Assembly: GCA_903911355.1 (NCBI GenBank)
Contig: CAIWDD010000001.1
Span: forward strand, 124,001-188,000
Direction: 5' to 3'
Length of the DNA stretch: 64,000 nucleotides
DNA from: an uncultured Nodularia sp.
Lineage (GTDB): Bacteria > Cyanobacteriota > Cyanobacteriia > Cyanobacteriales > Nostocaceae
The position numbers and the translations under genes were made by a program. Shown piece after piece: positions 1 to 64,000 of this stretch. Each line of letters opens with the position of its first letter. Within the stretch, counting starts at the first letter, position 1. The notes under the pieces were generated by a model, which saw only the letters and a list, made by a program, of their open reading frames with translations, was not told the origin of the DNA and ran no database searches.

Positions 1-804
1 ATGAACCTCATAGATACCTGTGGTACTGGGGGCGACGGGTCATCAACCTTTAACATTTCTACAGCAGTGGCTTTTGTAGCTGCTGCCTATGGTGTACCTG
101 TTGCTAAACATGGCAATCGCTCCGCCTCCAGTCTGACTGGTAGTGCGGATGTGTTGGAAGCATTGGGGGTAAATCTCAAAGCTGCTAGTGAAAAGGTGCA
201 GGGGGCAGTAAAAGAGGTGGGGATCACTTTCTTGTTTGCCCCTGGGTGGCATCCGGCACTCAAAGCCGTTGCTGGTTTACGACGGACTCTCAAAGTCAGA
301 ACCGTATTTAATTTACTAGGTCCCTTAGTCAATCCCTTATATCCCACGGGTCAAGTAGTGGGGCTATTTACTCCCAAGCTTTTAACAACTGTTGCCCAAG
401 CATTGCATAACTTAGGTAAGCAGAAAGCAATTGTCCTACATGGAAGAGAAAGACTTGATGAGGCTGGCTTAGGAGATATAACCGACTTGGCAGTTTTATC
501 AGAAGGTCAGGTTGAATTAAGTACTGTAAATCCCCTAGAAGTAGGTGTAACTCCGGCTGCCATTAGTGCGCTGCGGGGTGGGGATGTCCAAGAAAATGCA
601 GTGATTCTCAAAGCAGTATTACAAGGTAAGGGAACTCAGGCACAACAGGACGCTGTGGCCTTAAATGCTTCCCTAGCCCTGCAAGTGGCGGGTGTAATTC
701 CTTTATTAGACCATGCCCAAGGGGTGAATGTGTCTAGGGCAATTCTTGAGAGTGGTGCTGCTTGGCAAAAATTAGAACAGCTAGTTGAGTTTCTGCAGGA
801 TTAA
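1..804 (+). CDS. trpD: Anthranilate phosphoribosyltransferase TrpD (5' end outside window)
   Basis: The enzyme transfers the phosphoribosyl group of PRPP to anthranilate, the second step of tryptophan synthesis in the cytoplasm. The visible 267 residues open just before the PRPP-binding loop DTCGTGGDG (5-13) and continue with KHGNRSASS (36-44), FAPGWHP (79-85) and [13 protein letters not shown] (100-112). LDEAGL, near residue 155, carries the acidic pair expected to bind Mg2+. Family members are about 340-360 residues, so the amino-terminal helical domain of some 70-80 residues must lie upstream. The ATG at position 1 is therefore an internal Met rather than the start. The following gene, carA, is 245 bp away, so there is no sign of a tight operon on this side. 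The family call is secure. Confidence 0.96.
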
Positions 805-1049
805 CTTTTGAGCCTGATTAGTGACTGAAATAATCGGTTCGGACATGAGATAATTAATATTTGCAGTAATAGCTGAACTAGGGACAAAATACTGCTTACC
901 ATTAACAAATGCCCACATAGGATCACTGTTCCACTATCCCCAAAGCCAAGCTTTGACGGCGTGGCGGTGGATCAAAGAATTACCAGGTGAGAAACCTGGG
1001 TTATGCCTTAATGGCGTGAAAGTTACATTATTTTTTGTCTTAATCACCT

Positions 1050-2195
1050 ATGCCCCTGTCTGACACAATACCTGCTCTACTTGTCTTAGCCGATGGAACT
1101 ACTTATCGCGGTTGGTCTTTTGGTGCAACGGGAACCAAAATCGGGGAAGTGGTATTTAACACCGGTATGACTGGATATCAAGAAGTCCTGACTGACCCCA
1201 GTTACTGCGGTCAAATCGTCATTTTTACCTATCCTGAATTAGGGAATACTGGTATCAATATTGAAGACGAGGAATCGAACCGGCCTCTGTGTGCTGGGGC
1301 GATCGCCCGCAATATTTGTCATCGCCCCAGCAACTGGCGGTCAACCCAATCCTTGCCTAATTACCTCAATCACCATCAAATACCCGGCATCTACGGCATT
1401 GATACTCGTGCCCTCACGCGCAAAATTCGCACAGTAGGAGCTATGAATGGTGGTATTTCTACATCTCTCGATGAAGTGGAATTGTTAGAGCAGGTACTAG
1501 CAGCACCCAGCATGGCTGGTTTAAATTTGGCGCGTCAAGTTAGCACACCCAAGGTATATGAATGGACTGAGAAGACAATTCCCGCTTGGGAGTTCAATTC
1601 AGAATTTGTAGTTAATAACACAGAAACTTTGACTGTTGTTGCCCTAGACTTTGGTATAAAACGTAATATTTTGCGTCGTCTAGCCAGTTACGGTTGCCGA
1701 GTGATAGTTGTTCCTTTAGATACACCTGTAGAAGAAATCCTTAAATATAACCCAGATGGGATATTTCTTTCCAATGGTCCGGGTGATCCAGCGGCGGTGA
1801 CAGAAGGGATTACAACCGCTAAGGCATTGCTGGAAAGTCAAAAACCCATATTCGGCATTTGTATGGGACACCAGATTATAGGTCATGCCCTGGGGGCAGA
1901 AACTTATAAACTTAAGTTTGGTCATCGGGGTTTAAATCAGCCAGCCGGACTACAGCAGAAGGTAGAAATTACCAGCCAAAACCACAGTTTTGCCATTAAC
2001 CCAGATTCATTACCTGCCGGAGTTGTGGAAGTTAGCCACCTAAATCTCAATGATGGCACCGTTGCTGGCTTACGACATCAGTCTCTACCTGTATTCTCTG
2101 TTCAGTATCACCCAGAGGCTAGTCCTGGACCTCATGATGGTGACTACTTATTCCAGAAATTTGTCCAAGCTATGCAAAAGAGCAAATTCATCTAG
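1050..2195 (+). CDS. carA: Carbamoyl-phosphate synthase small subunit CarA
   Basis: CarA is the glutaminase subunit of carbamoyl-phosphate synthase. It hydrolyses glutamine and passes ammonia to CarB for arginine and pyrimidine synthesis. The 381-residue length is normal. The amino-terminal half is the CarA-specific domain ([19 protein letters not shown]). The carboxy half is a class I glutamine amidotransferase: SNGPGDP forms the oxyanion region, Cys271 in GICMGHQ is the nucleophile, and [10 protein letters not shown] supplies the catalytic His and Glu. The ATG at 1050 gives the expected start [16 protein letters not shown]. No carB lies nearby, which is usual in cyanobacteria, where pyrimidine genes are scattered; pyrC appears alone near 46 kb. 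Confidence 0.97.
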
Positions 2196-2590
2196 AACAA
2201 CTGAGGTAAAGTAAAAAGGGAGATGAGGTACAAGGGGTTGACCACTCTCACCAGACTTATCCTCAAATATGCCCAAATTTACTCATTGAGCGGGAAAATG
2301 CCTTGACAAGGGCGATTAATGAATTTACAATCGCGCAGAGGTAATAACCACCCCTGGAACTATGAAAATTTCCGGGTATGGCTAGCTCCGTCCAATCCTA
2401 AAGCCTGTGGATTAAGTCAGCGCCTTCGCTCTTAAAGTGAAGCAGGAAGATGATTTCGGACTTTTAGGTGAGTTTGAGGAAGTTTAGTAGAGCAGAATAA
2501 CCGCAGAAGTTATTAATGGAGTATCTACTCATCCCCTGACTTCCCCTATCTGGACAAGTTGTAGACAACTTGCGCTAAAACCATCTATAC
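2196..2590. other. Intergenic region between carA and the STAS gene
   Basis: These 395 bp hold no convincing reading frame. The only clear structure is a perfect inverted repeat at 2555-2572, listed separately, close to the start of the STAS gene. Confidence 0.6.
2555..2572. promoter_or_regulatory. Perfect 18-bp inverted repeat upstream of STAS gene (candidate operator)
   Basis: CAAGTTGT-AG-ACAACTTG is an uninterrupted 8+2+8 inverted repeat lying 18 bp upstream of the 2591 start codon. It has the symmetry of a dimeric-regulator site, or could form a hairpin in the leader RNA. No cognate regulator is evident next to it. Confidence 0.35.
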
Positions 2591-2986
2591 TTGAGCGTTC
2601 ACTTTAACCATGAGGAGGGAATTATTGCTGAACCACTGAATCTAACCGTGAGCCTGAGAGGCACTCGCGAAGTCCGGGATAACTGTCAGCTATTCCGCCT
2701 CACAGGTTTGTTAGACGCATTTTCTGAGCCGACGTTTCGCAAGGTACTGGGCAATAAAATTGATGATGGTCCAAAGCACATTATTCTGGATCTCTCACAA
2801 ATTGACTTTGTTGATAGCTCCGGTTTGGGCGCTCTGGTGCAGCTGGCTAAACAAGCTCAAACCGCCGGCGGTACTTTGCAAATTGTGACAAATGCCCGAG
2901 TAACTCAAACGGTCAAGCTGGTTCGCTTGGAAAAGTTTCTAGCCCTGCAAACTTCAGTTGAGACGGCTTTAGAAAACATCAAGTAA
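2591..2986 (+). CDS. STAS-domain anti-sigma factor antagonist
   Basis: This is a single STAS domain protein of the SpoIIAA/RsbV type. Such proteins take part in partner switching by binding an anti-sigma or similar kinase and are controlled by phosphorylation of a conserved serine. The signature DFVDSSGLGALVQL is present, with the phosphorylatable Ser in the SS pair. The rest of the chain (DAFSEPTF, HIILDLSQI, LQIVTNAR) follows the family fold to the end. The frame is open from a TTG at 2591, but a GTG at 2648 would give a shorter 112-residue protein beginning MSLRGTREVRDN, closer to the usual family length; neither has a good ribosome-binding site. A matching kinase or phosphatase gene is not adjacent. 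Confidence 0.88.
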   Translation: MSVHFNHEEGIIAEPLNLTVSLRGTREVRDNCQLFRLTGLLDAFSEPTFRKVLGNKIDDGPKHIILDLSQIDFVDSSGLGALVQLAKQAQTAGGTLQIVTNARVTQTVKLVRLEKFLALQTSVETALENIK

Positions 2987-3855
2987 TCTTGATCGCTTTA
3001 TAGAGGCCGGGGAAATGCCGATATCGTCGATTTGATGCGGAGTAAGACCGGAAAATCCCAAGCTAGAAAGGTGTCTGTCGATGAAACCGGCAGCCTACAC
3101 TTACCTACAGGAGAGTGTGGGTAATTTACCGAAGCTGAAACATAACCTCTCTCCTGGTGAGAGAGGTTTAACAATTAGCTAAAACAGCAAGAAGCCTCTG
3201 GGCTACCGTCAGGAAGGCGATCGCACTCAGTTGCACAGGAGTTGACGACACCCCTGTGAACTAATGCCGGAAGCGAGATCACCGGCTGTGGACGAAATGA
3301 GCAAAATATTTTGTTTGCGCCCATAAATTTGATAGAATAAATCCGGTAGACCTCACCCCCATGGGTGTCTTAGCAGCCTCTGTCCACTAGCATTGCGATT
3401 ATTGGTCAGCGACTGTATTCCACAGAGTAGAAGTCAGTAGGCACATCTTGATTAATATAAGTCGCCTCCGGGTTGGTCATCAGCTCGCGCAGAAGCCAGC
3501 ATATCATCGGTGAGCAGTGAAATTTGTAGGAACGTAAGAAATTTACAGTCGGCAATAGGCATTAAGTAAACTTAAAACAAAGCCCATCGCCACCCAGTCT
3601 ATGGGATGCCTAGCCATAGCAATAGCTGGATTGGGTGAGAAGCCTACACTCAATTTCTCAAAGAAATTCAGTTAGGGGAGTATGTCACTGGGTGTCAACC
3701 TTGGAAGACACGACGGGTGGTCTCGTCACTTTGAGATGCCTATAATAGCCTAATAGTTTGATAAAATACATTAATACTCAAAATCAAGTGTGGATCAAAA
3801 AGGTTACAATTAGTCGGTAATATTTGACAGTCTCTTTTATGTTCGGTGTACCAAC
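2987..3855. other. 869-bp region without protein genes; possible structured RNA
   Basis: No reading frame of useful length is present; the best is a 29-codon frame from the ATG at 3035. The first 350 bp are richer in GC than typical spacers here and contain several short self-complementary stretches, including the strong hairpin at 3144-3168. This composition fits a noncoding RNA or a decayed gene. I do not recognise tmRNA, RNase P RNA, SRP RNA or 6S RNA in it. Confidence 0.4.
3144..3168 (+). terminator. Strong hairpin, terminator-like
   Basis: AACCTCTCTC and GAGAGAGGTT form a perfect 10-bp stem around the five-base loop CTGGT. There is no run of T after it, so it may end a transcript weakly or belong to a structured RNA. 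It lies 158 bp past the STAS stop codon. Confidence 0.45.
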
Positions 3856-4416
3856 ATGGCTGGCTTCAGAAGTCATCAATCTATGAAAGCTCTGTTGAAG
3901 ATGCCTGCTAACTATAGCCCGTTGAGGAATGATGAATTTGTGACATCACAGGGACAAGAGCTATTAGAAGGGAAAAATGAACCCCCCCAGCCCAGTTCGT
4001 CTTGGCATCAAGCACTGTTGGCTACCACCGGGACACTACCTGTGCTTTCTCAGTCACAAATACAACAAATGTCGCCTTTGGCCTTAGCCTATATAGGTGA
4101 TGCAATTTATGAATTGTATGTTAGGATGTTCTATCTGTTGCCAGTGCAACAGACCAGAACCTACCACTGTTTGGTGGTAGCACAGGTAAGAGCTGAAACA
4201 CAAGCGCTACATTTGCGATCGCTGACTCCGCATCTGAGTCCAGCCGAATTAGAAATCGTCCGTCGAGGCCGTAATGCTGCTTCAGGACGGACTAAGCGGG
4301 TTGAACCCCAAATTTATCAACAAGCAACAAGTTTAGAAACTTTAATTGGCTACCTTTATCTGACGGATTTCCCCCGATTAACAGAATTGTTGCAAAAACT
4401 CCATCTAGAGAAATAG
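3856..4416 (+). CDS. mrnC: Mini-ribonuclease III (MrnC)
   Basis: Mini-RNase III is an RNase III catalytic domain without the double-stranded-RNA-binding domain; in Bacillus it matures 23S rRNA. The core runs from about residue 72: MSPLALAYIGDAIYELYVRM contains the catalytic aspartate in GDA, followed by the VAQVRAETQA helix and the RRGRNAAS motif typical of the family. The enzyme core is about 115 residues. The first 65-70 residues look unstructured and may be partly noncoding, since other ATG codons at 3883 and 3901 are in frame. The next gene on the same strand, 97 bp downstream, is an rRNA methyltransferase, which fits a shared role in ribosomal RNA. Confidence 0.9.
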   Translation: MAGFRSHQSMKALLKMPANYSPLRNDEFVTSQGQELLEGKNEPPQPSSSWHQALLATTGTLPVLSQSQIQQMSPLALAYIGDAIYELYVRMFYLLPVQQTRTYHCLVVAQVRAETQALHLRSLTPHLSPAELEIVRRGRNAASGRTKRVEPQIYQQATSLETLIGYLYLTDFPRLTELLQKLHLEK

Positions 4417-4513
4417 TGAGCGACTCAGTCTCAAGATAGGAAAGTCAGCACTTGGGGTTGACTAAATTCAAAGAACCCCAATCTCCCACTCATAAACTAT
4501 ACCCAAAACTTAT

Positions 4514-5482
4514 ATGGCTAACAAACCCAGGAAAGTCCAGACTCCTAGCGAAGCGAATCGCATCAAACCTATAAAATTAAAGGGGAAGCGTGTTATTACT
4601 AGTTCGGTGCGCAGTCCCCGCCTCAGTGACAGGGATAAAAAACCCGTCTCCAGAAGCACAAGCCAACATCCCATTAATACCCATTCATCCCCAGTAGCAC
4701 AATCGCCAGAAAATAGTGATCTCATCTACGGTCGCCATCCAGTTTTGACTGCTTTGGAAAGTGAACGGGGACTGAACCGCATCTGGATTACTACTCGTTT
4801 ACGTTACGACCACCGCTTTCATCATTTGCTCTTGCAAGCGAAGGAAAATGGCACAGTCATTGATGAAGTAGAGCCAAGACGCTTAGACCAAATCACCGAT
4901 CAGGCCAATCACCAAGGTATTGCGGCGCAAGTAGCCCCCCACGCATATATTGAGTTACCTGATTTAATTGCACAAGCGAAATCTGTAACCGATCCTGTAA
5001 TTGTGGTGGCTGAGGGAATTACTGACCCCCACAATTTGGGAGCAATTATTCGCACAGCCGAAGCCATAGGCGCTCAGGGTTTGGTGATCCCTCAAAGAAG
5101 GGCATCAGGAATTACTTCTACTGTGGTCAAAGTGGCCGCAGGTGCTTTAGAAAACTTTTCTGTAGCTAGAGTAGTTAACCTCAGTCGTGCCTTAGAAGAA
5201 TTAAAAGAGGCGGGATTCTGGATTTATGGTACTGCTAGCACAGCCAGTGAACCCCTCCATACAGTTAAATTTACTGGCCCTATCGTTTTAGTTATTGGTT
5301 CCGAAGGGGAAGGGCTGAGTATGCTAACGCAGCGCTCCTGCGATGTCTTGGTTTCAATACCCCTGTTAGGCAAAACCCCTAGTCTCAACGCCTCAGTAGC
5401 CGCTGGTATGGCGCTTTACGAAATCTATCGCCAAAGGTCATTAAACACTTTGTACCTAGATAAGTTACAAAAACCCCTTTAA
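4514..5482 (+). CDS. rlmB: SpoU/TrmH-family 23S rRNA 2'-O-methyltransferase (RlmB-like)
   Basis: This SPOUT-class enzyme methylates a ribose 2'-hydroxyl in structured RNA using S-adenosylmethionine; the closest known role is RlmB acting on 23S rRNA. After a basic, low-complexity leader of about 70 residues comes the substrate-binding domain ([12 protein letters not shown] to about residue 150). The catalytic knot domain then shows [20 protein letters not shown] (motif 1 with the catalytic Arg), [13 protein letters not shown] (motif 2) and [20 protein letters not shown] (motif 3). All three motifs are intact. The charged leader is longer than in E. coli RlmB but is common in cyanobacteria. The exact rRNA site is inferred, not shown. 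Confidence 0.92.
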
Positions 5483-5733
5483 AAAAATAGGGGTAAGTTT
5501 CCACCCATAGGAATGTTAGATGGGGATAAAAGCCAGGTGATAACGAAAATAGATGGGACTGATTCAAACCCAGGTTGATGAGAGAGTGAGGTGTTCATAG
5601 AGTCACAAATAGCTTCTCTTCATCTGGACTTTTACTACAATATATGTAGAATATTAACATAATGTAAAAGCAAAATCAGTACCATATCTTTTCCTTTAAT
5701 ATTCAGTACCACATTGATAAATCGGCTACAACT

Positions 5734-6036
5734 ATGCAAACAATTTGGAATAACCTGAAGGAATCATTAACTAATCAGTTCCACAACATGGGTCTAGCCT
5801 GGTGGGTGGAAATTGTGACGCAAAATCCCCGGTGTACCTACTACTTCGGTCCATTTTTGAATTCTGCTGATGCTAAAGTGGCAATCAAGGGCTATGTAGA
5901 AGATTTGGAGGTTGAAGGGGCACAAGGAATACTTGTGAATGTCAAGCGGTGCAAACCCGGTACTTTAACAATTGCTGAAGACTTGGGGGAAAGGATTGAC
6001 CGTAAAGTAAAGCCTGTCTTTAGCGGTCAGATATAA
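5734..6036 (+). CDS. DUF1816 domain protein
   Basis: The 100-residue protein matches, from memory, the cyanobacterial DUF1816 family. It has an amino-terminal GLAWWVEIVTQNPRCTYYFG stretch, then SADAKVAIKGYVEDLEVEGA and a basic carboxy end with KRCKPGTLTI. There are no membrane segments or catalytic motifs. The function of the family is not established; members occur almost only in cyanobacteria. It stands alone, with 251 bp upstream and 506 bp downstream without genes. The ATG at 5734 is the only reasonable start. Confidence 0.82.
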   Translation: MQTIWNNLKESLTNQFHNMGLAWWVEIVTQNPRCTYYFGPFLNSADAKVAIKGYVEDLEVEGAQGILVNVKRCKPGTLTIAEDLGERIDRKVKPVFSGQI

Positions 6037-6542
6037 TCAAAATTCAAGGGCTATCATGGTTCTCAGTCGGTTTCTCTGGGAACTATGCTTTTGGTATTTG
6101 AGATTCGGATTCGACAACGCCGGTATTTGTGTCTTTGGGTATATGACTTACTAGGGTAAAAATATAAAATAGAATCATGGCAAGAATCCTAATTATTACT
6201 TGTAATCACAGATAAACGTAATTGTAGAGCCATTCTCAAAGATGGAATGCTTGACCGTGAGGAATACATCTAAGTTTATCTGTGGTTTTTTCATGAGAAT
6301 AATAGCGAATGGCGATCGCACAGCGGTGATTAATCAGCAGACCGGCGATACTGGTTTAATTTCCGGTCGGAAAACCTTCCAGGGTATCTTTGGGGAAGGT
6401 GTGAAAGTGTTTCACGCCATTAGTGGGTGTTTACTTGTCCCCAGATGTGACCATAGTCCAGTACAAGAATTTGGCTTTTAGACTTGCTGAGGAATTATAA
6501 AAAGATAACTCTTGGTAATTATTCTAAGATATCCTTAGATAA
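6037..6542. other. 506-bp intergenic region with a candidate structured RNA
   Basis: No supported protein gene. A 79-codon frame at 6242-6481 has no family resemblance and overlaps the inverted-repeat structure at 6207-6291, which is listed separately. Confidence 0.5.
6207..6291 (+). ncRNA. Candidate small RNA or long terminator stem
   Basis: CACAGATAAAC (6207-6217) pairs perfectly with GTTTATCTGTG (6274-6284), closing a 56-nt interior that contains a second small hairpin (CATTC 6231-6235 with GAATG 6245-6249). The closing stem is followed at once by G and six T residues, as in an intrinsic terminator. The whole unit is about 85 nt. It could be a small RNA with its own terminator or the relic of a small inverted-repeat element. 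No promoter was recognised. Confidence 0.35.
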
Positions 6543-6569
6543 GTGAGAGAATTGCCAAATAAATTAAGC

Positions 6570-7736
6570 ATGAAGCTGGCAGAACGAGTAAGTAAGGTGA
6601 CCCCTTCTTTGACCTTAGCGATCGCAGCTAAAGCTAAGGCCATGAAGGCTGAAGGAATAGACGTTTGTAGTTTCAGCGCTGGTGAACCAGATTTTGACAC
6701 TCCGGCCCACATCAAAGCCGCAGCAGCCAAAGCCTTGGATTCAGGTAAAACCAAGTATGGCCCAGCAGCTGGAGAACCAAAGTTAAGGGAAGCGATCGCC
6801 CAGAAGCTGAAAACCGACAATGGTCTGAATTATCAGTCGGAGAATGTGATTGTCACCAACGGTGGTAAACATTCTTTATTTAACCTGATGTTAGCCCTGA
6901 TTGATCCGGGGGATGAGGTAATATTCGGTGCCCCCTATTGGCTAAGTTATCCAGAAATGGTAACCTTAGCTGGTGGGAAGTCAGTAATTCTCACCACAGA
7001 TGCGACGACGGACTATAAAGTTACCCCTGAACAACTACGTCAAGCAATTACACCCAAAACTAAGTTATTTATTCTTAACTCTCCATCTAATCCTACTGGG
7101 ATGGTCTACACCCCAGATGAGATTAAAGCACTGGCCCAAGTGATAGTGGATGCAGATATTTATGTAGTGTCTGATGAGATTTACGAAAAGATTCTCTACG
7201 ACGGCGCAGAACATATCAGCATTGGTTCCCTGGGGGAAGCCATCTTTGAGCGCACCTTGATTAGTAACGGGTTTGCTAAAGCTTATTCTATGACCGGTTG
7301 GCGACTGGGTTATTTAGCAGGACCTGTGGAGATTATTCGATCTGCTATTTCCATTCAGGGACATAGTACATCTAATGTGTGTACTTTTGCTCAATATGGG
7401 GCGATCGCAGCTTTAGAAAGCTCTCAAGACTGTGTAGAATCAATGCGCCAAGCATTCGCCCAGCGGCGACAGGTAATGTTGGATAGACTCAACGCCATTC
7501 CGGGATTGAGTTGTAGTAAACCGGATGGTGCTTTTTATCTGTTTCCTGACATCAGTAAAACAGGTCTTAACTCCCTGGAATTCTCTAACGCCCTCTTAGA
7601 AACACAGCAAGTGGCTGTCATTCCAGGTATTGCCTTTGGTGCTGATCAAAACATTCGTTTGTCCTACGCCACTGATATGGACACGATTCAAAAAGGAATG
7701 GACAGGTTGGAGAAATTTGTGAGTTCCCTGGTTTAA
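6570..7736 (+). CDS. aspC: Class I aspartate aminotransferase (PLP-dependent)
   Basis: The enzyme exchanges the amino group between aspartate and 2-oxoglutarate with pyridoxal phosphate. Fold-type I features are complete: [11 protein letters not shown] near the start, SNPTGMVY (substrate and cofactor contacts), VSDEIYEKI with the Asp that holds the pyridine nitrogen, and [14 protein letters not shown], whose Lys forms the Schiff base. The late Arg that binds the substrate carboxylate lies in IRLSYAT. A GTG at 6543 extends the frame by nine codons, but the ATG at 6570 ([16 protein letters not shown]) matches the usual bacterial start. A closely related prephenate or other aminotransferase specificity cannot be excluded from sequence alone. 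Confidence 0.92.
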
Positions 7737-7746
7737 TCAACGGTAT

Positions 7747-7792
7747 GACCTTACTCCTCAGTCTACCTCACAAGTTTGGCGGGAGTAAGGTC
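7747..7792. terminator. Stem-loop between convergent aspC and trx genes
   Basis: GACCTTACTCC (7747-7757) and GGAGTAAGGTC (7782-7792) form a perfect 11-bp stem around 24 nt. It lies in the 143-bp gap where the aminotransferase and thioredoxin genes converge. There is no T run, so the terminator call rests on position and stem strength. Confidence 0.5.
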
Positions 7793-7879
7793 AAAAAGTG
7801 ACATATAATTTAGGCTATTTTAAATACTGGCACTACCTCAAATCAATTAAGTTGAAGTCTTATAATTTACCAGTAAATC

Positions 7880-8221
7880 TCAACCCTGAACCACCTCAAG
7901 CAACTTGTTAACAGCAGCAGTAAACTCTTCATAAGGGGAAACTCCCACAATACTTTCTGCTAACTCACCATCCTTGAACATTAAAACTGCTGGAATGCTA
8001 CGCAGACCAAACCTTTTGAAAATTGGCTTGTTATTGTCAACATCTACCTTCACCACCTGAAGGCGACCCTGATATTCTTCAGCGAGTTGTTCCATTAAGG
8101 GAGCAACAATACGACAAGGACCGCACCAAGTAGCAGTGAAATCAACAACAACAACTTTTTCACTAGCTAAAAGAGTATCAAATTCACTACCTTCAACATA
8201 AGCAACTGTATCAGTGGACAT
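7880..8221 (-). CDS. trxA: Thioredoxin
   Basis: This is a soluble thioredoxin that reduces target disulfides. The active site WCGPCR (about residues 32-37) and the cis-proline segment RSIPAVLMFKDGE are intact, and the 113-residue length is standard. The ATG at 8221 has a clear AGGAG ribosome-binding site about 8 nt upstream. The gene points away from the cyclase-family gene that starts 86 bp away, so the two share a short divergent promoter region. Cyanobacteria carry several thioredoxins (m, x, y types); I cannot assign which this is. Confidence 0.95.
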   Translation of the reverse strand: MSTDTVAYVEGSEFDTLLASEKVVVVDFTATWCGPCRIVAPLMEQLAEEYQGRLQVVKVDVDNNKPIFKRFGLRSIPAVLMFKDGELAESIVGVSPYEEFTAAVNKLLEVVQG

Positions 8222-8307
8222 TAATTAAAGTCTCCTATTAAAACTTAGAGTAAAAACCTAACTGTCAAGACTATACTACTTTGTTGCGAGTTAAGAAACC
8301 ATCATCT

Positions 8308-9048
8308 ATGACTGGCTTCCCATTTTCATATATGAAACAAAATCAAAAGACTATAACTTACTCACAGGTAATACATCTAAGTCATATAATTGACATACAC
8401 ATTCCCCAATGGCCAGGTGATCCCCCAGTGGAATTTACCACCGTCGCCAACATCCCAGAGGATGGCTATTACCTACGGCGTTTGACCATGGGAGAACACA
8501 GTGCTACTCACATTAATGCACCTAAAAGTTTTTATCCTCATAGTGCGGGAATTGACCAATACCCAGGTGAGTCCCTAGTGCTACCTGCGGTAGTTATCCA
8601 CATCTGCGCAGCTGCAAAGTTAAATCCTGATTACGCCTTGACTGTTGCTGATGTTGTGACGTGGGAGAAAAAAAATGGTGAAATTCCTCCTGGTAGTTTA
8701 GTATTGCTTCATACTGGCTGGGAAAATAAATGGTTAGATAAAAAGCAATTTTTTAACCAAGATCCTCAAGGAAAAATGCACTTTCCCGGTTTTAGCTATG
8801 ATGCAACTGAGTTTCTGTTAGAACAAAGACAAATTGCTGGTTTAGGAACTGATACCCATGGGGTAGACCCTGGACAAGATGACAGTTTTAATATTAACCG
8901 TCTGGTATTGGCACAGCAGAGGATTATTTTGGAAAATCTCACCAACTTACAGCACTTACCACCAAGGGGTACTACTTTAATGATTGGTGTGTTGAGGTTG
9001 CGGGATGGTTCGGGTTCTCCTGTGGGGGTGTTAGCTTTAGTCCCATAG
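8308..9048 (+). CDS. Cyclase-family (kynurenine formamidase-like) metal hydrolase
   Basis: This belongs to the cyclase/KynB-like family of metal-dependent hydrolases, which open formamide or cyclic substrates. The family signature HxGTHxDxPxH is present in altered form as HSATHINAPKSFY, with Ala for Gly and Asn for Asp. The later GTDTHGVDPG and the closing GSPVGVLALV segment are conserved. In kynurenine formamidases the two His and the Asp bind metal, so the Asn is notable. The frame is open from a TTG at 8281; the ATG at 8308 or 8332 is more likely. No kynurenine-pathway genes are nearby, so the substrate is unknown. Confidence 0.83.
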   Translation: MTGFPFSYMKQNQKTITYSQVIHLSHIIDIHIPQWPGDPPVEFTTVANIPEDGYYLRRLTMGEHSATHINAPKSFYPHSAGIDQYPGESLVLPAVVIHICAAAKLNPDYALTVADVVTWEKKNGEIPPGSLVLLHTGWENKWLDKKQFFNQDPQGKMHFPGFSYDATEFLLEQRQIAGLGTDTHGVDPGQDDSFNINRLVLAQQRIILENLTNLQHLPPRGTTLMIGVLRLRDGSGSPVGVLALVP

Positions 9049-9464
9049 AATGGGAAATCGTGGTTTTTACTTCTATGACCTGGATGGTCATAATTTAGAA
9101 CCTGTAAATAAAATTGCAGGAGCAGTCCAGATTGATTAATCTCGACCACTCCTGCTACACCCCTTGCACAATAAAAAGATACCACTGTCAAAACCGGGAT
9201 GTGTGCCAAATTGCCAAATAACCGTGTTTTCCCCATGCAGTACATCGGTGAAACACTGGGTTTATTTGTGATTTCTGAAGATGTTGGCTTTCCTTGGTCA
9301 TATTTTCTCACATAGCTAGAGCGATCGCCTTGAGGACTTAGACCATCAGATTTTCCCCCTCACTTCTGTCAGCAGTCCGTGATATTTATCTTTTAGTGGG
9401 TCGTTATAGAATTGCTAAAATATTACTATTACTTGGTAAAAATTTGACAGGTTGAAAAAATTAC
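9049..9464. other. 416-bp intergenic region
   Basis: Between the cyclase gene and the DUF29 gene I see no supported gene, repeat or structured element apart from one HIP1 octamer near 9322. Confidence 0.6.
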
Positions 9465-9926
9465 ATGACAGCACCTCAACCGAAAGTTTCAACAAACTCT
9501 CAACTTTACGACCAAGATTTTTATCTATGGCTACAGATGACGGCGCAACAATTAAAAGCGGGAAACTTTGCCGAAGTTGACTTAGCCAATTTAATTGAAG
9601 AAATTGAATGTATGGGGAGAAGTGAAAAAAGAGCCTTAGAGAGTAATTTAATTGTTTTATTAATCCACCTGCTCAAATATAAATACCAGCCGGAGAAACG
9701 CACTAATAGTTGGTTATCTAGTATATATGAGCATCGGCGCAGATTAAATAAAAATTTGCAAGATAGTCCAAGCTTGAAAAAATATCTTGGCGAAATCTTG
9801 GGAGAATGTTATCAAGATGCACGTCAACAAGCAGCCATAGAAACAAGTTTATCCCTTGATACCTTTCCTCTAGAATTTCCATTCACCACCGCACAATGTT
9901 TACATCAAAACTTTTTACCGGAATAA
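9465..9926 (+). CDS. DUF29 domain protein
   Basis: The 153-residue protein is a DUF29 member, a helical family that is greatly expanded in cyanobacteria. The hallmarks are visible: YDQDFYLWLQMTAQQLKAG at the start, FAEVDLANLIEEIECMGRSE, and LLIHLLKYKYQPEKRTNSW, followed by the helical pair ending in FPFTTAQC. No catalytic residues or signal peptide are seen. The function is not established. It converges with the secreted-protein gene that ends at 10010. Confidence 0.9.
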   Translation: MTAPQPKVSTNSQLYDQDFYLWLQMTAQQLKAGNFAEVDLANLIEEIECMGRSEKRALESNLIVLLIHLLKYKYQPEKRTNSWLSSIYEHRRRLNKNLQDSPSLKKYLGEILGECYQDARQQAAIETSLSLDTFPLEFPFTTAQCLHQNFLPE

Positions 9927-10009
9927 CTGGCGCGTGATATATCCCACATTTAATTACCGGGTAGATTAGAGCGTCCCTAACCCACCCTAGATCATTTTAT
10001 TAACACCAC

Positions 10010-10771
10010 CTACAGACCCAGTAATTCTTGTCTACGTCTCTCCCGTTCCTGTTGCTCAACTCTTGCACGTGCTTCCCTGTATTCTGCGATTGCTGCGTTG
10101 GATTCTTGGGATAGATTGCGACGCAGGTTTCCAGCATTATCGTCATCTCCTAAAAGGAACATCACTTGTCTTCTTTCTGATTTGTCAAGGGTGAGAAACC
10201 ATTTCATAAAAGCTCTTAAAATCACTGTTTGTGAACCTGATACTTCATCATGGGCTACCACACAAGAGGGACAAACATAAATTAGGTACCAGCCCCGGAC
10301 TTCAGGTTGAAAAAAAGATCGCAATTTCGTGTTTGCACCGATATTATACTTAGTCTCGGAGCATACATCACTAGAAGCATCCTCAGAAATCAAACAGTCT
10401 AATAAACCCGTTCTATTGTTTCCTGATACGTGGAGCGGGTTGTACGCCAGTAGCCCAACAACTACAGACCCAGGATACCCACGTATGATTTCTCCCCCGG
10501 AACTGAGCCCAGGAAATTGCTCCAAAACTAAGGAGTAATGATATCGTGTCCTAATACATGGTTCAATAAATGTGTTTGCAGAACTAGTAAAATCCTCCGA
10601 ATTGAATAACATTTGCTGATAATACCTTCGAGAAACCACATCTTTCTGGCAACTTTTTGCCACCTCAGCCAAAGTCGTCATATTCACTTGGGCGTGACTT
10701 TTGATTGGTGTTAATAATAAAGCCGAGCCAGCAACCACCAAAGTAATTAAGGTTTTTACCGTCAATTTCAC
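10010..10771 (-). CDS. Secreted or periplasmic protein of unknown function, coupled to the kinase
   Basis: I do not recognise a family. The chain begins with a typical signal peptide, KLTVKTLITLVVAGSALLLT, with a likely cleavage after SHA. The mature part is mixed in composition and ends in an Arg/Glu-rich helix (about the last 30 residues). A TTG at 10777 overlaps the TGA stop of the upstream kinase gene, but the AGGAGG site at that junction is spaced correctly (9 nt) for the GTG at 10771. Either start implies translational coupling to the kinase, so the two products probably act together, for example as a membrane kinase with an exported partner. Confidence 0.72.
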   Translation of the reverse strand: MKLTVKTLITLVVAGSALLLTPIKSHAQVNMTTLAEVAKSCQKDVVSRRYYQQMLFNSEDFTSSANTFIEPCIRTRYHYSLVLEQFPGLSSGGEIIRGYPGSVVVGLLAYNPLHVSGNNRTGLLDCLISEDASSDVCSETKYNIGANTKLRSFFQPEVRGWYLIYVCPSCVVAHDEVSGSQTVILRAFMKWFLTLDKSERRQVMFLLGDDDNAGNLRRNLSQESNAAIAEYREARARVEQQERERRRQELLGL

Positions 10772-10773
10772 GA

Positions 10774-12414
10774 TCAATTTCCTCCTCTTATGACCTGTTC
10801 TAATTTATCGGAAGCTCTGGGAATAGGATGTGTAGATTCCCAAGGTTTATTCACATCAACTACATCATGATGACCAGACCCAGCATTTTTCTGTTTTCTC
10901 CTCTCTATTGGTGGTGGGGGTGGTAGTTGTGGTTTTTTGGGCGTGGTGACATTTGTTATTTGTCGGGTTTTTTGAGAAACTGGTTTAGCTTTTTCTGGTT
11001 GAATTACTGCTTTTCGGGGTTGTTGTTCTCCCATTGCAGCCCGCTTTTTCTGTTCTGCTAATTTAGCCGCCTGACGTTCCTTTTCTCGCCTCTGATCATC
11101 ACGTTTTTTTTGTGCTGCTATGGCGGATTGTCTTCGCTGTTCAGCTTTTAAAGCAGCCCCACGTTTTTGTATTTCTATTTCTTGAGATGCAGTTACATTT
11201 ACAGGACTTTGGGTAATTTTGGGTTGAGTATTTGGTGTCGGTTGAGTAATGGGATTAACTGGGGATGTATTAGAACTACCAGGACTGAATCCGGGGGGGT
11301 TTTCTTGAGGTATAACTGTATTTTGATTATAAGCTTGGAAGAAAGTAGCAATAGCAAAACATCCCACACCTAAACCAATACTCCATTGCCAATATTTTAC
11401 CCAGTTTTTAGTTAATTGACCTGTGGCGTTATTCGATTTACTTGGACTAATGGAAATAGTGGGTAAAGAACTATGGCTTGATTGAATTTTAGTGGTGTTT
11501 ATGGAAGTATGAGGTTTATTTAGACTTTTTTCAATTGCCTTCAATCTCTGGAAAATTACTTGTGTATTCTCAGGGCGCTGATTTGCAGTTGGAGCCGTTA
11601 AATGATCTATTAAATCTGCTAACAGCACAGAAAGATTAACGGCATATTTTCGCCAATGTAACTCATTATTGAGAGGATCATAAATAGCCTGATCCTGGGG
11701 TTGTTTACCGGTGAGCAAAAATATAAAAGTCCGTCCCAGGGCAAAAAAATCTGACTGTTGTACTGAATAACCGTTTTGTTGTTCTGGGGGTGAATAGCCC
11801 TGTGAAATAATTCTCGTATGGGAATTTCCTTCTAAAATCGTGGTTGTGATTTGTCGCACAGCACCAAAATCAATTAAAACCAGTTGCCCACTTGGTCGCA
11901 ACATGATATTTTGGGGCTTAATATCACGGTGAAAGTATTGATAGCTATGTACTAAGGCCAGAATTTCGACAAGTTGCTTCAGCCAATCAAGAGCTTGAGT
12001 TTGGGTAATCGGTTGATAATCACGGGACTCCATCCACTGCTCTAAATCAACACCTGGAATTTTCTCCATCACTAAGCAGTGTAATGGTACTTGGCTATTT
12101 CTAGGGAAAAAAGTAAAGTAACCATCCTGGTCCACTTTAGGTATACCTGCACTCTGAAGCTGAGTTAAAACTTTAGCTTCTTGTTGAAACAGTTCCACAG
12201 CTTTGGTGTTATTTTCAGTCAGTACCTTTAATACTTTAGTTTCCCCACTGTCATCAACTTCAAAAGTGTTACCAAAACCACCTTGACCTAGTTGTTTAAC
12301 TACACGATAGCGATTTTTCAGGATTAATTGTGACCCACAGTTACGGCAAATACGATGATGAGCATTTGCTACATCAAAGGGTTTGGGACAGTGGGGATTG
12401 ATACAATAACTCAT
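10774..12414 (-). CDS. Membrane Ser/Thr protein kinase with amino-terminal zinc ribbon
   Basis: This is an eukaryotic-like (Hanks-type) Ser/Thr kinase. An amino-terminal zinc ribbon is formed by C4, C9, C23 and C26. The kinase domain follows with the glycine loop LGQGGFGNTF, the Lys in VLKVL, the catalytic loop HRDIKPQN, the Mg motif DFGAVR and GYSPPEQ, so it should be active. A single membrane segment (WSIGLGVGCFAIATFF, about 345-360) separates it from a Pro-, Lys- and Gln-rich tail of some 180 residues with charged repeats. This layout is common in filamentous cyanobacteria. The next gene overlaps its stop codon and encodes an exported protein. Confidence 0.93.
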   Translation of the reverse strand: MSYCINPHCPKPFDVANAHHRICRNCGSQLILKNRYRVVKQLGQGGFGNTFEVDDSGETKVLKVLTENNTKAVELFQQEAKVLTQLQSAGIPKVDQDGYFTFFPRNSQVPLHCLVMEKIPGVDLEQWMESRDYQPITQTQALDWLKQLVEILALVHSYQYFHRDIKPQNIMLRPSGQLVLIDFGAVRQITTTILEGNSHTRIISQGYSPPEQQNGYSVQQSDFFALGRTFIFLLTGKQPQDQAIYDPLNNELHWRKYAVNLSVLLADLIDHLTAPTANQRPENTQVIFQRLKAIEKSLNKPHTSINTTKIQSSHSSLPTISISPSKSNNATGQLTKNWVKYWQWSIGLGVGCFAIATFFQAYNQNTVIPQENPPGFSPGSSNTSPVNPITQPTPNTQPKITQSPVNVTASQEIEIQKRGAALKAEQRRQSAIAAQKKRDDQRREKERQAAKLAEQKKRAAMGEQQPRKAVIQPEKAKPVSQKTRQITNVTTPKKPQLPPPPPIERRKQKNAGSGHHDVVDVNKPWESTHPIPRASDKLEQVIRGGN

Positions 12415-12655
12415 GTGGAAGTCAACCCCAGTAATAAGAGAGTTTAATCCTTGCCAGATACATTCGTGCCTTAGACAACTGAGTACTTATTTATTTTGCC
12501 ATGATTTGATTAATGCTCAACCAAATTCCGTGATTAAAATTACTTATATTAAATTTTTCTGCCCAATTGGGGCGTTTATCCATTTTTCTTCCTGGGTGCG
12601 AAAAAAAAGGGAGGAGCAAAACGCCCATCCCCAAAAATCAACTAGTTAATTAAGA

Positions 12656-14074
<1,419 letters not shown>

Positions 14075-14132
14075 TCAGGTTAACCTCATCCCTAATTTTT
14101 GTGAGGAGTGGATCAAGATCATCTGTTACTTT

Positions 14133-14139
14133 AGGGAGG
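14133..14139 (+). promoter_or_regulatory. Ribosome-binding site deciding the GTG start of the MscS gene
   Basis: AGGGAGG precedes the GTG at 14147 by seven bases. No comparable site precedes the internal ATG at 14351. Confidence 0.7.
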
Positions 14140-14146
14140 TATTTGA

Positions 14147-15958
14147 GTGCGCTTTCAAATTTTGGCGATCGCCAACCAGGTCTTATGGTCAAATTTGGGT
14201 AATTTTGAGCATAAACAGACACTTTTAGGCGAAGGTCGTCTTAGTAATACCTACAGTGCTGCCCAGTACAAATCAGGTAACAAGGTATCTGATCCAGCCT
14301 CTCTCACACCTAGACAGGGGGTATCATCCAAAAGGATTTTAGCTAGAGGTATGACCGTGACAATTGCCAGTGCAATGGCGATCGCTGTTGTTTCTATACC
14401 AAAGGCCTCCGCTCAACTCCCCATTTTGCCTTTTCTACAATCTCCCACTACAATCGGTAGTGATGCAGATAATAGAATTGTCTCTGGCTGGATTTATCTG
14501 GATGGTTATCCAGTATTTCAAATAGCAGGAACTAGAACGAATTTTCCGGAGCGTTCCCGGAATATACAACAAAATATCAATCAAATCCGCCAAAATTACC
14601 TAAGTTCCTCTGAACGAAATATTAACATTGAGACCGAGATACTGAATAACTCACCAGTAATTTATGTCAATGGTCAATACCTGATGACTGTGACAATGGA
14701 AGATGCCAGACTACGAAGAGAAGAAGCATCAGTATCAGCAGTTCAAATTACCGAAGAGTTAAAAAAAGCTTTGCAACGAGCGGGAAAAGAGCGCACAACT
14801 GAAATTTTAATCGATCAAGGTAAGGTTGCAGTTGGGGTGGGAGTGTTAATGATTGTGTTGAGTGGGGGAGTCTATTACCTTCAACGCCGTTTAAAAGAAC
14901 ATTCCCAACACCCCATCCTACCCATAGCAGATAATGCTCAACAGCTAACCACCCAACTACATCAACAGCAAGATCGAGATATTCAAGAGGTTAAAACCAG
15001 ACTGTTTCAATTAACTCAAACCGGGATTTGGTCTGGGGGATTTCTGTTCATATTGGGTCTATTTCCTTATACCAGAGTATTTCAGGTAGGTATCATTACA
15101 GCGGCTCAAATTCCTATAGCATTGGTCGTGATCATAGTAGGAGTTTATGTCGCCACCCGGTTCACCTATGCGCTGATTGACCGGTTGACCTCGACTTTGA
15201 TCAGCACTGGTGTTTTATTAAATACAGAAGCTTCCAGACGGATGGAACTGCGAGTTTCTACATTTTCTGGTGTGACTAAAAGCATTATCACTGGAATTTG
15301 GTTAGTGGTCGGCATCTTACTATCTCTGCTGTCCTTGGGTATAGATATTGTTCCCCTGCTAGCAGGTGCGGGTTTAATTGGTGTGGCTGTGTCTCTAGCT
15401 TCCCAAAGCTTAATTAAAGATGCGATTAACGGTTTTCTGATCATTTTTGAAGACCAGTATGCTTTGGGTGATGTGATTGCTGTGGGGGATGTAGGAGGAT
15501 TAGTAGAAAATCTCAATCTGCGGGTTACCCAGGTGCGGGATGCCGAAGGGCGTTTGATTACGATTCCCAATAGTGAAATTAAAGTGGTTGCGAATCTTTC
15601 TAGCCGTTGGTCACGAGCCGATTTAACTATTCCAGTTGCCTATGAAAATAATATTGATGATGCCATGGAGTTGATTAAACAAGTAGGCTCCCAGATGAAT
15701 CAAGATCCTCTGTGGAAACCTCAAATACTGGAAATGCCTCAAGTTCTAGGAATAGATAACTTTGGCGATCGCGGTTTAATGATTCGTGTGTGGATCAAGA
15801 CACTACCACTTAAACAGTGGGATGTGGGGCGCGAGTTTCGTCGGCGCTTAAAAATCGCCTTTGATGAGGCTGGATTCTCGATTCCTGTACCTCAACAAGG
15901 TATTTGGCTGAATCAAGGTGAATTGCCGCACTCAAAAATCAATGGCAAATCTGAGTGA
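14147..15958 (+). CDS. Large MscS-family mechanosensitive channel
   Basis: The protein is a small-conductance mechanosensitive channel with an extended amino-terminal part. Hydrophobic segments occur near residues 68-90 (signal-like, ending KASA), 225-245, 280-325 and in the pore region. The MscS core is clear: LLAGAGLIGVAVSLASQSLI lines the pore, followed by NGFLIIFEDQYALGDVI, the beta domain and RLITIPNSEI. The GTG at 14147 is chosen because AGGGAGG (14133-14139) lies exactly 7 nt before it; an ATG at 14351 would give a shorter protein starting at the signal-like segment. Such channels release solutes on osmotic downshock. Confidence 0.9.
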   Translation: MRFQILAIANQVLWSNLGNFEHKQTLLGEGRLSNTYSAAQYKSGNKVSDPASLTPRQGVSSKRILARGMTVTIASAMAIAVVSIPKASAQLPILPFLQSPTTIGSDADNRIVSGWIYLDGYPVFQIAGTRTNFPERSRNIQQNINQIRQNYLSSSERNINIETEILNNSPVIYVNGQYLMTVTMEDARLRREEASVSAVQITEELKKALQRAGKERTTEILIDQGKVAVGVGVLMIVLSGGVYYLQRRLKEHSQHPILPIADNAQQLTTQLHQQQDRDIQEVKTRLFQLTQTGIWSGGFLFILGLFPYTRVFQVGIITAAQIPIALVVIIVGVYVATRFTYALIDRLTSTLISTGVLLNTEASRRMELRVSTFSGVTKSIITGIWLVVGILLSLLSLGIDIVPLLAGAGLIGVAVSLASQSLIKDAINGFLIIFEDQYALGDVIAVGDVGGLVENLNLRVTQVRDAEGRLITIPNSEIKVVANLSSRWSRADLTIPVAYENNIDDAMELIKQVGSQMNQDPLWKPQILEMPQVLGIDNFGDRGLMIRVWIKTLPLKQWDVGREFRRRLKIAFDEAGFSIPVPQQGIWLNQGELPHSKINGKSE

Positions 15959-15975
15959 TCAAGTAATTCACAGAT

Positions 15976-16000
15976 CCCCGACTCTTTGCAAAAGTCGGGG
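15976..16000 (+). terminator. GC-rich hairpin after the MscS gene
   Basis: CCCCGACT and AGTCGGGG form an 8-bp stem around nine bases, 17 bp past the stop codon. A T run is lacking, so it is a probable but not textbook terminator. Confidence 0.55.
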
Positions 16001-16204
16001 AGTCAGGGTCTTCTGTACCTATGTGGTTTATTAGTGAGCGATTAAATAATTAAACTTAGGCTAAGAGTACTTTTTATCACTAGAACTTATAGGAGACAGA
16101 TTAGAACATTTGTACTATAATGGATTACAGCGCGAATCTTGCCTAACAAAGAGCAAAGGTTTGCTGCAACAGACTTCTGGAAGATGGATTTAAGGGTTAG
16201 TCCA

Positions 16205-16468
16205 ATGATCAAGCATTATATTCTCAACCTCGATCCGACTGCCCGGCACGAATGGGACAGGTGTACTTTACGTGACCCACTGACGGCGAAACGTCCGGAT
16301 ATTGCTCAATTAATAGCTGAAGCTGTTGGTAATGAAACTGGTAGTTATTTAGTGAGTGTGAATATCGAAGTACAAGTTTTAGAGCAAGCTGTAGCGCCAG
16401 CATCGGAACAACTTTCGCGACCATTCCCAGAAATAAACATCCCCTCACAAATGCGAGAAGTGGCGTAG
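16205..16468 (+). CDS. Conserved small protein of unknown function
   Basis: The product of about 87 residues starts MIKHYILNLDPTARHEWDRC and is rich in conserved-looking polar positions (TLRDPLTAKRPDIAQLIAEA). I recall similar cyanobacterial hypothetical proteins but know no function. The frame is open back to a TTG at 16139; the ATG at 16205 is preferred because AAGGG lies 8-9 nt upstream and the preceding residues look unrelated. No signal peptide or membrane segment. It stands alone between the MscS gene and the convergent glycosyltransferase. Confidence 0.6.
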   Translation: MIKHYILNLDPTARHEWDRCTLRDPLTAKRPDIAQLIAEAVGNETGSYLVSVNIEVQVLEQAVAPASEQLSRPFPEINIPSQMREVA

Positions 16469-16563
16469 TAAAATCACCCCAGCCCTTAACAGGACTGTTC
16501 ATTAGCCCTGAACTATCATCAAACCTTGTGGGATGTGTTGAAAGAGTGTCAGGGCTACACAGC

Positions 16564-17715
16564 TTATACCGATTGTCCCACCCTGTGGGACAATAGTTGA
16601 GCTATTTGCTGATTAATAGCTTTGATATCAAAACGCTGACAAGCGATTTCCCTGGAGTAACTGGCTATACTGGTAGTGATTTCTGTATCTTGAAGACAGG
16701 TATTAATCACTTGTGCTAACTCTTCTGGTAAACCCGGTGTGACCAGGAAACCGTTAACGCCGTGTTCTATTAATTCCATCGCTCCCCCAGCTTTTGCAGC
16801 TACCACAGGCTTACCGCATAACATAGCCTCAACAATAACTCTTCCAAAGGGTTCTGGGGCTATTGATGTATGTGCTACCAAGTGACACGCTCCCATTAGC
16901 TGAGGGACATCCCCACGAAATCCTAAGAATTTGACCCGGTTTTCTAGTCCTAACCTTGTGACTTGTTCATGCAGTTCTTGGACATAATCTTGTTCACCAA
17001 ACAGAGCATCACCAACTAAAATTACTGACACTTCTGGCGGACATTGAGACAAAGCAGCAATTAAAATATGTTGACCCTTCCAAGGTGCAAGCCGGCTGAA
17101 GTGTCCAACTATAAATTTTCCTTCTAGTCCTAAATGTTGCCGTAATTCTTTAACTTCAGATGCAGAAGTTTGATAATTTTGGCTATCAAAACCATTATAA
17201 ACAATTGTCGTGAGTTTTGAGTTTCCCCCTGCTTGGATAAATGCCCTTTGACTAGCTTGGGAATTAGCAATTACTAATGAGGCAAAACGATTTGCTAAAG
17301 TAACGGCAATCCGCAGGTTAGTTGGGCTAAAATGTTCTGAGGAAAGAATATCGTGTAAATGATAAACTAAGGGACGACGAGCTAACAAGCTAGCCAGTGC
17401 GCCAATAACTAAGGCTTTTTGTGTGTTGGCGTAGATCAGATCATATTTCTTTGCTCTTTGTACCACTTTAGCTAACAGTGGTATAAGTTGTCTGAAACTA
17501 GCCAAACCTTGTATAAAATTGCTTTGTTTATGAACTGGTATTGCTTGAGCGGCGAAAACTTCTACAGGGATATGATGCTGCTGAAGTAAGTTTGTAAAAT
17601 CGCCATCTGCGAACAATCCGACCAAGGCTTGTTCTTTATAGGGTTTAGCAATATCTATTAGACAAAGTTCTGCACCGCCAGGTTTACCACTCTGGTCTAA
17701 AAATAAAATTTTCAT
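16564..17715 (-). CDS. GT4-family glycosyltransferase
   Basis: A GT-B fold retaining glycosyltransferase of family GT4, about 383 residues. The amino domain begins MKILFLDQSGKPGGAELCL, with the glycine-rich acceptor loop. The donor domain carries GHFSRLAPWKGQHILIAAL and the E-x7-E motif EPFGRVIVE, which binds the nucleotide sugar. Length and motifs are complete, so it should be active. It is the first of several sugar-transfer genes across 16.5-23.3 kb, which suggests exopolysaccharide or cell-surface glycan assembly. The donor and acceptor cannot be predicted. Confidence 0.9.
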   Translation of the reverse strand: MKILFLDQSGKPGGAELCLIDIAKPYKEQALVGLFADGDFTNLLQQHHIPVEVFAAQAIPVHKQSNFIQGLASFRQLIPLLAKVVQRAKKYDLIYANTQKALVIGALASLLARRPLVYHLHDILSSEHFSPTNLRIAVTLANRFASLVIANSQASQRAFIQAGGNSKLTTIVYNGFDSQNYQTSASEVKELRQHLGLEGKFIVGHFSRLAPWKGQHILIAALSQCPPEVSVILVGDALFGEQDYVQELHEQVTRLGLENRVKFLGFRGDVPQLMGACHLVAHTSIAPEPFGRVIVEAMLCGKPVVAAKAGGAMELIEHGVNGFLVTPGLPEELAQVINTCLQDTEITTSIASYSREIACQRFDIKAINQQIAQLLSHRVGQSV

Positions 17716-17790
17716 AGAAATATCTGATTACTGATACAGTTATTAAAGCTCTTCTCTGTGGGCAATTAGAGTTGATCTAGAACATAAATA

Positions 17791-17857
17791 CAGCCCCTTT
17801 CATTTGACTAGGTACAAGGGCGGGCAAGATGCTTACCCCACAAGATTTATGATATTA
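17791..17857. repeat. Dispersed repeat, GGGCGGGCARGATGC family
   Basis: This stretch shares a core with 52939-52976 and 60927-60999: an optional TRGGTACAA leader, a GGGCGGGCAGGATGCCCACCCC-like block and an A/T tail (AAGATTTATGATATT here and at 60 kb). All copies are intergenic. No coding capacity. Confidence 0.6.
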
Positions 17858-18000
17858 AGGTGTGTACTTGATTTACTTAAAAACTGCTGTATATCGCTAA
17901 GGCTACGCCAGCTATTAAATCAATCAGATATGATCGTAAATATTCCTGTAGTATACTTGAGGTAATATCACTGTGATAGTACCTCAAGCTGATTTTAATT

Positions 18001-19131
18001 TCAATGCTTATTTAAAGACATAGAGACATTGGATCTGGAACCTACATCTACAGCTAAATTATTGACTTTTATCGTACCATTTAACTGTTCAACTATGTAT
18101 GTTGCTACAACTATTTCTGAACATTTATTCAGCCACCAGTTTAGGGATTTTTGGTGCATTTCTTCCATAAGTTGTGGGTTGTGTAATAGTTGTTTTAAGA
18201 CTTTTGACCATTCTCGCCCATCTTTAATTTGAATTACAGGTGCTCCATCTAAATACCAGCGAGAAGGTAAAGCTTCTGTGACTAGGACACAACCATATTT
18301 CATCCCTTCAAATAAGCGCGTTGTTTCAAAAGATGTGCCTCTAGGAACAAGACATATTTTTGTATCCATCATAATTTCACTGTAGCTGCGCTCATCTTCG
18401 TGAGTTCGGTCATGAAAGCCAGCTGTAATACCTAATTCAACTCTAAATTTCTGGTTTGTGAGTTGGAATTTTTTGACATTTGAGAGCATCAGTTTCCGCG
18501 CTAAACTTTTGGGAGTTCCTAACCAACGCTTAAAACACCATATCGGATAATTTATGTGGACAACACTACCAGAAAAGTAAGTATCATATAGACGTTTTTG
18601 CAGAGGCTTGATAGGTAAATCTTTAGAATTGTTATACCCTAGAGGAATATCATAGATTTGAGTTATTTTACCTTTACCTAAGAACCAACTTTTGAAGTTT
18701 TGAAATTGATAGTTAACTAAGCCGGGTAAGCAGACTAATAAAATTCTGATAAATTGAATTAATGTCAGGAAGTTGAGCCAAGAAGGCTGAAGTATAGGAT
18801 TACATCCTAAAATCGGCCGTGTGCCTATACACTTAAATACAGCTTTTACTTTATGAAAATATTTTGGTATACGATACCATTCGTCTCCGATGATAAAAAC
18901 AACCACATTCTCACCGTAGGAGGGGATTTCATCCATTGCATCCCAGGTGACGTAAAATACTAGACCAGTTAGAGTCGAATTTTCTTCTATGGCTTGAAAT
19001 ACTTTACAAACATAGTCAGCCAAGCTAAATTTAATTGGTGGATTGGTCTGGTATATATCCCAAGGAATTGGTTTTTGACCTTTTTTGATGTAGATATAGT
19101 ATTGATTAGCTAGTAGAGTATTCACAACCAT
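18001..19131 (-). CDS. Exostosin-like glycosyltransferase
   Basis: The carboxy-terminal half resembles the exostosin (GT47-like) domain: KICLVPRGTSFETTRLFEGM, then CVLVTEALPSRWYLDGAP and a trailing helical segment. In this family the segment SxETxRxFEA binds the nucleotide sugar; here it reads SFETTRLFEG. The amino half is less conserved. A hydrophobic stretch near residues 125-140 (LIQFIRILLVCLPGLV) may contact the membrane. It lies between two GT4 genes on the same strand and probably works in the same glycan pathway. Family assignment is moderate; the sugar is unknown. Confidence 0.72.
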   Translation of the reverse strand: MVVNTLLANQYYIYIKKGQKPIPWDIYQTNPPIKFSLADYVCKVFQAIEENSTLTGLVFYVTWDAMDEIPSYGENVVVFIIGDEWYRIPKYFHKVKAVFKCIGTRPILGCNPILQPSWLNFLTLIQFIRILLVCLPGLVNYQFQNFKSWFLGKGKITQIYDIPLGYNNSKDLPIKPLQKRLYDTYFSGSVVHINYPIWCFKRWLGTPKSLARKLMLSNVKKFQLTNQKFRVELGITAGFHDRTHEDERSYSEIMMDTKICLVPRGTSFETTRLFEGMKYGCVLVTEALPSRWYLDGAPVIQIKDGREWSKVLKQLLHNPQLMEEMHQKSLNWWLNKCSEIVVATYIVEQLNGTIKVNNLAVDVGSRSNVSMSLNKH

Positions 19132-19223
19132 CGTGCGCTCTGGGGTGTAGTATGTAAGGATTTCTGGTTACGGTGATTTTAATTAGGGATTTTCTAGCGA
19201 GAATTATTATTTTTTCAGTACTT

Positions 19224-20393
19224 TCAAGCCAAGATAATTTGACGCACTTGTTGAGCGATTTTTTGCCAATTGAAGTTAGTTACAGCATACTGAAGACAAC
19301 TCTCACGAGAAGGGGTTGATATTTGTCCTAGTAATATCTCTTCTAATTTTTCAGCAATAGCTGAAACTGCGTGAGACGTGCTGATTAACTCTGGGGAGAA
19401 TGGTTGTAAAATTTCTGGCATACCACCCACTGGTGTACACATAACTGGTGTTCCACAAGCTAAAGATTCCACAATTGCTAATCCAAATCCTTCAAAAGAT
19501 TGGCTAGGTATAACAGTTAGGTTAGCTGCTTGGTAAGCTACAGGTAACTTTTCATCGGGCAGAAAACCTAAAAATTTAACGTTGTTTTCTAAGCCTAAAT
19601 CTTTAACTTGTTGTGTTAGAGATTCTTGCATATGACCCCGACCTGCGATCGCCAACCAAACATCAGGTATTTTTGGTCTAATAATCGCCATAGCGGCTAA
19701 TAATTTATCTACGCCTGTGCGATGAACTAAACGCCGGGATGTAAATAAAATGGGGCGACTTTCTGACCAGCCTAGCTGTTGACGGGCTGCTGTTTGCTCT
19801 AAGCTGGGTCGGAATTTATCGATATTAACACCACCGGGGATAATATGAATTTTATTCCATGAAACTTCATATTCTCTATGTAGAATATTAGCAAATGCTT
19901 GACTGAGAACAATAAAGCGATCGCAACGGTTATAAGTTGCTTGTTCTATCAGCCATCGCTTCACAAAAAAACTGAATTTATTACTAACTGTTTCCTCCTG
20001 ACTTTCAGAAGCCCATGGTCCATGAAAGTTAAAAGTTATGGGTACGCCTTTGGGTAAAAGATCCAAAATTGGAAAGCTATATAATGCAAAATGCAGATTA
20101 ACAGCATCGGGTTGACTAACTCGTGTTGTTTTGAAGTTATTACGAATAGTTCCTAGTCGTTGCAAGATTCCCTGATTTGGATCAGCTAAATTAGTCAACT
20201 TTATGGGTAAGTTTAGTTTAGATTCTGGTAAACCAACTCCACACAGTTCCACTTTGTCTTGATTGGCTGCTAATGTATGAGTCAGTTCATAAATGTACCT
20301 TTCTAATCCGCCGGGTTTTTGAGGAAACCAGCCTGTTCCCACTGTGATAATAGATGCAGGTGTTGTTTTGGATTTTTCTTTTTTACTTTCCAC
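19224..20393 (-). CDS. GT4-family glycosyltransferase
   Basis: A second complete GT4 enzyme, 389 residues. It shows GTGWFPQKPGGLERYIYELT near the amino end, a domain boundary around VIPGGVNIDKF, and the donor-site motif EGFGLAIVE. The start is a GTG at 20393. It is followed 92 bp downstream by the exostosin-like gene on the same strand, so the two may be cotranscribed. The divergent gene at 20585 encodes a secreted beta-propeller. Confidence 0.9.
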   Translation of the reverse strand: MESKKEKSKTTPASIITVGTGWFPQKPGGLERYIYELTHTLAANQDKVELCGVGLPESKLNLPIKLTNLADPNQGILQRLGTIRNNFKTTRVSQPDAVNLHFALYSFPILDLLPKGVPITFNFHGPWASESQEETVSNKFSFFVKRWLIEQATYNRCDRFIVLSQAFANILHREYEVSWNKIHIIPGGVNIDKFRPSLEQTAARQQLGWSESRPILFTSRRLVHRTGVDKLLAAMAIIRPKIPDVWLAIAGRGHMQESLTQQVKDLGLENNVKFLGFLPDEKLPVAYQAANLTVIPSQSFEGFGLAIVESLACGTPVMCTPVGGMPEILQPFSPELISTSHAVSAIAEKLEEILLGQISTPSRESCLQYAVTNFNWQKIAQQVRQIILA

Positions 20394-20584
20394 CTACTAC
20401 TTAGCTCCTATGATCTAGATGGATGCTAGTCTTACCTCCTGCTATTATCTAAAAAATCAGTCATTTTCCTACTCTAGTCTATAGAGTCTTTAAGTATGTG
20501 TTTTTTGCATGAATATTCATTTTTGAATGGGGATTATTTGTTATGAAATAAGATATTTCATAATTGAACTAATATAAATTCTCT

Positions 20585-22723
20585 ATGATGTATCACAGAT
20601 TTAAACTTGTAAATTTTGTATTTATTATAGCTGTAGTCATAATTTTGACTTCTCTGGTGTTTGCCAATGATGAAGTTATCAGCAGAACGCCTCAACGGAC
20701 ATATCAAACTTCTTGGATTGGTAATACCTTTGGTGGTGGAGAAAAATGGGTACAAAATTATATTCAGGCGATGTATGTGGCACCCAATGGTACAGTTTAT
20801 ACTAATAGTCTCTGGGATGAAGCAGGTAGAGAAGCGGGAATATACAAAGATGGTGATGTGATTGGGAGATTGGCGGATCTTCACGGTTGGGGTCGTCTCG
20901 GAGGACAGGCTGTGACAGCCAATGATAAATATGTTTATATTGGCATGCGCCAAGATTTTGTGAATAGGAAAGATCAAGACTATCCCCCAGAAGGGACAAC
21001 TTGGCATTGTGTCAGACGCTACCACTTATCTGGGAAATCCGCACCCTTTGCTCAAGGACGTGGCTGGGATAAAAGTATGTTAATTGTCAGTAACCAAAGT
21101 CCAGTTACTGGATTAGCAACGAGGGGAAATGAATTATATGTTAGTGATGCTGCTACTAACCGTCTGCGTGTGTATAATACAGAAACCATGCAGGAAATAC
21201 GCAGCTTTAGCGTTGGTAGTCCGGGGGGGATAGCTGTTGATAGACAGGGTAACCTCTGGATTATTCAAACCAAACATGGGAGTAATCCGGCTAAAATTGT
21301 CCATTATTCCCGGGAAGGAAAGCAGTTACCCCAGGAAATAACCAATATTGTAGAACCCAGTGCGATCGCAGTTGATCTGCAAAACAGAATTTTGGTAGGA
21401 GAAAATGGTCCTCGTCAGCAGGTGCTGATTTACCAAGTTAAAGATCAACCCGTTCTGGTTAGTACCTTCGGTACTCCGGGGGGAGTTTATGCGGGTGTTC
21501 CTGGTGAAATCCAAGATTTAAAACTGTACGGTTTGACGGGAGTCGGTACAGATTTTGCAGGTAATATCTATGTAAATAGTAATGGGTTTAACAATTCAGG
21601 TACAGATTTACGCAAGTTTTCACCATCAGCAAAGTTATTATGGCAGTTAATGGGATTGATGTTTGTTGATAATGCTGATGCTGACCCCACCAGTGATGGA
21701 GTACGCTTATTTACCAAACAAGAAGAATTCTTGATGGATTATAGTCAACCTGCGGGTAAGCAATGGACTTATAAAGCCTACACCTTAAATCCTCTCAAAT
21801 ATCCCCAAGATCCACGGTTACATACCTCCCCTGATGCTACTTGGGTGCGTCGCATTCAAGGTAAACCTTTTGTTTTCCTGACTGATATGTATGAGAGTTT
21901 TCTGCAAATTTATCGCTTTAATCCTCAGACGGATGGTAAAATCGCGATTCCGTCGGGAATGTTTGTGGGTACTCGTGGGGGTGGGGGAAAATCAATTCTG
22001 GGAAATTGGCCTCCTGATCAGCCAGAAGAGGGAGAATGGATTTGGCGCGATCGCAATAATAACGGTAAGTTTGATCGGATCGAATACGACAACACCAAAG
22101 ATTATCCCTACATTGGCGGATGGTGGGTAGATACTCAAGGGGATGTGTGGAAAACCGTACGAACTCAAGAGGGTATCCGACACTATCCTTTCCAGGGACT
22201 AGATGACCATGGTAACCCCATCTATACCTACGCATCCATGGAAAAGGAAGCAACCCCGAGTCTGTTTAGCGATTTGCGGCGGATTGAGTATTTACCCGAA
22301 ACCGATACCATGTATTTATCAGGCTTTACGCTAGATCATCCAGCCGTTGGAGATGATACTAAAGTTGTGGGTTCTGAGATTGTGCGTTTTGATAATTGGA
22401 GTCGAGGAAATAGAACTCCCCGTTGGCGGATAGTAGTTCCCTACGATAATACCGGTAAACGTGAAGTTTCTACCTCAGCCATGAGTGTTGTCGGGGACTA
22501 TGTTTTTGCTGTGACGGGTAAAACCGCAAAAGTATATATATATAATGCCAGAACCGGGGCGTTTGTGAAAAACTTAACACCAGGTCCAGAAGTTGCATCG
22601 GAAAGTGGTTGGATTGATATCCCCTATGGTCTTCGTGGTATGCGGCGAAATAATGGTGAGTATCTCCTATTTGTAGAAGAAAATGCCAAAGGTAAAGTGA
22701 TTATCTATCGCTTTAAACTGTAA
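20585..22723 (+). CDS. Secreted or membrane-anchored beta-propeller (NHL/SMP-30-like) protein
   Basis: The 712-residue protein starts with a hydrophobic anchor or signal (LVNFVFIIAVVIILTSLVFA). It continues with repeated blades of the NHL/SMP-30 type: GGIAVDRQGNLWIIQ, SAIAVDLQNRILVGENGP, GVGTDFAGNIYVNS and similar, separated by about 45-100 residues. No enzyme motif is recognised. Its place in a glycosyltransferase cluster suggests a role outside the cytoplasm in binding or modifying a surface glycan, which is an inference. A DxNNNGxxD-like stretch (RDRNNNGKFD, near residue 490) resembles a calcium-binding loop. Confidence 0.72.
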   Translation: MMYHRFKLVNFVFIIAVVIILTSLVFANDEVISRTPQRTYQTSWIGNTFGGGEKWVQNYIQAMYVAPNGTVYTNSLWDEAGREAGIYKDGDVIGRLADLHGWGRLGGQAVTANDKYVYIGMRQDFVNRKDQDYPPEGTTWHCVRRYHLSGKSAPFAQGRGWDKSMLIVSNQSPVTGLATRGNELYVSDAATNRLRVYNTETMQEIRSFSVGSPGGIAVDRQGNLWIIQTKHGSNPAKIVHYSREGKQLPQEITNIVEPSAIAVDLQNRILVGENGPRQQVLIYQVKDQPVLVSTFGTPGGVYAGVPGEIQDLKLYGLTGVGTDFAGNIYVNSNGFNNSGTDLRKFSPSAKLLWQLMGLMFVDNADADPTSDGVRLFTKQEEFLMDYSQPAGKQWTYKAYTLNPLKYPQDPRLHTSPDATWVRRIQGKPFVFLTDMYESFLQIYRFNPQTDGKIAIPSGMFVGTRGGGGKSILGNWPPDQPEEGEWIWRDRNNNGKFDRIEYDNTKDYPYIGGWWVDTQGDVWKTVRTQEGIRHYPFQGLDDHGNPIYTYASMEKEATPSLFSDLRRIEYLPETDTMYLSGFTLDHPAVGDDTKVVGSEIVRFDNWSRGNRTPRWRIVVPYDNTGKREVSTSAMSVVGDYVFAVTGKTAKVYIYNARTGAFVKNLTPGPEVASESGWIDIPYGLRGMRRNNGEYLLFVEENAKGKVIIYRFKL

Positions 22724-22742
22724 ATATTAGCACATTTTTTAA

Positions 22743-23261
22743 ATGCCTAATATTGCCGCAGAATTTGCCCATGCACATCTATATTTAGTGGGAGATGGGC
22801 TAGATCGCCCCATGCTTGAGGCTATGGTTAGAAATACACCTTATAGCGATCGCATACACTTTACAGGTTTCCAGCCTCAACCGCAACGCTATATGCTAGC
22901 AACAGATATTTTTGTTTTGGCTTCTCACTGTGAATCATTTGGTTTAGTGCTCACAGAAGCTAGGGAAGCTGGTTGTGCAATTATCGCCAGCAATGTAGAT
23001 GGTATCCCAGAAACCCTAGATCAGGGACAAGCTGGTATTTTAGTTCCACCCCAAGATAGTCGAACCTTGGCTGAAGTTTTGACACAACTGCTCAGGGAAC
23101 CTGTAGAGCTACAGAGGTGGAAATGTCGCGCTCAAGAAAATTTACAGTATTTCCAAGCAGCACGGGTTAATCAACAAACCCAGGCTGTATACTATGAATT
23201 AGTTCAGAAATCCTATTCTGAGCAAAAATTGTCGAGAAAAAAACTTCTAGTTGGGGAATAA
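22743..23261 (+). pseudogene. GT4 glycosyltransferase fragment (amino-terminal domain missing)
   Basis: The 172 residues correspond only to the donor-binding half of a GT4 enzyme: LYLVGDGLDRPMLEAMV, IHFTGFQPQPQRYMLATDIF and the E-x7-E motif ESFGLVLTE are intact. The acceptor domain of about 180-200 residues is absent and cannot be found in any frame upstream, because the beta-propeller gene ends 19 bp before. It is therefore probably a deletion remnant, although the frame itself is unbroken. It overlaps the convergent small membrane-protein gene by 15 bp. Confidence 0.75.
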
Positions 23262-23483
23262 TTCATAGTGATTACGCCAGACTTGGGGATTGTTTGGATT
23301 TCTGAGTTGTGCTACGGCTGCATGAATTACTATTAGAGAGAATGCAAAAGTTAAGGTAAGAAGAATATTTAACTTATCCAATACAGGCTCTGATAAGGCT
23401 AAAATGAATATACTGCTACCGATGACATAAATTAGAGCATTGATGGCGATCGCCAGCCAATATATTGGGACTTTTTTCACCAC
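23247..23483 (-). CDS. Small membrane protein, unknown function
   Basis: A 78-residue product with two hydrophobic helices (IYWLAIAINALIYVIGSSIF and LNILLTLTFAFSLIVIHAAV) and a polar tail ending NNPQVWRNHYELFPN. An AGGAGG sequence directly upstream supports translation from one of the GTG codons at 23483 or 23480, although the spacing is short. I recognise no family. The 15-bp overlap with the glycosyltransferase fragment at its 3' end fits that fragment being a relic. Confidence 0.55.
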   Translation of the reverse strand: MVKKVPIYWLAIAINALIYVIGSSIFILALSEPVLDKLNILLTLTFAFSLIVIHAAVAQLRNPNNPQVWRNHYELFPN

Positions 23484-23554
23484 CTCCTACATTTATGAGG
23501 GTAAAAATACTAGTTAATAGATAACTTTGCTGTTTACTGACAGCAGATTGCAGC

Positions 23555-23674
23555 TATAGCCTTTTTCAGGCTCATGAAGTACACACCAATTCCCTATTCC
23601 CTGTTCCCTGTTCCCTGTTCCCTGTTCCCTCAAACTAAAAAAAATTGTACCTCACGAGCATGGGAAATGCTATA
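23555..23674. mobile_element. MITE-like element, TATAGC family, copy A
   Basis: The element starts TATAGCC and ends GCTATA. Its 22-bp termini (GCCTTTTTCAGGCTCATGAAGT against the inverse of the right end) match at about 16 of 22 positions. The core is a tandem run of TTCCCTG heptamers. It has no coding capacity. TA at both ends recalls IS630-type target use, and an IS630-like transposase fragment lies 38 bp away. Confidence 0.65.
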
Positions 23675-23711
23675 AATGAGGTAGAGTGAAGTTAGTACAT
23701 CAACTGGTAAA

Positions 23712-23777
23712 ATGAGAGCTTATTCCATCTACTTGCGAGAAAAAATAGTTAATGTTTATGAGCAAGGTAAGACCTGA
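23712..23777 (+). pseudogene. IS630-type transposase amino-terminal remnant
   Basis: ATG at 23712 opens MRAYSIYLREKIVNVYEQGKT and stops after 21 codons. The sequence matches, from memory, the first residues of IS630-family transposases, which begin MRAYSxDLREKIVxxYExG. The rest of the gene is missing. Confidence 0.6.
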
Positions 23778-23833
23778 GTCATATCAGCCATAACTTATTT
23801 TTTGGGGGTAAAGCCCAATTACGAACTTAATTA

Positions 23834-24235
23834 TTATTCCATAAATAAACTCGGTTCTACATGAAAAAAATCTCCCAGGTTCCGCGATTGTTCTGCATTT
23901 ATTTGCTGTTGTCCATTTAAAATATTATTAACTATATCTTCATTCCCTAAAACAGCCACTAAATCCTCCCTATTTTGATTAGATTCTTCTAAAAGAAATA
24001 ACAACATAGATACAGGACTATTTTGCTGGTTTGGGTGATAATATTCTTGTTCAAACTTTTCAATTAAAGTAATTAACAACTGATAAACTTCATTTTCTTC
24101 AGGAGTGCGATCGCGGTGCATTAAATCTTCTACCATTGCTAAAGCTTGCTCATTTTCCGCTTCAGTTTTGATAACCTTGGGAAGATAAGCTGTTAATAAT
24201 TCTTTGTATTTATCTGGATTAAAAGTAAGGGTCAT
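23834..24235 (-). CDS. higA: HigA-type antitoxin
   Basis: This is the antitoxin of a type II toxin-antitoxin pair, which neutralises the HigB toxin and usually represses the operon. A helical amino part (MTLTFNPDKYKELLTAYLPK) precedes a carboxy-terminal lambda-repressor-like domain including REDLVAVLGNEDIVNNILNG and SRNLGDFFHVEPSLF. The ATG at 24235 is preferred over the longer frame from 24256. It overlaps the end of the toxin gene by 17 bp, so translation is coupled, and the toxin-first order is typical of HigBA. Confidence 0.86.
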   Translation of the reverse strand: MTLTFNPDKYKELLTAYLPKVIKTEAENEQALAMVEDLMHRDRTPEENEVYQLLITLIEKFEQEYYHPNQQNSPVSMLLFLLEESNQNREDLVAVLGNEDIVNNILNGQQQINAEQSRNLGDFFHVEPSLFME

Positions 24236-24518
24236 CTTTCCAGTCCTCCTTATCATATTCCCCGTGAGTGAGGATATATTTAATATAAATTAACTGACCT
24301 AGATAATCTATACTAACAATCAAACGGTATTTGTTACCTTTAATATTGAAAACTGTAAAATTCCCTACTGCTTCCGCTTTCGGGAAAACCTGCTGTACTT
24401 CCACTAATTTTGACCATTTGGCTTTTACAGCCACTTTATACCAATTGTTTAGAGCTTCCTGAGAATCTGCATGGGTTTGTGCATATTCTCTTAAGTTTTT
24501 AAAACTAATAACGTGCAT
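24219..24518 (-). CDS. higB: HigB-type mRNA interferase toxin
   Basis: HigB is a RelE-fold, ribosome-dependent mRNA-cleaving toxin. The 99-residue protein has the family features FKNLREYAQTHADSQEALNNWY near the start, then KGNKYRLIVSIDYLGQLIYI and the closing ILTHGEYDKEDWKDD. The ATG at 24518 (MHVISFKN) is preferred to a longer frame from 24533. The antitoxin gene follows with a 17-bp overlap. A chromosomal location next to a MITE and gene fragments fits a mobile or addictive module. Confidence 0.9.
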   Translation of the reverse strand: MHVISFKNLREYAQTHADSQEALNNWYKVAVKAKWSKLVEVQQVFPKAEAVGNFTVFNIKGNKYRLIVSIDYLGQLIYIKYILTHGEYDKEDWKDDPYF

Positions 24519-24558
24519 CGTCCCTGACAACAAAGTGTTGAGTTACTCTTGTCAAATT

Positions 24559-24777
24559 CTAGGGGATGACCATAAAGATAAATTTATAAATTTCCCCCGT
24601 GGTTGGTTGTTCAGCAGTCACCAACATCCGGATGAGAGTTGTTTTCCCGGAACCATTGGGGCCAATTAATCCATATACTTCACCCTCTGGGATTTCTAAG
24701 TCAACATTGTTGACAACAATATTTTGGTCAAATTGCTTAGTTAATCCGCAAGTACGAATCGCTAATTCTTTTACCAT
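24559..24777 (-). pseudogene. ABC transporter ATPase fragment
   Basis: The 72 residues cover the start of an ABC-2-type exporter ATPase: TCGLTKQFDQNIVVNNVDLE and the Walker A motif GPNGSGKTT are intact. The frame then leaves homology after TTGEIY and stops (KFIFMVIP). The Q loop, signature motif, Walker B and permease are all missing, so the product cannot work as an ATPase. HigB begins 41 bp beyond its 3' end, which suggests a deletion joined the two. Confidence 0.85.
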
Positions 24778-24949
24778 AGCTGTGTTGGTGCAGTCATGGT
24801 AGAGATAGTAACATAGCTTTTGGATACAGCTTTGATAAATATTGTGACAAAATTACTGCCATTGTACGGGAAAGCGATCGCGATAACGTGAAACTAGAAT
24901 CCCCCGGACTCTAGCCGTGGGGAGTGTGAAAATCACAACATCATCGTGA

Positions 24950-27900
24950 TTAATTTGACCATGTTTGGTTAATCAAAGCAGGTTTGTGGAGAGGGATAAA
25001 CTGTTTCCCAAACTTGGCGTAGAGAGCCGGAATGACTAATAAAGTCAAAGCGGTAGAAGTAAATAAACCGCCCAAAACTACAATTGCCAGGGGTTGTAGA
25101 ATTTCATTTCCTGCTCCACTGGCGATCGCCAAAGGCAGCATACCTAGTGCGGAAGTAAACGCGGTCATCAGGATAGCATTAACTCGTTCTAGAGAACCGT
25201 TGACAATCACATCTTTGAGGGGCATTCCCAGAGCCAACTTATTGTTATAGTTATCCACCAACAACAAGCCATTGCGGACAGCAACGCCAAATAGGGTAAT
25301 GAATCCAATCAAAGAAGCAATGGACATCACACCGCCACTCAAGGCAATAGAGACAATACCACCCACCAAAGCCAAAGGCAGATTGACCATGATGGCGATG
25401 GTCGCGCTGAGGGATTTAACACAGAAGAACATCAACACCGCAATCAAGATCGCTGCCAAGATACTAAATACCAGTAGATTATTAGTAGCCCGTTGCTCCG
25501 ATTCAAACTGTCCGCCGTACTGGATGAAGTAGCCATTGGGGAGTTTGATTTTCTGTTTAATTTGGGATTGAATATCACTAACAACACTGCCCAAATCACG
25601 CTCGGCAACGTTTGCCGAAACAACTATCAGCCGTGATACATCTTCCCGATTCACAACATTTATTCCCATACCGTAGTCTACCGTGGCTACAGCACCCAGT
25701 TCGATGGTTTGCCCAGTAGGGGTAATCAGAGGAATAGCGCGAATGGCATCTAAACTATTGCGGGCCTTCTCGGTCAAGGAGATAGAAATATCAATGAGTT
25801 GCTGATTTTCTGCCAGTTGCGATACTACACGACCATTGAGGGCAGTTTCCACCACGTTGGATAACTGCTCCATACTCAATCCATAGTTAGCGGCCGCGGC
25901 GCGATCGTAATGGATTTGTATCTGACGAATGGGCAGTTGGGGTTCAAGCTGCAAATCTACAACCCCAGGGATGGGCTGAATCACATCTTGCACTTGTTCG
26001 CCAATCTTCCGCAGTTCGATTAAATCAGGGCCAAAGATTTTGACAGCGATCGCACTTCTCACCCCCGACAGCACTTCATCCATGCGGTGAGAAATAAACC
26101 CACCAATGTTAGATGCCACGCCAGGCAGTTTATTGAACTCTTCCCGCAATTGTTTAATGCTGGCTTCCCGGTCTTGCAGGGCAAGATCGCTGAGTTCTAC
26201 ATCCACATGAGCCATACTTACTCCCGCCCCGTCTGCATCCCCGGGAGTGCGTCCCGCCCGTACTTGCACCCACTCATATAAAGGATGATCTTTAAGCGCA
26301 CTAGACAGAGCCATCCCGGACCGATTGGTCATATCCAGAGAAACCCCTGGATATAAAACCATAGAATTTACCAATGATTTCTCCTGAAATTCCGGCAGAA
26401 ACACCCGTCCCAGGGAGGGAATAATCGCAAAAGCAGCAACCAATGCTGCCAGAGCGACACCCAGAATGATTTGAGGACATCGCAGGGACAGATTTAACAG
26501 TTGACGATATAACCGTTCTGCCCCACGGGAAATGAATGTACCTTCTGGCGGTAGAGTTTGGTTTGCCAGCAGAATTGCACACAGAGCAGGGGAAAGGGTC
26601 ATAGCTACAAAAGTAGAAGCACAGATGGAAAGCAAATACGCCCAACCCATTGGCGCAAAAATGTTACCTTCAACCCCTGTCAAACTAAAAATTGGTGCAA
26701 ACACGACCACGATAATCACTGTAGAAAAAACCACGGCTAACCGTACTTCCACAGATGTATCATAGACCACCTGAAAGGGATGCTTGGGGTTGCCCTGGGC
26801 CTGATTGCTTCGCAGACCCCGATAACAGTTTTCCATGTCCACGATTGAGTCATCGACAACTGAGCCAATGGCTACGACTAAACCACCCAAGGTCATAGTG
26901 TTAATGCCCAATCCAAAAGCTTTCATCAACATTAAGCCAATTAACAGTGACAGAGGAATTGCACTCAGAGTAATTACGGCAGTACGCCAATTCATCAGAA
27001 ATAACAGCATAATCACTGATACAATGATGATGCCTTGCATCAGGGAACTGCTGACATTGCCAATGGCAGTATCAATAAAGTTGGATTGCCGGAACGTTTG
27101 TGTCACTTGCACATCAGGGGGGAAGGTTGGTTGCAGTGATTGCATTACCGCTTCTACTGCTTTTGTCACCGTGGGAGTATCAACATCAGGCTGTTTGTTA
27201 ATCATCATCACCACAGCCGGCTGCCCATTAAAACTAGCATCTCCCCGCTTGAGTGCCGCACCGGTTTTTACTTGCGCCACATCTTGAAGCAAAATCGGTT
27301 TCCCATCTTGTACCTTGACCACAGATTGCTGCAAGTCTGCAATTGATTTTACCTGGCCAATACCGCGTACCAACAGTTCTTGACCGCCACCAATGAGAAA
27401 TCCACCCGGTGCGTTAGAATTTGCACCCTTAGCCCCATTAGTAACTTCCGTCAAGGAAACCTTGAGCGATCGCAATTTTGCCGGATCAACTAACACTTGT
27501 TCCTGTCGTTCATCCCCACCGTAAACGGTAACTTGGGTGACTCCCGGCACAGACAAAATTTGATTGCTCAGGGTACTATCCACCAGACGGCGCAAATCCA
27601 TCAGGGAGGTTTTCCCCTGGCTATTCACAGTTAAGGCATACTGTAAAATTGTACCCAATGGTGATGCTAAGGGTGAAATTGCCGGCGGATGCACCCCTTC
27701 AGGTAACTGATTTGTCACCTGTTGGAGTCGTTCTGTCACTGATTGCCGGGCTTGATAAATGTCGGCATCCTGGTCAAACACCACCTGCACCATTGACAGA
27801 CCCACTTTGGAGGAAGAACGCACCGTAGTTACCCCTGGCAAACCATTCACCGCGGTTTCAATCGGCACGGTAATTTGTGATTCCACTTCCTCTGGAGCCA

Positions 27901-28078
27901 GTCCAGTCGCTTCGGTGTGAATATCCACCTGGGGGGGCGCAAATTCAGGAAACACGTCCAGTGGCATTTGAGTGACAGTGAACACTCCCCACAGCGTCAC
28001 TAAAATCGCACAGATAACTATGAACCAACGCTGGGTAATTGAGTTTTTGAGAATCTGATTCACAATGGAGTTCAACAT
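24950..28078 (-). CDS. CusA/CzcA-type heavy-metal RND efflux pump
   Basis: The 1042-residue protein is the inner-membrane pump of a heavy-metal-efflux RND system that exports Cu/Ag, Co/Zn/Cd or Ni by proton exchange. The length is standard. The amino end (FIVICAILVTLWGVFTV, then MPLDVFPEFAPPQV) and the two porter domains are complete. The transmembrane-4 signature AIGSVVDDSIVDMEN carries the paired acidic residues used in proton transfer. Two sets of hydrophobic segments flank the periplasmic loops as expected. The adaptor gene lies 5 bp upstream on the same strand, and a divergent two-component system probably regulates both. The metal cannot be assigned from sequence alone. Confidence 0.94.
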   Translation of the reverse strand: MLNSIVNQILKNSITQRWFIVICAILVTLWGVFTVTQMPLDVFPEFAPPQVDIHTEATGLAPEEVESQITVPIETAVNGLPGVTTVRSSSKVGLSMVQVVFDQDADIYQARQSVTERLQQVTNQLPEGVHPPAISPLASPLGTILQYALTVNSQGKTSLMDLRRLVDSTLSNQILSVPGVTQVTVYGGDERQEQVLVDPAKLRSLKVSLTEVTNGAKGANSNAPGGFLIGGGQELLVRGIGQVKSIADLQQSVVKVQDGKPILLQDVAQVKTGAALKRGDASFNGQPAVVMMINKQPDVDTPTVTKAVEAVMQSLQPTFPPDVQVTQTFRQSNFIDTAIGNVSSSLMQGIIIVSVIMLLFLMNWRTAVITLSAIPLSLLIGLMLMKAFGLGINTMTLGGLVVAIGSVVDDSIVDMENCYRGLRSNQAQGNPKHPFQVVYDTSVEVRLAVVFSTVIIVVVFAPIFSLTGVEGNIFAPMGWAYLLSICASTFVAMTLSPALCAILLANQTLPPEGTFISRGAERLYRQLLNLSLRCPQIILGVALAALVAAFAIIPSLGRVFLPEFQEKSLVNSMVLYPGVSLDMTNRSGMALSSALKDHPLYEWVQVRAGRTPGDADGAGVSMAHVDVELSDLALQDREASIKQLREEFNKLPGVASNIGGFISHRMDEVLSGVRSAIAVKIFGPDLIELRKIGEQVQDVIQPIPGVVDLQLEPQLPIRQIQIHYDRAAAANYGLSMEQLSNVVETALNGRVVSQLAENQQLIDISISLTEKARNSLDAIRAIPLITPTGQTIELGAVATVDYGMGINVVNREDVSRLIVVSANVAERDLGSVVSDIQSQIKQKIKLPNGYFIQYGGQFESEQRATNNLLVFSILAAILIAVLMFFCVKSLSATIAIMVNLPLALVGGIVSIALSGGVMSIASLIGFITLFGVAVRNGLLLVDNYNNKLALGMPLKDVIVNGSLERVNAILMTAFTSALGMLPLAIASGAGNEILQPLAIVVLGGLFTSTALTLLVIPALYAKFGKQFIPLHKPALINQTWSN

Positions 28079-28083
28079 CTCAA

Positions 28084-28686
28084 TTAAACGCCTCCCTTGT
28101 TCTTGCGATTCCCTGCAATCACAGCGATCGCACCCCCCACAAGCACGACTCCACCACCGACTCCTGCTAAGATACCCATTGGTAATCCACTGGCCTGCTG
28201 TGTGGTGTTATGGCTGTGAGCAGTATCCTGATTGTCTGCTTCAGCTACGGTTGTAGGAATCCCAGGGGTATCCGCAGTTTGGGTTTTGCGCGATTCGGCA
28301 TATAGGGACAAACCACCTTGAGTAACCAGTTTTTCGCCAACTGACAACCCTGTGGTGACTGCGATTAGTTCGCCTTTGGTCGCACCAGTGGTGACTTCCA
28401 CCGGCTCATAAAAATTCTCATACTGTACAAAGACTATCTGCTTACCGTTGGCATCAACCAATGCTGTCACCGGAATCATCACGGCAGACCCCGCTTGAGC
28501 AGAGGAGGCGATCGCTGTGACCACAATACCTAATAGTTGATCGGTTTGGGGATTGACTTTCACCCGATTAATGCCACCAGTTGCCTGAAATTCATCACCA
28601 TGTCCAACATGGGCAAACCCAACTGTAGGGACACAAACAATTAAACTGGCTGCCAGAATCGAACTCATTAGCCCAAAGGATTTCAT
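28084..28686 (-). CDS. Short periplasmic adaptor of the metal RND pump
   Basis: A signal peptide (SSILAASLIVCVPTVGFA) is followed by the HVGHGDEF motif seen at the start of cyanobacterial metal adaptors. Next comes a beta-rich part matching the carboxy-terminal barrel and membrane-proximal domains of CusB-type adaptors (VMIPVTALVDANGKQIVFVQ, LSVGEKLVTQGG). A His-containing linker and a final membrane helix (GILAGVGGGVVLVGGAIAVI) close it. At about 200 residues it is half the usual length: the lipoyl and alpha-hairpin domains are missing. The ATG at 28686 has AGGAG five bases upstream. It may be an internally deleted or naturally minimal adaptor. Confidence 0.78.
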   Translation of the reverse strand: MKSFGLMSSILAASLIVCVPTVGFAHVGHGDEFQATGGINRVKVNPQTDQLLGIVVTAIASSAQAGSAVMIPVTALVDANGKQIVFVQYENFYEPVEVTTGATKGELIAVTTGLSVGEKLVTQGGLSLYAESRKTQTADTPGIPTTVAEADNQDTAHSHNTTQQASGLPMGILAGVGGGVVLVGGAIAVIAGNRKNKGGV

Positions 28687-28742
28687 GATCACTCCTCACA
28701 AGATAGGGGTTAAACAAAAGCTCTCCATAGTTTGCCAAAGGG

Positions 28743-28775
28743 CAGATGAAATTCAGGTGAAATGGCAGATGTTTT
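28743..28775 (+). promoter_or_regulatory. Direct repeats between pump and two-component genes (candidate response-regulator site)
   Basis: CAGATGAAAT (28743), CAGGTGAAAT (28754) and CAGATGTTTT (28766) are direct repeats spaced 11 and 12 bp, the spacing used by OmpR-type regulators. They lie in the 128-bp gap between the adaptor and response-regulator genes. Confidence 0.5.
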
Positions 28776-28814
28776 TGTAAAATATGAAGCTCTTATGGTT
28801 GATTCCTTGGAGCA

Positions 28815-29519
28815 ATGCGAATTTTACTGGTAGAAGATGAAGCGGATTTGGGACTGGCAATCAAGCAAGTCTTAATTAGCGAAAGATATGTAGTGGATTG
28901 GTTGACAGATGGCACTCAAGCCTGGCTATGCCTAGAAAGCCAGTGGACAGATTACACAGTTGCGATTGTTGATTGGCTGCTCCCCGAAATGTCGGGATTG
29001 GAGTTATGTCGGCAGATTAGACTGCACCAAAATCCCTTACCAGTGCTGATGCTCACTGCTTTGGGGCAGCCGTCAAATCGTGTGGCGGGGCTGGATGCGG
29101 GAGCTGATGATTATTTGGTCAAACCGTTTTTCATGGAAGAATTGCTGGCACGGTTGCGGGCGCTACAGAGGCGATCGCCTCAACTACAACCATCCACCCT
29201 GACTGTTGCAGGTTTTACTCTGGATACAGCCAACAATGTCCTAGGAGTGAATTTAGATCGGTCTACGCCCCTGCTGATCCCCTTAACTACCAAAGAATTT
29301 CAGCTGCTCATGTATTTGATGCAGAACCCCAATCGGATCATTCCCGGTAGTAAATTGCGTCATCAACTTTGGGACATGGAAGAAGAACCTATTAGTAATG
29401 TAGTTGCAGCGCAAATGCGCTTATTGCGGCGTAAGTTAGCAAATCATGGCTGTCCCTGTCCTATTGAAACTGTTCCAGGTGCTGGCTATCGCTTTAACTC
29501 TCAAGATTCTCGGCTATGA
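28815..29519 (+). CDS. rppA: OmpR-family response regulator (RppA/NrsR-like)
   Basis: A receiver domain (MRILLVEDEADLGLAIKQVL, phospho-acceptor Asp in AIVDWLLPEMSG, conserved Lys in DYLVKPF) is joined to a winged-helix DNA-binding domain (LTTKEFQLLMYLMQNPNRI through AGYRFNS). The tryptophan-rich receiver and the sequence overall resemble cyanobacterial RppA/NrsR/CopR regulators, which control metal efflux or redox genes. It overlaps the histidine-kinase start by 4 bp and is divergent from the RND pump, so control of that pump is the simplest reading. The precise ortholog name is tentative. Confidence 0.88.
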   Translation: MRILLVEDEADLGLAIKQVLISERYVVDWLTDGTQAWLCLESQWTDYTVAIVDWLLPEMSGLELCRQIRLHQNPLPVLMLTALGQPSNRVAGLDAGADDYLVKPFFMEELLARLRALQRRSPQLQPSTLTVAGFTLDTANNVLGVNLDRSTPLLIPLTTKEFQLLMYLMQNPNRIIPGSKLRHQLWDMEEEPISNVVAAQMRLLRRKLANHGCPCPIETVPGAGYRFNSQDSRL

Positions 29520-30892
29520 ATAGCTACTCACTTTTTTGGCGCAGTCGTCTACGGCTAGCCCTTTGGTATGCTGGGGTCATGGGTGTGATTTTGAGTGTTT
29601 CTGGCTTGGGAATGTATCGAGCAATGGTACAAACAAACTGGGCCGCAATGGAGCGCGAAATAGAATCAATTGCGGGAACTTTACACGATAGCGTCGAACC
29701 ACTACTACCCGCTGCGGAAGAACCTACTGCTGTGCTGCAACAAATTTTTCCTGATCTGTGTTTGAGTAGGGAACCTTGTCAGGCTACGCCAACCCTGATT
29801 CAACGACACACCATCGGTATCAGCGATCGCACCACATATTATATTCGGCTGTTCAATCATCAAGGGAAACTCCTGGCTTTTTCACCCAATCAACCCCTAT
29901 CTGTGCCGCCAACTCTCAACCGCAATTCATGGCAAACCTTCCGCACCGCTAAGGGTATTCGCTATCACCAATTCACCACGATTTTACATAGTGCCAATGC
30001 TGATTCATCCTGGGGCTATTTGCAAATTGGGCGCACTTTAGAACATTTTGATGGGGAAATCAGGCGAATTCAATCGATTATGGCCATTGGGTTGCCTATT
30101 GCTTTGAGCTTGGTTGCTACTTCTAGTTGGTGGCTTTCAGGATTAGCAATGCAGCCGATTTACCACTCCTATCAGCAACAGCAACAATTTACTGCTAATG
30201 CGGCCCATGAATTGCGATCGCCCCTGGCTAGCCTGTTGGCAACTGTGGAAGCTATTCTGCGCATACCCCAATCAAATCCACAGGATATGCAAATAATGCT
30301 TTATACTGTTGAGCGCCAAGGACGACGATTGAGCCATTTGATCGCAGACTTACTCTTGTTAACCAGTCTTGAGCAAAATTCAGATGGAGAGCAATTTTCG
30401 CTTCCTTGTTGCTTAAATGATTTGGTGAGCGATTTGACCGAAGAATTTTTAGAGCTGGCCACTGCTGGTGATATTCACTTAACCTGCCAAATTCCCACTT
30501 ACGAGGTTTATACTTTAGGTAACGAATCCCAACTTTACCGTTTAGTCTCAAACTTGATTGCCAATGCCATTCAGTACACACCCACTGGGGGATATGTAAC
30601 TGTTAGCCTAGTCAAGAGTGATTACACTGCTATAATTGCAGTAAAAGATACGGGGATTGGCATTGGGCTTGCTGATCAGGAGCGAATTTTTGAGCGCTTT
30701 TACCGTGTTGATGGCGATCGCTCTCGTAAAACCGGAGGTACAGGGTTGGGGCTAGCCATTGCTCAGGCGATCGCCCAAAAACATCAAGGGATTCTCAAAG
30801 TTGAAAGTCAGGTGGGAAAAGGTAGCATTTTCACGCTAGTATTGAAAATACAACGGCTAGAAACACGTGGCACTGAACTACCTCACGAGTAG
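29516..30892 (+). CDS. rppB: Sensor histidine kinase (RppB/NrsS-like)
   Basis: This is the partner kinase of the upstream response regulator. Two membrane segments (LALWYAGVMGVILSVSGLGM and AIGLPIALSLVATSSWWLSG) enclose a periplasmic sensor loop of about 150 residues. The dimerisation domain has the H box NAAHELRSPLASLL. The ATPase domain has the N box LVSNLIANAIQYT and the G boxes DTGIGIG and GGTGLGLAIA. The start overlaps the regulator stop (ATGA), so the two are cotranslated. The loop contains several Cys (CLSREPCQ), which could bind metal; that is inference. Confidence 0.9.
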   Translation: MNSYSLFWRSRLRLALWYAGVMGVILSVSGLGMYRAMVQTNWAAMEREIESIAGTLHDSVEPLLPAAEEPTAVLQQIFPDLCLSREPCQATPTLIQRHTIGISDRTTYYIRLFNHQGKLLAFSPNQPLSVPPTLNRNSWQTFRTAKGIRYHQFTTILHSANADSSWGYLQIGRTLEHFDGEIRRIQSIMAIGLPIALSLVATSSWWLSGLAMQPIYHSYQQQQQFTANAAHELRSPLASLLATVEAILRIPQSNPQDMQIMLYTVERQGRRLSHLIADLLLLTSLEQNSDGEQFSLPCCLNDLVSDLTEEFLELATAGDIHLTCQIPTYEVYTLGNESQLYRLVSNLIANAIQYTPTGGYVTVSLVKSDYTAIIAVKDTGIGIGLADQERIFERFYRVDGDRSRKTGGTGLGLAIAQAIAQKHQGILKVESQVGKGSIFTLVLKIQRLETRGTELPHE

Positions 30893-30924
30893 TATGGCTA
30901 GCGCCACGCTATCGCTATCAGAAA

Positions 30925-31893
30925 CTATGACAGCGGTAAACCAATTTTCTGTGCTGTCTCCCTGGCCATATCCCAGACATCTTGGGATGTGATGCCCCCC
31001 GTACCTCGCCAATTACCACTGATGCCTGTATAATCTCCCATGGGCTGAAATACGTTACCGTCGGTGATGTGGGCTGGTTTGTGATCCTGAAAGTGATCCT
31101 GATCAACTTGCTTTGCCATCATCGGTTCATATAGGTCTGGGGCTAAGGTTTTTTGTAATATCTGCAAGTATACAGCTTGACCAACGACAATTTCTCGCTG
31201 TGGTTTATTCACTAACTCGACAATGGCATCAGCTACCTGTTTAGCTGGGTATACCGGGGTCATGGCCTTAGTTTGGCGACCTGTGTAATTGGCTGCGTGT
31301 TGAAAAATTGGTGTATCTATAGAACCTGGTAGTACTGTACAAACATGAATGTCTTTGGCATTATCTAAATACAATTCCATGCGCAGAGAGTCGGAAAGAC
31401 CACGAATCGCATATTTACTGATGGTGTAAGGGCTGGTGTATGGCTGACCCGTTACCCCCACTACTGAGGAAACATTGATCAAGTTACCGCTACCTTGTTC
31501 TCGGAAGTGCGGTAACACAGCCCGCGCACCGTAAATATAACCAAATAGATTGGTTTCAATTACCTGGCGAAATACTTCCGGGGGTGCTTCTTCAAATCTG
31601 GCAAATAAACTAACAGCGGCATTATTTACCCATACATCAATTCTGCCAAAAGATGCGATCGCCCGCTGGGTTAATTCTTGAACTTCCGACTCATTACTAA
31701 CATCGGTTGGTATGGCTAGAGCCGTTCCACCCAAGTGTTGACATTCTTGGGCTACTTCTTCGAGTGCTGTTTGATTCCGTGCTGCTAACAGTAATGTTCC
31801 CCGTTTTTTGGCAAATTCTAGAGCTGTCGCCCGTCCAATCCCGGTTGATGCACCTGTAATTACGATGACTGAATTTCTAATCGGTCGTGTCAT
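30925..31893 (-). CDS. Short-chain dehydrogenase/reductase
   Basis: A classical SDR oxidoreductase using NAD(P)H. The cofactor motif TGASTGIG, the NNAA motif and the active-site residues S (INVSSVVG), Y and K (YTISKYAIRG) are all present. The 322-residue length is longer than the usual 250, with an extra carboxy-terminal part of some 70 residues. Substrate is unknown; similar cyanobacterial genes are annotated only as SDR. It converges with the histidine kinase gene, leaving 32 bp between them. Confidence 0.92.
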   Translation of the reverse strand: MTRPIRNSVIVITGASTGIGRATALEFAKKRGTLLLAARNQTALEEVAQECQHLGGTALAIPTDVSNESEVQELTQRAIASFGRIDVWVNNAAVSLFARFEEAPPEVFRQVIETNLFGYIYGARAVLPHFREQGSGNLINVSSVVGVTGQPYTSPYTISKYAIRGLSDSLRMELYLDNAKDIHVCTVLPGSIDTPIFQHAANYTGRQTKAMTPVYPAKQVADAIVELVNKPQREIVVGQAVYLQILQKTLAPDLYEPMMAKQVDQDHFQDHKPAHITDGNVFQPMGDYTGISGNWRGTGGITSQDVWDMARETAQKIGLPLS

Positions 31894-32092
31894 ATTCCTT
31901 TCTCCACCAGAGGATGTATGATTTAGCGTTATTGCCTTTAATTACTTCATTTCGTCTTTATAGCTACTACATAGCTTGATTTTAAAAATACTCGTACCAA
32001 TCCTATAGAAAATATTGACATTTTTATCACAACCTTAAGATAGATATTTCTAATTATGATTATTCCCAGTCAAGGAGTAAGTTGCAGTTAAT

Positions 32093-32191
32093 TAAAGCCT
32101 TTTTCAGGCTCATGAAGTCCACACCAATTCCCTATTCCCTGTTCCCTCAAACTAAAAAAATTTGGATCTCACGACCATGGGAAATGCTATA
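32093..32191. mobile_element. MITE-like element, TATAGC family, copy B
   Basis: It shares with copy A the left part GCCTTTTTCAGGCTCATGAAGT (one base different), a TTCCCTG core (shorter) and the right part ending GGGAAATGCTATA. The left end is degenerate, without TATA. Confidence 0.6.
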
Positions 32192-32279
32192 TAAATCTAC
32201 CTCTGAATATTTCCAGTGATGGAATAAAAAGCGTCATTACCGAGCTAAAGTCAAATTACAATCATTCTCTGGCGGTGTT

Positions 32280-32357
32280 ATGAAAATTGGCACTGATTAT
32301 TTAGGTGATGGTGTTTGTACATTTACCACCATCCGCGTCTTTGATGTGGCAAGATAG
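32280..32357 (+). pseudogene. Possible remnant of treZ (maltooligosyltrehalose trehalohydrolase)
   Basis: ATG at 32280 opens MKIGTDYLGDGVCTFTT, which resembles the amino terminus of TreZ enzymes (MxIGxxYLGxGxCxFxVWAP). The frame then diverges and stops after 25 codons. No other part of treZ is seen, so the identification is weak. Confidence 0.3.
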
Positions 32358-32500
32358 CATTACCGGGGAAAAGCTCAAAGCTGATCAAAATATCATAGTT
32401 GGGGAAGCACTGCAAAACTTCCCTGTAGCACTCTTAAAAAAGTGTAACTCGGATCAAAAAACTTGGCGATAGCGTGGCTTAAACTATACCTTGATAAATT

Positions 32501-33223
32501 TCAAGGAGCTAACCGAGCTTTACCTTGACGCTGCTTTTCATACCATTGTGCGATCGCCGGTGTCCATTCTACAAAATGAGGCCACATCAGTTCACACAAC
32601 TTTTGAATTTCCAATTGAGCATCCTTTTTATATCTCATATCACAAAAGTGCATGAAGGAGCGTAAATTGAAACTGACCACAAAATGCTGGCGATAATCAA
32701 AAGGTACCTTACCTCTAGCGTGTTCCTCAGACATTCCCCCTTCAAAATCGGCTTTATAACGCTTCGCAGCTTCCAGACACCATGCTAAATCCGCTGTGCG
32801 TTGTTCGGGAGAGTAGTAATATTTTTTACCATTTCTATCGGAGTAATGACCAACTGGACGCAGGTAAAAAACCTCTTCAATGTCTTTTTTGCCTTCGACT
32901 ACATCAATAAACTGGTTACCCGTATATCTAAAAGACTGGACATCAAAAGATACAGATATTCTATGAGTACGAGCCTGCTGCATCACACTATGGGGGAAAT
33001 AACCACAGTTGAAAACAATTTGGGGATGCTCCAATGGTCCATAATGTCCCCTCTCCCCCGCTAATAGTCGCTTAAGAATAATTTCGCCACATTTTGACTC
33101 TGTAGGCCAGGAGTCACGCTGATCATACACCAAGCCATCACTATAATCTTGGTGCATCGCGGCGTAAATCACCTGCTGAGGATTTGGTGTTTTGGCAATC
33201 ACCTCTACTCGAAATCGATCCAT
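32501..33223 (-). CDS. thyX: Flavin-dependent thymidylate synthase ThyX
   Basis: ThyX makes dTMP from dUMP with FAD and methylenetetrahydrofolate. Its motif occurs here as RTHRISVSFDVQSFRYTG, the variant common in cyanobacteria rather than RHRxxSxNExSxR. HYGPLEHPQIVFNC upstream and SFNLRSFMHFCDMRY downstream are also diagnostic: the second contributes the catalytic-site Arg and dUMP contacts. The 240-residue length is normal. The gene stands alone and provides the only thymidylate synthase seen in this window. Confidence 0.95.
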   Translation of the reverse strand: MDRFRVEVIAKTPNPQQVIYAAMHQDYSDGLVYDQRDSWPTESKCGEIILKRLLAGERGHYGPLEHPQIVFNCGYFPHSVMQQARTHRISVSFDVQSFRYTGNQFIDVVEGKKDIEEVFYLRPVGHYSDRNGKKYYYSPEQRTADLAWCLEAAKRYKADFEGGMSEEHARGKVPFDYRQHFVVSFNLRSFMHFCDMRYKKDAQLEIQKLCELMWPHFVEWTPAIAQWYEKQRQGKARLAP

Positions 33224-33356
33224 TGATAAATTGCAGCCTGTTCGTTAAATGTCTGTCAACCCAATTTAATATCATATCTTTTTCCTGCAGTACGGATTTA
33301 ACCCACTACGCAACCAAGCTCAGGGAGCATCCTCAAAATTAATTCAGTTCAGATAG

Positions 33357-33385
33357 TTTACAAAAATTAATCTGTTTGTTATAAT
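33357..33385 (+). promoter_or_regulatory. Sigma-70-type promoter of the hli gene
   Basis: TTTACA (33357-33362) and TATAAT (33380-33385) are separated by exactly 17 bp, and the start codon follows 35 bp later. A second TTTACA at 33389-33394 does not have the spacing of a tandem HLR1 light-response element. Confidence 0.7.
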
Positions 33386-33420
33386 TATTTACATAAGAAG
33401 TAAAAAACAGGAAAAATTAT

Positions 33421-33636
33421 ATGCGTAGCAATACAAGCATTGTTGACGACCAAGGTCTAATGAACAACTTTGCCATTGAGCCAAAGGTTTATGTAGATGA
33501 GCAAGGCGATCGCACCGGGTTTACTCCCTACGCCGAATTACTCAACGGTCGTTTAGCAATGATTGGTTTTGTCTCTCTTATAGCCTTAGAAGTATTCACA
33601 GGACATGGTATCTTCGGCCTTTTGGCAAGCCTGTAA
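33421..33636 (+). CDS. hli: High-light-inducible protein (Hli/Scp)
   Basis: A one-helix member of the chlorophyll a/b-binding superfamily, 71 residues. The chlorophyll-binding motif [12 protein letters not shown] is intact and is followed by the rest of the membrane helix ([11 protein letters not shown]). Hli proteins bind chlorophyll and carotenoid, dissipate energy and protect photosystem assembly under high light. The gene has a good promoter, an AGGA ribosome-binding site and a strong terminator of its own, so it is a single-gene transcript. The polar amino-terminal extension of about 35 residues is usual for the family. Confidence 0.94.
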
Positions 33637-33662
33637 AAATTAATAACATATAAAATATTATT

Positions 33663-33692
33663 AAGACGTTTATAGTAAACGTCTTTAATTTT
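33663..33692 (+). terminator. Intrinsic terminator of the hli gene
   Basis: AAGACGTTTA and TAAACGTCTT make a perfect 10-bp stem with a three-base loop, followed by the T-rich tail TAATTTT. Confidence 0.8.
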
Positions 33693-33767
33693 ATGGGGAG
33701 TTCGATGGTATTTTGACAGTAACGCACCAGCAAAAGCCGTTGTCAGATTAAATTATCAGGGTGAACC

Positions 33768-34349
33768 ATGGTTTTAACTGCTTCCACAATGTTGCCATTA
33801 GGCACACAAGCACCAGATTTTCATCTACCAGAAGTCGTATCTGGAAAAACAATTTCCCTAGATACATTTGCTGATAAAAAAGCATTGTTAATCATGTTTA
33901 TTTGTCAGCATTGTCCATTTGTCAAACATATTAAAACGGAATTAGCCCAGCTAGGAAAAGATTATTTCAGCAGTGAGTTAGGAATCCTTGCTATCAGTGC
34001 CAATGATGCGGAAAAATACCCAGATGATGGGCCAGAGTCTTTGAAAGCAATGGCCAGAGAACTTGATTTGAAGTTTCCTTTGTGTTACGACCAGACCCAA
34101 GAAACTGCAAAAGCTTATACAGCAGCTTGTACACCTGATTTCTTCCTATTTGACTCAGAAGGTAAACTGGCTTATCGGGGACAACTAGATGATAGCCGTC
34201 CCAGTAATAATCAACCGGTGACAGGTGCAGATTTACGCAGTGCGATCGCTGCGGTGTTGGCCGGTCAACCCGTTACCATAGAACAAAAGCCTAGTATTGG
34301 CTGCAATATTAAATGGAAACCCGGTAATGAACCCAGTTATTTTGGGTGA
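33768..34349 (+). CDS. Thioredoxin-like redoxin (AhpC/TSA superfamily)
   Basis: The protein belongs to the thioredoxin-fold redoxins. It starts with the peroxiredoxin-like opening LGTQAPDFHLPEVVSGKTIS and has the active-site segment FICQHCPFVKHI, whose CxxC is followed by Pro-Phe as in the cyanobacterial redoxin group. The carboxy part DFFLFDSEGKLAYRGQLDDSRPS is typical. The 193-residue length is standard. It is soluble, with no signal peptide. It may be a thiol peroxidase or disulfide reductase; the group is not well characterised. Confidence 0.88.
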   Translation: MVLTASTMLPLGTQAPDFHLPEVVSGKTISLDTFADKKALLIMFICQHCPFVKHIKTELAQLGKDYFSSELGILAISANDAEKYPDDGPESLKAMARELDLKFPLCYDQTQETAKAYTAACTPDFFLFDSEGKLAYRGQLDDSRPSNNQPVTGADLRSAIAAVLAGQPVTIEQKPSIGCNIKWKPGNEPSYFG

Positions 34350-34406
34350 TTGCGATCGGGGATGAAAGCAATTCTTCCCCGGTTCCCAGTCCCAAAAAAA
34401 CCTTGG

Positions 34407-34919
34407 TTAGTGCTGAATTTCCAGATTCAAGATGTAACTTCCCAATTGGACTTTTTGAGCCCATAATTCATATTCCAGATGCAAATACTCTGGTAAATAA
34501 TTTCCCTTGAGTGAGAGGATTTTCGTAAAATTTCGTAACCGCATGGGGGTATGAGATTGCAAAGACTCTGTAGGTAACCAATAACGGCTCAGTCCATAAA
34601 CCCCTTGTTCCCAGAAATGACGATAACTAACTTGATCATGACCTTGCATAGTCATAATTACGCGGTAGGGCGAAATCTCCAGCCACAAAATTCGCGGACT
34701 TCTGGGGGTTTGAGCTTGCTTGTGATTTCCGTGATAGATGTCTTGTGAACCTAAAGAACTGGCCACTTCACAGGTAATTAGGGGCGGTACTGTCAACAGT
34801 AAATGGAATTTATTAGTATCTTTTTGATACAGTGTACCGTCAGTCTCAACCACAGACCGGAGGGGCAGATCAGTGGAAATAAGTGATAAACATACAGGTT
34901 TGCGGTGATGGGTGAGCAT
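34407..34919 (-). CDS. Conserved cyanobacterial protein, unknown function
   Basis: A 170-residue soluble protein rich in aromatic residues (SPYRVIMTMQGHDQVSYRHF, YLPEYLHLEYELW). No signal peptide or membrane segment is present and no domain is recognised. I recall similar hypothetical proteins in Nostocales, but the family has no name known to me. It converges with the redoxin gene. The ATG at 34919 is the only good start. The frame keeps normal codon use through its whole length, which supports it as real. Confidence 0.65.
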   Translation of the reverse strand: MLTHHRKPVCLSLISTDLPLRSVVETDGTLYQKDTNKFHLLLTVPPLITCEVASSLGSQDIYHGNHKQAQTPRSPRILWLEISPYRVIMTMQGHDQVSYRHFWEQGVYGLSRYWLPTESLQSHTPMRLRNFTKILSLKGNYLPEYLHLEYELWAQKVQLGSYILNLEIQH

Positions 34920-35147
34920 GGGAGCGATGGGAGCTAAACGCTATTGAATGAGATAAAAATAACACTAATACTTTTAGCTGTGACAATCAGCAAGTAAAGG
35001 GTCAAACATCCTTAATACTAACTGAATTTGCTGATTGGGTAAGTGAAATAAGTTAACACAAAAATCCATAGAAAAATCAAAAAATCTCAAATATTTTAGA
35101 AGGAACTACCTCTAGTTGGCTTCCCCTGAACTGGAGGTATAGCAGTA

Positions 35148-35259
35148 ACCACAAGTGTTAGGACATTTCCCTGCTTGTTGTTCCCCATTCCCTGTTCCCT
35201 GTTCCCTGTTCCCTTAAAACCAAAATTATGATGTCCTAACGTCTATGGGTAGTGCTATA
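35148..35259. mobile_element. MITE-like element, TATAGC family, copy D, overlapping ruvC end
   Basis: TATAGCAG at 35148 and GTGCTATA ending at 35259 are the tips of 29-bp termini that match at 23 of 29 positions after inversion. The core contains TTCCCTG heptamers. The right tip supplies the stop codon of the ruvC gene. Confidence 0.75.
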
Positions 35260-35746
35260 GTTCATACCAAGCCGTCAAAGCCACCGCCAAAGCATCAGCA
35301 GCATCATCTGGTCGGGGGATCTCATCTAAATCTAATTCCCGCGCCACAGCATCTTGCACTTCAGACTTATCGGCATTACCATAACCGGTTAGGGCTTGTT
35401 TAATTTGGGCGGGGGTAAATTCCACATAGGTCAGCTGATGCTGTGCTAAAGCCAACAAAAGCACACCTCTAGCCTGTGCCACAAGAATTGTACTCGACAT
35501 CCGATAGAAAAATAATTTTTCTACCGCCACCAAATCTGGCTGTAATTCCTGAATCACAGTGTGTAAATCGTCAAATAACGTACACAGGCGCTGTCCCATT
35601 TCCATTTTAGCAGAGGTCTGGATGACCCCGAAATCTACCATTTTCACCGATGTATCGGTGATTTGAGCCGGATTCTGGGTGCAACTAATTAGCCCGAACC
35701 CCAAAATTGCTAATCCCGGATCTAATCCTAAAATACGTTTTTCCAT
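35255..35746 (-). CDS. ruvC: Holliday junction resolvase RuvC
   Basis: RuvC cuts Holliday junctions made during recombination. The catalytic residues are visible: Asp in [13 protein letters not shown], Glu in [13 protein letters not shown], and the acidic pair in [13 protein letters not shown]. The ATG at 35746 ([11 protein letters not shown]) is chosen over a 13-codon upstream extension. The reading frame ends in AWYEL with a TAG that lies inside the TATA tip of a MITE, so the natural carboxy end may have been shortened or replaced. The remaining length, 163 residues, is within family range. Confidence 0.95.
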
Positions 35747-35898
35747 TAAATTCAAGTTGAAAGTCACACTGGCAAGTTTGACCACTTGCTGCTAATCTAA
35801 AATCCTGAATCAAGTTTAAATTTCACATTTGATGTTAAGACCAAGTAGGGTAAATTTCCTGTTAATCATTTATTTTGTAGCACTGGTCTGAATCAGGT

Positions 35899-37269
35899 AT
35901 GTCAATTGGTTTTCTCAATCGGCTTCTTAAAGCCCTGCAAAAGCAGTCTACCTGCTTCACCTCTCACCGTCTCAACCAGTGGTTCAAGTGGTTATCCCCA
36001 GGACTAGCTATAAAACGTTGGTTACTTATCAGTCTGGGGGGTGTACTGTTGGCAATTTTGGGGTTAGCAATATCGGTGAAGCTAACCCCAATTTTTTGGG
36101 CCATAGAGTTGCTTAGGAGTTTTTTGGCAGTAATTGCTGAGGTTTTACCCCACTATATTAGTGGACCGTTGGTGTTACTGGCTGGTTTACTGTTGCTGCT
36201 TTGGGGTCAAACTCGGACTGTAGGCTCAATTACTCAGGTGCTACGACCAGATAGTGAAGAGGAATTAATTGACGTCCTGATGGCACATCGCCGATTATAC
36301 CGCGGTCCAAAAATTGTCGTGATTGGTGGTGGTACAGGACTTTCTACTTTATTACGGGGATTGAAAACCTATAGCGCCAATATTACCGCCATTGTAACTG
36401 TAGCTGATGATGGTGGGTCATCGGGGCGGTTACGTCAGGAATTTGGTGTTTTACCACCGGGGGATATTCGTAATTGTGTGGCCGCACTGGCAAATGAAGA
36501 AAAGTTATTAACAGAATTATTTCAATATCGTTTTAAGGCTGGGGATGGGTTGATAGGCCATAGTTTTGGCAATTTGTTTTTAACTGCTATGAGTGATATT
36601 ACTGGGGATTTAGAACAGGCGGTAGCAGCCAGTTCTAAGGTCTTAGCCGTACAAGGACAAGTGTTACCGGCTACTCTAAGTGATGTGAGTCTGTGGGCAG
36701 AATTAGAGGATGGTCGTCGCATTGAGGGAGAATCTAGTATTCCTGAAGCCGGGGGTAAAATTGTCAAAATTGGCTGTGTTCCCCCAAATCCGCCGGCTTT
36801 GCCCGCAGCGATTAAGTCCATTAAGGAGGCTGACTATATTATTATTGGCCCTGGTAGTTTGTATACTAGTATCATTCCGAATTTACTTATACCAGAAATC
36901 GCCGATGCGATCGCCAAATCTACAGCCCCTCGCATCTACATTTGCAATATCATGACTCAACCAGGAGAAACCCAGGGATATACTGTTGGTGACCATATTC
37001 AAGCTATTGATGCAGTCTGCGGAAATAGACAACTGTTTGATGCGGTTTTAGTACACAAAAAATCTCCCTCTGCGACATCACTCATCCGTTATGCTCAACA
37101 AAATTCCCATCCAGTATTCTTGGATAGAGAAAATGTCACCCTATTAGGGCGGCGAATTGTTCTAGCTAATGTCCTACATGAAGATGAAACAGGTTACGTG
37201 CGTCACAATCCCCAGAAACTAGCACGAGTGTTATTACGGTGGTACAGTGGAAATCATCATGGCAAGTGA
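35899..37269 (+). CDS. yvcK: YvcK/CofD-like membrane protein (gluconeogenesis factor family)
   Basis: The carboxy-terminal domain belongs to the CofD/YvcK family: [40 protein letters not shown] and [10 protein letters not shown] are the UDP-sugar-binding and structural motifs. In Bacillus, YvcK supports gluconeogenic growth and cell-wall synthesis and binds UDP-GlcNAc. The amino-terminal 120 residues carry two membrane helices ([20 protein letters not shown] and [18 protein letters not shown]), as in cyanobacterial members. It overlaps the tsaE gene by up to 23 bp. Confidence 0.9.
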
Positions 37270-37735
37270 ATTCAAAATGGAACCAGAAAAAATATCCCAT
37301 TTTGACCCGTCGGGGAATATTGTACTTACAGATGCACAGGCAACTCTCAGCTTAGGCATCACACTTGGTCAAAACCTCACTCCTGGGACTGTAATTTTAT
37401 TAGAAGGTGATTTAGGCAGTGGTAAAACTACCCTAGTGCAGGGAATTGGTCAAGGTTTAGGCATCACTGAATCAATTGTTAGCCCTACTTTTACCCTGAT
37501 TAATGAGTATACCCAAGGGCGTATCCCTCTATACCATCTAGATTTATATCGCCTAGAACCCTCTGAGGTTGTGGCTTTGAACCTAGAAACTTATTGGGAA
37601 GGTGTGGAGGTGATACCGGGAATTGTGGCCATTGAATGGCCAGAACGAATGTGCTACAAGCCGGATAGTTATCTGAGGGTGTTATTGACCTATGGGGAAG
37701 ACGGTACTCGTCAAGCCCAAATTACTAGGCTCTAG
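37247..37735 (+). CDS. tsaE: tRNA t6A synthesis ATPase TsaE
   Basis: TsaE is the small P-loop ATPase that works with TsaB, TsaC and TsaD to make the t6A modification at position 37 of ANN-decoding tRNAs. The Walker [10 protein letters not shown] is preceded by the family's [10 protein letters not shown] and followed by [11 protein letters not shown] and YHLDLYRL, and IEWPERM closes the nucleotide site. The start is either the ATG at 37247 or the one at 37259; both overlap yvcK, implying translational coupling. The 162-residue length is usual. Confidence 0.94.
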
Positions 37736-38093
37736 GTATGGTTTACCTGTAGGCTAAAAGAGCGATCGCCCACAAGGGAACACACCCAACACACAAAAAA
37801 CAATCAAATCCAGTCCCCTCCCCTTGTCATGCTATCCATTACCCGGATCTTTCTTAACATTCGTGAGAGCGATCGCTCGCAAACCCCCAAACCTTAATCC
37901 TGCGTTGATGATTCTGAATAAAATAAGGGTTTTATCAAGAATAATAAGGTACATTTTGTCAAGAGTAGGGAAATTTTCAAGCGTTGAAACCATTGCCACA
38001 TAAATGTTTCAAGATTGTTAAGAAAGATGTGAGTAATGAATAGGGAATCAGGGGAGGGTTAGGTTGGGCGACTGTCAAAAACATCCTCTGAGG
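37736..38093. other. 358-bp intergenic region with fragments of the GAGGATGTTT repeat family
   Basis: The stretch near 37785-37835 resembles the interior of the element at 44388-44557 (ACACAAAAAACAAT, then CCAGTCCCCTCCCCTT). At 38041-38089 the right end of the same family precedes the GT41 gene. No gene is present. Confidence 0.55.
38041..38089. mobile_element. Partial element of the GAGGATGTTT family
   Basis: This segment (GGGGAGGGTTAGG through AAACATCCTC) is nearly identical to 40199-40242 and matches the end of the full element at 44388-44557. The copy abuts the end of the first GT41 gene, five bases from its stop codon. Confidence 0.6.
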
Positions 38094-39992
38094 TTACTGT
38101 GAGCAAGTCTCTAGGTATTTTTGGTAAACAATGTCCCCAAATTTTTCCGGTTCTCCCTGGGTGAAGGGTGATTCTTCCACCTTAGTTTGAATATATTGAC
38201 TCAGCTGTGATCTTTTTTCGTGGTCATCAATCAAGCTGACAGCCCTGGCAATATACTCTTCGACAGAAGGGGTAACCAGTTCTGCTGGTAGTCCTAACCT
38301 TTTGAACAGAGCTTTCTCATAGGTCTGGGGTAAAAACGGCCCATCCAGACAGATACTCACCACACCACAGTGGCTACAGTCATAAATGGTATTGGTATGG
38401 CCAAAGGGAAAGGGGCTGAGGGAAAGATCACACTCCCTTAACTGGCGCATATAATCTTTATAGTCTTGGTGTTTGAAGACAGTGACGCTGTTGCCGAGAA
38501 AACACTGGATGGTTCTTTTGATGTAATGGTAACTGATGCCCTGGGCTAAGGCTAGGAAAAAGCGGAAGTGCAGGGGCTGGGTGGCTTGGTCCCGGATGGA
38601 GCGACAGGCTGCAAGAAAGGACATGGAGAGTTTCATGGAGGTGGCTGATACCGCCACTATTACCGGTTCTCCGGGGAGTTTTGCCCCCCGCTCTGGCTGA
38701 CTGGCTTTGATCTCAGCTAGATCGGGATGATCTACCATGGGGAAACTGCTGACGGGACAATACAAAGGTTGCTCACTGAATAGGGATGTTGTCAACTCAA
38801 CATCTTCTGGTACGGTAATCAAGTCTATGCGTTGGGAATGGGTGGAGGCGGGATGACCGCCGCTCATGATTTGTAGGGGGGCAAAACGCACAGAAGAGGC
38901 CATGACTGTATGCAGCCCCATACCAATACTGGGCATATAGATGACCGCGGGGGCAAGATTCCGCATAATGGTGTGAATTTCTGGGATTTGAACCCAAATG
39001 TCTCCCGATAGGCCAATGTGGCGGTCAAACAGCGCCATCCCCACTTCATCAATTTGAGATATGGGGCCCACGCCAATGACATTAAAGTGCTTTTTCAAAC
39101 TCTTGATTGCAGGGGCATAACAGCGATACATGGCAGATTTGCACTGCATCCACTCGTGCATCACTACCAAGGTGGGGAGGGTGCCGGGTTTAGGGACTGA
39201 TTGCTGTAATTGCGCTGGGATAAAATCCTCTATTTTCCAGGAGGCTAGAATCTGCCTGGCTAATTGGTGAATGGGTTTTTTAATATCTTCTTTGTGGAGT
39301 CCGTCAGCATAACTGCAATACATATAGGTAGCCACGAATATGGGGAGGGGGAGTTCCTGGGGTTGCTGAATTTGCAGCAGCCGTTGGGGTAGTTCCCGCA
39401 GGAGGATTTGTTTTTTTTCGTGGGCGCGTTTGGAACCGCAAAAGGGTGGGGAGAGTAAGGCAATCATCAGGCTAGTTACCCCAATGGGATCCCATTCCCA
39501 AGCCTGTAAAATGGTATCAATTGTTATGTGGGATTCTAGGCTATAGAGCAACAGGACTTTGCGGAAATCCTGACGTTTGAAGGCGGTTTTGTTATCCTCA
39601 TTGGTATCATTCAAGCCGGCAATAATATGGTCAGCATTCTGATGGGAAGTGGCTTGAAAGATCAGGGCTAGCCAGCGATGTTGGATAATTAAGTATTTAA
39701 AGTCTGGGTAGCTAATTTCATGGAGTTGGGGATGGAGGAAGAGAGCGCCGATGGCGTTAGCTATGCGAGTGTAGCAATGCTCAAGGGTGAAATCGTGGGG
39801 TAATTCATTATTTATGTCAATGGTGACTCCCTGAAAATTGCCATGGAACAAGCCATTTCCGTTGGAAAGACCCAGCAGCAAGTTTTTTAATATCTCTATG
39901 GCTTTTGGCACATCCGAGTGTTTTTTGGAAAAGCAGACTCTTTCAAATTCCATGAGATTAAACACTGGGGTGGGATTGTTCTGGGCTTCCAT
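38094..39992 (-). CDS. HMW1C-like GT41 N-glycosyltransferase, copy 1
   Basis: The 632-residue protein resembles HMW1C and ApNGT, cytoplasmic GT41 enzymes that attach glucose to asparagine in adhesins. After an alpha-helical amino domain comes the GT-B core: SAMYRCYAPAIKSLKKHF, APAVIYMPSIGMGLHTVM, LQIMSGGHPASTHS (conserved GHPAxTHS), ATSMKLSMSF (Lys likely contacting UDP), and SPFPFGHTNTIYDC, which matches the NPFPFGNTN motif of the family. GLPAELVTPSVEEYIARAVS lies near the end. A tandem paralogue follows at 40247. The target protein is unknown. Confidence 0.83.
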   Translation of the reverse strand: MEAQNNPTPVFNLMEFERVCFSKKHSDVPKAIEILKNLLLGLSNGNGLFHGNFQGVTIDINNELPHDFTLEHCYTRIANAIGALFLHPQLHEISYPDFKYLIIQHRWLALIFQATSHQNADHIIAGLNDTNEDNKTAFKRQDFRKVLLLYSLESHITIDTILQAWEWDPIGVTSLMIALLSPPFCGSKRAHEKKQILLRELPQRLLQIQQPQELPLPIFVATYMYCSYADGLHKEDIKKPIHQLARQILASWKIEDFIPAQLQQSVPKPGTLPTLVVMHEWMQCKSAMYRCYAPAIKSLKKHFNVIGVGPISQIDEVGMALFDRHIGLSGDIWVQIPEIHTIMRNLAPAVIYMPSIGMGLHTVMASSVRFAPLQIMSGGHPASTHSQRIDLITVPEDVELTTSLFSEQPLYCPVSSFPMVDHPDLAEIKASQPERGAKLPGEPVIVAVSATSMKLSMSFLAACRSIRDQATQPLHFRFFLALAQGISYHYIKRTIQCFLGNSVTVFKHQDYKDYMRQLRECDLSLSPFPFGHTNTIYDCSHCGVVSICLDGPFLPQTYEKALFKRLGLPAELVTPSVEEYIARAVSLIDDHEKRSQLSQYIQTKVEESPFTQGEPEKFGDIVYQKYLETCSQ

Positions 39993-40154
39993 GATGGTGC
40001 TATTTGTTCTATTTATTGGTATTGGCTGGAGAAGGTGGCAAAAGTTGATTTAGGGAACAGGGAACGGCGAGTCAAGTGATGTGTACTTCATTACAAGTTG
40101 TCTTATAACTTTTCCACAGGTAATTTCTATCAGATTTTTACCCCCCTTAATCCC

Positions 40155-40243
40155 CCCTTACCAAAAAGGGAAGCAACAAAATCAAGTCCCCTCCCTGGAA
40201 TCAGGGGAGGGTTAGGGTGGGCGACTGTCAAAAACATCCTCTG
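40155..40243. mobile_element. Partial element of the GAGGATGTTT family beside the second GT41 gene
   Basis: This segment shares CAGGGGAGGGTTAGG, GGGCGACTGTCAAAAACATC and the terminal CCTC with 38041-38089. It sits in the same position relative to the second GT41 gene, so it was probably duplicated together with that gene. Confidence 0.55.
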
Positions 40244-40246
40244 AGG

Positions 40247-42223
40247 TTACTGTGAGCAAGTCTCTAGGTATTTTTGGTAAACAATGTCCCCAAATTTTTC
40301 CGGTTCTCCCTGGGTGAAGGGGGATTCTTCCACCTTAGTTTGAATATATTGACTCAGCTGTGATCTTTTTTCGTGGTCATCAATCAAGCTGACAGTTCTG
40401 GAAATATACTCTTCTACAGACGGGGTAACCAGTTCTGCTGGTAGTCCTAATCTTTTGAACAGAGCTTTCTCATAGGTCTGGGGCAAAAACTGTCCCTCCA
40501 GACAGATACTCACCACACCACAATGGCTACAGTCATAAATGGTATTGGTATGGCCGAAGGGAAAGGGGCTGAGGGAAAGATCACACTCCCTTAACTGGCG
40601 CATATAATCTTTATAGTCTTGTACCGGGAACACACTGACGCCGTTGCCGAGAAAAGAGTGGATGATTCTTTTGATGTAATGGTAACTTATACCCCTAGCC
40701 TCGGCTAGGAAAAAGCGGAAGTGTAGGGGCTGGGTGGCTTGATCCCGGATGGAGCGACAGGCTGCAAGGAAGGGCATGGAGAGTTTCATGGAGGTGGCTG
40801 ATACCGCCACTATTACCGGTTCTCCGGGGAGTTTTGCTCCCCGCTCTGGCTGACTGGCTTTGATCTCAGCTAGATCGGGATGATCTGCCATGGGAAAACT
40901 ACTAACTGGAAAATACAAAGGTTGCTCACTGAATAGGGATGTTGTCAACTCAACATCCTCTTGTACGGCAATATAGTCTATGCCTTGAGAATGGGTGGAG
41001 GCGGGATGACCGCCGCTCATGATTTGTAGGGGGGCAAAGCGCAAGGATGCCGCCAAGACTGTGTGTACTTCCATGCCAATACTGGGCATATAGATGACCG
41101 CGGGGGCAACACTCCGCATAATGGTGTAAATTTCTTGGATTTGAACCGGAATGTCTGCCGATAGGGCAACGTGACGGTCAAACAGCGCCATCCCCACTTC
41201 ATCAATTTGATATAGTCGCCCTACCCCAATGACATTAAAGTGCTTTTTCAAACTTTTGATTGCAGGGGCATAACAGCGATACATGGCAGATTTGCAGTGC
41301 ATCCACTCGTGCATTACTACCAAAGTGGGGAGGTTACCGGGTTTAGGGACGGATTGCTGTAATTCCCCTGGGGTAAAATCCTCTACTTCATGGGAAGCGA
41401 GAATCTGCCTGGCTAATTGGTGTATGGTTTTTTTAATATCTTCTTTGTTGAGTCCCTCAGCATAACTGCAATTCATATAGGTATTGCACAAGAGTATGGG
41501 GAGGGGAAGTTCTTGGGGATCCTGAATTTCCATCAGCCGCTTAGGAAGTTCCCGCAGGAGGATTTGTTTTTTTTCGTGGGCGCGTTTGGAACCGCAAAAG
41601 GGTGAGGAGAGTAAGGCAATCATCAGGCTAGTTACCCCCATGGGATCCGATGGCCAAAACTGTAAAATAGTATCAATTTTGATGCCGGATTCCGGGTTAT
41701 AGAGCAACAGGACTTTGCGAAAATCGTTACCGTTGAAGGTGATTTTTTTCTCGCCGCTGGTAGTGTTGAAGGCGGCAATAATGTGGTCAGCATTATGATA
41801 GGAACTGGCTTGAAAGATGCGGGATAGCCAGATGTGCAACATCATGAATAATTTAAAGGCCGGGTAGCTAATTTCATTGAATTGGGGATGGAGGAAGAGA
41901 GCGCCGATGGCGTTAGCTATGCGGGTGTAGCAATGCTCAAGGGTGGCATCGTGGGGTAGTTCATTATCCGTGTCCATGGTGATTCCCTGAATGTCGCCAT
42001 AGAGCAAGCCAGAGCCTTGTGACATATTCATCAGCAAATCTCTTAACATATCCAGGGCTTTTGCCACATCAGAGTCGGTTTTGGAGAAGCACAATTTTTC
42101 AAATTCCGTGATATTAAAGCCGGAATGGGCATTTTCCTGCGGTTGAGTGATGGTGCTGTTTTCTTTATTGGTTTTGGCTGGAGATGAGGGCAAAACTTGA
42201 TTGTTATTTTTATGCTTTTTCAT
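40247..42223 (-). CDS. HMW1C-like GT41 N-glycosyltransferase, copy 2
   Basis: A tandem paralogue of the upstream GT41 gene with the same motifs: SAMYRCYAPAIKSLKKHF, QIMSGGHPASTHS, ATSMKLSMPF and SPFPFGHTNTIYDC. The last 90 or so residues are almost identical between copies, while the amino-terminal 60 and the middle vary more. The frame runs upstream to 42424, but the first 67 residues have no counterpart in copy 1 and include Cys- and Trp-rich sequence; the ATG at 42223 (MKKHKNNN) with GGGA four to five bases upstream is a better start. The divergent aminotransferase gene begins 270 bp away. Confidence 0.82.
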   Translation of the reverse strand: MKKHKNNNQVLPSSPAKTNKENSTITQPQENAHSGFNITEFEKLCFSKTDSDVAKALDMLRDLLMNMSQGSGLLYGDIQGITMDTDNELPHDATLEHCYTRIANAIGALFLHPQFNEISYPAFKLFMMLHIWLSRIFQASSYHNADHIIAAFNTTSGEKKITFNGNDFRKVLLLYNPESGIKIDTILQFWPSDPMGVTSLMIALLSSPFCGSKRAHEKKQILLRELPKRLMEIQDPQELPLPILLCNTYMNCSYAEGLNKEDIKKTIHQLARQILASHEVEDFTPGELQQSVPKPGNLPTLVVMHEWMHCKSAMYRCYAPAIKSLKKHFNVIGVGRLYQIDEVGMALFDRHVALSADIPVQIQEIYTIMRSVAPAVIYMPSIGMEVHTVLAASLRFAPLQIMSGGHPASTHSQGIDYIAVQEDVELTTSLFSEQPLYFPVSSFPMADHPDLAEIKASQPERGAKLPGEPVIVAVSATSMKLSMPFLAACRSIRDQATQPLHFRFFLAEARGISYHYIKRIIHSFLGNGVSVFPVQDYKDYMRQLRECDLSLSPFPFGHTNTIYDCSHCGVVSICLEGQFLPQTYEKALFKRLGLPAELVTPSVEEYISRTVSLIDDHEKRSQLSQYIQTKVEESPFTQGEPEKFGDIVYQKYLETCSQ

Positions 42224-42492
42224 ATTTCCCAGATTTTTCATTTGCTGTATATTCAGAAGCGGAAAGACAACTTTTATAAAAGCACTGAAGCTATTTACAT
42301 CCGACGGATTACAGTGTACGATAAAAAAGTCACAGCGTAAAGCGTTATACTCCTGCCAAGAACGTTTACTCCCTGTACACCGTAGAACGGTAGCCAACCC
42401 AGGGCGTGGCGTATTTGTATACATCTTACGCAGATGTTATCAAAAAATTGTATAAAAAAGTATGCAATATTAATAATAATATTAATATAACA

Positions 42493-43698
42493 ATGTTGAA
42501 TTACCTAATCTCTGACCTGGCTTTTTTCGGCGGGGAACCGAAATTTAAAGAAAAACTCTATGTCGGTCGCCCCAATATTGGTAACAAAGACCGCCTGTTA
42601 GCTCGCATTAATGACCTGTTAGATCGCCGTTGGCTATCCAATAACGGTGTATTTGTACAGGAATTTGAGCAGCGCCTAGCTGACTATCTGGGGGTTAAAC
42701 ATTGTATCGCTGTTTGCAATGGTACTATTGCCCTAGAGTTGGTAATTCGCGCCCTGGATTTGCAGGGTGAGGTCATTATTCCTTCTTTTACCTTTATCGC
42801 CACAGCCCACGCTTTACAGTGGCAAGAAATTACCCCGGTTTTTTGTGATATTGACCCCCAAACCCATACTATTAACCCCTGGCGGGTGGAGTCTTTAATT
42901 ACACCCCGCACATCAGGTATTATTGGTGTCCATGTTTGGGGACAGCCTTGTCATGTGGAAATGCTGGCGGAAATTGCCGAGAAACATGATCTCAAGCTGA
43001 TGTTTGATGCTTCCCATGCTTTTGGGTGTTCCCACGGTGGTAAAATGATTGGTAACTTTGGCAGCGCTGAGGTGTTTAGCTTCCATGCGACCAAGTTTAT
43101 GAATACCTTTGAAGGGGGTGCAATTGTCACCAATGATGATGAGTTAAATCAGAAGCTGCGGTTAATGAAAAACTTTGGCTTTTCTGGTTTTGATAATGTC
43201 ATCTATTTAGGTACTAATGGGAAAATGTCCGAGGTATCCGCGGCTATGGGGTTAACTTCCCTAGAAAGCATGGAGGAGTTTATTGAGGTTAACCGCCGCA
43301 ACTATTACTGTTATCAAGAAGGTTTAGCTGGTATTCCTGGGGTGTCATTGTTTCCTGTGAATCAGGCTGAAAAGCATAACTATCAGTATATTGTCTTGGA
43401 GATAGACGAGGAGGAAGCCCAAGTTAGTCGGGATATGTTAATCAAGATTCTCCATACTGAGAATGTGATTGCGAGGCGCTATTTTTATCCTGGTTGTCAC
43501 CGTATGGAACCCTATCGCTCTTATTTCCCCCATGCGGGTTTGTTGTTACCTGAGACTGAGAAGTTAGGTCAGAGGGTGTTGGTTTTACCCACGGGGACAG
43601 CGATTTCTGAGGAGGATGTGACAAAGATTTGTGAAATTATTCAATTGACAATTGCTCATTTACCTCACAGCCCAGAAATAAATTCTCTTACATTATAA
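42493..43698 (+). CDS. DegT/DnrJ/EryC1-family sugar aminotransferase
   Basis: A PLP enzyme that aminates nucleotide-bound keto sugars. Motifs are clear: NGTIALELVIRALDL, FTFIATAHAL, IGVHVWGQPC and FHATKFMNTFEGGA, whose Lys should form the Schiff base. The closing half has VIARRYFYPGCHRMEPY. The frame is open from 42406; the ATG at 42493 (MLNYLISDLAFFGG) matches the usual start and gives 401 residues. Its downstream neighbour is a left-handed beta-helix acyltransferase, so the pair may make an N-acylated amino sugar, for example of the dTDP-Qui4N/Fuc3N type. Specificity is inferred from family only. Confidence 0.9.
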   Translation: MLNYLISDLAFFGGEPKFKEKLYVGRPNIGNKDRLLARINDLLDRRWLSNNGVFVQEFEQRLADYLGVKHCIAVCNGTIALELVIRALDLQGEVIIPSFTFIATAHALQWQEITPVFCDIDPQTHTINPWRVESLITPRTSGIIGVHVWGQPCHVEMLAEIAEKHDLKLMFDASHAFGCSHGGKMIGNFGSAEVFSFHATKFMNTFEGGAIVTNDDELNQKLRLMKNFGFSGFDNVIYLGTNGKMSEVSAAMGLTSLESMEEFIEVNRRNYYCYQEGLAGIPGVSLFPVNQAEKHNYQYIVLEIDEEEAQVSRDMLIKILHTENVIARRYFYPGCHRMEPYRSYFPHAGLLLPETEKLGQRVLVLPTGTAISEEDVTKICEIIQLTIAHLPHSPEINSLTL

Positions 43699-43710
43699 TA
43701 TCCGCTTAAA

Positions 43711-43813
43711 TATAGCAATTCTAAATGATTCATTAACAGTTTCTGTTCCCTGTTCCCTGTTCCCTGTTCCCTTCCCTCACTGATAATTTCTCAAGTCAAA
43801 TAGGATGACTATA
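43711..43813. mobile_element. MITE-like element, TATAGC family, copy E, at acyltransferase start
   Basis: TATAGCAATTCTAAATGATT at the left and the inverse of the right end (TATAGTCATCCTATTTGACT) match at roughly 16 of 22 positions. The core is a run of TTCCCTG heptamers. The right tip ends two bases before the ATG of the acyltransferase at 43816. Confidence 0.7.
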
Positions 43814-43815
43814 GT

Positions 43816-44388
43816 ATGGCATGGCTAACTAATGAACAAATAAATAACTTGGGATTTGCCAAAGTTGGTAAAAATATCTTGCTTTCTGATAAGTCTTCCT
43901 ATTATAACTGTGCCCAAATTGAAATTGGAGATTACGTTAGAATTGATGACTTTTGTGTTTTATCGGCGGGATGTGGTGGGATCTCAATTGGTAGGAATGT
44001 GCATATAGCTGTTTACTGTTCTTTAATAGGGGCTGGAAAAATCATTTTGAGTGATTTTTGTAATCTTTCTTCCAGGGTATCTGTTTATAGTAGCAATGAT
44101 GACTACAGTGGGAGTGCAATGACTAATCCCACTATTCCCCCTGAATTTACCAATGTCACCCATGCTGATGTCATAATTGGCAAACATGGAATTATTGGCT
44201 CAGGCTCAGTTATTTTACCGGGAGTAATTATTGAGGAAGGTGTAGCAATTGGTGCTTTAAGCCTTGTGAATAAAAATTGTCAATCTTTCACAATTTATGC
44301 TGGTTCTCCCATTAAACGAATTGCACCCAGAAAACAGGATCTGATAGAAGTTGAGAAATCTTTTCTCAAAACTGAGAAACTTATCTAA
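43816..44388 (+). CDS. Left-handed beta-helix sugar acyltransferase
   Basis: The 190-residue protein has hexapeptide repeats from about residue 30 to 150: ISIGRNVHIAVYCSLIGAGK and VIIGKHGIIGSGSVILPGVI form the coils of a left-handed beta-helix. NKNCQSFTIYAGSPIKRIAP is the usual trimer-closing tail of acetyltransferases (maltose/galactoside type). It probably transfers acetyl or another acyl group to an amino sugar made by the upstream aminotransferase. The gene is bounded at both ends by MITE tips: the 5' element ends two bases before the ATG, and the 3' element begins at the last base of the stop codon. Confidence 0.85.
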   Translation: MAWLTNEQINNLGFAKVGKNILLSDKSSYYNCAQIEIGDYVRIDDFCVLSAGCGGISIGRNVHIAVYCSLIGAGKIILSDFCNLSSRVSVYSSNDDYSGSAMTNPTIPPEFTNVTHADVIIGKHGIIGSGSVILPGVIIEEGVAIGALSLVNKNCQSFTIYAGSPIKRIAPRKQDLIEVEKSFLKTEKLI

Positions 44389-44557
44389 GAGGATGTTTGT
44401 CAAGTCATGATTAGTCTATCAACTATTGTTTGACCCCTCCCTCACCCTCCACTTGTAAGGGGAGAGGACTGGATTTTATTGTTTTTTGTGTGTTCCCCAA
44501 TCCTTCCCTGTTCCCTAAGATAAAAATTACCTGTTTAATACTTTCCAAACAACCTCT
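44388..44557. mobile_element. MITE-like element, GAGGATGTTT family, complete copy
   Basis: AGAGGATGTTTGTCAAG at the left and the inverse of the right end (AGAGGTTGTTTGGAAAG) are the terminal repeats, 14 of 17 identical. The interior contains GTTTTTTGTGTGTTCCC, CCAGTCCTCTCCCC-like sequence and one TTCCCTGTTCCCT. The first base coincides with the last base of the acyltransferase stop codon. It is the longest copy in the window. Confidence 0.72.
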
Positions 44558-45624
44558 AAAGTAAGTTTAATGTCAAACTGATATCAAAGGTAACCGGGTT
44601 GAGAATCCCAGACGCTTGCGAAAAAGCAAAAAGTATCTCCAGAGATTTCAACTTCCCCTGTCTAAAACCAAAAAAGCATCAAAGCACAAAAACTCAAGCG
44701 AGAAATCGCCTGAGTAGTGAACCTGAGATGATTAAGAAAAAAGGTTACAGTATTAACACTGAGAGTTGTCAAGGTGCAGCATTTTACTAATAACCTTGCT
44801 TGTGGCATCTAAATATATTTAGTATGAATTTTGACAAATCAATGCGGCTATCTACCACTACCACGCTCATCAGTAAAACTTATAGTTATCATTGTTGTTT
44901 TCATGATTCCAAAATCAATTAAATATTCGTGAATATGTGAACCGGTGATAATTGACATCTACTAGCTGTTCACTGCGGTTAACTAGGAGTACCTATTCTC
45001 GCAGATGATATGGTACTAGATGAACGTCAACTAACTCAAACCATCCGACGAGATTGCTTTGATCAGCAATATCTGTGAACTTACCAGCAGTTTTTGGTAG
45101 TTACCATGTTTTTTTATCTGCTGCTAGTATTGTTATTCCTATTGCTTCATTGTTTTGACTGTCCCGGTAAATAATGGTTAAGTTTGTGTGATCAGATGCT
45201 GATTTATCTGGTTGTGCTTCGACTGACTACCGGCTGTTAAGCTAGTGATCAAAGTTACAGAAGGAAATCAAAAATAATCAGAATTATCAGAATTAAGTTT
45301 TCAGACGGTTCAGTTAAATGAATACAAAATTTTTATATGTATCAAACATAGTTTTGAAAAAAATGCCTGTTTACTTAACCCTATTTACTGAATACGTGGT
45401 TTAAATCCAAAATCCGGATAGTTTCCACACAAAAACTCATATTTTAAATATATATCCTGAACTTCCTTGTCAGTGCTATTCCCCCGTGGGATTCGGGATT
45501 TACAGAGCAACAGTTACTGATAGTAGATGAATGAGATTAATTTATTTAAATGATTTTTCTTAGAAGTTATACTTATAAATTTATGTAGGTGAGAATAGGT
45601 ATAAACATCAGATTATATATTGAC

Positions 45625-45742
45625 ATAAAGCATTTTCCATGATCGTGAGTTATAAAGTTTTTTAGTTTTAGGGAATGGGGAATGGGGAATAGGGAATGGG
45701 TAACAAACTGGTGTGTACTTAATTGGCCTGAAAAAGGCTTTA
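45625..45742. mobile_element. MITE-like element, TATAGC family, copy C (inverted)
   Basis: In reverse orientation this segment matches copies A and B: GGCCTGAAAAAGGC at the right, a GGGAATA/GGGAATG tandem core, and GCATTTTCCATGATCGTGAG at the left. The ends have lost TATAGC but keep TTT/AAA flanks. Confidence 0.6.
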
Positions 45743-45753
45743 AAGCCACTTTT

Positions 45754-45800
45754 AAGTAAGTAGCTCCTACACAGTTAGGTTTTATAGTAGCTACTTACTT
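45754..45800. terminator. 12-bp stem-loop downstream of pyrC
   Basis: AAGTAAGTAGCT and AGCTACTTACTT form a perfect 12-bp stem around a 23-base loop, 18 bp from the end of the minus-strand pyrC gene. It lacks a T run, so it is a terminator by position and stability only. Confidence 0.5.
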
Positions 45801-45818
45801 GATAAAAACTACTATTAA

Positions 45819-47138
45819 CTACATAAAGGTTAAAGCCCGTCCCCGTACCTCTGTATTTACCTTACCTTGGTCATAAACAATTTCACCACCGACGATAGTG
45901 GTTACAGGCCATCCTGTGAGGTTCCAGCCCTCAAAGGGACTCCAACCACACTTAGTTAAGAGTTCCTCCCGGCGGACGGGATGATAGGTGCTTAAATCTA
46001 CTAGAACTAAATCCGCATCATAACCAGGAGCGATCGCCCCCTTATTAGGGATACCATAGGCCACCGCCACGGCGTGAGACATCCAATTAACCACTTGAGA
46101 CACAGTACAGCGACCTTCCTGAGCCGCAGTTAACATGACTGGGAGAGAAGTTTCTACCCCCGGCATTCCAGAGGGGGTATTGGGGTATTCTTGGGCCTTT
46201 TCTGCCAAGGTGTGGGGGGCGTGGTCTGTAGCAATAAAATCAATCACACCGTCGCGCAGAGCCTGCCACAGTACCTCATTATCCTGGGGCGATCGCAAGG
46301 GTGGATTCATCTGGGCTAGAGTGCCAATTGTTGCATAAGCACTAGTATTTAATACTAAATGCTGTGGTGTTACCTCTGCTGTCACCCAACTTGGTTTATC
46401 CTGACGTAGTAACTCAGCTTCCTCCGCCGTGGACATATGGAGGATATGCAGACGGCGTTGATATTTACGAGAAAGTTTTAATGCTAATTGAGTGGCTAAA
46501 AGTGCCGCTTGATTATCTTGAATCTGAGAGTGAACCGCCGGATCATGAATACCGGCAAATTCCTGACGACGTTGGTTAATTCTCGCCTGGTCTTCCGCAT
46601 GAACAGCGATTAGGCGATCGCCCCGAGCAAATATAGCATCTAAAGCCTCTTCCTGATCCATCAGTAACTGACCATGCATCGACCCCATAAAAACTTTAAT
46701 TCCTGGTGTCGGCGTTGCCAAAAGTAAATCTGGCAGATTCTCAGGGGTAGCGCCAATAAAAAAGCCATAATTAACCACGCACTTACTGGCTGCACGTTGC
46801 AACTTATCATCTAAAGCTTGCTGAGTGGTAGTCAGCGGGCGGGTGTTGGGCATTTCCAAAAAGGAAGTTACACCACCTTTGGCACAGGCACAACTGGCTG
46901 TAAACAAGTCTTCCTTATATTCTAGACCCGGTTCACGGAAATGCACCTGGGGGTCAATAACTCCCGGCAACAAAGTTAACCCTTGAGCGTCAATTTCTGT
47001 AGTTGGTGCAGTGGTGGAAATCTGGGGCGCAACTTCAACTATTTGGCGATCGCGCGTTAGCACATCCCCCACCATTAACTCACCATTGGGGAGAATAATA
47101 TTAGCGCCACGAATTAGTAAACTATATGGAGATGACAT
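45819..47138 (-). CDS. pyrC: Dihydroorotase
   Basis: The enzyme closes carbamoyl-aspartate to dihydroorotate in pyrimidine synthesis. It belongs to the class I-like dihydroorotases: IDPQVHFREPG near the start (the first metal His of HxH is Gln, as in the cyanobacterial and Bacteroidetes group), the carbamylated Lys in GIKVFMGSMHG, VHAEDQARI and LHMSTAEEAE with metal His, and the catalytic Asp in IATDHAPHT. The 439-residue length is normal. Start ATG 47138. Given the Gln, a non-catalytic or allantoinase-like relative remains possible but is less likely. Confidence 0.9.
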   Translation of the reverse strand: MSSPYSLLIRGANIILPNGELMVGDVLTRDRQIVEVAPQISTTAPTTEIDAQGLTLLPGVIDPQVHFREPGLEYKEDLFTASCACAKGGVTSFLEMPNTRPLTTTQQALDDKLQRAASKCVVNYGFFIGATPENLPDLLLATPTPGIKVFMGSMHGQLLMDQEEALDAIFARGDRLIAVHAEDQARINQRRQEFAGIHDPAVHSQIQDNQAALLATQLALKLSRKYQRRLHILHMSTAEEAELLRQDKPSWVTAEVTPQHLVLNTSAYATIGTLAQMNPPLRSPQDNEVLWQALRDGVIDFIATDHAPHTLAEKAQEYPNTPSGMPGVETSLPVMLTAAQEGRCTVSQVVNWMSHAVAVAYGIPNKGAIAPGYDADLVLVDLSTYHPVRREELLTKCGWSPFEGWNLTGWPVTTIVGGEIVYDQGKVNTEVRGRALTFM

Positions 47139-47400
47139 GAGGTTAATAGGATTTCAACAGATACTAGTACTTTTAGGTTAAACTTGATTGCCAGTTAATT
47201 TCCCTGATTGGGATGTATTTTTACATATCCTGACTACCTTTGGCATCCCAAAGCACAAAAAGTCAATTTTTAATTGCTTAAACCTTCTATGATCAATGAT
47301 CACTTGAAGTCAGAAAACAGAATTTACTCGTTAAGATTAAAGAATATATTCTCCGCCAACGAGTTAATTACTGTCCTCCTGCCAAATTTTCAGTAATTTC

Positions 47401-48024
47401 ATGCAAAATCAAGTGTCTGATAACAACTCCGCTCAACAATCTGATAATTCGTGGTTTGGCGAACTAGCTAGAACAGTTGTATTAAGCATTGTGCTAGCTC
47501 TAGGCATTCGTACCTTTGTAGCCGAAGCTCGCTGGATTCCTTCCGGCTCTATGGAGCCTACACTCAATGGTACTCCCGACCAGTGGAAGGCAGACAAGAT
47601 AATTGTCGATAAATTGAAGTATAGGTTTTCTCGACCACAGCGCGGAGATATTGTCGTCTTTTCTCCCACAAAAACACTACAAAACGAACAATACAAAGAT
47701 GCCTTTATTAAACGTATAGTAGCCCTACCAGGAGAAAAGGTACAACTTAAGGATGGGCAAGTGTACATTAATAATCAACCCCTGAAGGAACTTAGCTACC
47801 TGTCCTCCGAGCAGCGCACAGAAATTGATGTTTGTACATCACCCACCCAGCAAGCATACTTAGCACAACCGCAAACCATACCCCCTGACTCATATTTAGT
47901 TTTAGGTGATAATCGCAACAGTAGCTATGATAGCCGCTGCTGGGGTGTTGTTCCCCGGGAGAATATTATCGGTCGTGCTGTACTCCGTTTTTGGCCGCTA
48001 AATAATATTGGGGGACTGAATTAG
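47401..48024 (+). CDS. lepB: Signal peptidase I
   Basis: Signal peptidase I removes signal peptides from exported proteins. The membrane anchor spans residues 23-40 (LARTVVLSIVLALGIRTF). The catalytic Ser is in IPSGSMEPTL, the general-base Lys in KDAFIKRIVALPGEKV, and the structural box VLGDNRNSSYDSRCWG is complete. The 207-residue length is normal. Start ATG 47401. The ldpA gene follows 278 bp downstream on the same strand. Confidence 0.96.
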   Translation: MQNQVSDNNSAQQSDNSWFGELARTVVLSIVLALGIRTFVAEARWIPSGSMEPTLNGTPDQWKADKIIVDKLKYRFSRPQRGDIVVFSPTKTLQNEQYKDAFIKRIVALPGEKVQLKDGQVYINNQPLKELSYLSSEQRTEIDVCTSPTQQAYLAQPQTIPPDSYLVLGDNRNSSYDSRCWGVVPRENIIGRAVLRFWPLNNIGGLN

Positions 48025-48302
48025 CCGCTATTGTATGCCTAGATTCAATTACAGTCAAACCCCCCGGATGGGGAATTGCGCTCAACTCCTGGCGTTCATT
48101 CTTGTTCAGCAGCAATGAATACCAGGAAGTATGAATTTATGGGAAAAATCAAATAGTCACAGCCAAATATCTATCTATAGAGGCTTGACAGACTATTCAC
48201 ACAATGAGACTCTAACTACTAAGAACTCAAGATTCAGAAAATCAAGACTTTTTTATATATTCGAGACTACTATTTTTAGTTTGATAACAGCATAATAGAA
48301 AT

Positions 48303-49388
48303 GTGACTGATTTGTTAGCCCCTTTACAATCCTTGAAAGCAGGAAACTGGTTCAAACTGATCTGCGGAGCCAGCTACCAACATTTGCCGGCCGTCAGAAG
48401 TTTAACATTAGCCTATACATTGGCGGGTGCTGACTGTATAGATGTGGCTGCTGACCCTGCTGTGATCGCAGCAGCCCAGGAAGGGTTGCAAGTAGCCAAG
48501 AGTTTGGTCAAGGATGCACAACTGAGGGGTTATAGCTATCAGGGTAATGTACCTTTTTTGATGGTGAGCTTGAACGATGGCGAAGATCCCCATTTTCGTA
48601 AAGCCGAGTTTAACTCTAGTGACTGTCCCCCAGATTGCCCTAGACCCTGTGAAACTATTTGCCCAGCACAAGCCATCGTATTTAAGAGTATAAGTGAATT
48701 TTCGGGGGTTGAAGCCCAAAAGTGTTACGGATGTGGACGTTGCCTACCCATTTGCCCATATGATAAAATTTATACAAAATCCTATATATCCAGTGGGACG
48801 GCGATCGCACCATTAGTGATTTCCCAGGTAGTAGATGCCTTAGAAATTCATACAAAAGTCGGAAATTTGGCAGAATTTAGGCAACTATGGCAAACAATTG
48901 CACCATGGGCTGACCAACTCCAATTAGTAGCTATTAGCTGCCCAGATGGGGAGGGAATAATTAACTACCTCCGAGAAATTACTGAGATAATCACACCCTT
49001 ATCTGGTGCCTTAATTTGGCAGACAGACGGCCGCCCTATGAGTGGTGATATTGGGGATGGCACCACCTTAGCAACGGTGAAATTAGGGCAGAAAGTTTTG
49101 ACAGCTAACTTACCGGGGTATGTCCAATTAGCAGGTGGCACTAATAGCTACACAGTTGCTAAGTTAAAAGCAATGGGGCTATTGAAATCTCTCAACAGTG
49201 CTCATGTTTCTGGCATCGCTTACGGTAGCTACGCCCGTGTGCTGCTGTCACCAGTTCTCGAACAGTTAGAGAATCAGGAGGTGAGTCAAACCAGTGTTAA
49301 GGCCAAACTGCGCCTGGAAGAAGAACCCGAATTACTCTGGCGAGCAGTCAAGCTTGCCCATTCCTTAGTGTCCCAGATCAAGTCATAG
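48303..49388 (+). CDS. ldpA: LdpA, iron-sulfur protein of the circadian input
   Basis: LdpA is a cyanobacterial iron-sulfur protein that adjusts the circadian period to redox state. Two cysteine clusters are seen: CPPDCPRPCETICPAQAI and CYGCGRCLPICPYDKI, enough for two [4Fe-4S] clusters. The amino-terminal half (LQSLKAGNWFKLICGASYQH) resembles a TIM-barrel-like domain. The start is a GTG at 48303. It lies upstream of, and close to, the Ycf45-like ATPase gene (next start at 49465), so they may be cotranscribed. Confidence 0.92.
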   Translation: MTDLLAPLQSLKAGNWFKLICGASYQHLPAVRSLTLAYTLAGADCIDVAADPAVIAAAQEGLQVAKSLVKDAQLRGYSYQGNVPFLMVSLNDGEDPHFRKAEFNSSDCPPDCPRPCETICPAQAIVFKSISEFSGVEAQKCYGCGRCLPICPYDKIYTKSYISSGTAIAPLVISQVVDALEIHTKVGNLAEFRQLWQTIAPWADQLQLVAISCPDGEGIINYLREITEIITPLSGALIWQTDGRPMSGDIGDGTTLATVKLGQKVLTANLPGYVQLAGGTNSYTVAKLKAMGLLKSLNSAHVSGIAYGSYARVLLSPVLEQLENQEVSQTSVKAKLRLEEEPELLWRAVKLAHSLVSQIKS

Positions 49389-49464
49389 CAGGAGCTATAA
49401 CTCCTCCTTCACTTTGGCCGCCTTCAGTGTAAACGTTATCTCTCAAAAGGTCACCATAGAAAGC

Positions 49465-51201
49465 ATGACGATTAAAGAAGACCTTCAAAAGTTATTAGAC
49501 ATTTTACCCCAAGACCTGCAGAAAGTTCTAGAAAGTCATCCCCAACGAGATAATTTAGTAGAAGTGGTCTTGGATCTTGGTCGTTGTCCAGAGGCTCGCT
49601 TTCCCAATCAAGCTGAGTATCTAAGCGAAACACCGGTGACTCAAGCACAAATCGACGATTGTATTCAGCGCGTGGGAATTTTTAGCGGAGATAACCGAGC
49701 CGGAATTGAGCTAACTTTACATCGTATCAGTGCTATACGTAACCGTAGTGGTAGAATTATTGGCTTGACCTGTCGTGTGGGTCGGGCAATATTCGGCACT
49801 ATTGGCATGATCCGCGATTTAGTGGAAACTGGTAAATCAATTCTGATGCTGGGGCGACCAGGTGTGGGTAAAACCACGGCTTTAAGAGAAATTGCCCGGG
49901 TTTTGGCGGATGATTTACGGAAGCGCGTAGTAATTATTGACACATCTAACGAAATTGCTGGGGATGGTGACGTGCCGCACCCGGCTATTGGTCGGGCTAG
50001 ACGGATGCAGGTCGCACAACCGGAACTACAGCATCAGGTGATGATTGAGGCAGTGGAAAACCATATGCCAGAAGTGATCGTTATTGATGAAATTGGTACG
50101 GAATTAGAAGCTTTAGCCGCTCGGACTATTGCCGAAAGGGGTGTACAGTTAGTTGGTACGGCTCACGGTAATCAAATTGCCAACCTGATTAAAAACCCGA
50201 CCCTTTCTGATTTAGTTGGCGGTATTCAGGCTGTGACCTTAGGGGATGACGAAGCTAGAAGGCGGGGTAGTCAAAAAACGGTTCTGGAGCGCAAAGCCCC
50301 ACCGACTTTTGAAATTGCTGTGGAAATGTTAGAACGGCAACGCTGGGTAATACATGAAAGTGTAGCTGATACTGTAGATACTCTCCTGAGAGGTCGTCAG
50401 CCTAGCCCACAAACTAGAACCGTAGATGACCAGGGGAAGGTGTCCATTACCCGGCAGTTATCCCTGGTTAAAGGTCTGGGTGGGGAGTTTCCCAGCACAG
50501 AGGAATCTTTGCCACCAGTGCGACCAACTAATGGTTGGCGTTCATCAGGACAAATGGTAGCACTACCTCCCCTGTCTTTAGAACGGGAGCGGGTAAGTGG
50601 AGCTACTGAGTTTGACCGCTTGCTGGATGAGTCTTTTAACTATTCTGAGAGTTTTGATGTCAAGACCAGTAGATACACCGGCCCCAATGGTGAAGATTTA
50701 CCACTACATATTTATCCCTATGGTGTCAGTCGTCACCAACTAGAACAGGTAATTGGTGTGTTAAATCTGCCAGTGATTTTGACTAAAGACATTGACACAT
50801 CTGATGCAGTTTTAGCACTGCGATCGCACGTGAAAAACCAGGCCAAACTCAGGCAAATGGCTAAAGCCCGTCATGTGCCAATTCACATGATTAAGGCTAG
50901 TACAATTCCCCAGATTACCCGTGGTTTGCGGCGGTTGCTGAACATGGAAGATCCGGAAATGACCGATGAGCTAGAACTACAACTGTTTTTACACAGTGGC
51001 ACTGATGATGAGGTGGACGCTCTAGAAGAAGCTAGACTGGCTGTGGAACAGATTGTCATTCCCAAAGGACAGCCTGTGGAGTTATTACCCCGTTCTTCTA
51101 AGGTACGGAAGATGCAGCATGAGTTGGTAGAACATTATCGACTCAAGTCTGATAGTTTTGGCGAAGAACCAAATCGGCGTTTACGGATTTATCCAGCTTA
51201 A
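49465..51201 (+). CDS. ycf45: AAA+ ATPase with R3H domain (Ycf45 family)
   Basis: This family of SpoIIIAA-like AAA ATPases has a counterpart, ycf45, in some plastid genomes. The ATPase motifs are Walker A GRPGVGKTT and Walker B EVIVIDEIGTE. A linker with low-complexity stretches follows, and the R3H-type nucleic-acid-binding segment occurs at the extreme carboxy end (HELVEHYRLKSDSFGEEP, RRLRIYPA). The frame begins at a TTG at 49414, but the ATG at 49465 (MTIKEDLQKLLDIL) is the more usual start, giving 578 residues. Function is unknown; it is thought to act in nucleic-acid processing. Confidence 0.9.
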   Translation: MTIKEDLQKLLDILPQDLQKVLESHPQRDNLVEVVLDLGRCPEARFPNQAEYLSETPVTQAQIDDCIQRVGIFSGDNRAGIELTLHRISAIRNRSGRIIGLTCRVGRAIFGTIGMIRDLVETGKSILMLGRPGVGKTTALREIARVLADDLRKRVVIIDTSNEIAGDGDVPHPAIGRARRMQVAQPELQHQVMIEAVENHMPEVIVIDEIGTELEALAARTIAERGVQLVGTAHGNQIANLIKNPTLSDLVGGIQAVTLGDDEARRRGSQKTVLERKAPPTFEIAVEMLERQRWVIHESVADTVDTLLRGRQPSPQTRTVDDQGKVSITRQLSLVKGLGGEFPSTEESLPPVRPTNGWRSSGQMVALPPLSLERERVSGATEFDRLLDESFNYSESFDVKTSRYTGPNGEDLPLHIYPYGVSRHQLEQVIGVLNLPVILTKDIDTSDAVLALRSHVKNQAKLRQMAKARHVPIHMIKASTIPQITRGLRRLLNMEDPEMTDELELQLFLHSGTDDEVDALEEARLAVEQIVIPKGQPVELLPRSSKVRKMQHELVEHYRLKSDSFGEEPNRRLRIYPA

Positions 51202-51210
51202 TTCAAAACT

Positions 51211-51246
51211 GGGGATGGGGAAAATTACCCTACTTTCCTCATCCCC
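51211..51246 (+). terminator. Stem-loop after the Ycf45-like gene
   Basis: GGGGATGGGGAAA (51211-51223) and TTTCCTCATCCCC (51234-51246) pair over 13 positions with one G-T wobble, around a ten-base loop, nine bases after the stop codon. The tail is TATTAACCC, T-poor. Confidence 0.6.
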
Positions 51247-51375
51247 TATTAACCCTCTTTTGTCACTCTAGGCAGAGGAAAAGTGGAAATACGGGATATT
51301 GCAGTTTTGAAAAATTGTTTTACTACTTTCACCATATAAACTATCTGCCAAGACAAGATTAAATCTAAACCCCTG

Positions 51376-51756
51376 TTATGCAATTATTAATAACTGAACA
51401 TCATACAATTTAAACTTATGGTCTACCGTAATTATTGTTAGACCTTCTACCAAAGCCTGAGCAATTAACATTCTATCAAAAGGATCTTTATGATGCATTG
51501 GCAAATCAGAAACCTTTATTGCATGTGCCAATTTCATCGCTAAAACCTCTAAGCGACTAAAACCCAAAGCTTCCTCTAAATTATTAGGAGCTATTAACTT
51601 TCCTAAAGACTGTTTAATGGAAATTTCCCAAGCACTAATAGCACTAACAAAAATTATATTTTTAGGATTAATAATTACTTCTCGTACCTGAGTTGACAAC
51701 TTAGAATCATTTTCTAAGAACCATAACAGGATATGAGTATCTAACAAAAAACTCAT
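51376..51756 (-). CDS. vapC: VapC-type PIN-domain toxin
   Basis: A PIN-domain endoribonuclease toxin, 126 residues. Conserved acidic residues are visible in LLDTHILLWFLEND and SAISAWEISIKQ, with DPFDRMLIAQAL and the closing ITVDHKFKLYDV completing the site. The start overlaps the antitoxin stop by one base (TAATG), as in most vapBC operons. The family's target is usually tRNA or rRNA. Confidence 0.92.
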   Translation of the reverse strand: MSFLLDTHILLWFLENDSKLSTQVREVIINPKNIIFVSAISAWEISIKQSLGKLIAPNNLEEALGFSRLEVLAMKLAHAIKVSDLPMHHKDPFDRMLIAQALVEGLTIITVDHKFKLYDVQLLIIA

Positions 51757-52061
51757 TAGTCTTCACCATAAAAAGCAGCAATCACCTCTTCCAAAGTATC
51801 ATCAAAATCCTCAGAAATCTTAACTTGTCCTTGCCAAAAACCTGGAACTCTTGGTTCTAAGACTTCTTCACCATTCATCGCCATTGAGCCATGATTTAAA
51901 CCCGCTTTTTCAACTGTAGAGTCTTCTGGCTCAAGAGGTAAAACTTTTGCCCAAGGAACGCCCTGACGAGTTAGAGTAATTTCCACATGATTTTGAATAT
52001 CTGATAATAAATCAAGTAAATTTTCAGATAAGTAAGCAATATCAAAAGTTTTTTCTGACAT
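51756..52061 (-). CDS. vapB: Phd/YefM-like antitoxin (VapB partner)
   Basis: The antitoxin of the VapC pair, about 101 residues from the ATG at 52061 (MSEKTFDIAYLSENLLDL). The amino part (LLSDIQNHVEITLTRQGVPW) has the Phd-like DNA-binding form and the carboxy part (SEDFDDTLEEVIAAFYGED) is the toxin-binding tail. The open frame runs upstream to 52214, but those extra residues are translated from MITE sequence and include TATTCCC-type repeats, so they are not part of the protein. Confidence 0.85.
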   Translation of the reverse strand: MSEKTFDIAYLSENLLDLLSDIQNHVEITLTRQGVPWAKVLPLEPEDSTVEKAGLNHGSMAMNGEEVLEPRVPGFWQGQVKISEDFDDTLEEVIAAFYGED

Positions 52062-52126
52062 TTTTATTTGTGTCCTACTCACTACAAGTATTATATAGCA
52101 ATCCGGTTTGACAATCTCGTTTTTTA

Positions 52127-52275
52127 GAGGATGTTTGGAAAGTATTAAACAGGTAATTTTTATCTTAGGGAATAGGGAATAGGGAATAGGGAATGGGGGA
52201 CACACAAAAAACAATAAAATCCAGTCCCCTCCCCTTACAAGGGGAAGGTTAGGGTGGGGTCAAACAATAGTTGAT
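52127..52275. mobile_element. MITE-like element, GAGGATGTTT family, truncated copy
   Basis: GAGGATGTTTGGAAAG at 52127 is the left tip, followed by an interior nearly identical to 44388-44557 in inverse orientation (GGTAATTTTTATCTTAGGGA, then CACACAAAAAACAATAAAAT). The right tip is missing: the similarity stops at about 52275, inside the last codons of the HTH-GrpE gene. Confidence 0.7.
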
Positions 52276-52904
52276 ACACTAACTTTAGCTCGATAAAGTA
52301 GCTTTTCGCCTTGTACATAGCCTGTGTAACGTACTCTCACCGTTGCGCCTGGTTCTGCTGTCCCTTCGATTAATTGGTGTATTTGGGGATTATATGCTAC
52401 CTCTGCTCCCACAGGGGCGATCGCCTCTATTCCCCACTCCTGTAACAGTCTTTCTAAAGGTTTCTGCACCAAAGGGAGAATTTTAATTGCAGCTAGCTGG
52501 GGATTTTCCTCAGCTTTATAGGCTACTGTGGGCCATTGTAATAATAAAGATTCCAGTAGTTGTAAACTCGACTGCTGGAACTCCTGTATTAACATTTCTC
52601 GCTGTTGTTCTAATTGCTGTTGCGATCGCAGGTACTCTGTTTTTAATGCTTCTATCTCCGTTTGTCCACGGGGTAGGTCATCCTGAGTAGTCACCGGTGA
52701 AAAAGTCTCTATTAATTCAGCCAATGAAATCTTCAGCACTGGGGATAACTTCAGCAGTACATCCACCCGCATCTGTGTTAATTTCCCTTGTCGCAGCCGT
52801 AAAATTTGCCGTTCTGAAACACTAGCATCACGACTTAATGCTTTAAAACTAGGAATATTTACACGCTGCATCAAATTTTGCAGCTTTTGGGTGTGATTAC
52901 TCAT
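52260..52904 (-). CDS. HTH protein with GrpE-like carboxy domain
   Basis: An amino-terminal helix-turn-helix (SFKALSRDASVSERQILRLR) is joined to a coiled coil and a carboxy part resembling the beta-domain of GrpE (PVGAEVAYNPQIHQLIEGTA, then GATVRVRYTGYVQGEKLLYR). This combination is a known cyanobacterial family of unknown function. The last five residues (VSTIV) and the stop codon lie in sequence shared with the MITE at 44388-44557, so the native carboxy end has been replaced. Length 214 residues. Confidence 0.83.
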   Translation of the reverse strand: MSNHTQKLQNLMQRVNIPSFKALSRDASVSERQILRLRQGKLTQMRVDVLLKLSPVLKISLAELIETFSPVTTQDDLPRGQTEIEALKTEYLRSQQQLEQQREMLIQEFQQSSLQLLESLLLQWPTVAYKAEENPQLAAIKILPLVQKPLERLLQEWGIEAIAPVGAEVAYNPQIHQLIEGTAEPGATVRVRYTGYVQGEKLLYRAKVSVSTIV

Positions 52905-52938
52905 TGGTTAAGCAGTGACATATTTAACTTATATACCA

Positions 52939-52976
52939 TGGGCGGGCAGGATGCCCACCCCACAAAAGTTTAATAT
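52939..52976. repeat. Dispersed repeat, GGGCGGGCARGATGC family
   Basis: GGGCGGGCAGGATGCCCACC followed by CCACAAAAGTTTAATATA is the same family as 17791-17857 and 60927-60999. The GGGC/GCCC halves can pair. Confidence 0.6.
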
Positions 52977-53030
52977 AATTCAAATATGCAACCTAGATAT
53001 TTTTCAGGTTATCTCCCCAGTCAGCAGTCC

Positions 53031-53522
53031 TTATTCTTCCAGTAAACTTCTCAACATCCAAGCTGTTTTCTCATGAACTTGCATCCGTTGAGTTAATAAA
53101 TCGGCGGTGGGTTCGTCGTTCACCTCTTCCAGTACGGGAAAAATAGAGCGTGCGGTTCTGACTACTGCTTCTTGTCCTTCCACCAGCAAGCTAATCATTT
53201 CCTTAGCTTTAGGAACTCCCGCAGTTTCTGCAATTGAACTGAGTTTAGCATATTCGCTGTAGGTTCCCGGTGCTGGGTATCCCAAGGCTCTAATCCTTTC
53301 TGCAATTAAGTCTACTGCTAAAGCGAGTTCTGTATACTGTGTCTCAAACATTAAATGTAACGTTTGGAACATTGGACCGGTAACGTTCCAATGAAAGTTA
53401 TGGGTTTTGAGATACAGTGTATAAGTGTCAGCCAATAAACGAGATAATCCCTCGGCAATTTTCGCTCTACTCGCGTCGTCAATACCGATATTGACACTTT
53501 TAGCTGTTGCTTGAGATGACAT
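53031..53522 (-). CDS. dps: Dps-family ferritin-like protein
   Basis: Dps proteins form 12-mers that oxidise and store iron and shield DNA. The ferroxidase ligands are present in [20 protein letters not shown] and [15 protein letters not shown]. The 163-residue length and helix pattern are typical. Start ATG 53522. It lies next to sulfiredoxin on the same strand, which fits a common oxidative-stress response, although no OxyR- or PerR-type site was recognised. Confidence 0.95.
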
Positions 53523-53571
53523 ATTTTTCTCCTCTTTACTTATATGTTTTACAAAGCTAACATCTATCCCA

Positions 53572-53835
53572 TTATGCTAAGTGCATCTTCAGCACCCCGG
53601 GTGTAGCTTTACGGACTCTGGCCTTGATTGTTACTTTACCTAAGCGTTGACAAGCTTCATAACGGTGACAACCGGAAAAACCATAATACTGTCCCTCCAC
53701 TTCTAGGACATCGATGGGTTCTTGTTGTCCAATCGCCGCAATAGACTCCATTAAGGCTTGGACTTTATCAGGGTCGTTGACACGGGGTAAAGGGCGCTTG
53801 ATTTGATTTAAGGGGATTTCTTCAACTCTCATCAT
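53572..53835 (-). CDS. srx: Sulfiredoxin
   Basis: Sulfiredoxin reduces overoxidised (sulfinic) peroxiredoxin with ATP. The signature [15 protein letters not shown] contains the catalytic Cys and the phosphate-binding His-Arg, and the ParB-like fold opens with [15 protein letters not shown]. The ATG at 53835 (MMRVEEIPL) is preferred: the upstream nine residues are outside the family and GAGAGG precedes this start by about 8 nt. The product is about 87 residues. It sits divergently from the retron region. Confidence 0.92.
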
Positions 53836-53878
53836 CCTTCTTTCCTCTCCTGCCTTAATCATAGTCGTTATGACTTTG

Positions 53879-53911
53879 ATTTACAATTAAGTTGAGTAAA
53901 AAATTGTAAAT
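53879..53911. promoter_or_regulatory. Inverted repeat upstream of sulfiredoxin
   Basis: ATTTACAATT (53879-53888) and AATTGTAAAT (53902-53911) are perfect 10-bp inverted halves around 13 bases, 44 bp upstream of the sulfiredoxin start. The position suits an operator. Confidence 0.4.
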
Positions 53912-54027
53912 GTAAATGTATATTAAATAACTACTTACCGTAAAGTAGGCGATCGCCTTGACAAAAGTTAAAAAAACGGGTGTTAAGTCATGCGATCGGA
54001 TAAAATCCAGGATACACGAGTATATTT

Positions 54028-54057
54028 TCGTCAATAGTCTATTTTTTGCTGTATAAT
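54028..54057 (+). promoter_or_regulatory. Candidate promoter of the retron
   Basis: TATAAT (54052-54057) is a perfect -10 element with TCGTCA (4 of 6 matches to TTGACA) 18 bp upstream at 54028-54033. Transcription would begin near 54063-54066, about 40 nt before the a1 repeat. Confidence 0.5.
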
Positions 54058-54063
54058 AGTTCT

Positions 54064-54242
54064 AAATCACATATTAAAGTGATTTACCATAGTAGTCATA
54101 TAAATCACTTGCGGTAACAAGTATTGATTTCCGTTGTTGATCCTGCGACGGTGTATTTCACGGTTAGCTTTAACCCAGATGTCCATCCTGACAACTGCTT
54201 TATCTTGAGTCGAATAAGCGAGAATATACCCGCAAGTGATAT
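54064..54242 (+). ncRNA. Candidate retron msr-msd RNA
   Basis: ATCACTTGCGG (54104-54114) pairs perfectly over 11 bp with CCGCAAGTGAT (54230-54240), the placement expected of the retron a1/a2 repeats. Enclosed are hairpins CCGTTGT/GCGACGG (54131-54151, seven pairs, two of them wobble), GGTTA/TAACC (54162-54175) and TCTTG/CGAGA (54203-54223). The a2 end is 28 nt before the preferred reverse-transcriptase start. Competing pairing with the 5' leader is possible (AAGTGATTT, 54077-54085). The branching guanosine was not identified. Confidence 0.48.
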
Positions 54243-54267
54243 TTTTTTATTATCTACTACAGACAAA

Positions 54268-55335
54268 GTGCCAAAAAAATCCCACTTATTTCTCCAGCGC
54301 AGTCCTGAGTTGTTGCGAGAAAAATTTTACTCTCTCAAACAACCAGTAGAGATAGCTGACCTTTTAGAAATTTCTTATTCTCGTCTGATTTATCATATAT
54401 ATCTGGTTACACCTGAAGAGCGTTATAAAACCTTTGGTATACCTAAAAAGTCTGGTGGTATCCGTCAAATAACAACTCCCATAACTGCGCTGAAAATTAT
54501 CCAAAGCAAACTGAATCAAGTTTTACAAGCAGTTTATGACATCAAACCATCAGTACATGGCTTTGTCATGGGCAAAAATATTGTTACCAATGCTCAAGCT
54601 CATGTCAAAAAACGCTATGTTCTCAATATTGATTTAAAAGATTTTTTCCCTAGTATTAATTTTGGTCGGGTGCGGGGTATGTTCATGGCTACCCCCTACG
54701 GATTACATCCAGAAGTTGCTACAGTTTTAGCTCAAATTTGCTGTCATAACAATCACTTACCTCAAGGTGCGCCAACCTCACCAATCATTAGTAATATGAT
54801 TTGTGGCAAGATGGATAGTCAATTACAGAGGTTGGCTAAAGATTGTAAAGCAACTTATACCAGATATGCCGATGATATTACTTTCTCAACAACTTTATCT
54901 CAATTCCCTAGAGATTTGGCATATATAACTAATGATGAAGATGGAGAAAAATTAGTTATTGGCAATAGTCTATTAAACATCATTAATACCAATGGGTTTG
55001 AAATCAATCAAAGTAAAGTCAGATTACAAACCAGGGGAAATCATCAAGAAGTTACAGGGTTAACAACCAATGTTTTTCCTAACGTTGACCGTACTTACGT
55101 GCGTCAAGTTCGCGCTATGCTCCACGCTTGGGCTAAGTTTGGACTTGAAGCTGCGGAGAAAGAATATTTATCTAAATATGAATTTAAAAATAGATTACCC
55201 CAGAAGGCAAAACCAACTTTTAAGCAAGTCCTGCGGGGGAAAATAGAGTTCATTGGAGTAGTCAAAGGTAAGGATGATCTAATATATAGAAAGTATCTAA
55301 AGCAGTATAAAAGTCTTATTAGTTTTGATTTGTAG
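54268..55335 (+). CDS. Retron-type reverse transcriptase
   Basis: Retron reverse transcriptases copy part of their own RNA into msDNA. The diagnostic motifs are here: NAQAH (NAxxH of region X) within TNAQAHVKKRYVLNIDLKDF, LPQGAPTSPIISNMIC, YTRYADDITFS with the catalytic YADD, and EVTGLTTN, the VTG of region Y. The domain opens LLREKFYSLKQPVEIADLLE. The frame is open back to TTG 54124, but those codons overlap the structured RNA; the GTG at 54268 is the first plausible start after a2 and gives 355 residues, although it lacks a clear ribosome-binding site. The next gene begins 23 bp downstream. Confidence 0.88.
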   Translation: MPKKSHLFLQRSPELLREKFYSLKQPVEIADLLEISYSRLIYHIYLVTPEERYKTFGIPKKSGGIRQITTPITALKIIQSKLNQVLQAVYDIKPSVHGFVMGKNIVTNAQAHVKKRYVLNIDLKDFFPSINFGRVRGMFMATPYGLHPEVATVLAQICCHNNHLPQGAPTSPIISNMICGKMDSQLQRLAKDCKATYTRYADDITFSTTLSQFPRDLAYITNDEDGEKLVIGNSLLNIINTNGFEINQSKVRLQTRGNHQEVTGLTTNVFPNVDRTYVRQVRAMLHAWAKFGLEAAEKEYLSKYEFKNRLPQKAKPTFKQVLRGKIEFIGVVKGKDDLIYRKYLKQYKSLISFDL

Positions 55336-55358
55336 TAAAAATAAATGAGGATTTGACG

Positions 55359-55934
55359 ATGGAAGCAAATTATTTAAAAGAAATTGAGGATCTTAAAGAG
55401 AAAATCAAAAAATTAGAAAATTATATTAAAGTTAAAGATTATGAATATTATAATCAAGTTAAAAAATATATGTCAGAAATTGACTATTATAGTTTCGACT
55501 ATCTGAAAAAGAATCTGGATGTGAGAGAACAACTGGAATTCGATTACAGAATGATGGTGAGAGCTAGGATAAAAAACGATTTTTTAGAGTTTTGCCGCTA
55601 TGCTTATTATCAAATTGAATTGATGACTAAAGTGTTAATAAAATATAAACAAGATAAAGGTGAAGATATAAGATTGAAGGATAATAGTTCCCCTGATACA
55701 CATCAAAAAAAGCTAAAATTTTGTTTAGAATCGATTCCAGGTAATAACAAAGAAAATGATAATAAAAGACCAAGTGATAAAGAACACATCGGGCAAAATT
55801 TTCACAATATCAAGGAAACTATTTACAATATTAGAGATTTGAGAAATATTGTCAGTCATAGAGGTTCTGCTCATCTTGATATAGAGTCTCGTATAAAAAA
55901 TTATGAAAATAATAACAGATATTCTGACAGATAA
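55359..55934 (+). CDS. Coiled-coil protein with HEPN-type RNase motif (candidate retron effector)
   Basis: The 191-residue protein starts with a coiled coil (YLKEIEDLKEKIKKLENYIK). The carboxy-terminal helical domain contains RNIVSH, the R-polar-x3-H arrangement of catalytic HEPN ribonucleases, in LRDLRNIVSHRG-like context. The ATG at 55359 is preferred to the TTG at 55353 because GAGG lies eight bases upstream. It directly follows the reverse transcriptase, so it is the likely toxic effector held in check by msDNA and RT. The gene is distinctly AT-rich compared with the neighbouring core genes. The HEPN call rests on motif and position, not on a full match. Confidence 0.68.
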   Translation: MEANYLKEIEDLKEKIKKLENYIKVKDYEYYNQVKKYMSEIDYYSFDYLKKNLDVREQLEFDYRMMVRARIKNDFLEFCRYAYYQIELMTKVLIKYKQDKGEDIRLKDNSSPDTHQKKLKFCLESIPGNNKENDNKRPSDKEHIGQNFHNIKETIYNIRDLRNIVSHRGSAHLDIESRIKNYENNNRYSDR

Positions 55935-56002
55935 TTATTTGTTCAAAAAACATTATTTAGACAATATGTTAATTGTCATTTTTTTTATGTGGAGTTAAAG
56001 GT

Positions 56003-56641
56003 ATGACTATTAGTTTTCTGCTATGGAACTCGGTAATTAAGAGCGAAGAAGAAAAAGACACTAAAAAGAAGTTATGCGAAATATTGTCAAACTATGGAGC
56101 TAAAGGAGCTAAAGTAGAAAATTCATCTTCCTACAAAAGTGACAAAGGAACAATATTTACTTTTGAAATAGAAAATATAGATGATGAAAAGACAATATGT
56201 AACAACATAGCAAACCAACAAATCACATATAATCCGTCTTTAACCAACTTCAAACTACGACCACAATTTTATCATGAAATTCAAATCAATAGTACATCTG
56301 AATTTATAGTATATAAATCTGAGAACGAAAAAGAACAAGAACAAGAATTTAAACGAGAATGTGAAAAAATTATTTGTGAACAAAATGTTGTTAAGAAGGT
56401 CAGAATACGTGATCATGGCGTAACTTTTGTAGAGTTATATAAAAAGGAACACGCAGAACTTTTAATTAACTATATAAATGATATGGCTAGGTCTAAGTCT
56501 AATTCTAAATTGAACGCATCCTTCACTAAGAATAGAGCAACTACACAGAACCTATACGATTTTTATCAAAAAAGTGATTATGATTCAGTTACTAAGAACT
56601 TAAGAATTTTTATTACTGAAATATGTAAATTACTGAAGTAG
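56003..56641 (+). CDS. Unknown protein, third gene of the retron locus
   Basis: I do not recognise this 212-residue protein. It begins MTISFLLWNSVIKSEEE, with GGAG about eight bases before the ATG at 56003. Two similar-sized parts each show strand-helix patterns of the ferredoxin-like kind: residues 1-90, and about 95-165 with EFKRECEKIICEQNVVKKVR and GVTFVELYKKEHAELLINYI. It is rich in Lys, Asn and Ile and as AT-rich as the HEPN-like gene. It lies 68 bp after that gene on the same strand, so it may be a third component of the system or an independent cargo. Confidence 0.6.
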   Translation: MTISFLLWNSVIKSEEEKDTKKKLCEILSNYGAKGAKVENSSSYKSDKGTIFTFEIENIDDEKTICNNIANQQITYNPSLTNFKLRPQFYHEIQINSTSEFIVYKSENEKEQEQEFKRECEKIICEQNVVKKVRIRDHGVTFVELYKKEHAELLINYINDMARSKSNSKLNASFTKNRATTQNLYDFYQKSDYDSVTKNLRIFITEICKLLK

Positions 56642-56672
56642 ATCCATACATCCAGAATGAAAGTGATAAAAT

Positions 56673-56777
56673 GAATTAAATAACGATCCAAACAAATGTA
56701 AGGATATCAAAGAGGTGCTCTCTTGGTTTGTCCAAGAAGTTTATAAGAGAATTGATAAAATTTCTCATCAAAATTAA
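56673..56777 (+). pseudogene. Possible coding remnant
   Basis: A 34-codon stretch (DPNKCKDIKEVLSWFVQEVY, then KRIDKISHQN) reads like the helical end of a protein but has no start codon and follows stops in frame. It may be a relic of a gene lost between the retron and the methyltransferase fragment. Confidence 0.25.
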
Positions 56778-56815
56778 CAATAGTTATTTTAATTTTCAAA
56801 CTAAACTAACAGTTT

Positions 56816-57337
56816 ATGATAACAGAGAAATTGGTGGCTATTGATTTATTTGCTGGTGCTGGAGGGTTTAGTTTAGGGTTTGAAATGGCCGGTTTTGTTG
56901 TACCTATATCAGTTGAAATAGATGCTTGGGCTTGTGATACGCTGCGTTATAACCACCCACAAATGACCGTGATTCAAAATGATATTCGTGAATTGAATAC
57001 CTTAACTACTGTAAAAGAAATTTGTCTTTACAACCCGGATATTATTATTGGCGGTCCACCATGTCAAGGTTTTAGCATTGCTGGACCAGCACAAAAAGAC
57101 CCGAATGATCCAAGAAATACTTTATTTATTAACTTTGCTCAGTGGATAAGTTTTCTTCAACCTAAAGCGTTTGTGATGGAGAACGTTAAAGGTTTACTAT
57201 CACGAAAAAATACTGATGGCGTTAACGTAATAGACCTTATTAGCAATAAGTTTGCAGAAATGGGATATTTTGTAGAAATATGGTTACTCAATTCTGCTGA
57301 ATACGGTGTACCACAAAGTTGGTTAATTGAAGAATAA
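56816..57337 (+). pseudogene. C5-cytosine DNA methyltransferase, truncated
   Basis: The 173 residues are the amino-terminal part of a Dcm-type methyltransferase: DLFAGAGGFSLGFEMAGF (motif I), IIGGPPCQGFS with the catalytic Cys (motif IV) and FVMENVKGLL (motif VI) are intact. After motif VIII (NSAEYGVPQ) the reading frame goes off and stops (SWLIEE). The target-recognition domain and motifs IX-X, some 150-200 residues, are missing, so it cannot be a working enzyme. It faces the ISP-type restriction gene, whose end is 84 bp away, as if that enzyme replaced an older system. Confidence 0.88.
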
Positions 57338-57421
57338 TTACTTATTTTTTGCGAACTATTGTGGGGTGGACAGGAAAGCCCGCTCTACCGTACCCACTTA
57401 GATGAAGTCTGCTGTAAGTGA

Positions 57422-60400
57422 TTACTCACCTTCTGCATCCATCTCTTGTATATTGAAAATTGGTAACTCTGTCTCCACTTCTAAAGAGTTGGATTTTTCT
57501 AACTCTGTTGGTTGTGGAAATTCCGTAGCTGCAAATAATTCACTGTTAATTACTTCCGCAAATAAGGAAGATAAACTAGGATATAAATCTACAGTAGCAT
57601 CTAAAACCCAGAGTAAATCAAGCAATTCACCATCAAATTGCCAAGTTTGAGGACGAATATCATCCAAAGGTGAGGACTTTTTACCAGCACCGTCTCTCAT
57701 CCTATAAGCTAACCAGGACTTGACAACTTCTAAACCTGAAACACTAAAATTATAAACTTCTGGGCGGACATTTTCAAATACACCTCTACCAACTTTTAAT
57801 TCTTGTGTACCCACATCATAAGAAAATTCTGTGGGATAATCATTGACTGTATTGGGTATTCCTACTTGACAACGAACTTTACCAATAGGAATTTTACCTG
57901 GTTTTTTACCACTGGGAACAAACCTTTCACCATAGGTATGTAACCAAACTAAAGTGCGTCCTATTTCCACTACTTTAATAAATAAATCCCTATTTTTAGT
58001 AATGGGAATCCTTGGTCCAGGTGTTTCTAGTTCATGCCAAAATTCTTTGACATATTTGGGAGTTGCTAGTATAGCATAACAATAAGCAAAAAAATCTTCT
58101 GGGTGAATATTGCAATTGAGTATATTACTAATAACTTCTAAAACTCCAGGCGTAATATTAGGTTGATTAGCTTGCGAATTTCTCCAGAGAGGGATAATAT
58201 CTTTTGCTCCACGTCCACAAAAATAGTCTAAATCAGGAATTTGTGAAGTGATTACAGATGACTGACCGTGACCTAAAACTTTAGTTAATAAACTTGTCAT
58301 ATAAACTTGCTGATCACTGTGAGAACGTCGTAAATTTGGTCTAGGGCGATCGCACAATCTATTATCTAATAAAGCCCACTGACGATCAAAACTGCGATAA
58401 GCATAACGAATTGGTTCTACAGGTAAATCCTTAGATAATAAATTAGCAATGGGAGCTAATAAATTTCCTTTATCTTCTAAAGATGAATACTGTTTACTAA
58501 TTTTTCTAGCATCTGTTTCTTTAAACAGTTTTTTCTGTATCCCCGGCGATTTACTAGCATTAATCAAAGTTTGCCAACGTTTATGTAAAACTTCCTTGTT
58601 TTCACCAATAGTCCATTTTCTTTTAAATTGAATACCATTTTCTTGCCAAGGAAATAAATCAGTTAACTTTGCCCAATTCCAATAATGTGTATCACTAACA
58701 GGTAAAAATAAATCAGTCCAATTATTAGGACATTCACGCCATTGTAAATCTTTAAAAGAGTGAATATTATCTAAAATTGCTAGTTTTTCTTGAGTTGTAC
58801 CATCAATTCTGGTAAAATGAACTTTAGCAGCAACTTCAGGTTGAGGTTGGTTGTAACAAACCCCAATAGCAATAGCCACAGGAGTTTGAATTGCAAACAC
58901 ATTATCTGTTTTTCTAGCCCCTAAATTATCACCTTCCAAATCAATAATCCATAGTTCATCAAACGTTTGACGCATCACCTTACGCATTCCCGCAAATCCA
59001 GGACCACGCAAATAGGAAGAAGCTGTAATAAAACTGATAATTCCGGCTTTATTTTCTGTGTTAGCTTCAAATACTTTCCACAAAGCCCATCGCCAAAAAT
59101 AAACATAGTCATTATATAAATTTTTAGCATGAACACCATAACCCATTTCTGTTAATGGTTCTAGAAAATCCTCTAAAATCGGACGTTTTTTAATTAATCG
59201 CCGATTTTCATCTACCTTTTGTTCATCATCTCCAAATCTAACCCAGCCACCCTTTCTTTTTTGATTAATTAAATCATCTTCATCAATTGTTTGACGGTTA
59301 TAAGGTGGATTCCCTAAGCAAACCATCACCGGTGTATTCTGTTTAATTTTTTGAGCGCGTTTATATTCTTGACCTAAAGATTTGTAAATTAAAGGTAAAT
59401 TGCCACTTAATTCAGCATAGGGAGATTCTAAAGTATCACTCAAATAAACATGAACACCATTTTCAGGTAAAGTACCACCTTCACTTAAAATCTGTTGAGT
59501 GAGACGTAAATGAGCAACAGCATAAGGCCCAACTAAGATTTCAAAAGCGTGAATATTTGCTGCTGCATTTGTAGCAGCAGAAACTCTCATTCCTTTTCCT
59601 CTTAAATTACTAATTTGATCCAGTCCATGTTTAATAGCTGTTAAAATATAAGTTCCTGTACCACAAGCAGGATCTAAAGTAATAACTTTATCATCTACAA
59701 AGGAAAATTCAGCATCAAAATGCTCTCCTAATAATTCAGCTACTAATCTTACTTGTGTTTTAATAACAGGAATAGGAGTATAATAAACGCCTCTTTCTTT
59801 TCTCATCTTTGGATCATATTGAGCCAAAAAATCCTCATAAAAATATAACCAAGGGTCTTCAGAATCATTTTCATTTAGTGCTGTAATATCAATAGCTGCA
59901 ATTATTCTTTCTAATAGACTTACAGAAACTTCTATTTGTTCACGTGCTTCTTCATCACCTAAGATTTTTAAAGCATCAGCTAGTAAATTATGACCAGTTC
60001 TAATAGTTTTAACAGCTTGTGGTAAAGATAGATCATCAGCACCCGAAAACCTGGCTAATAAAAGTGCATAGGTTAAGGTTTGAGCATAAGCATCTGCAAA
60101 TTGTGGATTATCTGCATCAGGAAACAAATAATGTCGCCAATCTTTAGCTAATTGACTTAAATTAGATTCAGGATTCTCCAGAGCATTTAAAACATCTGTT
60201 CTTAACAAACGACAAATAGGCGCAAGCATTTCAGCAAGAGCTTTTGGTGTTGAAGGAACAATTGGATACCAATTGAAAAAATCTCGTAATAATGTTAGTA
60301 AATCATTAGCATTTTGAGAACTAATAGCTGATCCACCCTTGCAAGTAATATCTCCTGAAAATTTAATGATCTTTCCGACCTTTTCACCTGTGCGATACAG

Positions 60401-60781
60401 TCCCCAATTATTGCCATCTGTGTAAATCACATTTGGGATATTTTTAAACTTTTCCCACTGTTGTTTATCATCTCCTTTTAATTTACTAGGATCTGCGCCC
60501 TTTCCCGGTGCTTTTAGTTCAATATGTCCAATTAAAAGACCATTAATCGTTATTCCCATATCTGGTCTTCCTGAAAGTAGCTTTTCTTGTACCTCAGTAA
60601 CTACTACAATAGATAAATTCAGAATATTTGCTGCTAATTTTAACAAATTTTCTATAGGTGATTTCAGTTGATCTTCAGCACCGAAAGAGACAGAAGAAAG
60701 TGAGAATTTATTAGTTAATTCCTTGGCATAAGCTTGAAGACTCGATAAAAATTGACTCTCATGATTATTCGCCATATTCAT
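57422..60781 (-). CDS. Type ISP/IIG-like restriction-modification enzyme
   Basis: A single-chain enzyme that both cuts and methylates DNA. Near residues 70-92 is a PD-(D/E)xK-like nuclease motif (GRPDMGITI, then HIELKAPG). The adenine N6-methyltransferase core has DPACGTGTY (motif I, about 360) and NPPYNRQ (motif IV, about 488). A long carboxy part acts in specificity, including YFCGRGAKDIIPLWRN. No helicase motif is seen, which is closer to Type IIG than classical Type ISP. The ATG at 60781 gives about 1119 residues; the frame extends upstream to 60844. With the methyltransferases nearby it makes this a defence island. Confidence 0.88.
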   Translation of the reverse strand: MNMANNHESQFLSSLQAYAKELTNKFSLSSVSFGAEDQLKSPIENLLKLAANILNLSIVVVTEVQEKLLSGRPDMGITINGLLIGHIELKAPGKGADPSKLKGDDKQQWEKFKNIPNVIYTDGNNWGLYRTGEKVGKIIKFSGDITCKGGSAISSQNANDLLTLLRDFFNWYPIVPSTPKALAEMLAPICRLLRTDVLNALENPESNLSQLAKDWRHYLFPDADNPQFADAYAQTLTYALLLARFSGADDLSLPQAVKTIRTGHNLLADALKILGDEEAREQIEVSVSLLERIIAAIDITALNENDSEDPWLYFYEDFLAQYDPKMRKERGVYYTPIPVIKTQVRLVAELLGEHFDAEFSFVDDKVITLDPACGTGTYILTAIKHGLDQISNLRGKGMRVSAATNAAANIHAFEILVGPYAVAHLRLTQQILSEGGTLPENGVHVYLSDTLESPYAELSGNLPLIYKSLGQEYKRAQKIKQNTPVMVCLGNPPYNRQTIDEDDLINQKRKGGWVRFGDDEQKVDENRRLIKKRPILEDFLEPLTEMGYGVHAKNLYNDYVYFWRWALWKVFEANTENKAGIISFITASSYLRGPGFAGMRKVMRQTFDELWIIDLEGDNLGARKTDNVFAIQTPVAIAIGVCYNQPQPEVAAKVHFTRIDGTTQEKLAILDNIHSFKDLQWRECPNNWTDLFLPVSDTHYWNWAKLTDLFPWQENGIQFKRKWTIGENKEVLHKRWQTLINASKSPGIQKKLFKETDARKISKQYSSLEDKGNLLAPIANLLSKDLPVEPIRYAYRSFDRQWALLDNRLCDRPRPNLRRSHSDQQVYMTSLLTKVLGHGQSSVITSQIPDLDYFCGRGAKDIIPLWRNSQANQPNITPGVLEVISNILNCNIHPEDFFAYCYAILATPKYVKEFWHELETPGPRIPITKNRDLFIKVVEIGRTLVWLHTYGERFVPSGKKPGKIPIGKVRCQVGIPNTVNDYPTEFSYDVGTQELKVGRGVFENVRPEVYNFSVSGLEVVKSWLAYRMRDGAGKKSSPLDDIRPQTWQFDGELLDLLWVLDATVDLYPSLSSLFAEVINSELFAATEFPQPTELEKSNSLEVETELPIFNIQEMDAEGE

Positions 60782-60844
60782 AAAAAAAATAACAATTATT
60801 GATACATCATCTATGTATCCAAACATTTTATAATGATTTGTCAT

Positions 60845-61169
60845 TCATAGAATAATATACAAAAAAATTAATAATTATATTACTTTTTAATAAAAATAAT
60901 TTTGTAATATTTGTGCTTGTAAATTTTACACCCCCTGTCATCTGAGTTAGGTACAATAGAGCGTCCAGGATGCCCACACCAAAAGATTTATGATATTGTG
61001 GATCAAAATTAGTCAGCCAAATATTACCCCGTTTAGGGACAGAAGAACTAATAATCAATCAAGTCTCCTGTCTGTAATTCTTGCCATTCTTGATTGTGGT
61101 GGTAGTGCATTAACATTAGATGAGCATATAATTAATTATTGTTAATACTTACCAACTACTCACCATCTC
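60845..61169. other. 325-bp intergenic region with a dispersed repeat
   Basis: It contains the repeat at 60927-60999 and otherwise nothing recognised. Confidence 0.55.
60927..60999. repeat. Dispersed repeat, GGGCGGGCARGATGC family
   Basis: This copy reads TAGGTACAATAGAGCGTCCA, then GGATGCCCACACCAAAAGAT and TTATGATATT. It matches 17791-17857 over the leader, block and tail, with changes in the GC-rich block. Confidence 0.55.
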
Positions 61170-61175
61170 TTGATT

Positions 61176-61925
61176 ATGAACCAAGCCAAAACAGGAATAC
61201 TGGAAAAGTTCGTCAACACAGTTATGGGGGTCAAACCTGGTAAACAAAACCCCCCCAACACCTCAACAGCGACCACACAAGAACTAGATATCAACGCAGT
61301 TTTAGTTTATAAACTAGGGACTATCCTACAAATAGCAGTGATGATTCTTGTGTTGCTGGGAATGGAAAAATTAATCATATTCATTGATCATAATTCCGGT
61401 TTCCCCAGTTGGGTTAGCACTGCATTAACCGCATTATTTTTTGCCGTCTTAAGTATCCGTTCCCGGATTTTTTCCCTTTTAGATAATACTCGTTCTCGTA
61501 CCACCTATGACCAAGTAATTAGACCCAGATGGTCTCCCCCACCTTTAGCATTTCCCATCGTTTGGATGATCATAGCAGTTTTGCGGGTGATTTCCTCTGT
61601 ATTAGTTTGGCAAACAATGAATCACCAATTTTTGGTATTACCTCTAATTCTGTTTGTGGTACATCTAGCTTTAGGGGATACTTGGAATACAATTTTTACC
61701 GTAGAACGGAGATTAGGCGCTGCTGTTCCGGTGGTGATTTTAGGTCCTTGGTTGTCTGCGCTAGTGGTGACAGCAATTTATTGGGAAACTAATCCTTTAG
61801 CAGGGATGATTTTATCATTTTCCTGTGTTTGGTTAACTGTAGCTGCTGTACTAGTGTGGAGAATTTGGCAATTAAACGGCTCTGAGCCATTGTATCCCTT
61901 AAAGCTTGCATCTGGGGAGAAATAA
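61176..61925 (+). CDS. TspO/MBR-family membrane protein
   Basis: The carboxy-terminal 170 residues form a TspO-like bundle of membrane helices: RPRWSPPPLAFPIVWMIIAV contains the family's W-x-PP motif, and LGDTWNTIFTVERRLGAA and VLGPWLSALVVTAIYW-like helices follow. TspO binds tetrapyrroles and influences stress and pigment metabolism. The amino-terminal 75 residues, with an extra helix (VLVYKLGTILQIAVMILVLL), go beyond the usual 160-residue protein. The start is the ATG at 61176. Confidence 0.85.
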   Translation: MNQAKTGILEKFVNTVMGVKPGKQNPPNTSTATTQELDINAVLVYKLGTILQIAVMILVLLGMEKLIIFIDHNSGFPSWVSTALTALFFAVLSIRSRIFSLLDNTRSRTTYDQVIRPRWSPPPLAFPIVWMIIAVLRVISSVLVWQTMNHQFLVLPLILFVVHLALGDTWNTIFTVERRLGAAVPVVILGPWLSALVVTAIYWETNPLAGMILSFSCVWLTVAAVLVWRIWQLNGSEPLYPLKLASGEK

Positions 61926-61997
61926 ATAATGAAAATTTACCTGGGAAAACAAGGGACAATCTCACTTCATTTTTGAGTAGTGGATTCAAGATACCTG

Positions 61998-62028
61998 AAA
62001 AAAGGTAGAGAAAAATTATTCTCTACCT
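61998..62028 (-). terminator. Intrinsic terminator of the minus-strand methyltransferase
   Basis: On the minus strand AGGTAGAGAA and TTCTCTACCT pair over ten bases around six, followed by TTTTT. It lies 54 bp past the methyltransferase stop and also faces tspO. Confidence 0.78.
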
Positions 62029-62081
62029 CTTATTTGAATAATTTAAAATATTTGATAATTTCCTTTATAATGAGTGTGAAA

Positions 62082-62975
62082 TTATGTTGTAGTATTCGCC
62101 TCAAAAATATTACTTTTTATCACATCCAAATTTAATTCTTGACCATTCTTATTTTTAACCTGATGATTTTTCTGAGGTGGTAAAAGTTCCTCTCCTTTAT
62201 ATTCTAGTAATTCTAAAACCCGTCTCAAACCAATTTTTAAATATTCTTCCTGTAGTTCAATACTGATAGATTTTCTCCCTAATCGTTTAGCTACCGCAGC
62301 AGTTGTAAAAGTACCAGCAAAGGGGTCAAGTATTAAACTTCCCTCATGACTACTTGCTAAAATAATTCTTTCTAGTAATGACTCCGGTTTTTGTGAAGGA
62401 TGGTTTTCATATTCCGCCATGCGATATCTCACACGGGGAAAATACCAAGCATTACCGGGTACTTTTTCCGCATTATAAGGAGTAGGTACAGATTTTCTGT
62501 AATCGATTAATTTACGTTCTGCGCCTGTTTTGGCGGCAATTTTAATATTATCACTATTAAAAATATAATTGTTTTTATTTTTGACGCAATGGAGAATGGG
62601 TTCATACATTGAACCAAAGTATTTTGTAGCTTGTACTCCGGAGCTATCATAATGCCATATGATGCGACTGAGAATAGTTAACTTTTTTCTCAGGTAAATG
62701 TCAAAATAAGGCATTGCTTGGGTGCTAGTCATGAGATAAATTGTCCCATTTGGTTTGAGAATGCGAATACACTGATCAAGCCATTGATATGACCAATTTA
62801 AATATTCTGCTTCTGATTCCCATTTATCATGGAAATTGCTAAATTTCTTACCTATGTTATAGGGAGGATCAATAAAGATTAAATCTACGGAATCTGTAGG
62901 AATATATTTTGATAAGGTGCTGATAGTATCACCATGAAAAATGGTATGTTGTTGATTTTGGTAGCGCTCAATCAT
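62082..62975 (-). CDS. DNA methyltransferase, beta-class (N4-cytosine/N6-adenine)
   Basis: The motif order is that of the beta class: the catalytic motif IV comes first (FIDPPYNIGKKF), and motif I comes last (SLILDPFAGTFTTAAVAKRL), with HPSQKPESLLERIILAS (motif X) between them. The ATG at 62975 (MIERYQNQQHTIF) gives about 297 residues. It has its own terminator and no restriction gene directly beside it, so it may be an orphan or belong to the ISP-type system. The recognised sequence is unknown. Confidence 0.9.
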   Translation of the reverse strand: MIERYQNQQHTIFHGDTISTLSKYIPTDSVDLIFIDPPYNIGKKFSNFHDKWESEAEYLNWSYQWLDQCIRILKPNGTIYLMTSTQAMPYFDIYLRKKLTILSRIIWHYDSSGVQATKYFGSMYEPILHCVKNKNNYIFNSDNIKIAAKTGAERKLIDYRKSVPTPYNAEKVPGNAWYFPRVRYRMAEYENHPSQKPESLLERIILASSHEGSLILDPFAGTFTTAAVAKRLGRKSISIELQEEYLKIGLRRVLELLEYKGEELLPPQKNHQVKNKNGQELNLDVIKSNIFEANTTT

Positions 62976-63120
62976 AATTATCCTTGACAACTTTACCATG
63001 TTTACATAAACATACGTGAAAAACTTTAGGTAAGAATTAATTCTCTACCACTTCAGTCCTTTGTACGTGATGTTAAATAAAAGCTATACCCAGCAAACTG
63101 CTGCTTGTTAACCAACTAAT

Positions 63121-63390
63121 TCACACTAACTCAGCAGCTAAAAGCCTACCTTGGACTGGTTCATACTCATCTTCCAGTAACCATAACTTAGCAGCTTCAT
63201 AATTATGACTAGAAAATATAACCTTATCACCCTGTTTGGGATCATAAATTTGACAGTTTCCCTCACTGTCGCAAAGCAATAAAAGAATATATGGAGGTGA
63301 TAACATCGGATCAATCCATACTTCTGTAAATTCCCAGTTATTCTTTACTAGGTCTGGTGCGGGGGATGACGTGGTATTGGTTGTCTGCAT
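63121..63390 (-). CDS. Small protein of unknown function
   Basis: The 89-residue product (MQTTNTTSSPAPDLVKNNWE) has a compact centre, WIDPMLSPPYILLLLCDSEG, resembling a small beta-rich domain with repeated hydrophobic strands. I recognise no family. Its start overlaps the gene at 63338-63682 by 53 bp in another frame, so the two are read from one message. Confidence 0.55.
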   Translation of the reverse strand: MQTTNTTSSPAPDLVKNNWEFTEVWIDPMLSPPYILLLLCDSEGNCQIYDPKQGDKVIFSSHNYEAAKLWLLEDEYEPVQGRLLAAELV

Positions 63391-63682
63391 TGATTTTCAT
63401 CTCGCCATAGTAAAGTGGAACACGGCTACCATCTGGACTAATTCTATAACCTATTGGTTCAGTAAAAAACATTCCATAACGTTCATATTGTCGAATGGTG
63501 CCGATAAACTCGCCTTCTTCTATTATGCACTGTGCAACTTGATTCATCGTATTTTGATCATTAAACACATGAGCAGCGATTCCTTTTTTCAGAAGTCTTT
63601 GCATTTGGGGTGTTCCTGGTAAGTGCTTGGTAATATGTCTAAGGTCAAGGACTATTTGACGATTAATTAAATTTGATTTCAT
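63338..63682 (-). CDS. Small cyanobacterial protein, DUF6972-like
   Basis: The 114-residue protein (RHITKHLPGTPQMQRLLKKG, IRQYERYGMFFTEPIGYRIS, YHVIPRTRPSKE) recalls DUF6972, a domain found at the end of some large cyanobacterial proteins and sometimes tied to polymorphic-toxin-like systems. The assignment is from memory and tentative. It is followed by the overlapping 89-residue gene. No secretion signal is present. Confidence 0.6.
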   Translation of the reverse strand: MKSNLINRQIVLDLRHITKHLPGTPQMQRLLKKGIAAHVFNDQNTMNQVAQCIIEEGEFIGTIRQYERYGMFFTEPIGYRISPDGSRVPLYYGEMKINADNQYHVIPRTRPSKE

Positions 63683-64000
63683 TTAATTTTTACAGCCTAA
63701 GTTGACATAACAAACTTACTGATGTGTAGATATCGGGCAAAATGCTATACATGGGACAAGCCCGTTATGATAGGTAGTGATACTACTATTGGAATGTCAA
63801 AAAGTATGACTTATATTACCGCTTCATTGACATAAAAAAATCTCCCACACACTAGGAGAAATGAAAATGTCAGCGATTATGACCTTGTGGTACCTAAGCT
63901 GTGACTATATCTTTTATTGTTATGATTGCCTCTGCTATCCCTTTATAAAATTGACTTTATACATTTATCTTTACTAATTGTTGTAGTTTATAATGACACT
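63683..64000. other. 318-bp region at the window end without a gene
   Basis: I see no gene; a short hairpin TCTCC/GGAGA lies near 63842-63862. The next gene may begin outside the window. Confidence 0.45.

Follow-up and report, generated by a model that had tools for sequence, protein, structure and literature searches.

A very probable complete retron locus of Nodularia with a conserved msr-msd RNA, a standalone reverse transcriptase and a probable, exchangeable HEPN-type effector

Our analysis implies that the locus described here is, very probably, a complete retron operon, composed of an msr-msd RNA, a standalone reverse transcriptase (RT), a HEPN-type RNase and an RRM-related partner. It lies in a stretch of 64,000 nucleotides from an uncultured Nodularia sp. 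(contig CAIWDD010000001.1), which is called the window below. Retrons are bacterial elements believed to defend the cell against viruses by means of a small RNA-DNA hybrid that they make. A preliminary description, made from the letters of the window, had proposed a candidate msr-msd in front of the RT, and this reading is supported; the inner stem, the conserved guanosine, the downstream HEPN and RRM genes and the exchange of effectors go beyond that description. From the parts of the locus we infer msDNA, RNase activity and phage defence. The features are the following, in window coordinates:

54028 to 54057, forward strand: promoter-like site (TCGTCA, 18 nt, TATAAT), a 10/12 sigma-70 match in a consensus scan, weak alone
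54064 to 54085, forward strand: 5' leader hairpin AAATCAC/GTGATTT between the -10 box and a1, seen in the sequence and its fold
54104 to 54114, forward strand: a1, 5' arm of the outer stem, ATCACTTGCGG, exact complement of 54230-54240
54121 to 54125, forward strand: 5' strand of the inner a1/a2 stem, GTATT, pairing with 54223-54227
54126, forward strand: predicted priming (2'-5' branch) guanosine, the first base past the inner stem
54131 to 54151, forward strand: msr hairpin CCGTTGT-TGATCCT-GCGACGG, conserved and covarying
54152 to 54222, forward strand: predicted msd template region, its 3' boundary placed from the stem
54162 to 54175, forward strand: possible second msr hairpin GGTTA-GCTT-TAACC, from the fold of the window sequence
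54223 to 54227, forward strand: 3' strand of the inner stem, AATAT, pairing with 54121-54125
54230 to 54240, forward strand: a2, 3' arm of the outer stem, CCGCAAGTGAT, exact reverse complement of a1
54268 to 55335, forward strand: retron RT, 355 aa, GTG start, no fused effector domain (PADLOC, RVT_1)
55359 to 55934, forward strand: ORF2, probable HEPN RNase, 191 aa, RNIVSH (R-x4-H motif, helical model)
56003 to 56641, forward strand: ORF3, RRM-related partner, 212 aa (homology to ORFs of loci L054 and L061)

The order of promoter-like site, a1, msr, msd, a2 and RT that had been proposed is upheld. The 11-bp pair of a1 and a2 is exact in the window and is conserved in the relatives, and the GTG start stands in frame 27 nt beyond the end of a2. 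The TATAAT proposed as a -10 box is present (54052-54057), but the region 53900-57000 holds 17 sigma-70-type matches against a shuffled mean of 15.4, so the promoter-like site is weak evidence by itself. The leader hairpin has, by eye, similar counterparts in L053-L059 and is weak or absent in several other loci. Folding of 54090-54260 gave -43.6 kcal/mol (z = -3.64), and none of 200 shuffles was as good. Exact inverted repeats of at least 11 bp with a span of 100-200 occur at three places in the window; the pair is thus unremarkable alone, and the case therefore rests on the relatives. No Rfam family reached its gathering score, the three matches (E 0.42-9.1) being far below theirs.

A covariance model, R1, was built from 17 aligned relatives and searched against 98 sources (1.1 Mb, both strands), where it gave 54 matches at E<=0.1 in 52 sources, 35 of them outside the 17 used for building; some redundancy is included (L042 repeats L062, L096 repeats L047, and the RNA of L052 equals that of the window). 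Every one of the 54 matches adjoins a retron-type RT, on whose strand it stands, at a distance of -24 to 536 nt ahead of RT residue 1. In the alignment of these matches (A3, which was fitted to R1 and so leans towards it) 96.6% of pair cells are kept, against 30-56% in slid controls, and two-sided changes number 237, against 57.5 in shuffled alignments and at most 52 in slid controls. Compensatory covariation of this kind had been suggested earlier as a check of the 11-bp pair, and two-sided changes were found at 11 of its 11 pairs. Of the hairpins that the pair was said to enclose, the one at 54131-54151 is borne out (97.5% of cells paired, two-sided changes at 5 of 7 pairs), but RNAalifold on A3 returned no conserved hairpin in the msd; besides the outer stem and the first msr hairpin it gave a single isolated pair. 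As DNA, the window msd (54155-54222) folds poorly (z -0.90). The insert of R1 is variable in length and has conserved ends; the predicted msd contains this variable stretch, which the msr and the conserved motif at the end enclose. The msr-msd RNA is a conserved structure tied to the RT.

It had also been considered that 54124-54267 might simply encode the RT amino terminus, which conservation at the amino-acid level only would have indicated. The outcome is the opposite, since the base pairs are kept through compensatory change. In the window and in L052 the RT frame stays open, by chance, over 150 nt of upstream sequence, and in the close relatives L053-L058 it is already closed 12-27 nt ahead of the GTG start; therefore, the RT amino terminus does not extend into the upstream region, and the coding reading is rejected.

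Across 386 cyanobacterial genomes, the RNA was found in 18, of which 17 also have an RT match; the eighteenth, G093, carries a decayed locus in which what is left of the RNA runs into a truncated kinase gene. The RT itself was matched at E<=1e-40 in 28 of the 386 genomes, and 11 of these 28 gave no R1 match under stricter filters that lose weak matches. In the decayed retron at L229 (1501-2146) an RNA remnant is joined to the start of the kinase gene and the RT and HEPN genes are missing. The relic L239 has C-terminal pieces of RT and HEPN protein plus a kinase gene.

Judged by its sequence, the RT of the window belongs with those of retron types XI, XII and I-C, yet it stands alone, as no fused Toprim, protease or TIR domain follows its RT domain, where the protein ends. 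Retron RTs are the families that it matches best, and the PADLOC retron models score it at 471 (XI), 448 (XII), 440 (I-C) and 178 (IX) bits. Over 14 aligned RTs, the DD of YADD is invariant and VTG is nearly so, the VTG of region Y being given as a retron RT feature in the part of a review available to us (PMC6868368). In a quick tree of 93 RTs, supported by SH-aLRT only, a set of 25 rows stands among fused RTs and is composed of five other standalone RTs and 20 labelled as HEPN-type, a label that includes L060 and L063, where the contig stops within the effector gene or ahead of it; its SH-aLRT of 92 is below the program's mark of 95. The scan of GTDB genomes gave 577 RT relatives, and the analysis retained the best 80 of them. 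Viral contigs hold at least 80 relatives, with identity of at most 44% (best segment) among the matches listed, and one relative (L031) lies on plasmid pAQ5 of Picosynechococcus PCC 7002, a laboratory strain. A second cyanobacterial clade of standalone RTs (L080-L084, L096, L103) has its own ncRNA and no evident downstream partner. In L033 (3980-8343) and L046 an RT of the clade to which the window RT belongs is fused to an AAA_5 (McrB-like) domain, and in L033 a protein with PDDEXK_7 and weak DUF2357 matches follows; these two loci are possibly a retron-McrBC system with its own ncRNA.

The gene following the RT probably encodes a HEPN RNase, as suggested by its motif, its helical model and its context. 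At 20 loci including the window, the next gene is an ORF that starts -10 to +70 nt from the RT stop, and R-x4-H occurs in 20 of these 20 ORFs, against 3.7 expected from shuffles. The R and H columns are, besides the start, the only invariant ones in the 20 aligned ORFs, and sequence similarity is common to most of them. The predicted model of ORF2 is helical (mean pLDDT 74.4), and ORF2 weakly matches the PADLOC CARF-HEPN model (E 0.041). Foldseek with the ORF2 model returned nothing at E<=0.001, the HEPN toxin 8yuf appearing among unrelated rows at E 6.6 / Z 4.2. A profile of 13 members (A4) matched no Pfam family named HEPN at E<=1 and nothing among PDB sequences; in plasmid searches ORF2 had one weak match and ORF3 none.

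For ORF3, the relation to RRM proteins comes from its homologues in L054 and L061, which pass Pfam RRM_1 with 33.3 and 33.6 bits (cutoff 20.7). ORF3 itself gave no RRM match in Pfam and a weak ELAV/HuD match in NCBIfam (E 0.013), and its predicted model is of low confidence (mean pLDDT 50.7). A single 290-aa protein of L053 matches ORF2 with roughly one half and ORF3 with the other. A further gene stands after the effector in L030, L031, L038, L041, L044 and L061; that of L061 is a P-loop kinase with polynucleotide kinase matches and a WYL region, and it has homologues in L030, L031, L038 and L041, the one in L044 being related only in the C-terminal part. The HEPN gene of G368 is followed by a gene for an 809-aa protein that has no confident match in Pfam (L040, 3932-6361), and a counterpart in G326 (L238) is 62% identical over the available part.

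Effector genes are exchanged between near-identical retron cores. The window and L052 (Anabaenopsis elenkinii) are 97.8% identical over 53035-55316, with the same ncRNA letter for letter; beyond 55316 the window has two genes, where L052 has one HEPN-type gene whose 280-aa product is 22% identical to ORF2. Likewise, L054 and L057 are 95% identical in the sequences flanking the effector segment, which itself fails to align. As the ncRNA-RT DNA is 95-98% identical and the effectors differ in two sister pairs, the effectors were exchanged as cassettes, and since each pair needs its own event, this happened at least twice.

One would argue from this very observation, near-identical cores that carry different effector genes, that the retron core is real and that ORF2 and ORF3 are passing neighbours in a defence island and no effector. 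Restriction-modification genes do adjoin the locus, and 6 of the 27 distinct loci of the group with downstream sequence have neither a HEPN ORF nor a remnant of one (L037, L045, L064, L065, L073 and L036, whose RT has a stop). However, the R-x4-H ORF directly follows the RT in 20 of the 27, and in L049, the single locus with a remnant, a shortened RT (its amino-terminal part) runs into a HEPN piece. Moreover, A4 matched 9 of the 386 genomes, and each match is either within or next to the remains of a retron or is consistent with a contig break at one: seven are beside an RT, one is a relic and one stands where its contig ends, which agrees with an RT at the end of another contig. A4 had no match in the genomes of L057, L043, L062 and L044, where the ORFs are more diverged. 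We thus regard the neighbour explanation as unlikely and keep ORF2 as the probable effector. The restriction-modification genes next to the retron form a defence island, composed of a short C5-methylase fragment (56816-57337), a type IIG restriction enzyme (57422-60844) and an N6/N4 methylase (62082-62999).

The inner stem puts forward a likely priming nucleotide. According to the available part of PMC6868368, the a1/a2 stem of retrons contains the priming G or stops just before it, and G54126 is the first base past the inner stem; by this position it is likely the priming nucleotide. The inner stem is paired in 91.7% of cells, with two-sided changes at 3 of its 5 pairs, a number of pairs reached by 114 of 500 shuffles and so not unusual; the two-sided changes themselves, at positions outside R1, number 24 against 6.7 in shuffles. 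G stands at the position of 54126 in 48 of 54 aligned rows and is absent in 6. Its context is TTGA and not AGC, the same part of PMC6868368 giving TAGC for most retrons and CAGA for Ec67. Both the unusual context and the fact that the G is not invariant would suit a different kind of RNA, a defence-associated (DRT-like) template or a regulatory RNA that the RT uses without forming branched msDNA. We consider this very unlikely: the NCBIfam Drt families score the window RT at most 37 bits, far from the 471 bits of the best retron model, and in the Ec67-family locus L241 the stem, the G (in G-ATTT) and the hairpin follow, by eye, in the same order as in the window.

It is highly improbable that the stem is only a cis-regulatory leader that attenuates the RT operon: the run of seven T that follows a2 (54242-54248) could help such a function and the msr hairpin scored as terminator-like (1 found vs 1.3 in shuffles), but the insert varies in length between conserved ends, two tandem copies of the RNA precede one RT in L061 (5295-5895) and L041 (7996-8464), and one RNA lineage is common to fused RT-Toprim and RT-TIR retrons, R1 matching upstream of RT-Toprim in L070 and L093 and of RT-TIR in L076, besides RT-AAA_5 in L033 and L046.

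A retron operon of this composition may work as follows. One transcript would provide both the msr-msd RNA and the mRNA for the RT, the HEPN-type RNase and the RRM-related partner. The two-part a1/a2 stem (11 + 5 bp) would present the conserved G54126 to the RT; with this G as the primer, the enzyme would copy the msd upstream from about 54222, yielding branched msDNA. By analogy to Eco2 and Kva2, the complex of msDNA and RT may keep the HEPN protein from acting as long as no phage protein disturbs the complex; the freed HEPN protein would then cut RNA, probably tRNA, and growth would stop. For Eco2, the available text describes a self-inhibited RT-msDNA assembly with an RNase effector, the activation of which is linked to the phage protein DenB (PMC12405507), and for Kva2 it describes a HEPN protein held inside the RT-msDNA complex and loss of tRNA on activation (PMC13405049). 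Tentatively, and with considerable doubt, one could go further and regard the msr-msd RNA and RT as one lineage of a generic sensing core that accepts unrelated killers (Toprim, TIR, McrBC-like, HEPN-RRM, HEPN plus kinase-WYL), the whole cassette being exchanged at the 3' end of the RT gene and the sensor staying unchanged; the kinase-WYL protein of some relatives would then reset or repair the RNA cut by HEPN.

The locus is close to several known systems and differs from each. With Retron-Eco2/Ec67 (type I-C, an RT-Toprim fusion) it has in common the RT clade and the order of stem, G and msr hairpin, and the RNase effector of Eco2 (PMC12405507, available part) has its likeness in the probable RNase of the window; in contrast, the window RT is standalone, its effector would be a separate HEPN-type protein, and the letters of stem and msd differ, judged by eye. 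Types XI (RT-protease) and XII (RT-TIR) provide the models that score the window RT best in PADLOC, and R1 finds a related ncRNA upstream of the RT-TIR of L076 (E 0.00075), whereas the window protein lacks the protease or TIR part of these types. Type IX Kva2 (HEPN plus winged helix) likewise encodes a HEPN RNase effector with its RT and ncRNA (PMC13405049, available part). However, the type IX model falls far behind XI for the window RT (178 vs 471 bits), no winged-helix gene was seen adjoining this RT, RRM-related or kinase-WYL partners being found in the group instead, and the same source reports no canonical motif for Kva2, whereas the window group has R-x4-H.

A standalone RT with an exchangeable HEPN-type effector was not described in the libraries, titles, abstract starts or passages searched (the last from PMC13405049, PMC6868368, PMC12548924, PMC8867640 and PMC12405507, each in part), a judgement that leaves aside the main classification paper (Mestre 2020). 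The system is a retron variant unmatched in these libraries and papers, with a standalone RT related to types I-C, XI and XII and an exchangeable HEPN-type effector. A review of 2019 counted Cyanobacteria, in its available part, among the groups without an experimentally validated retron (PMC6868368). The analysis defines a strongly covarying cyanobacterial ncRNA family, predicts its priming G and points to a probable RNase effector. Sister loci in which one sensor is combined with different effectors provide natural experiments on the recognition of an effector by its retron.
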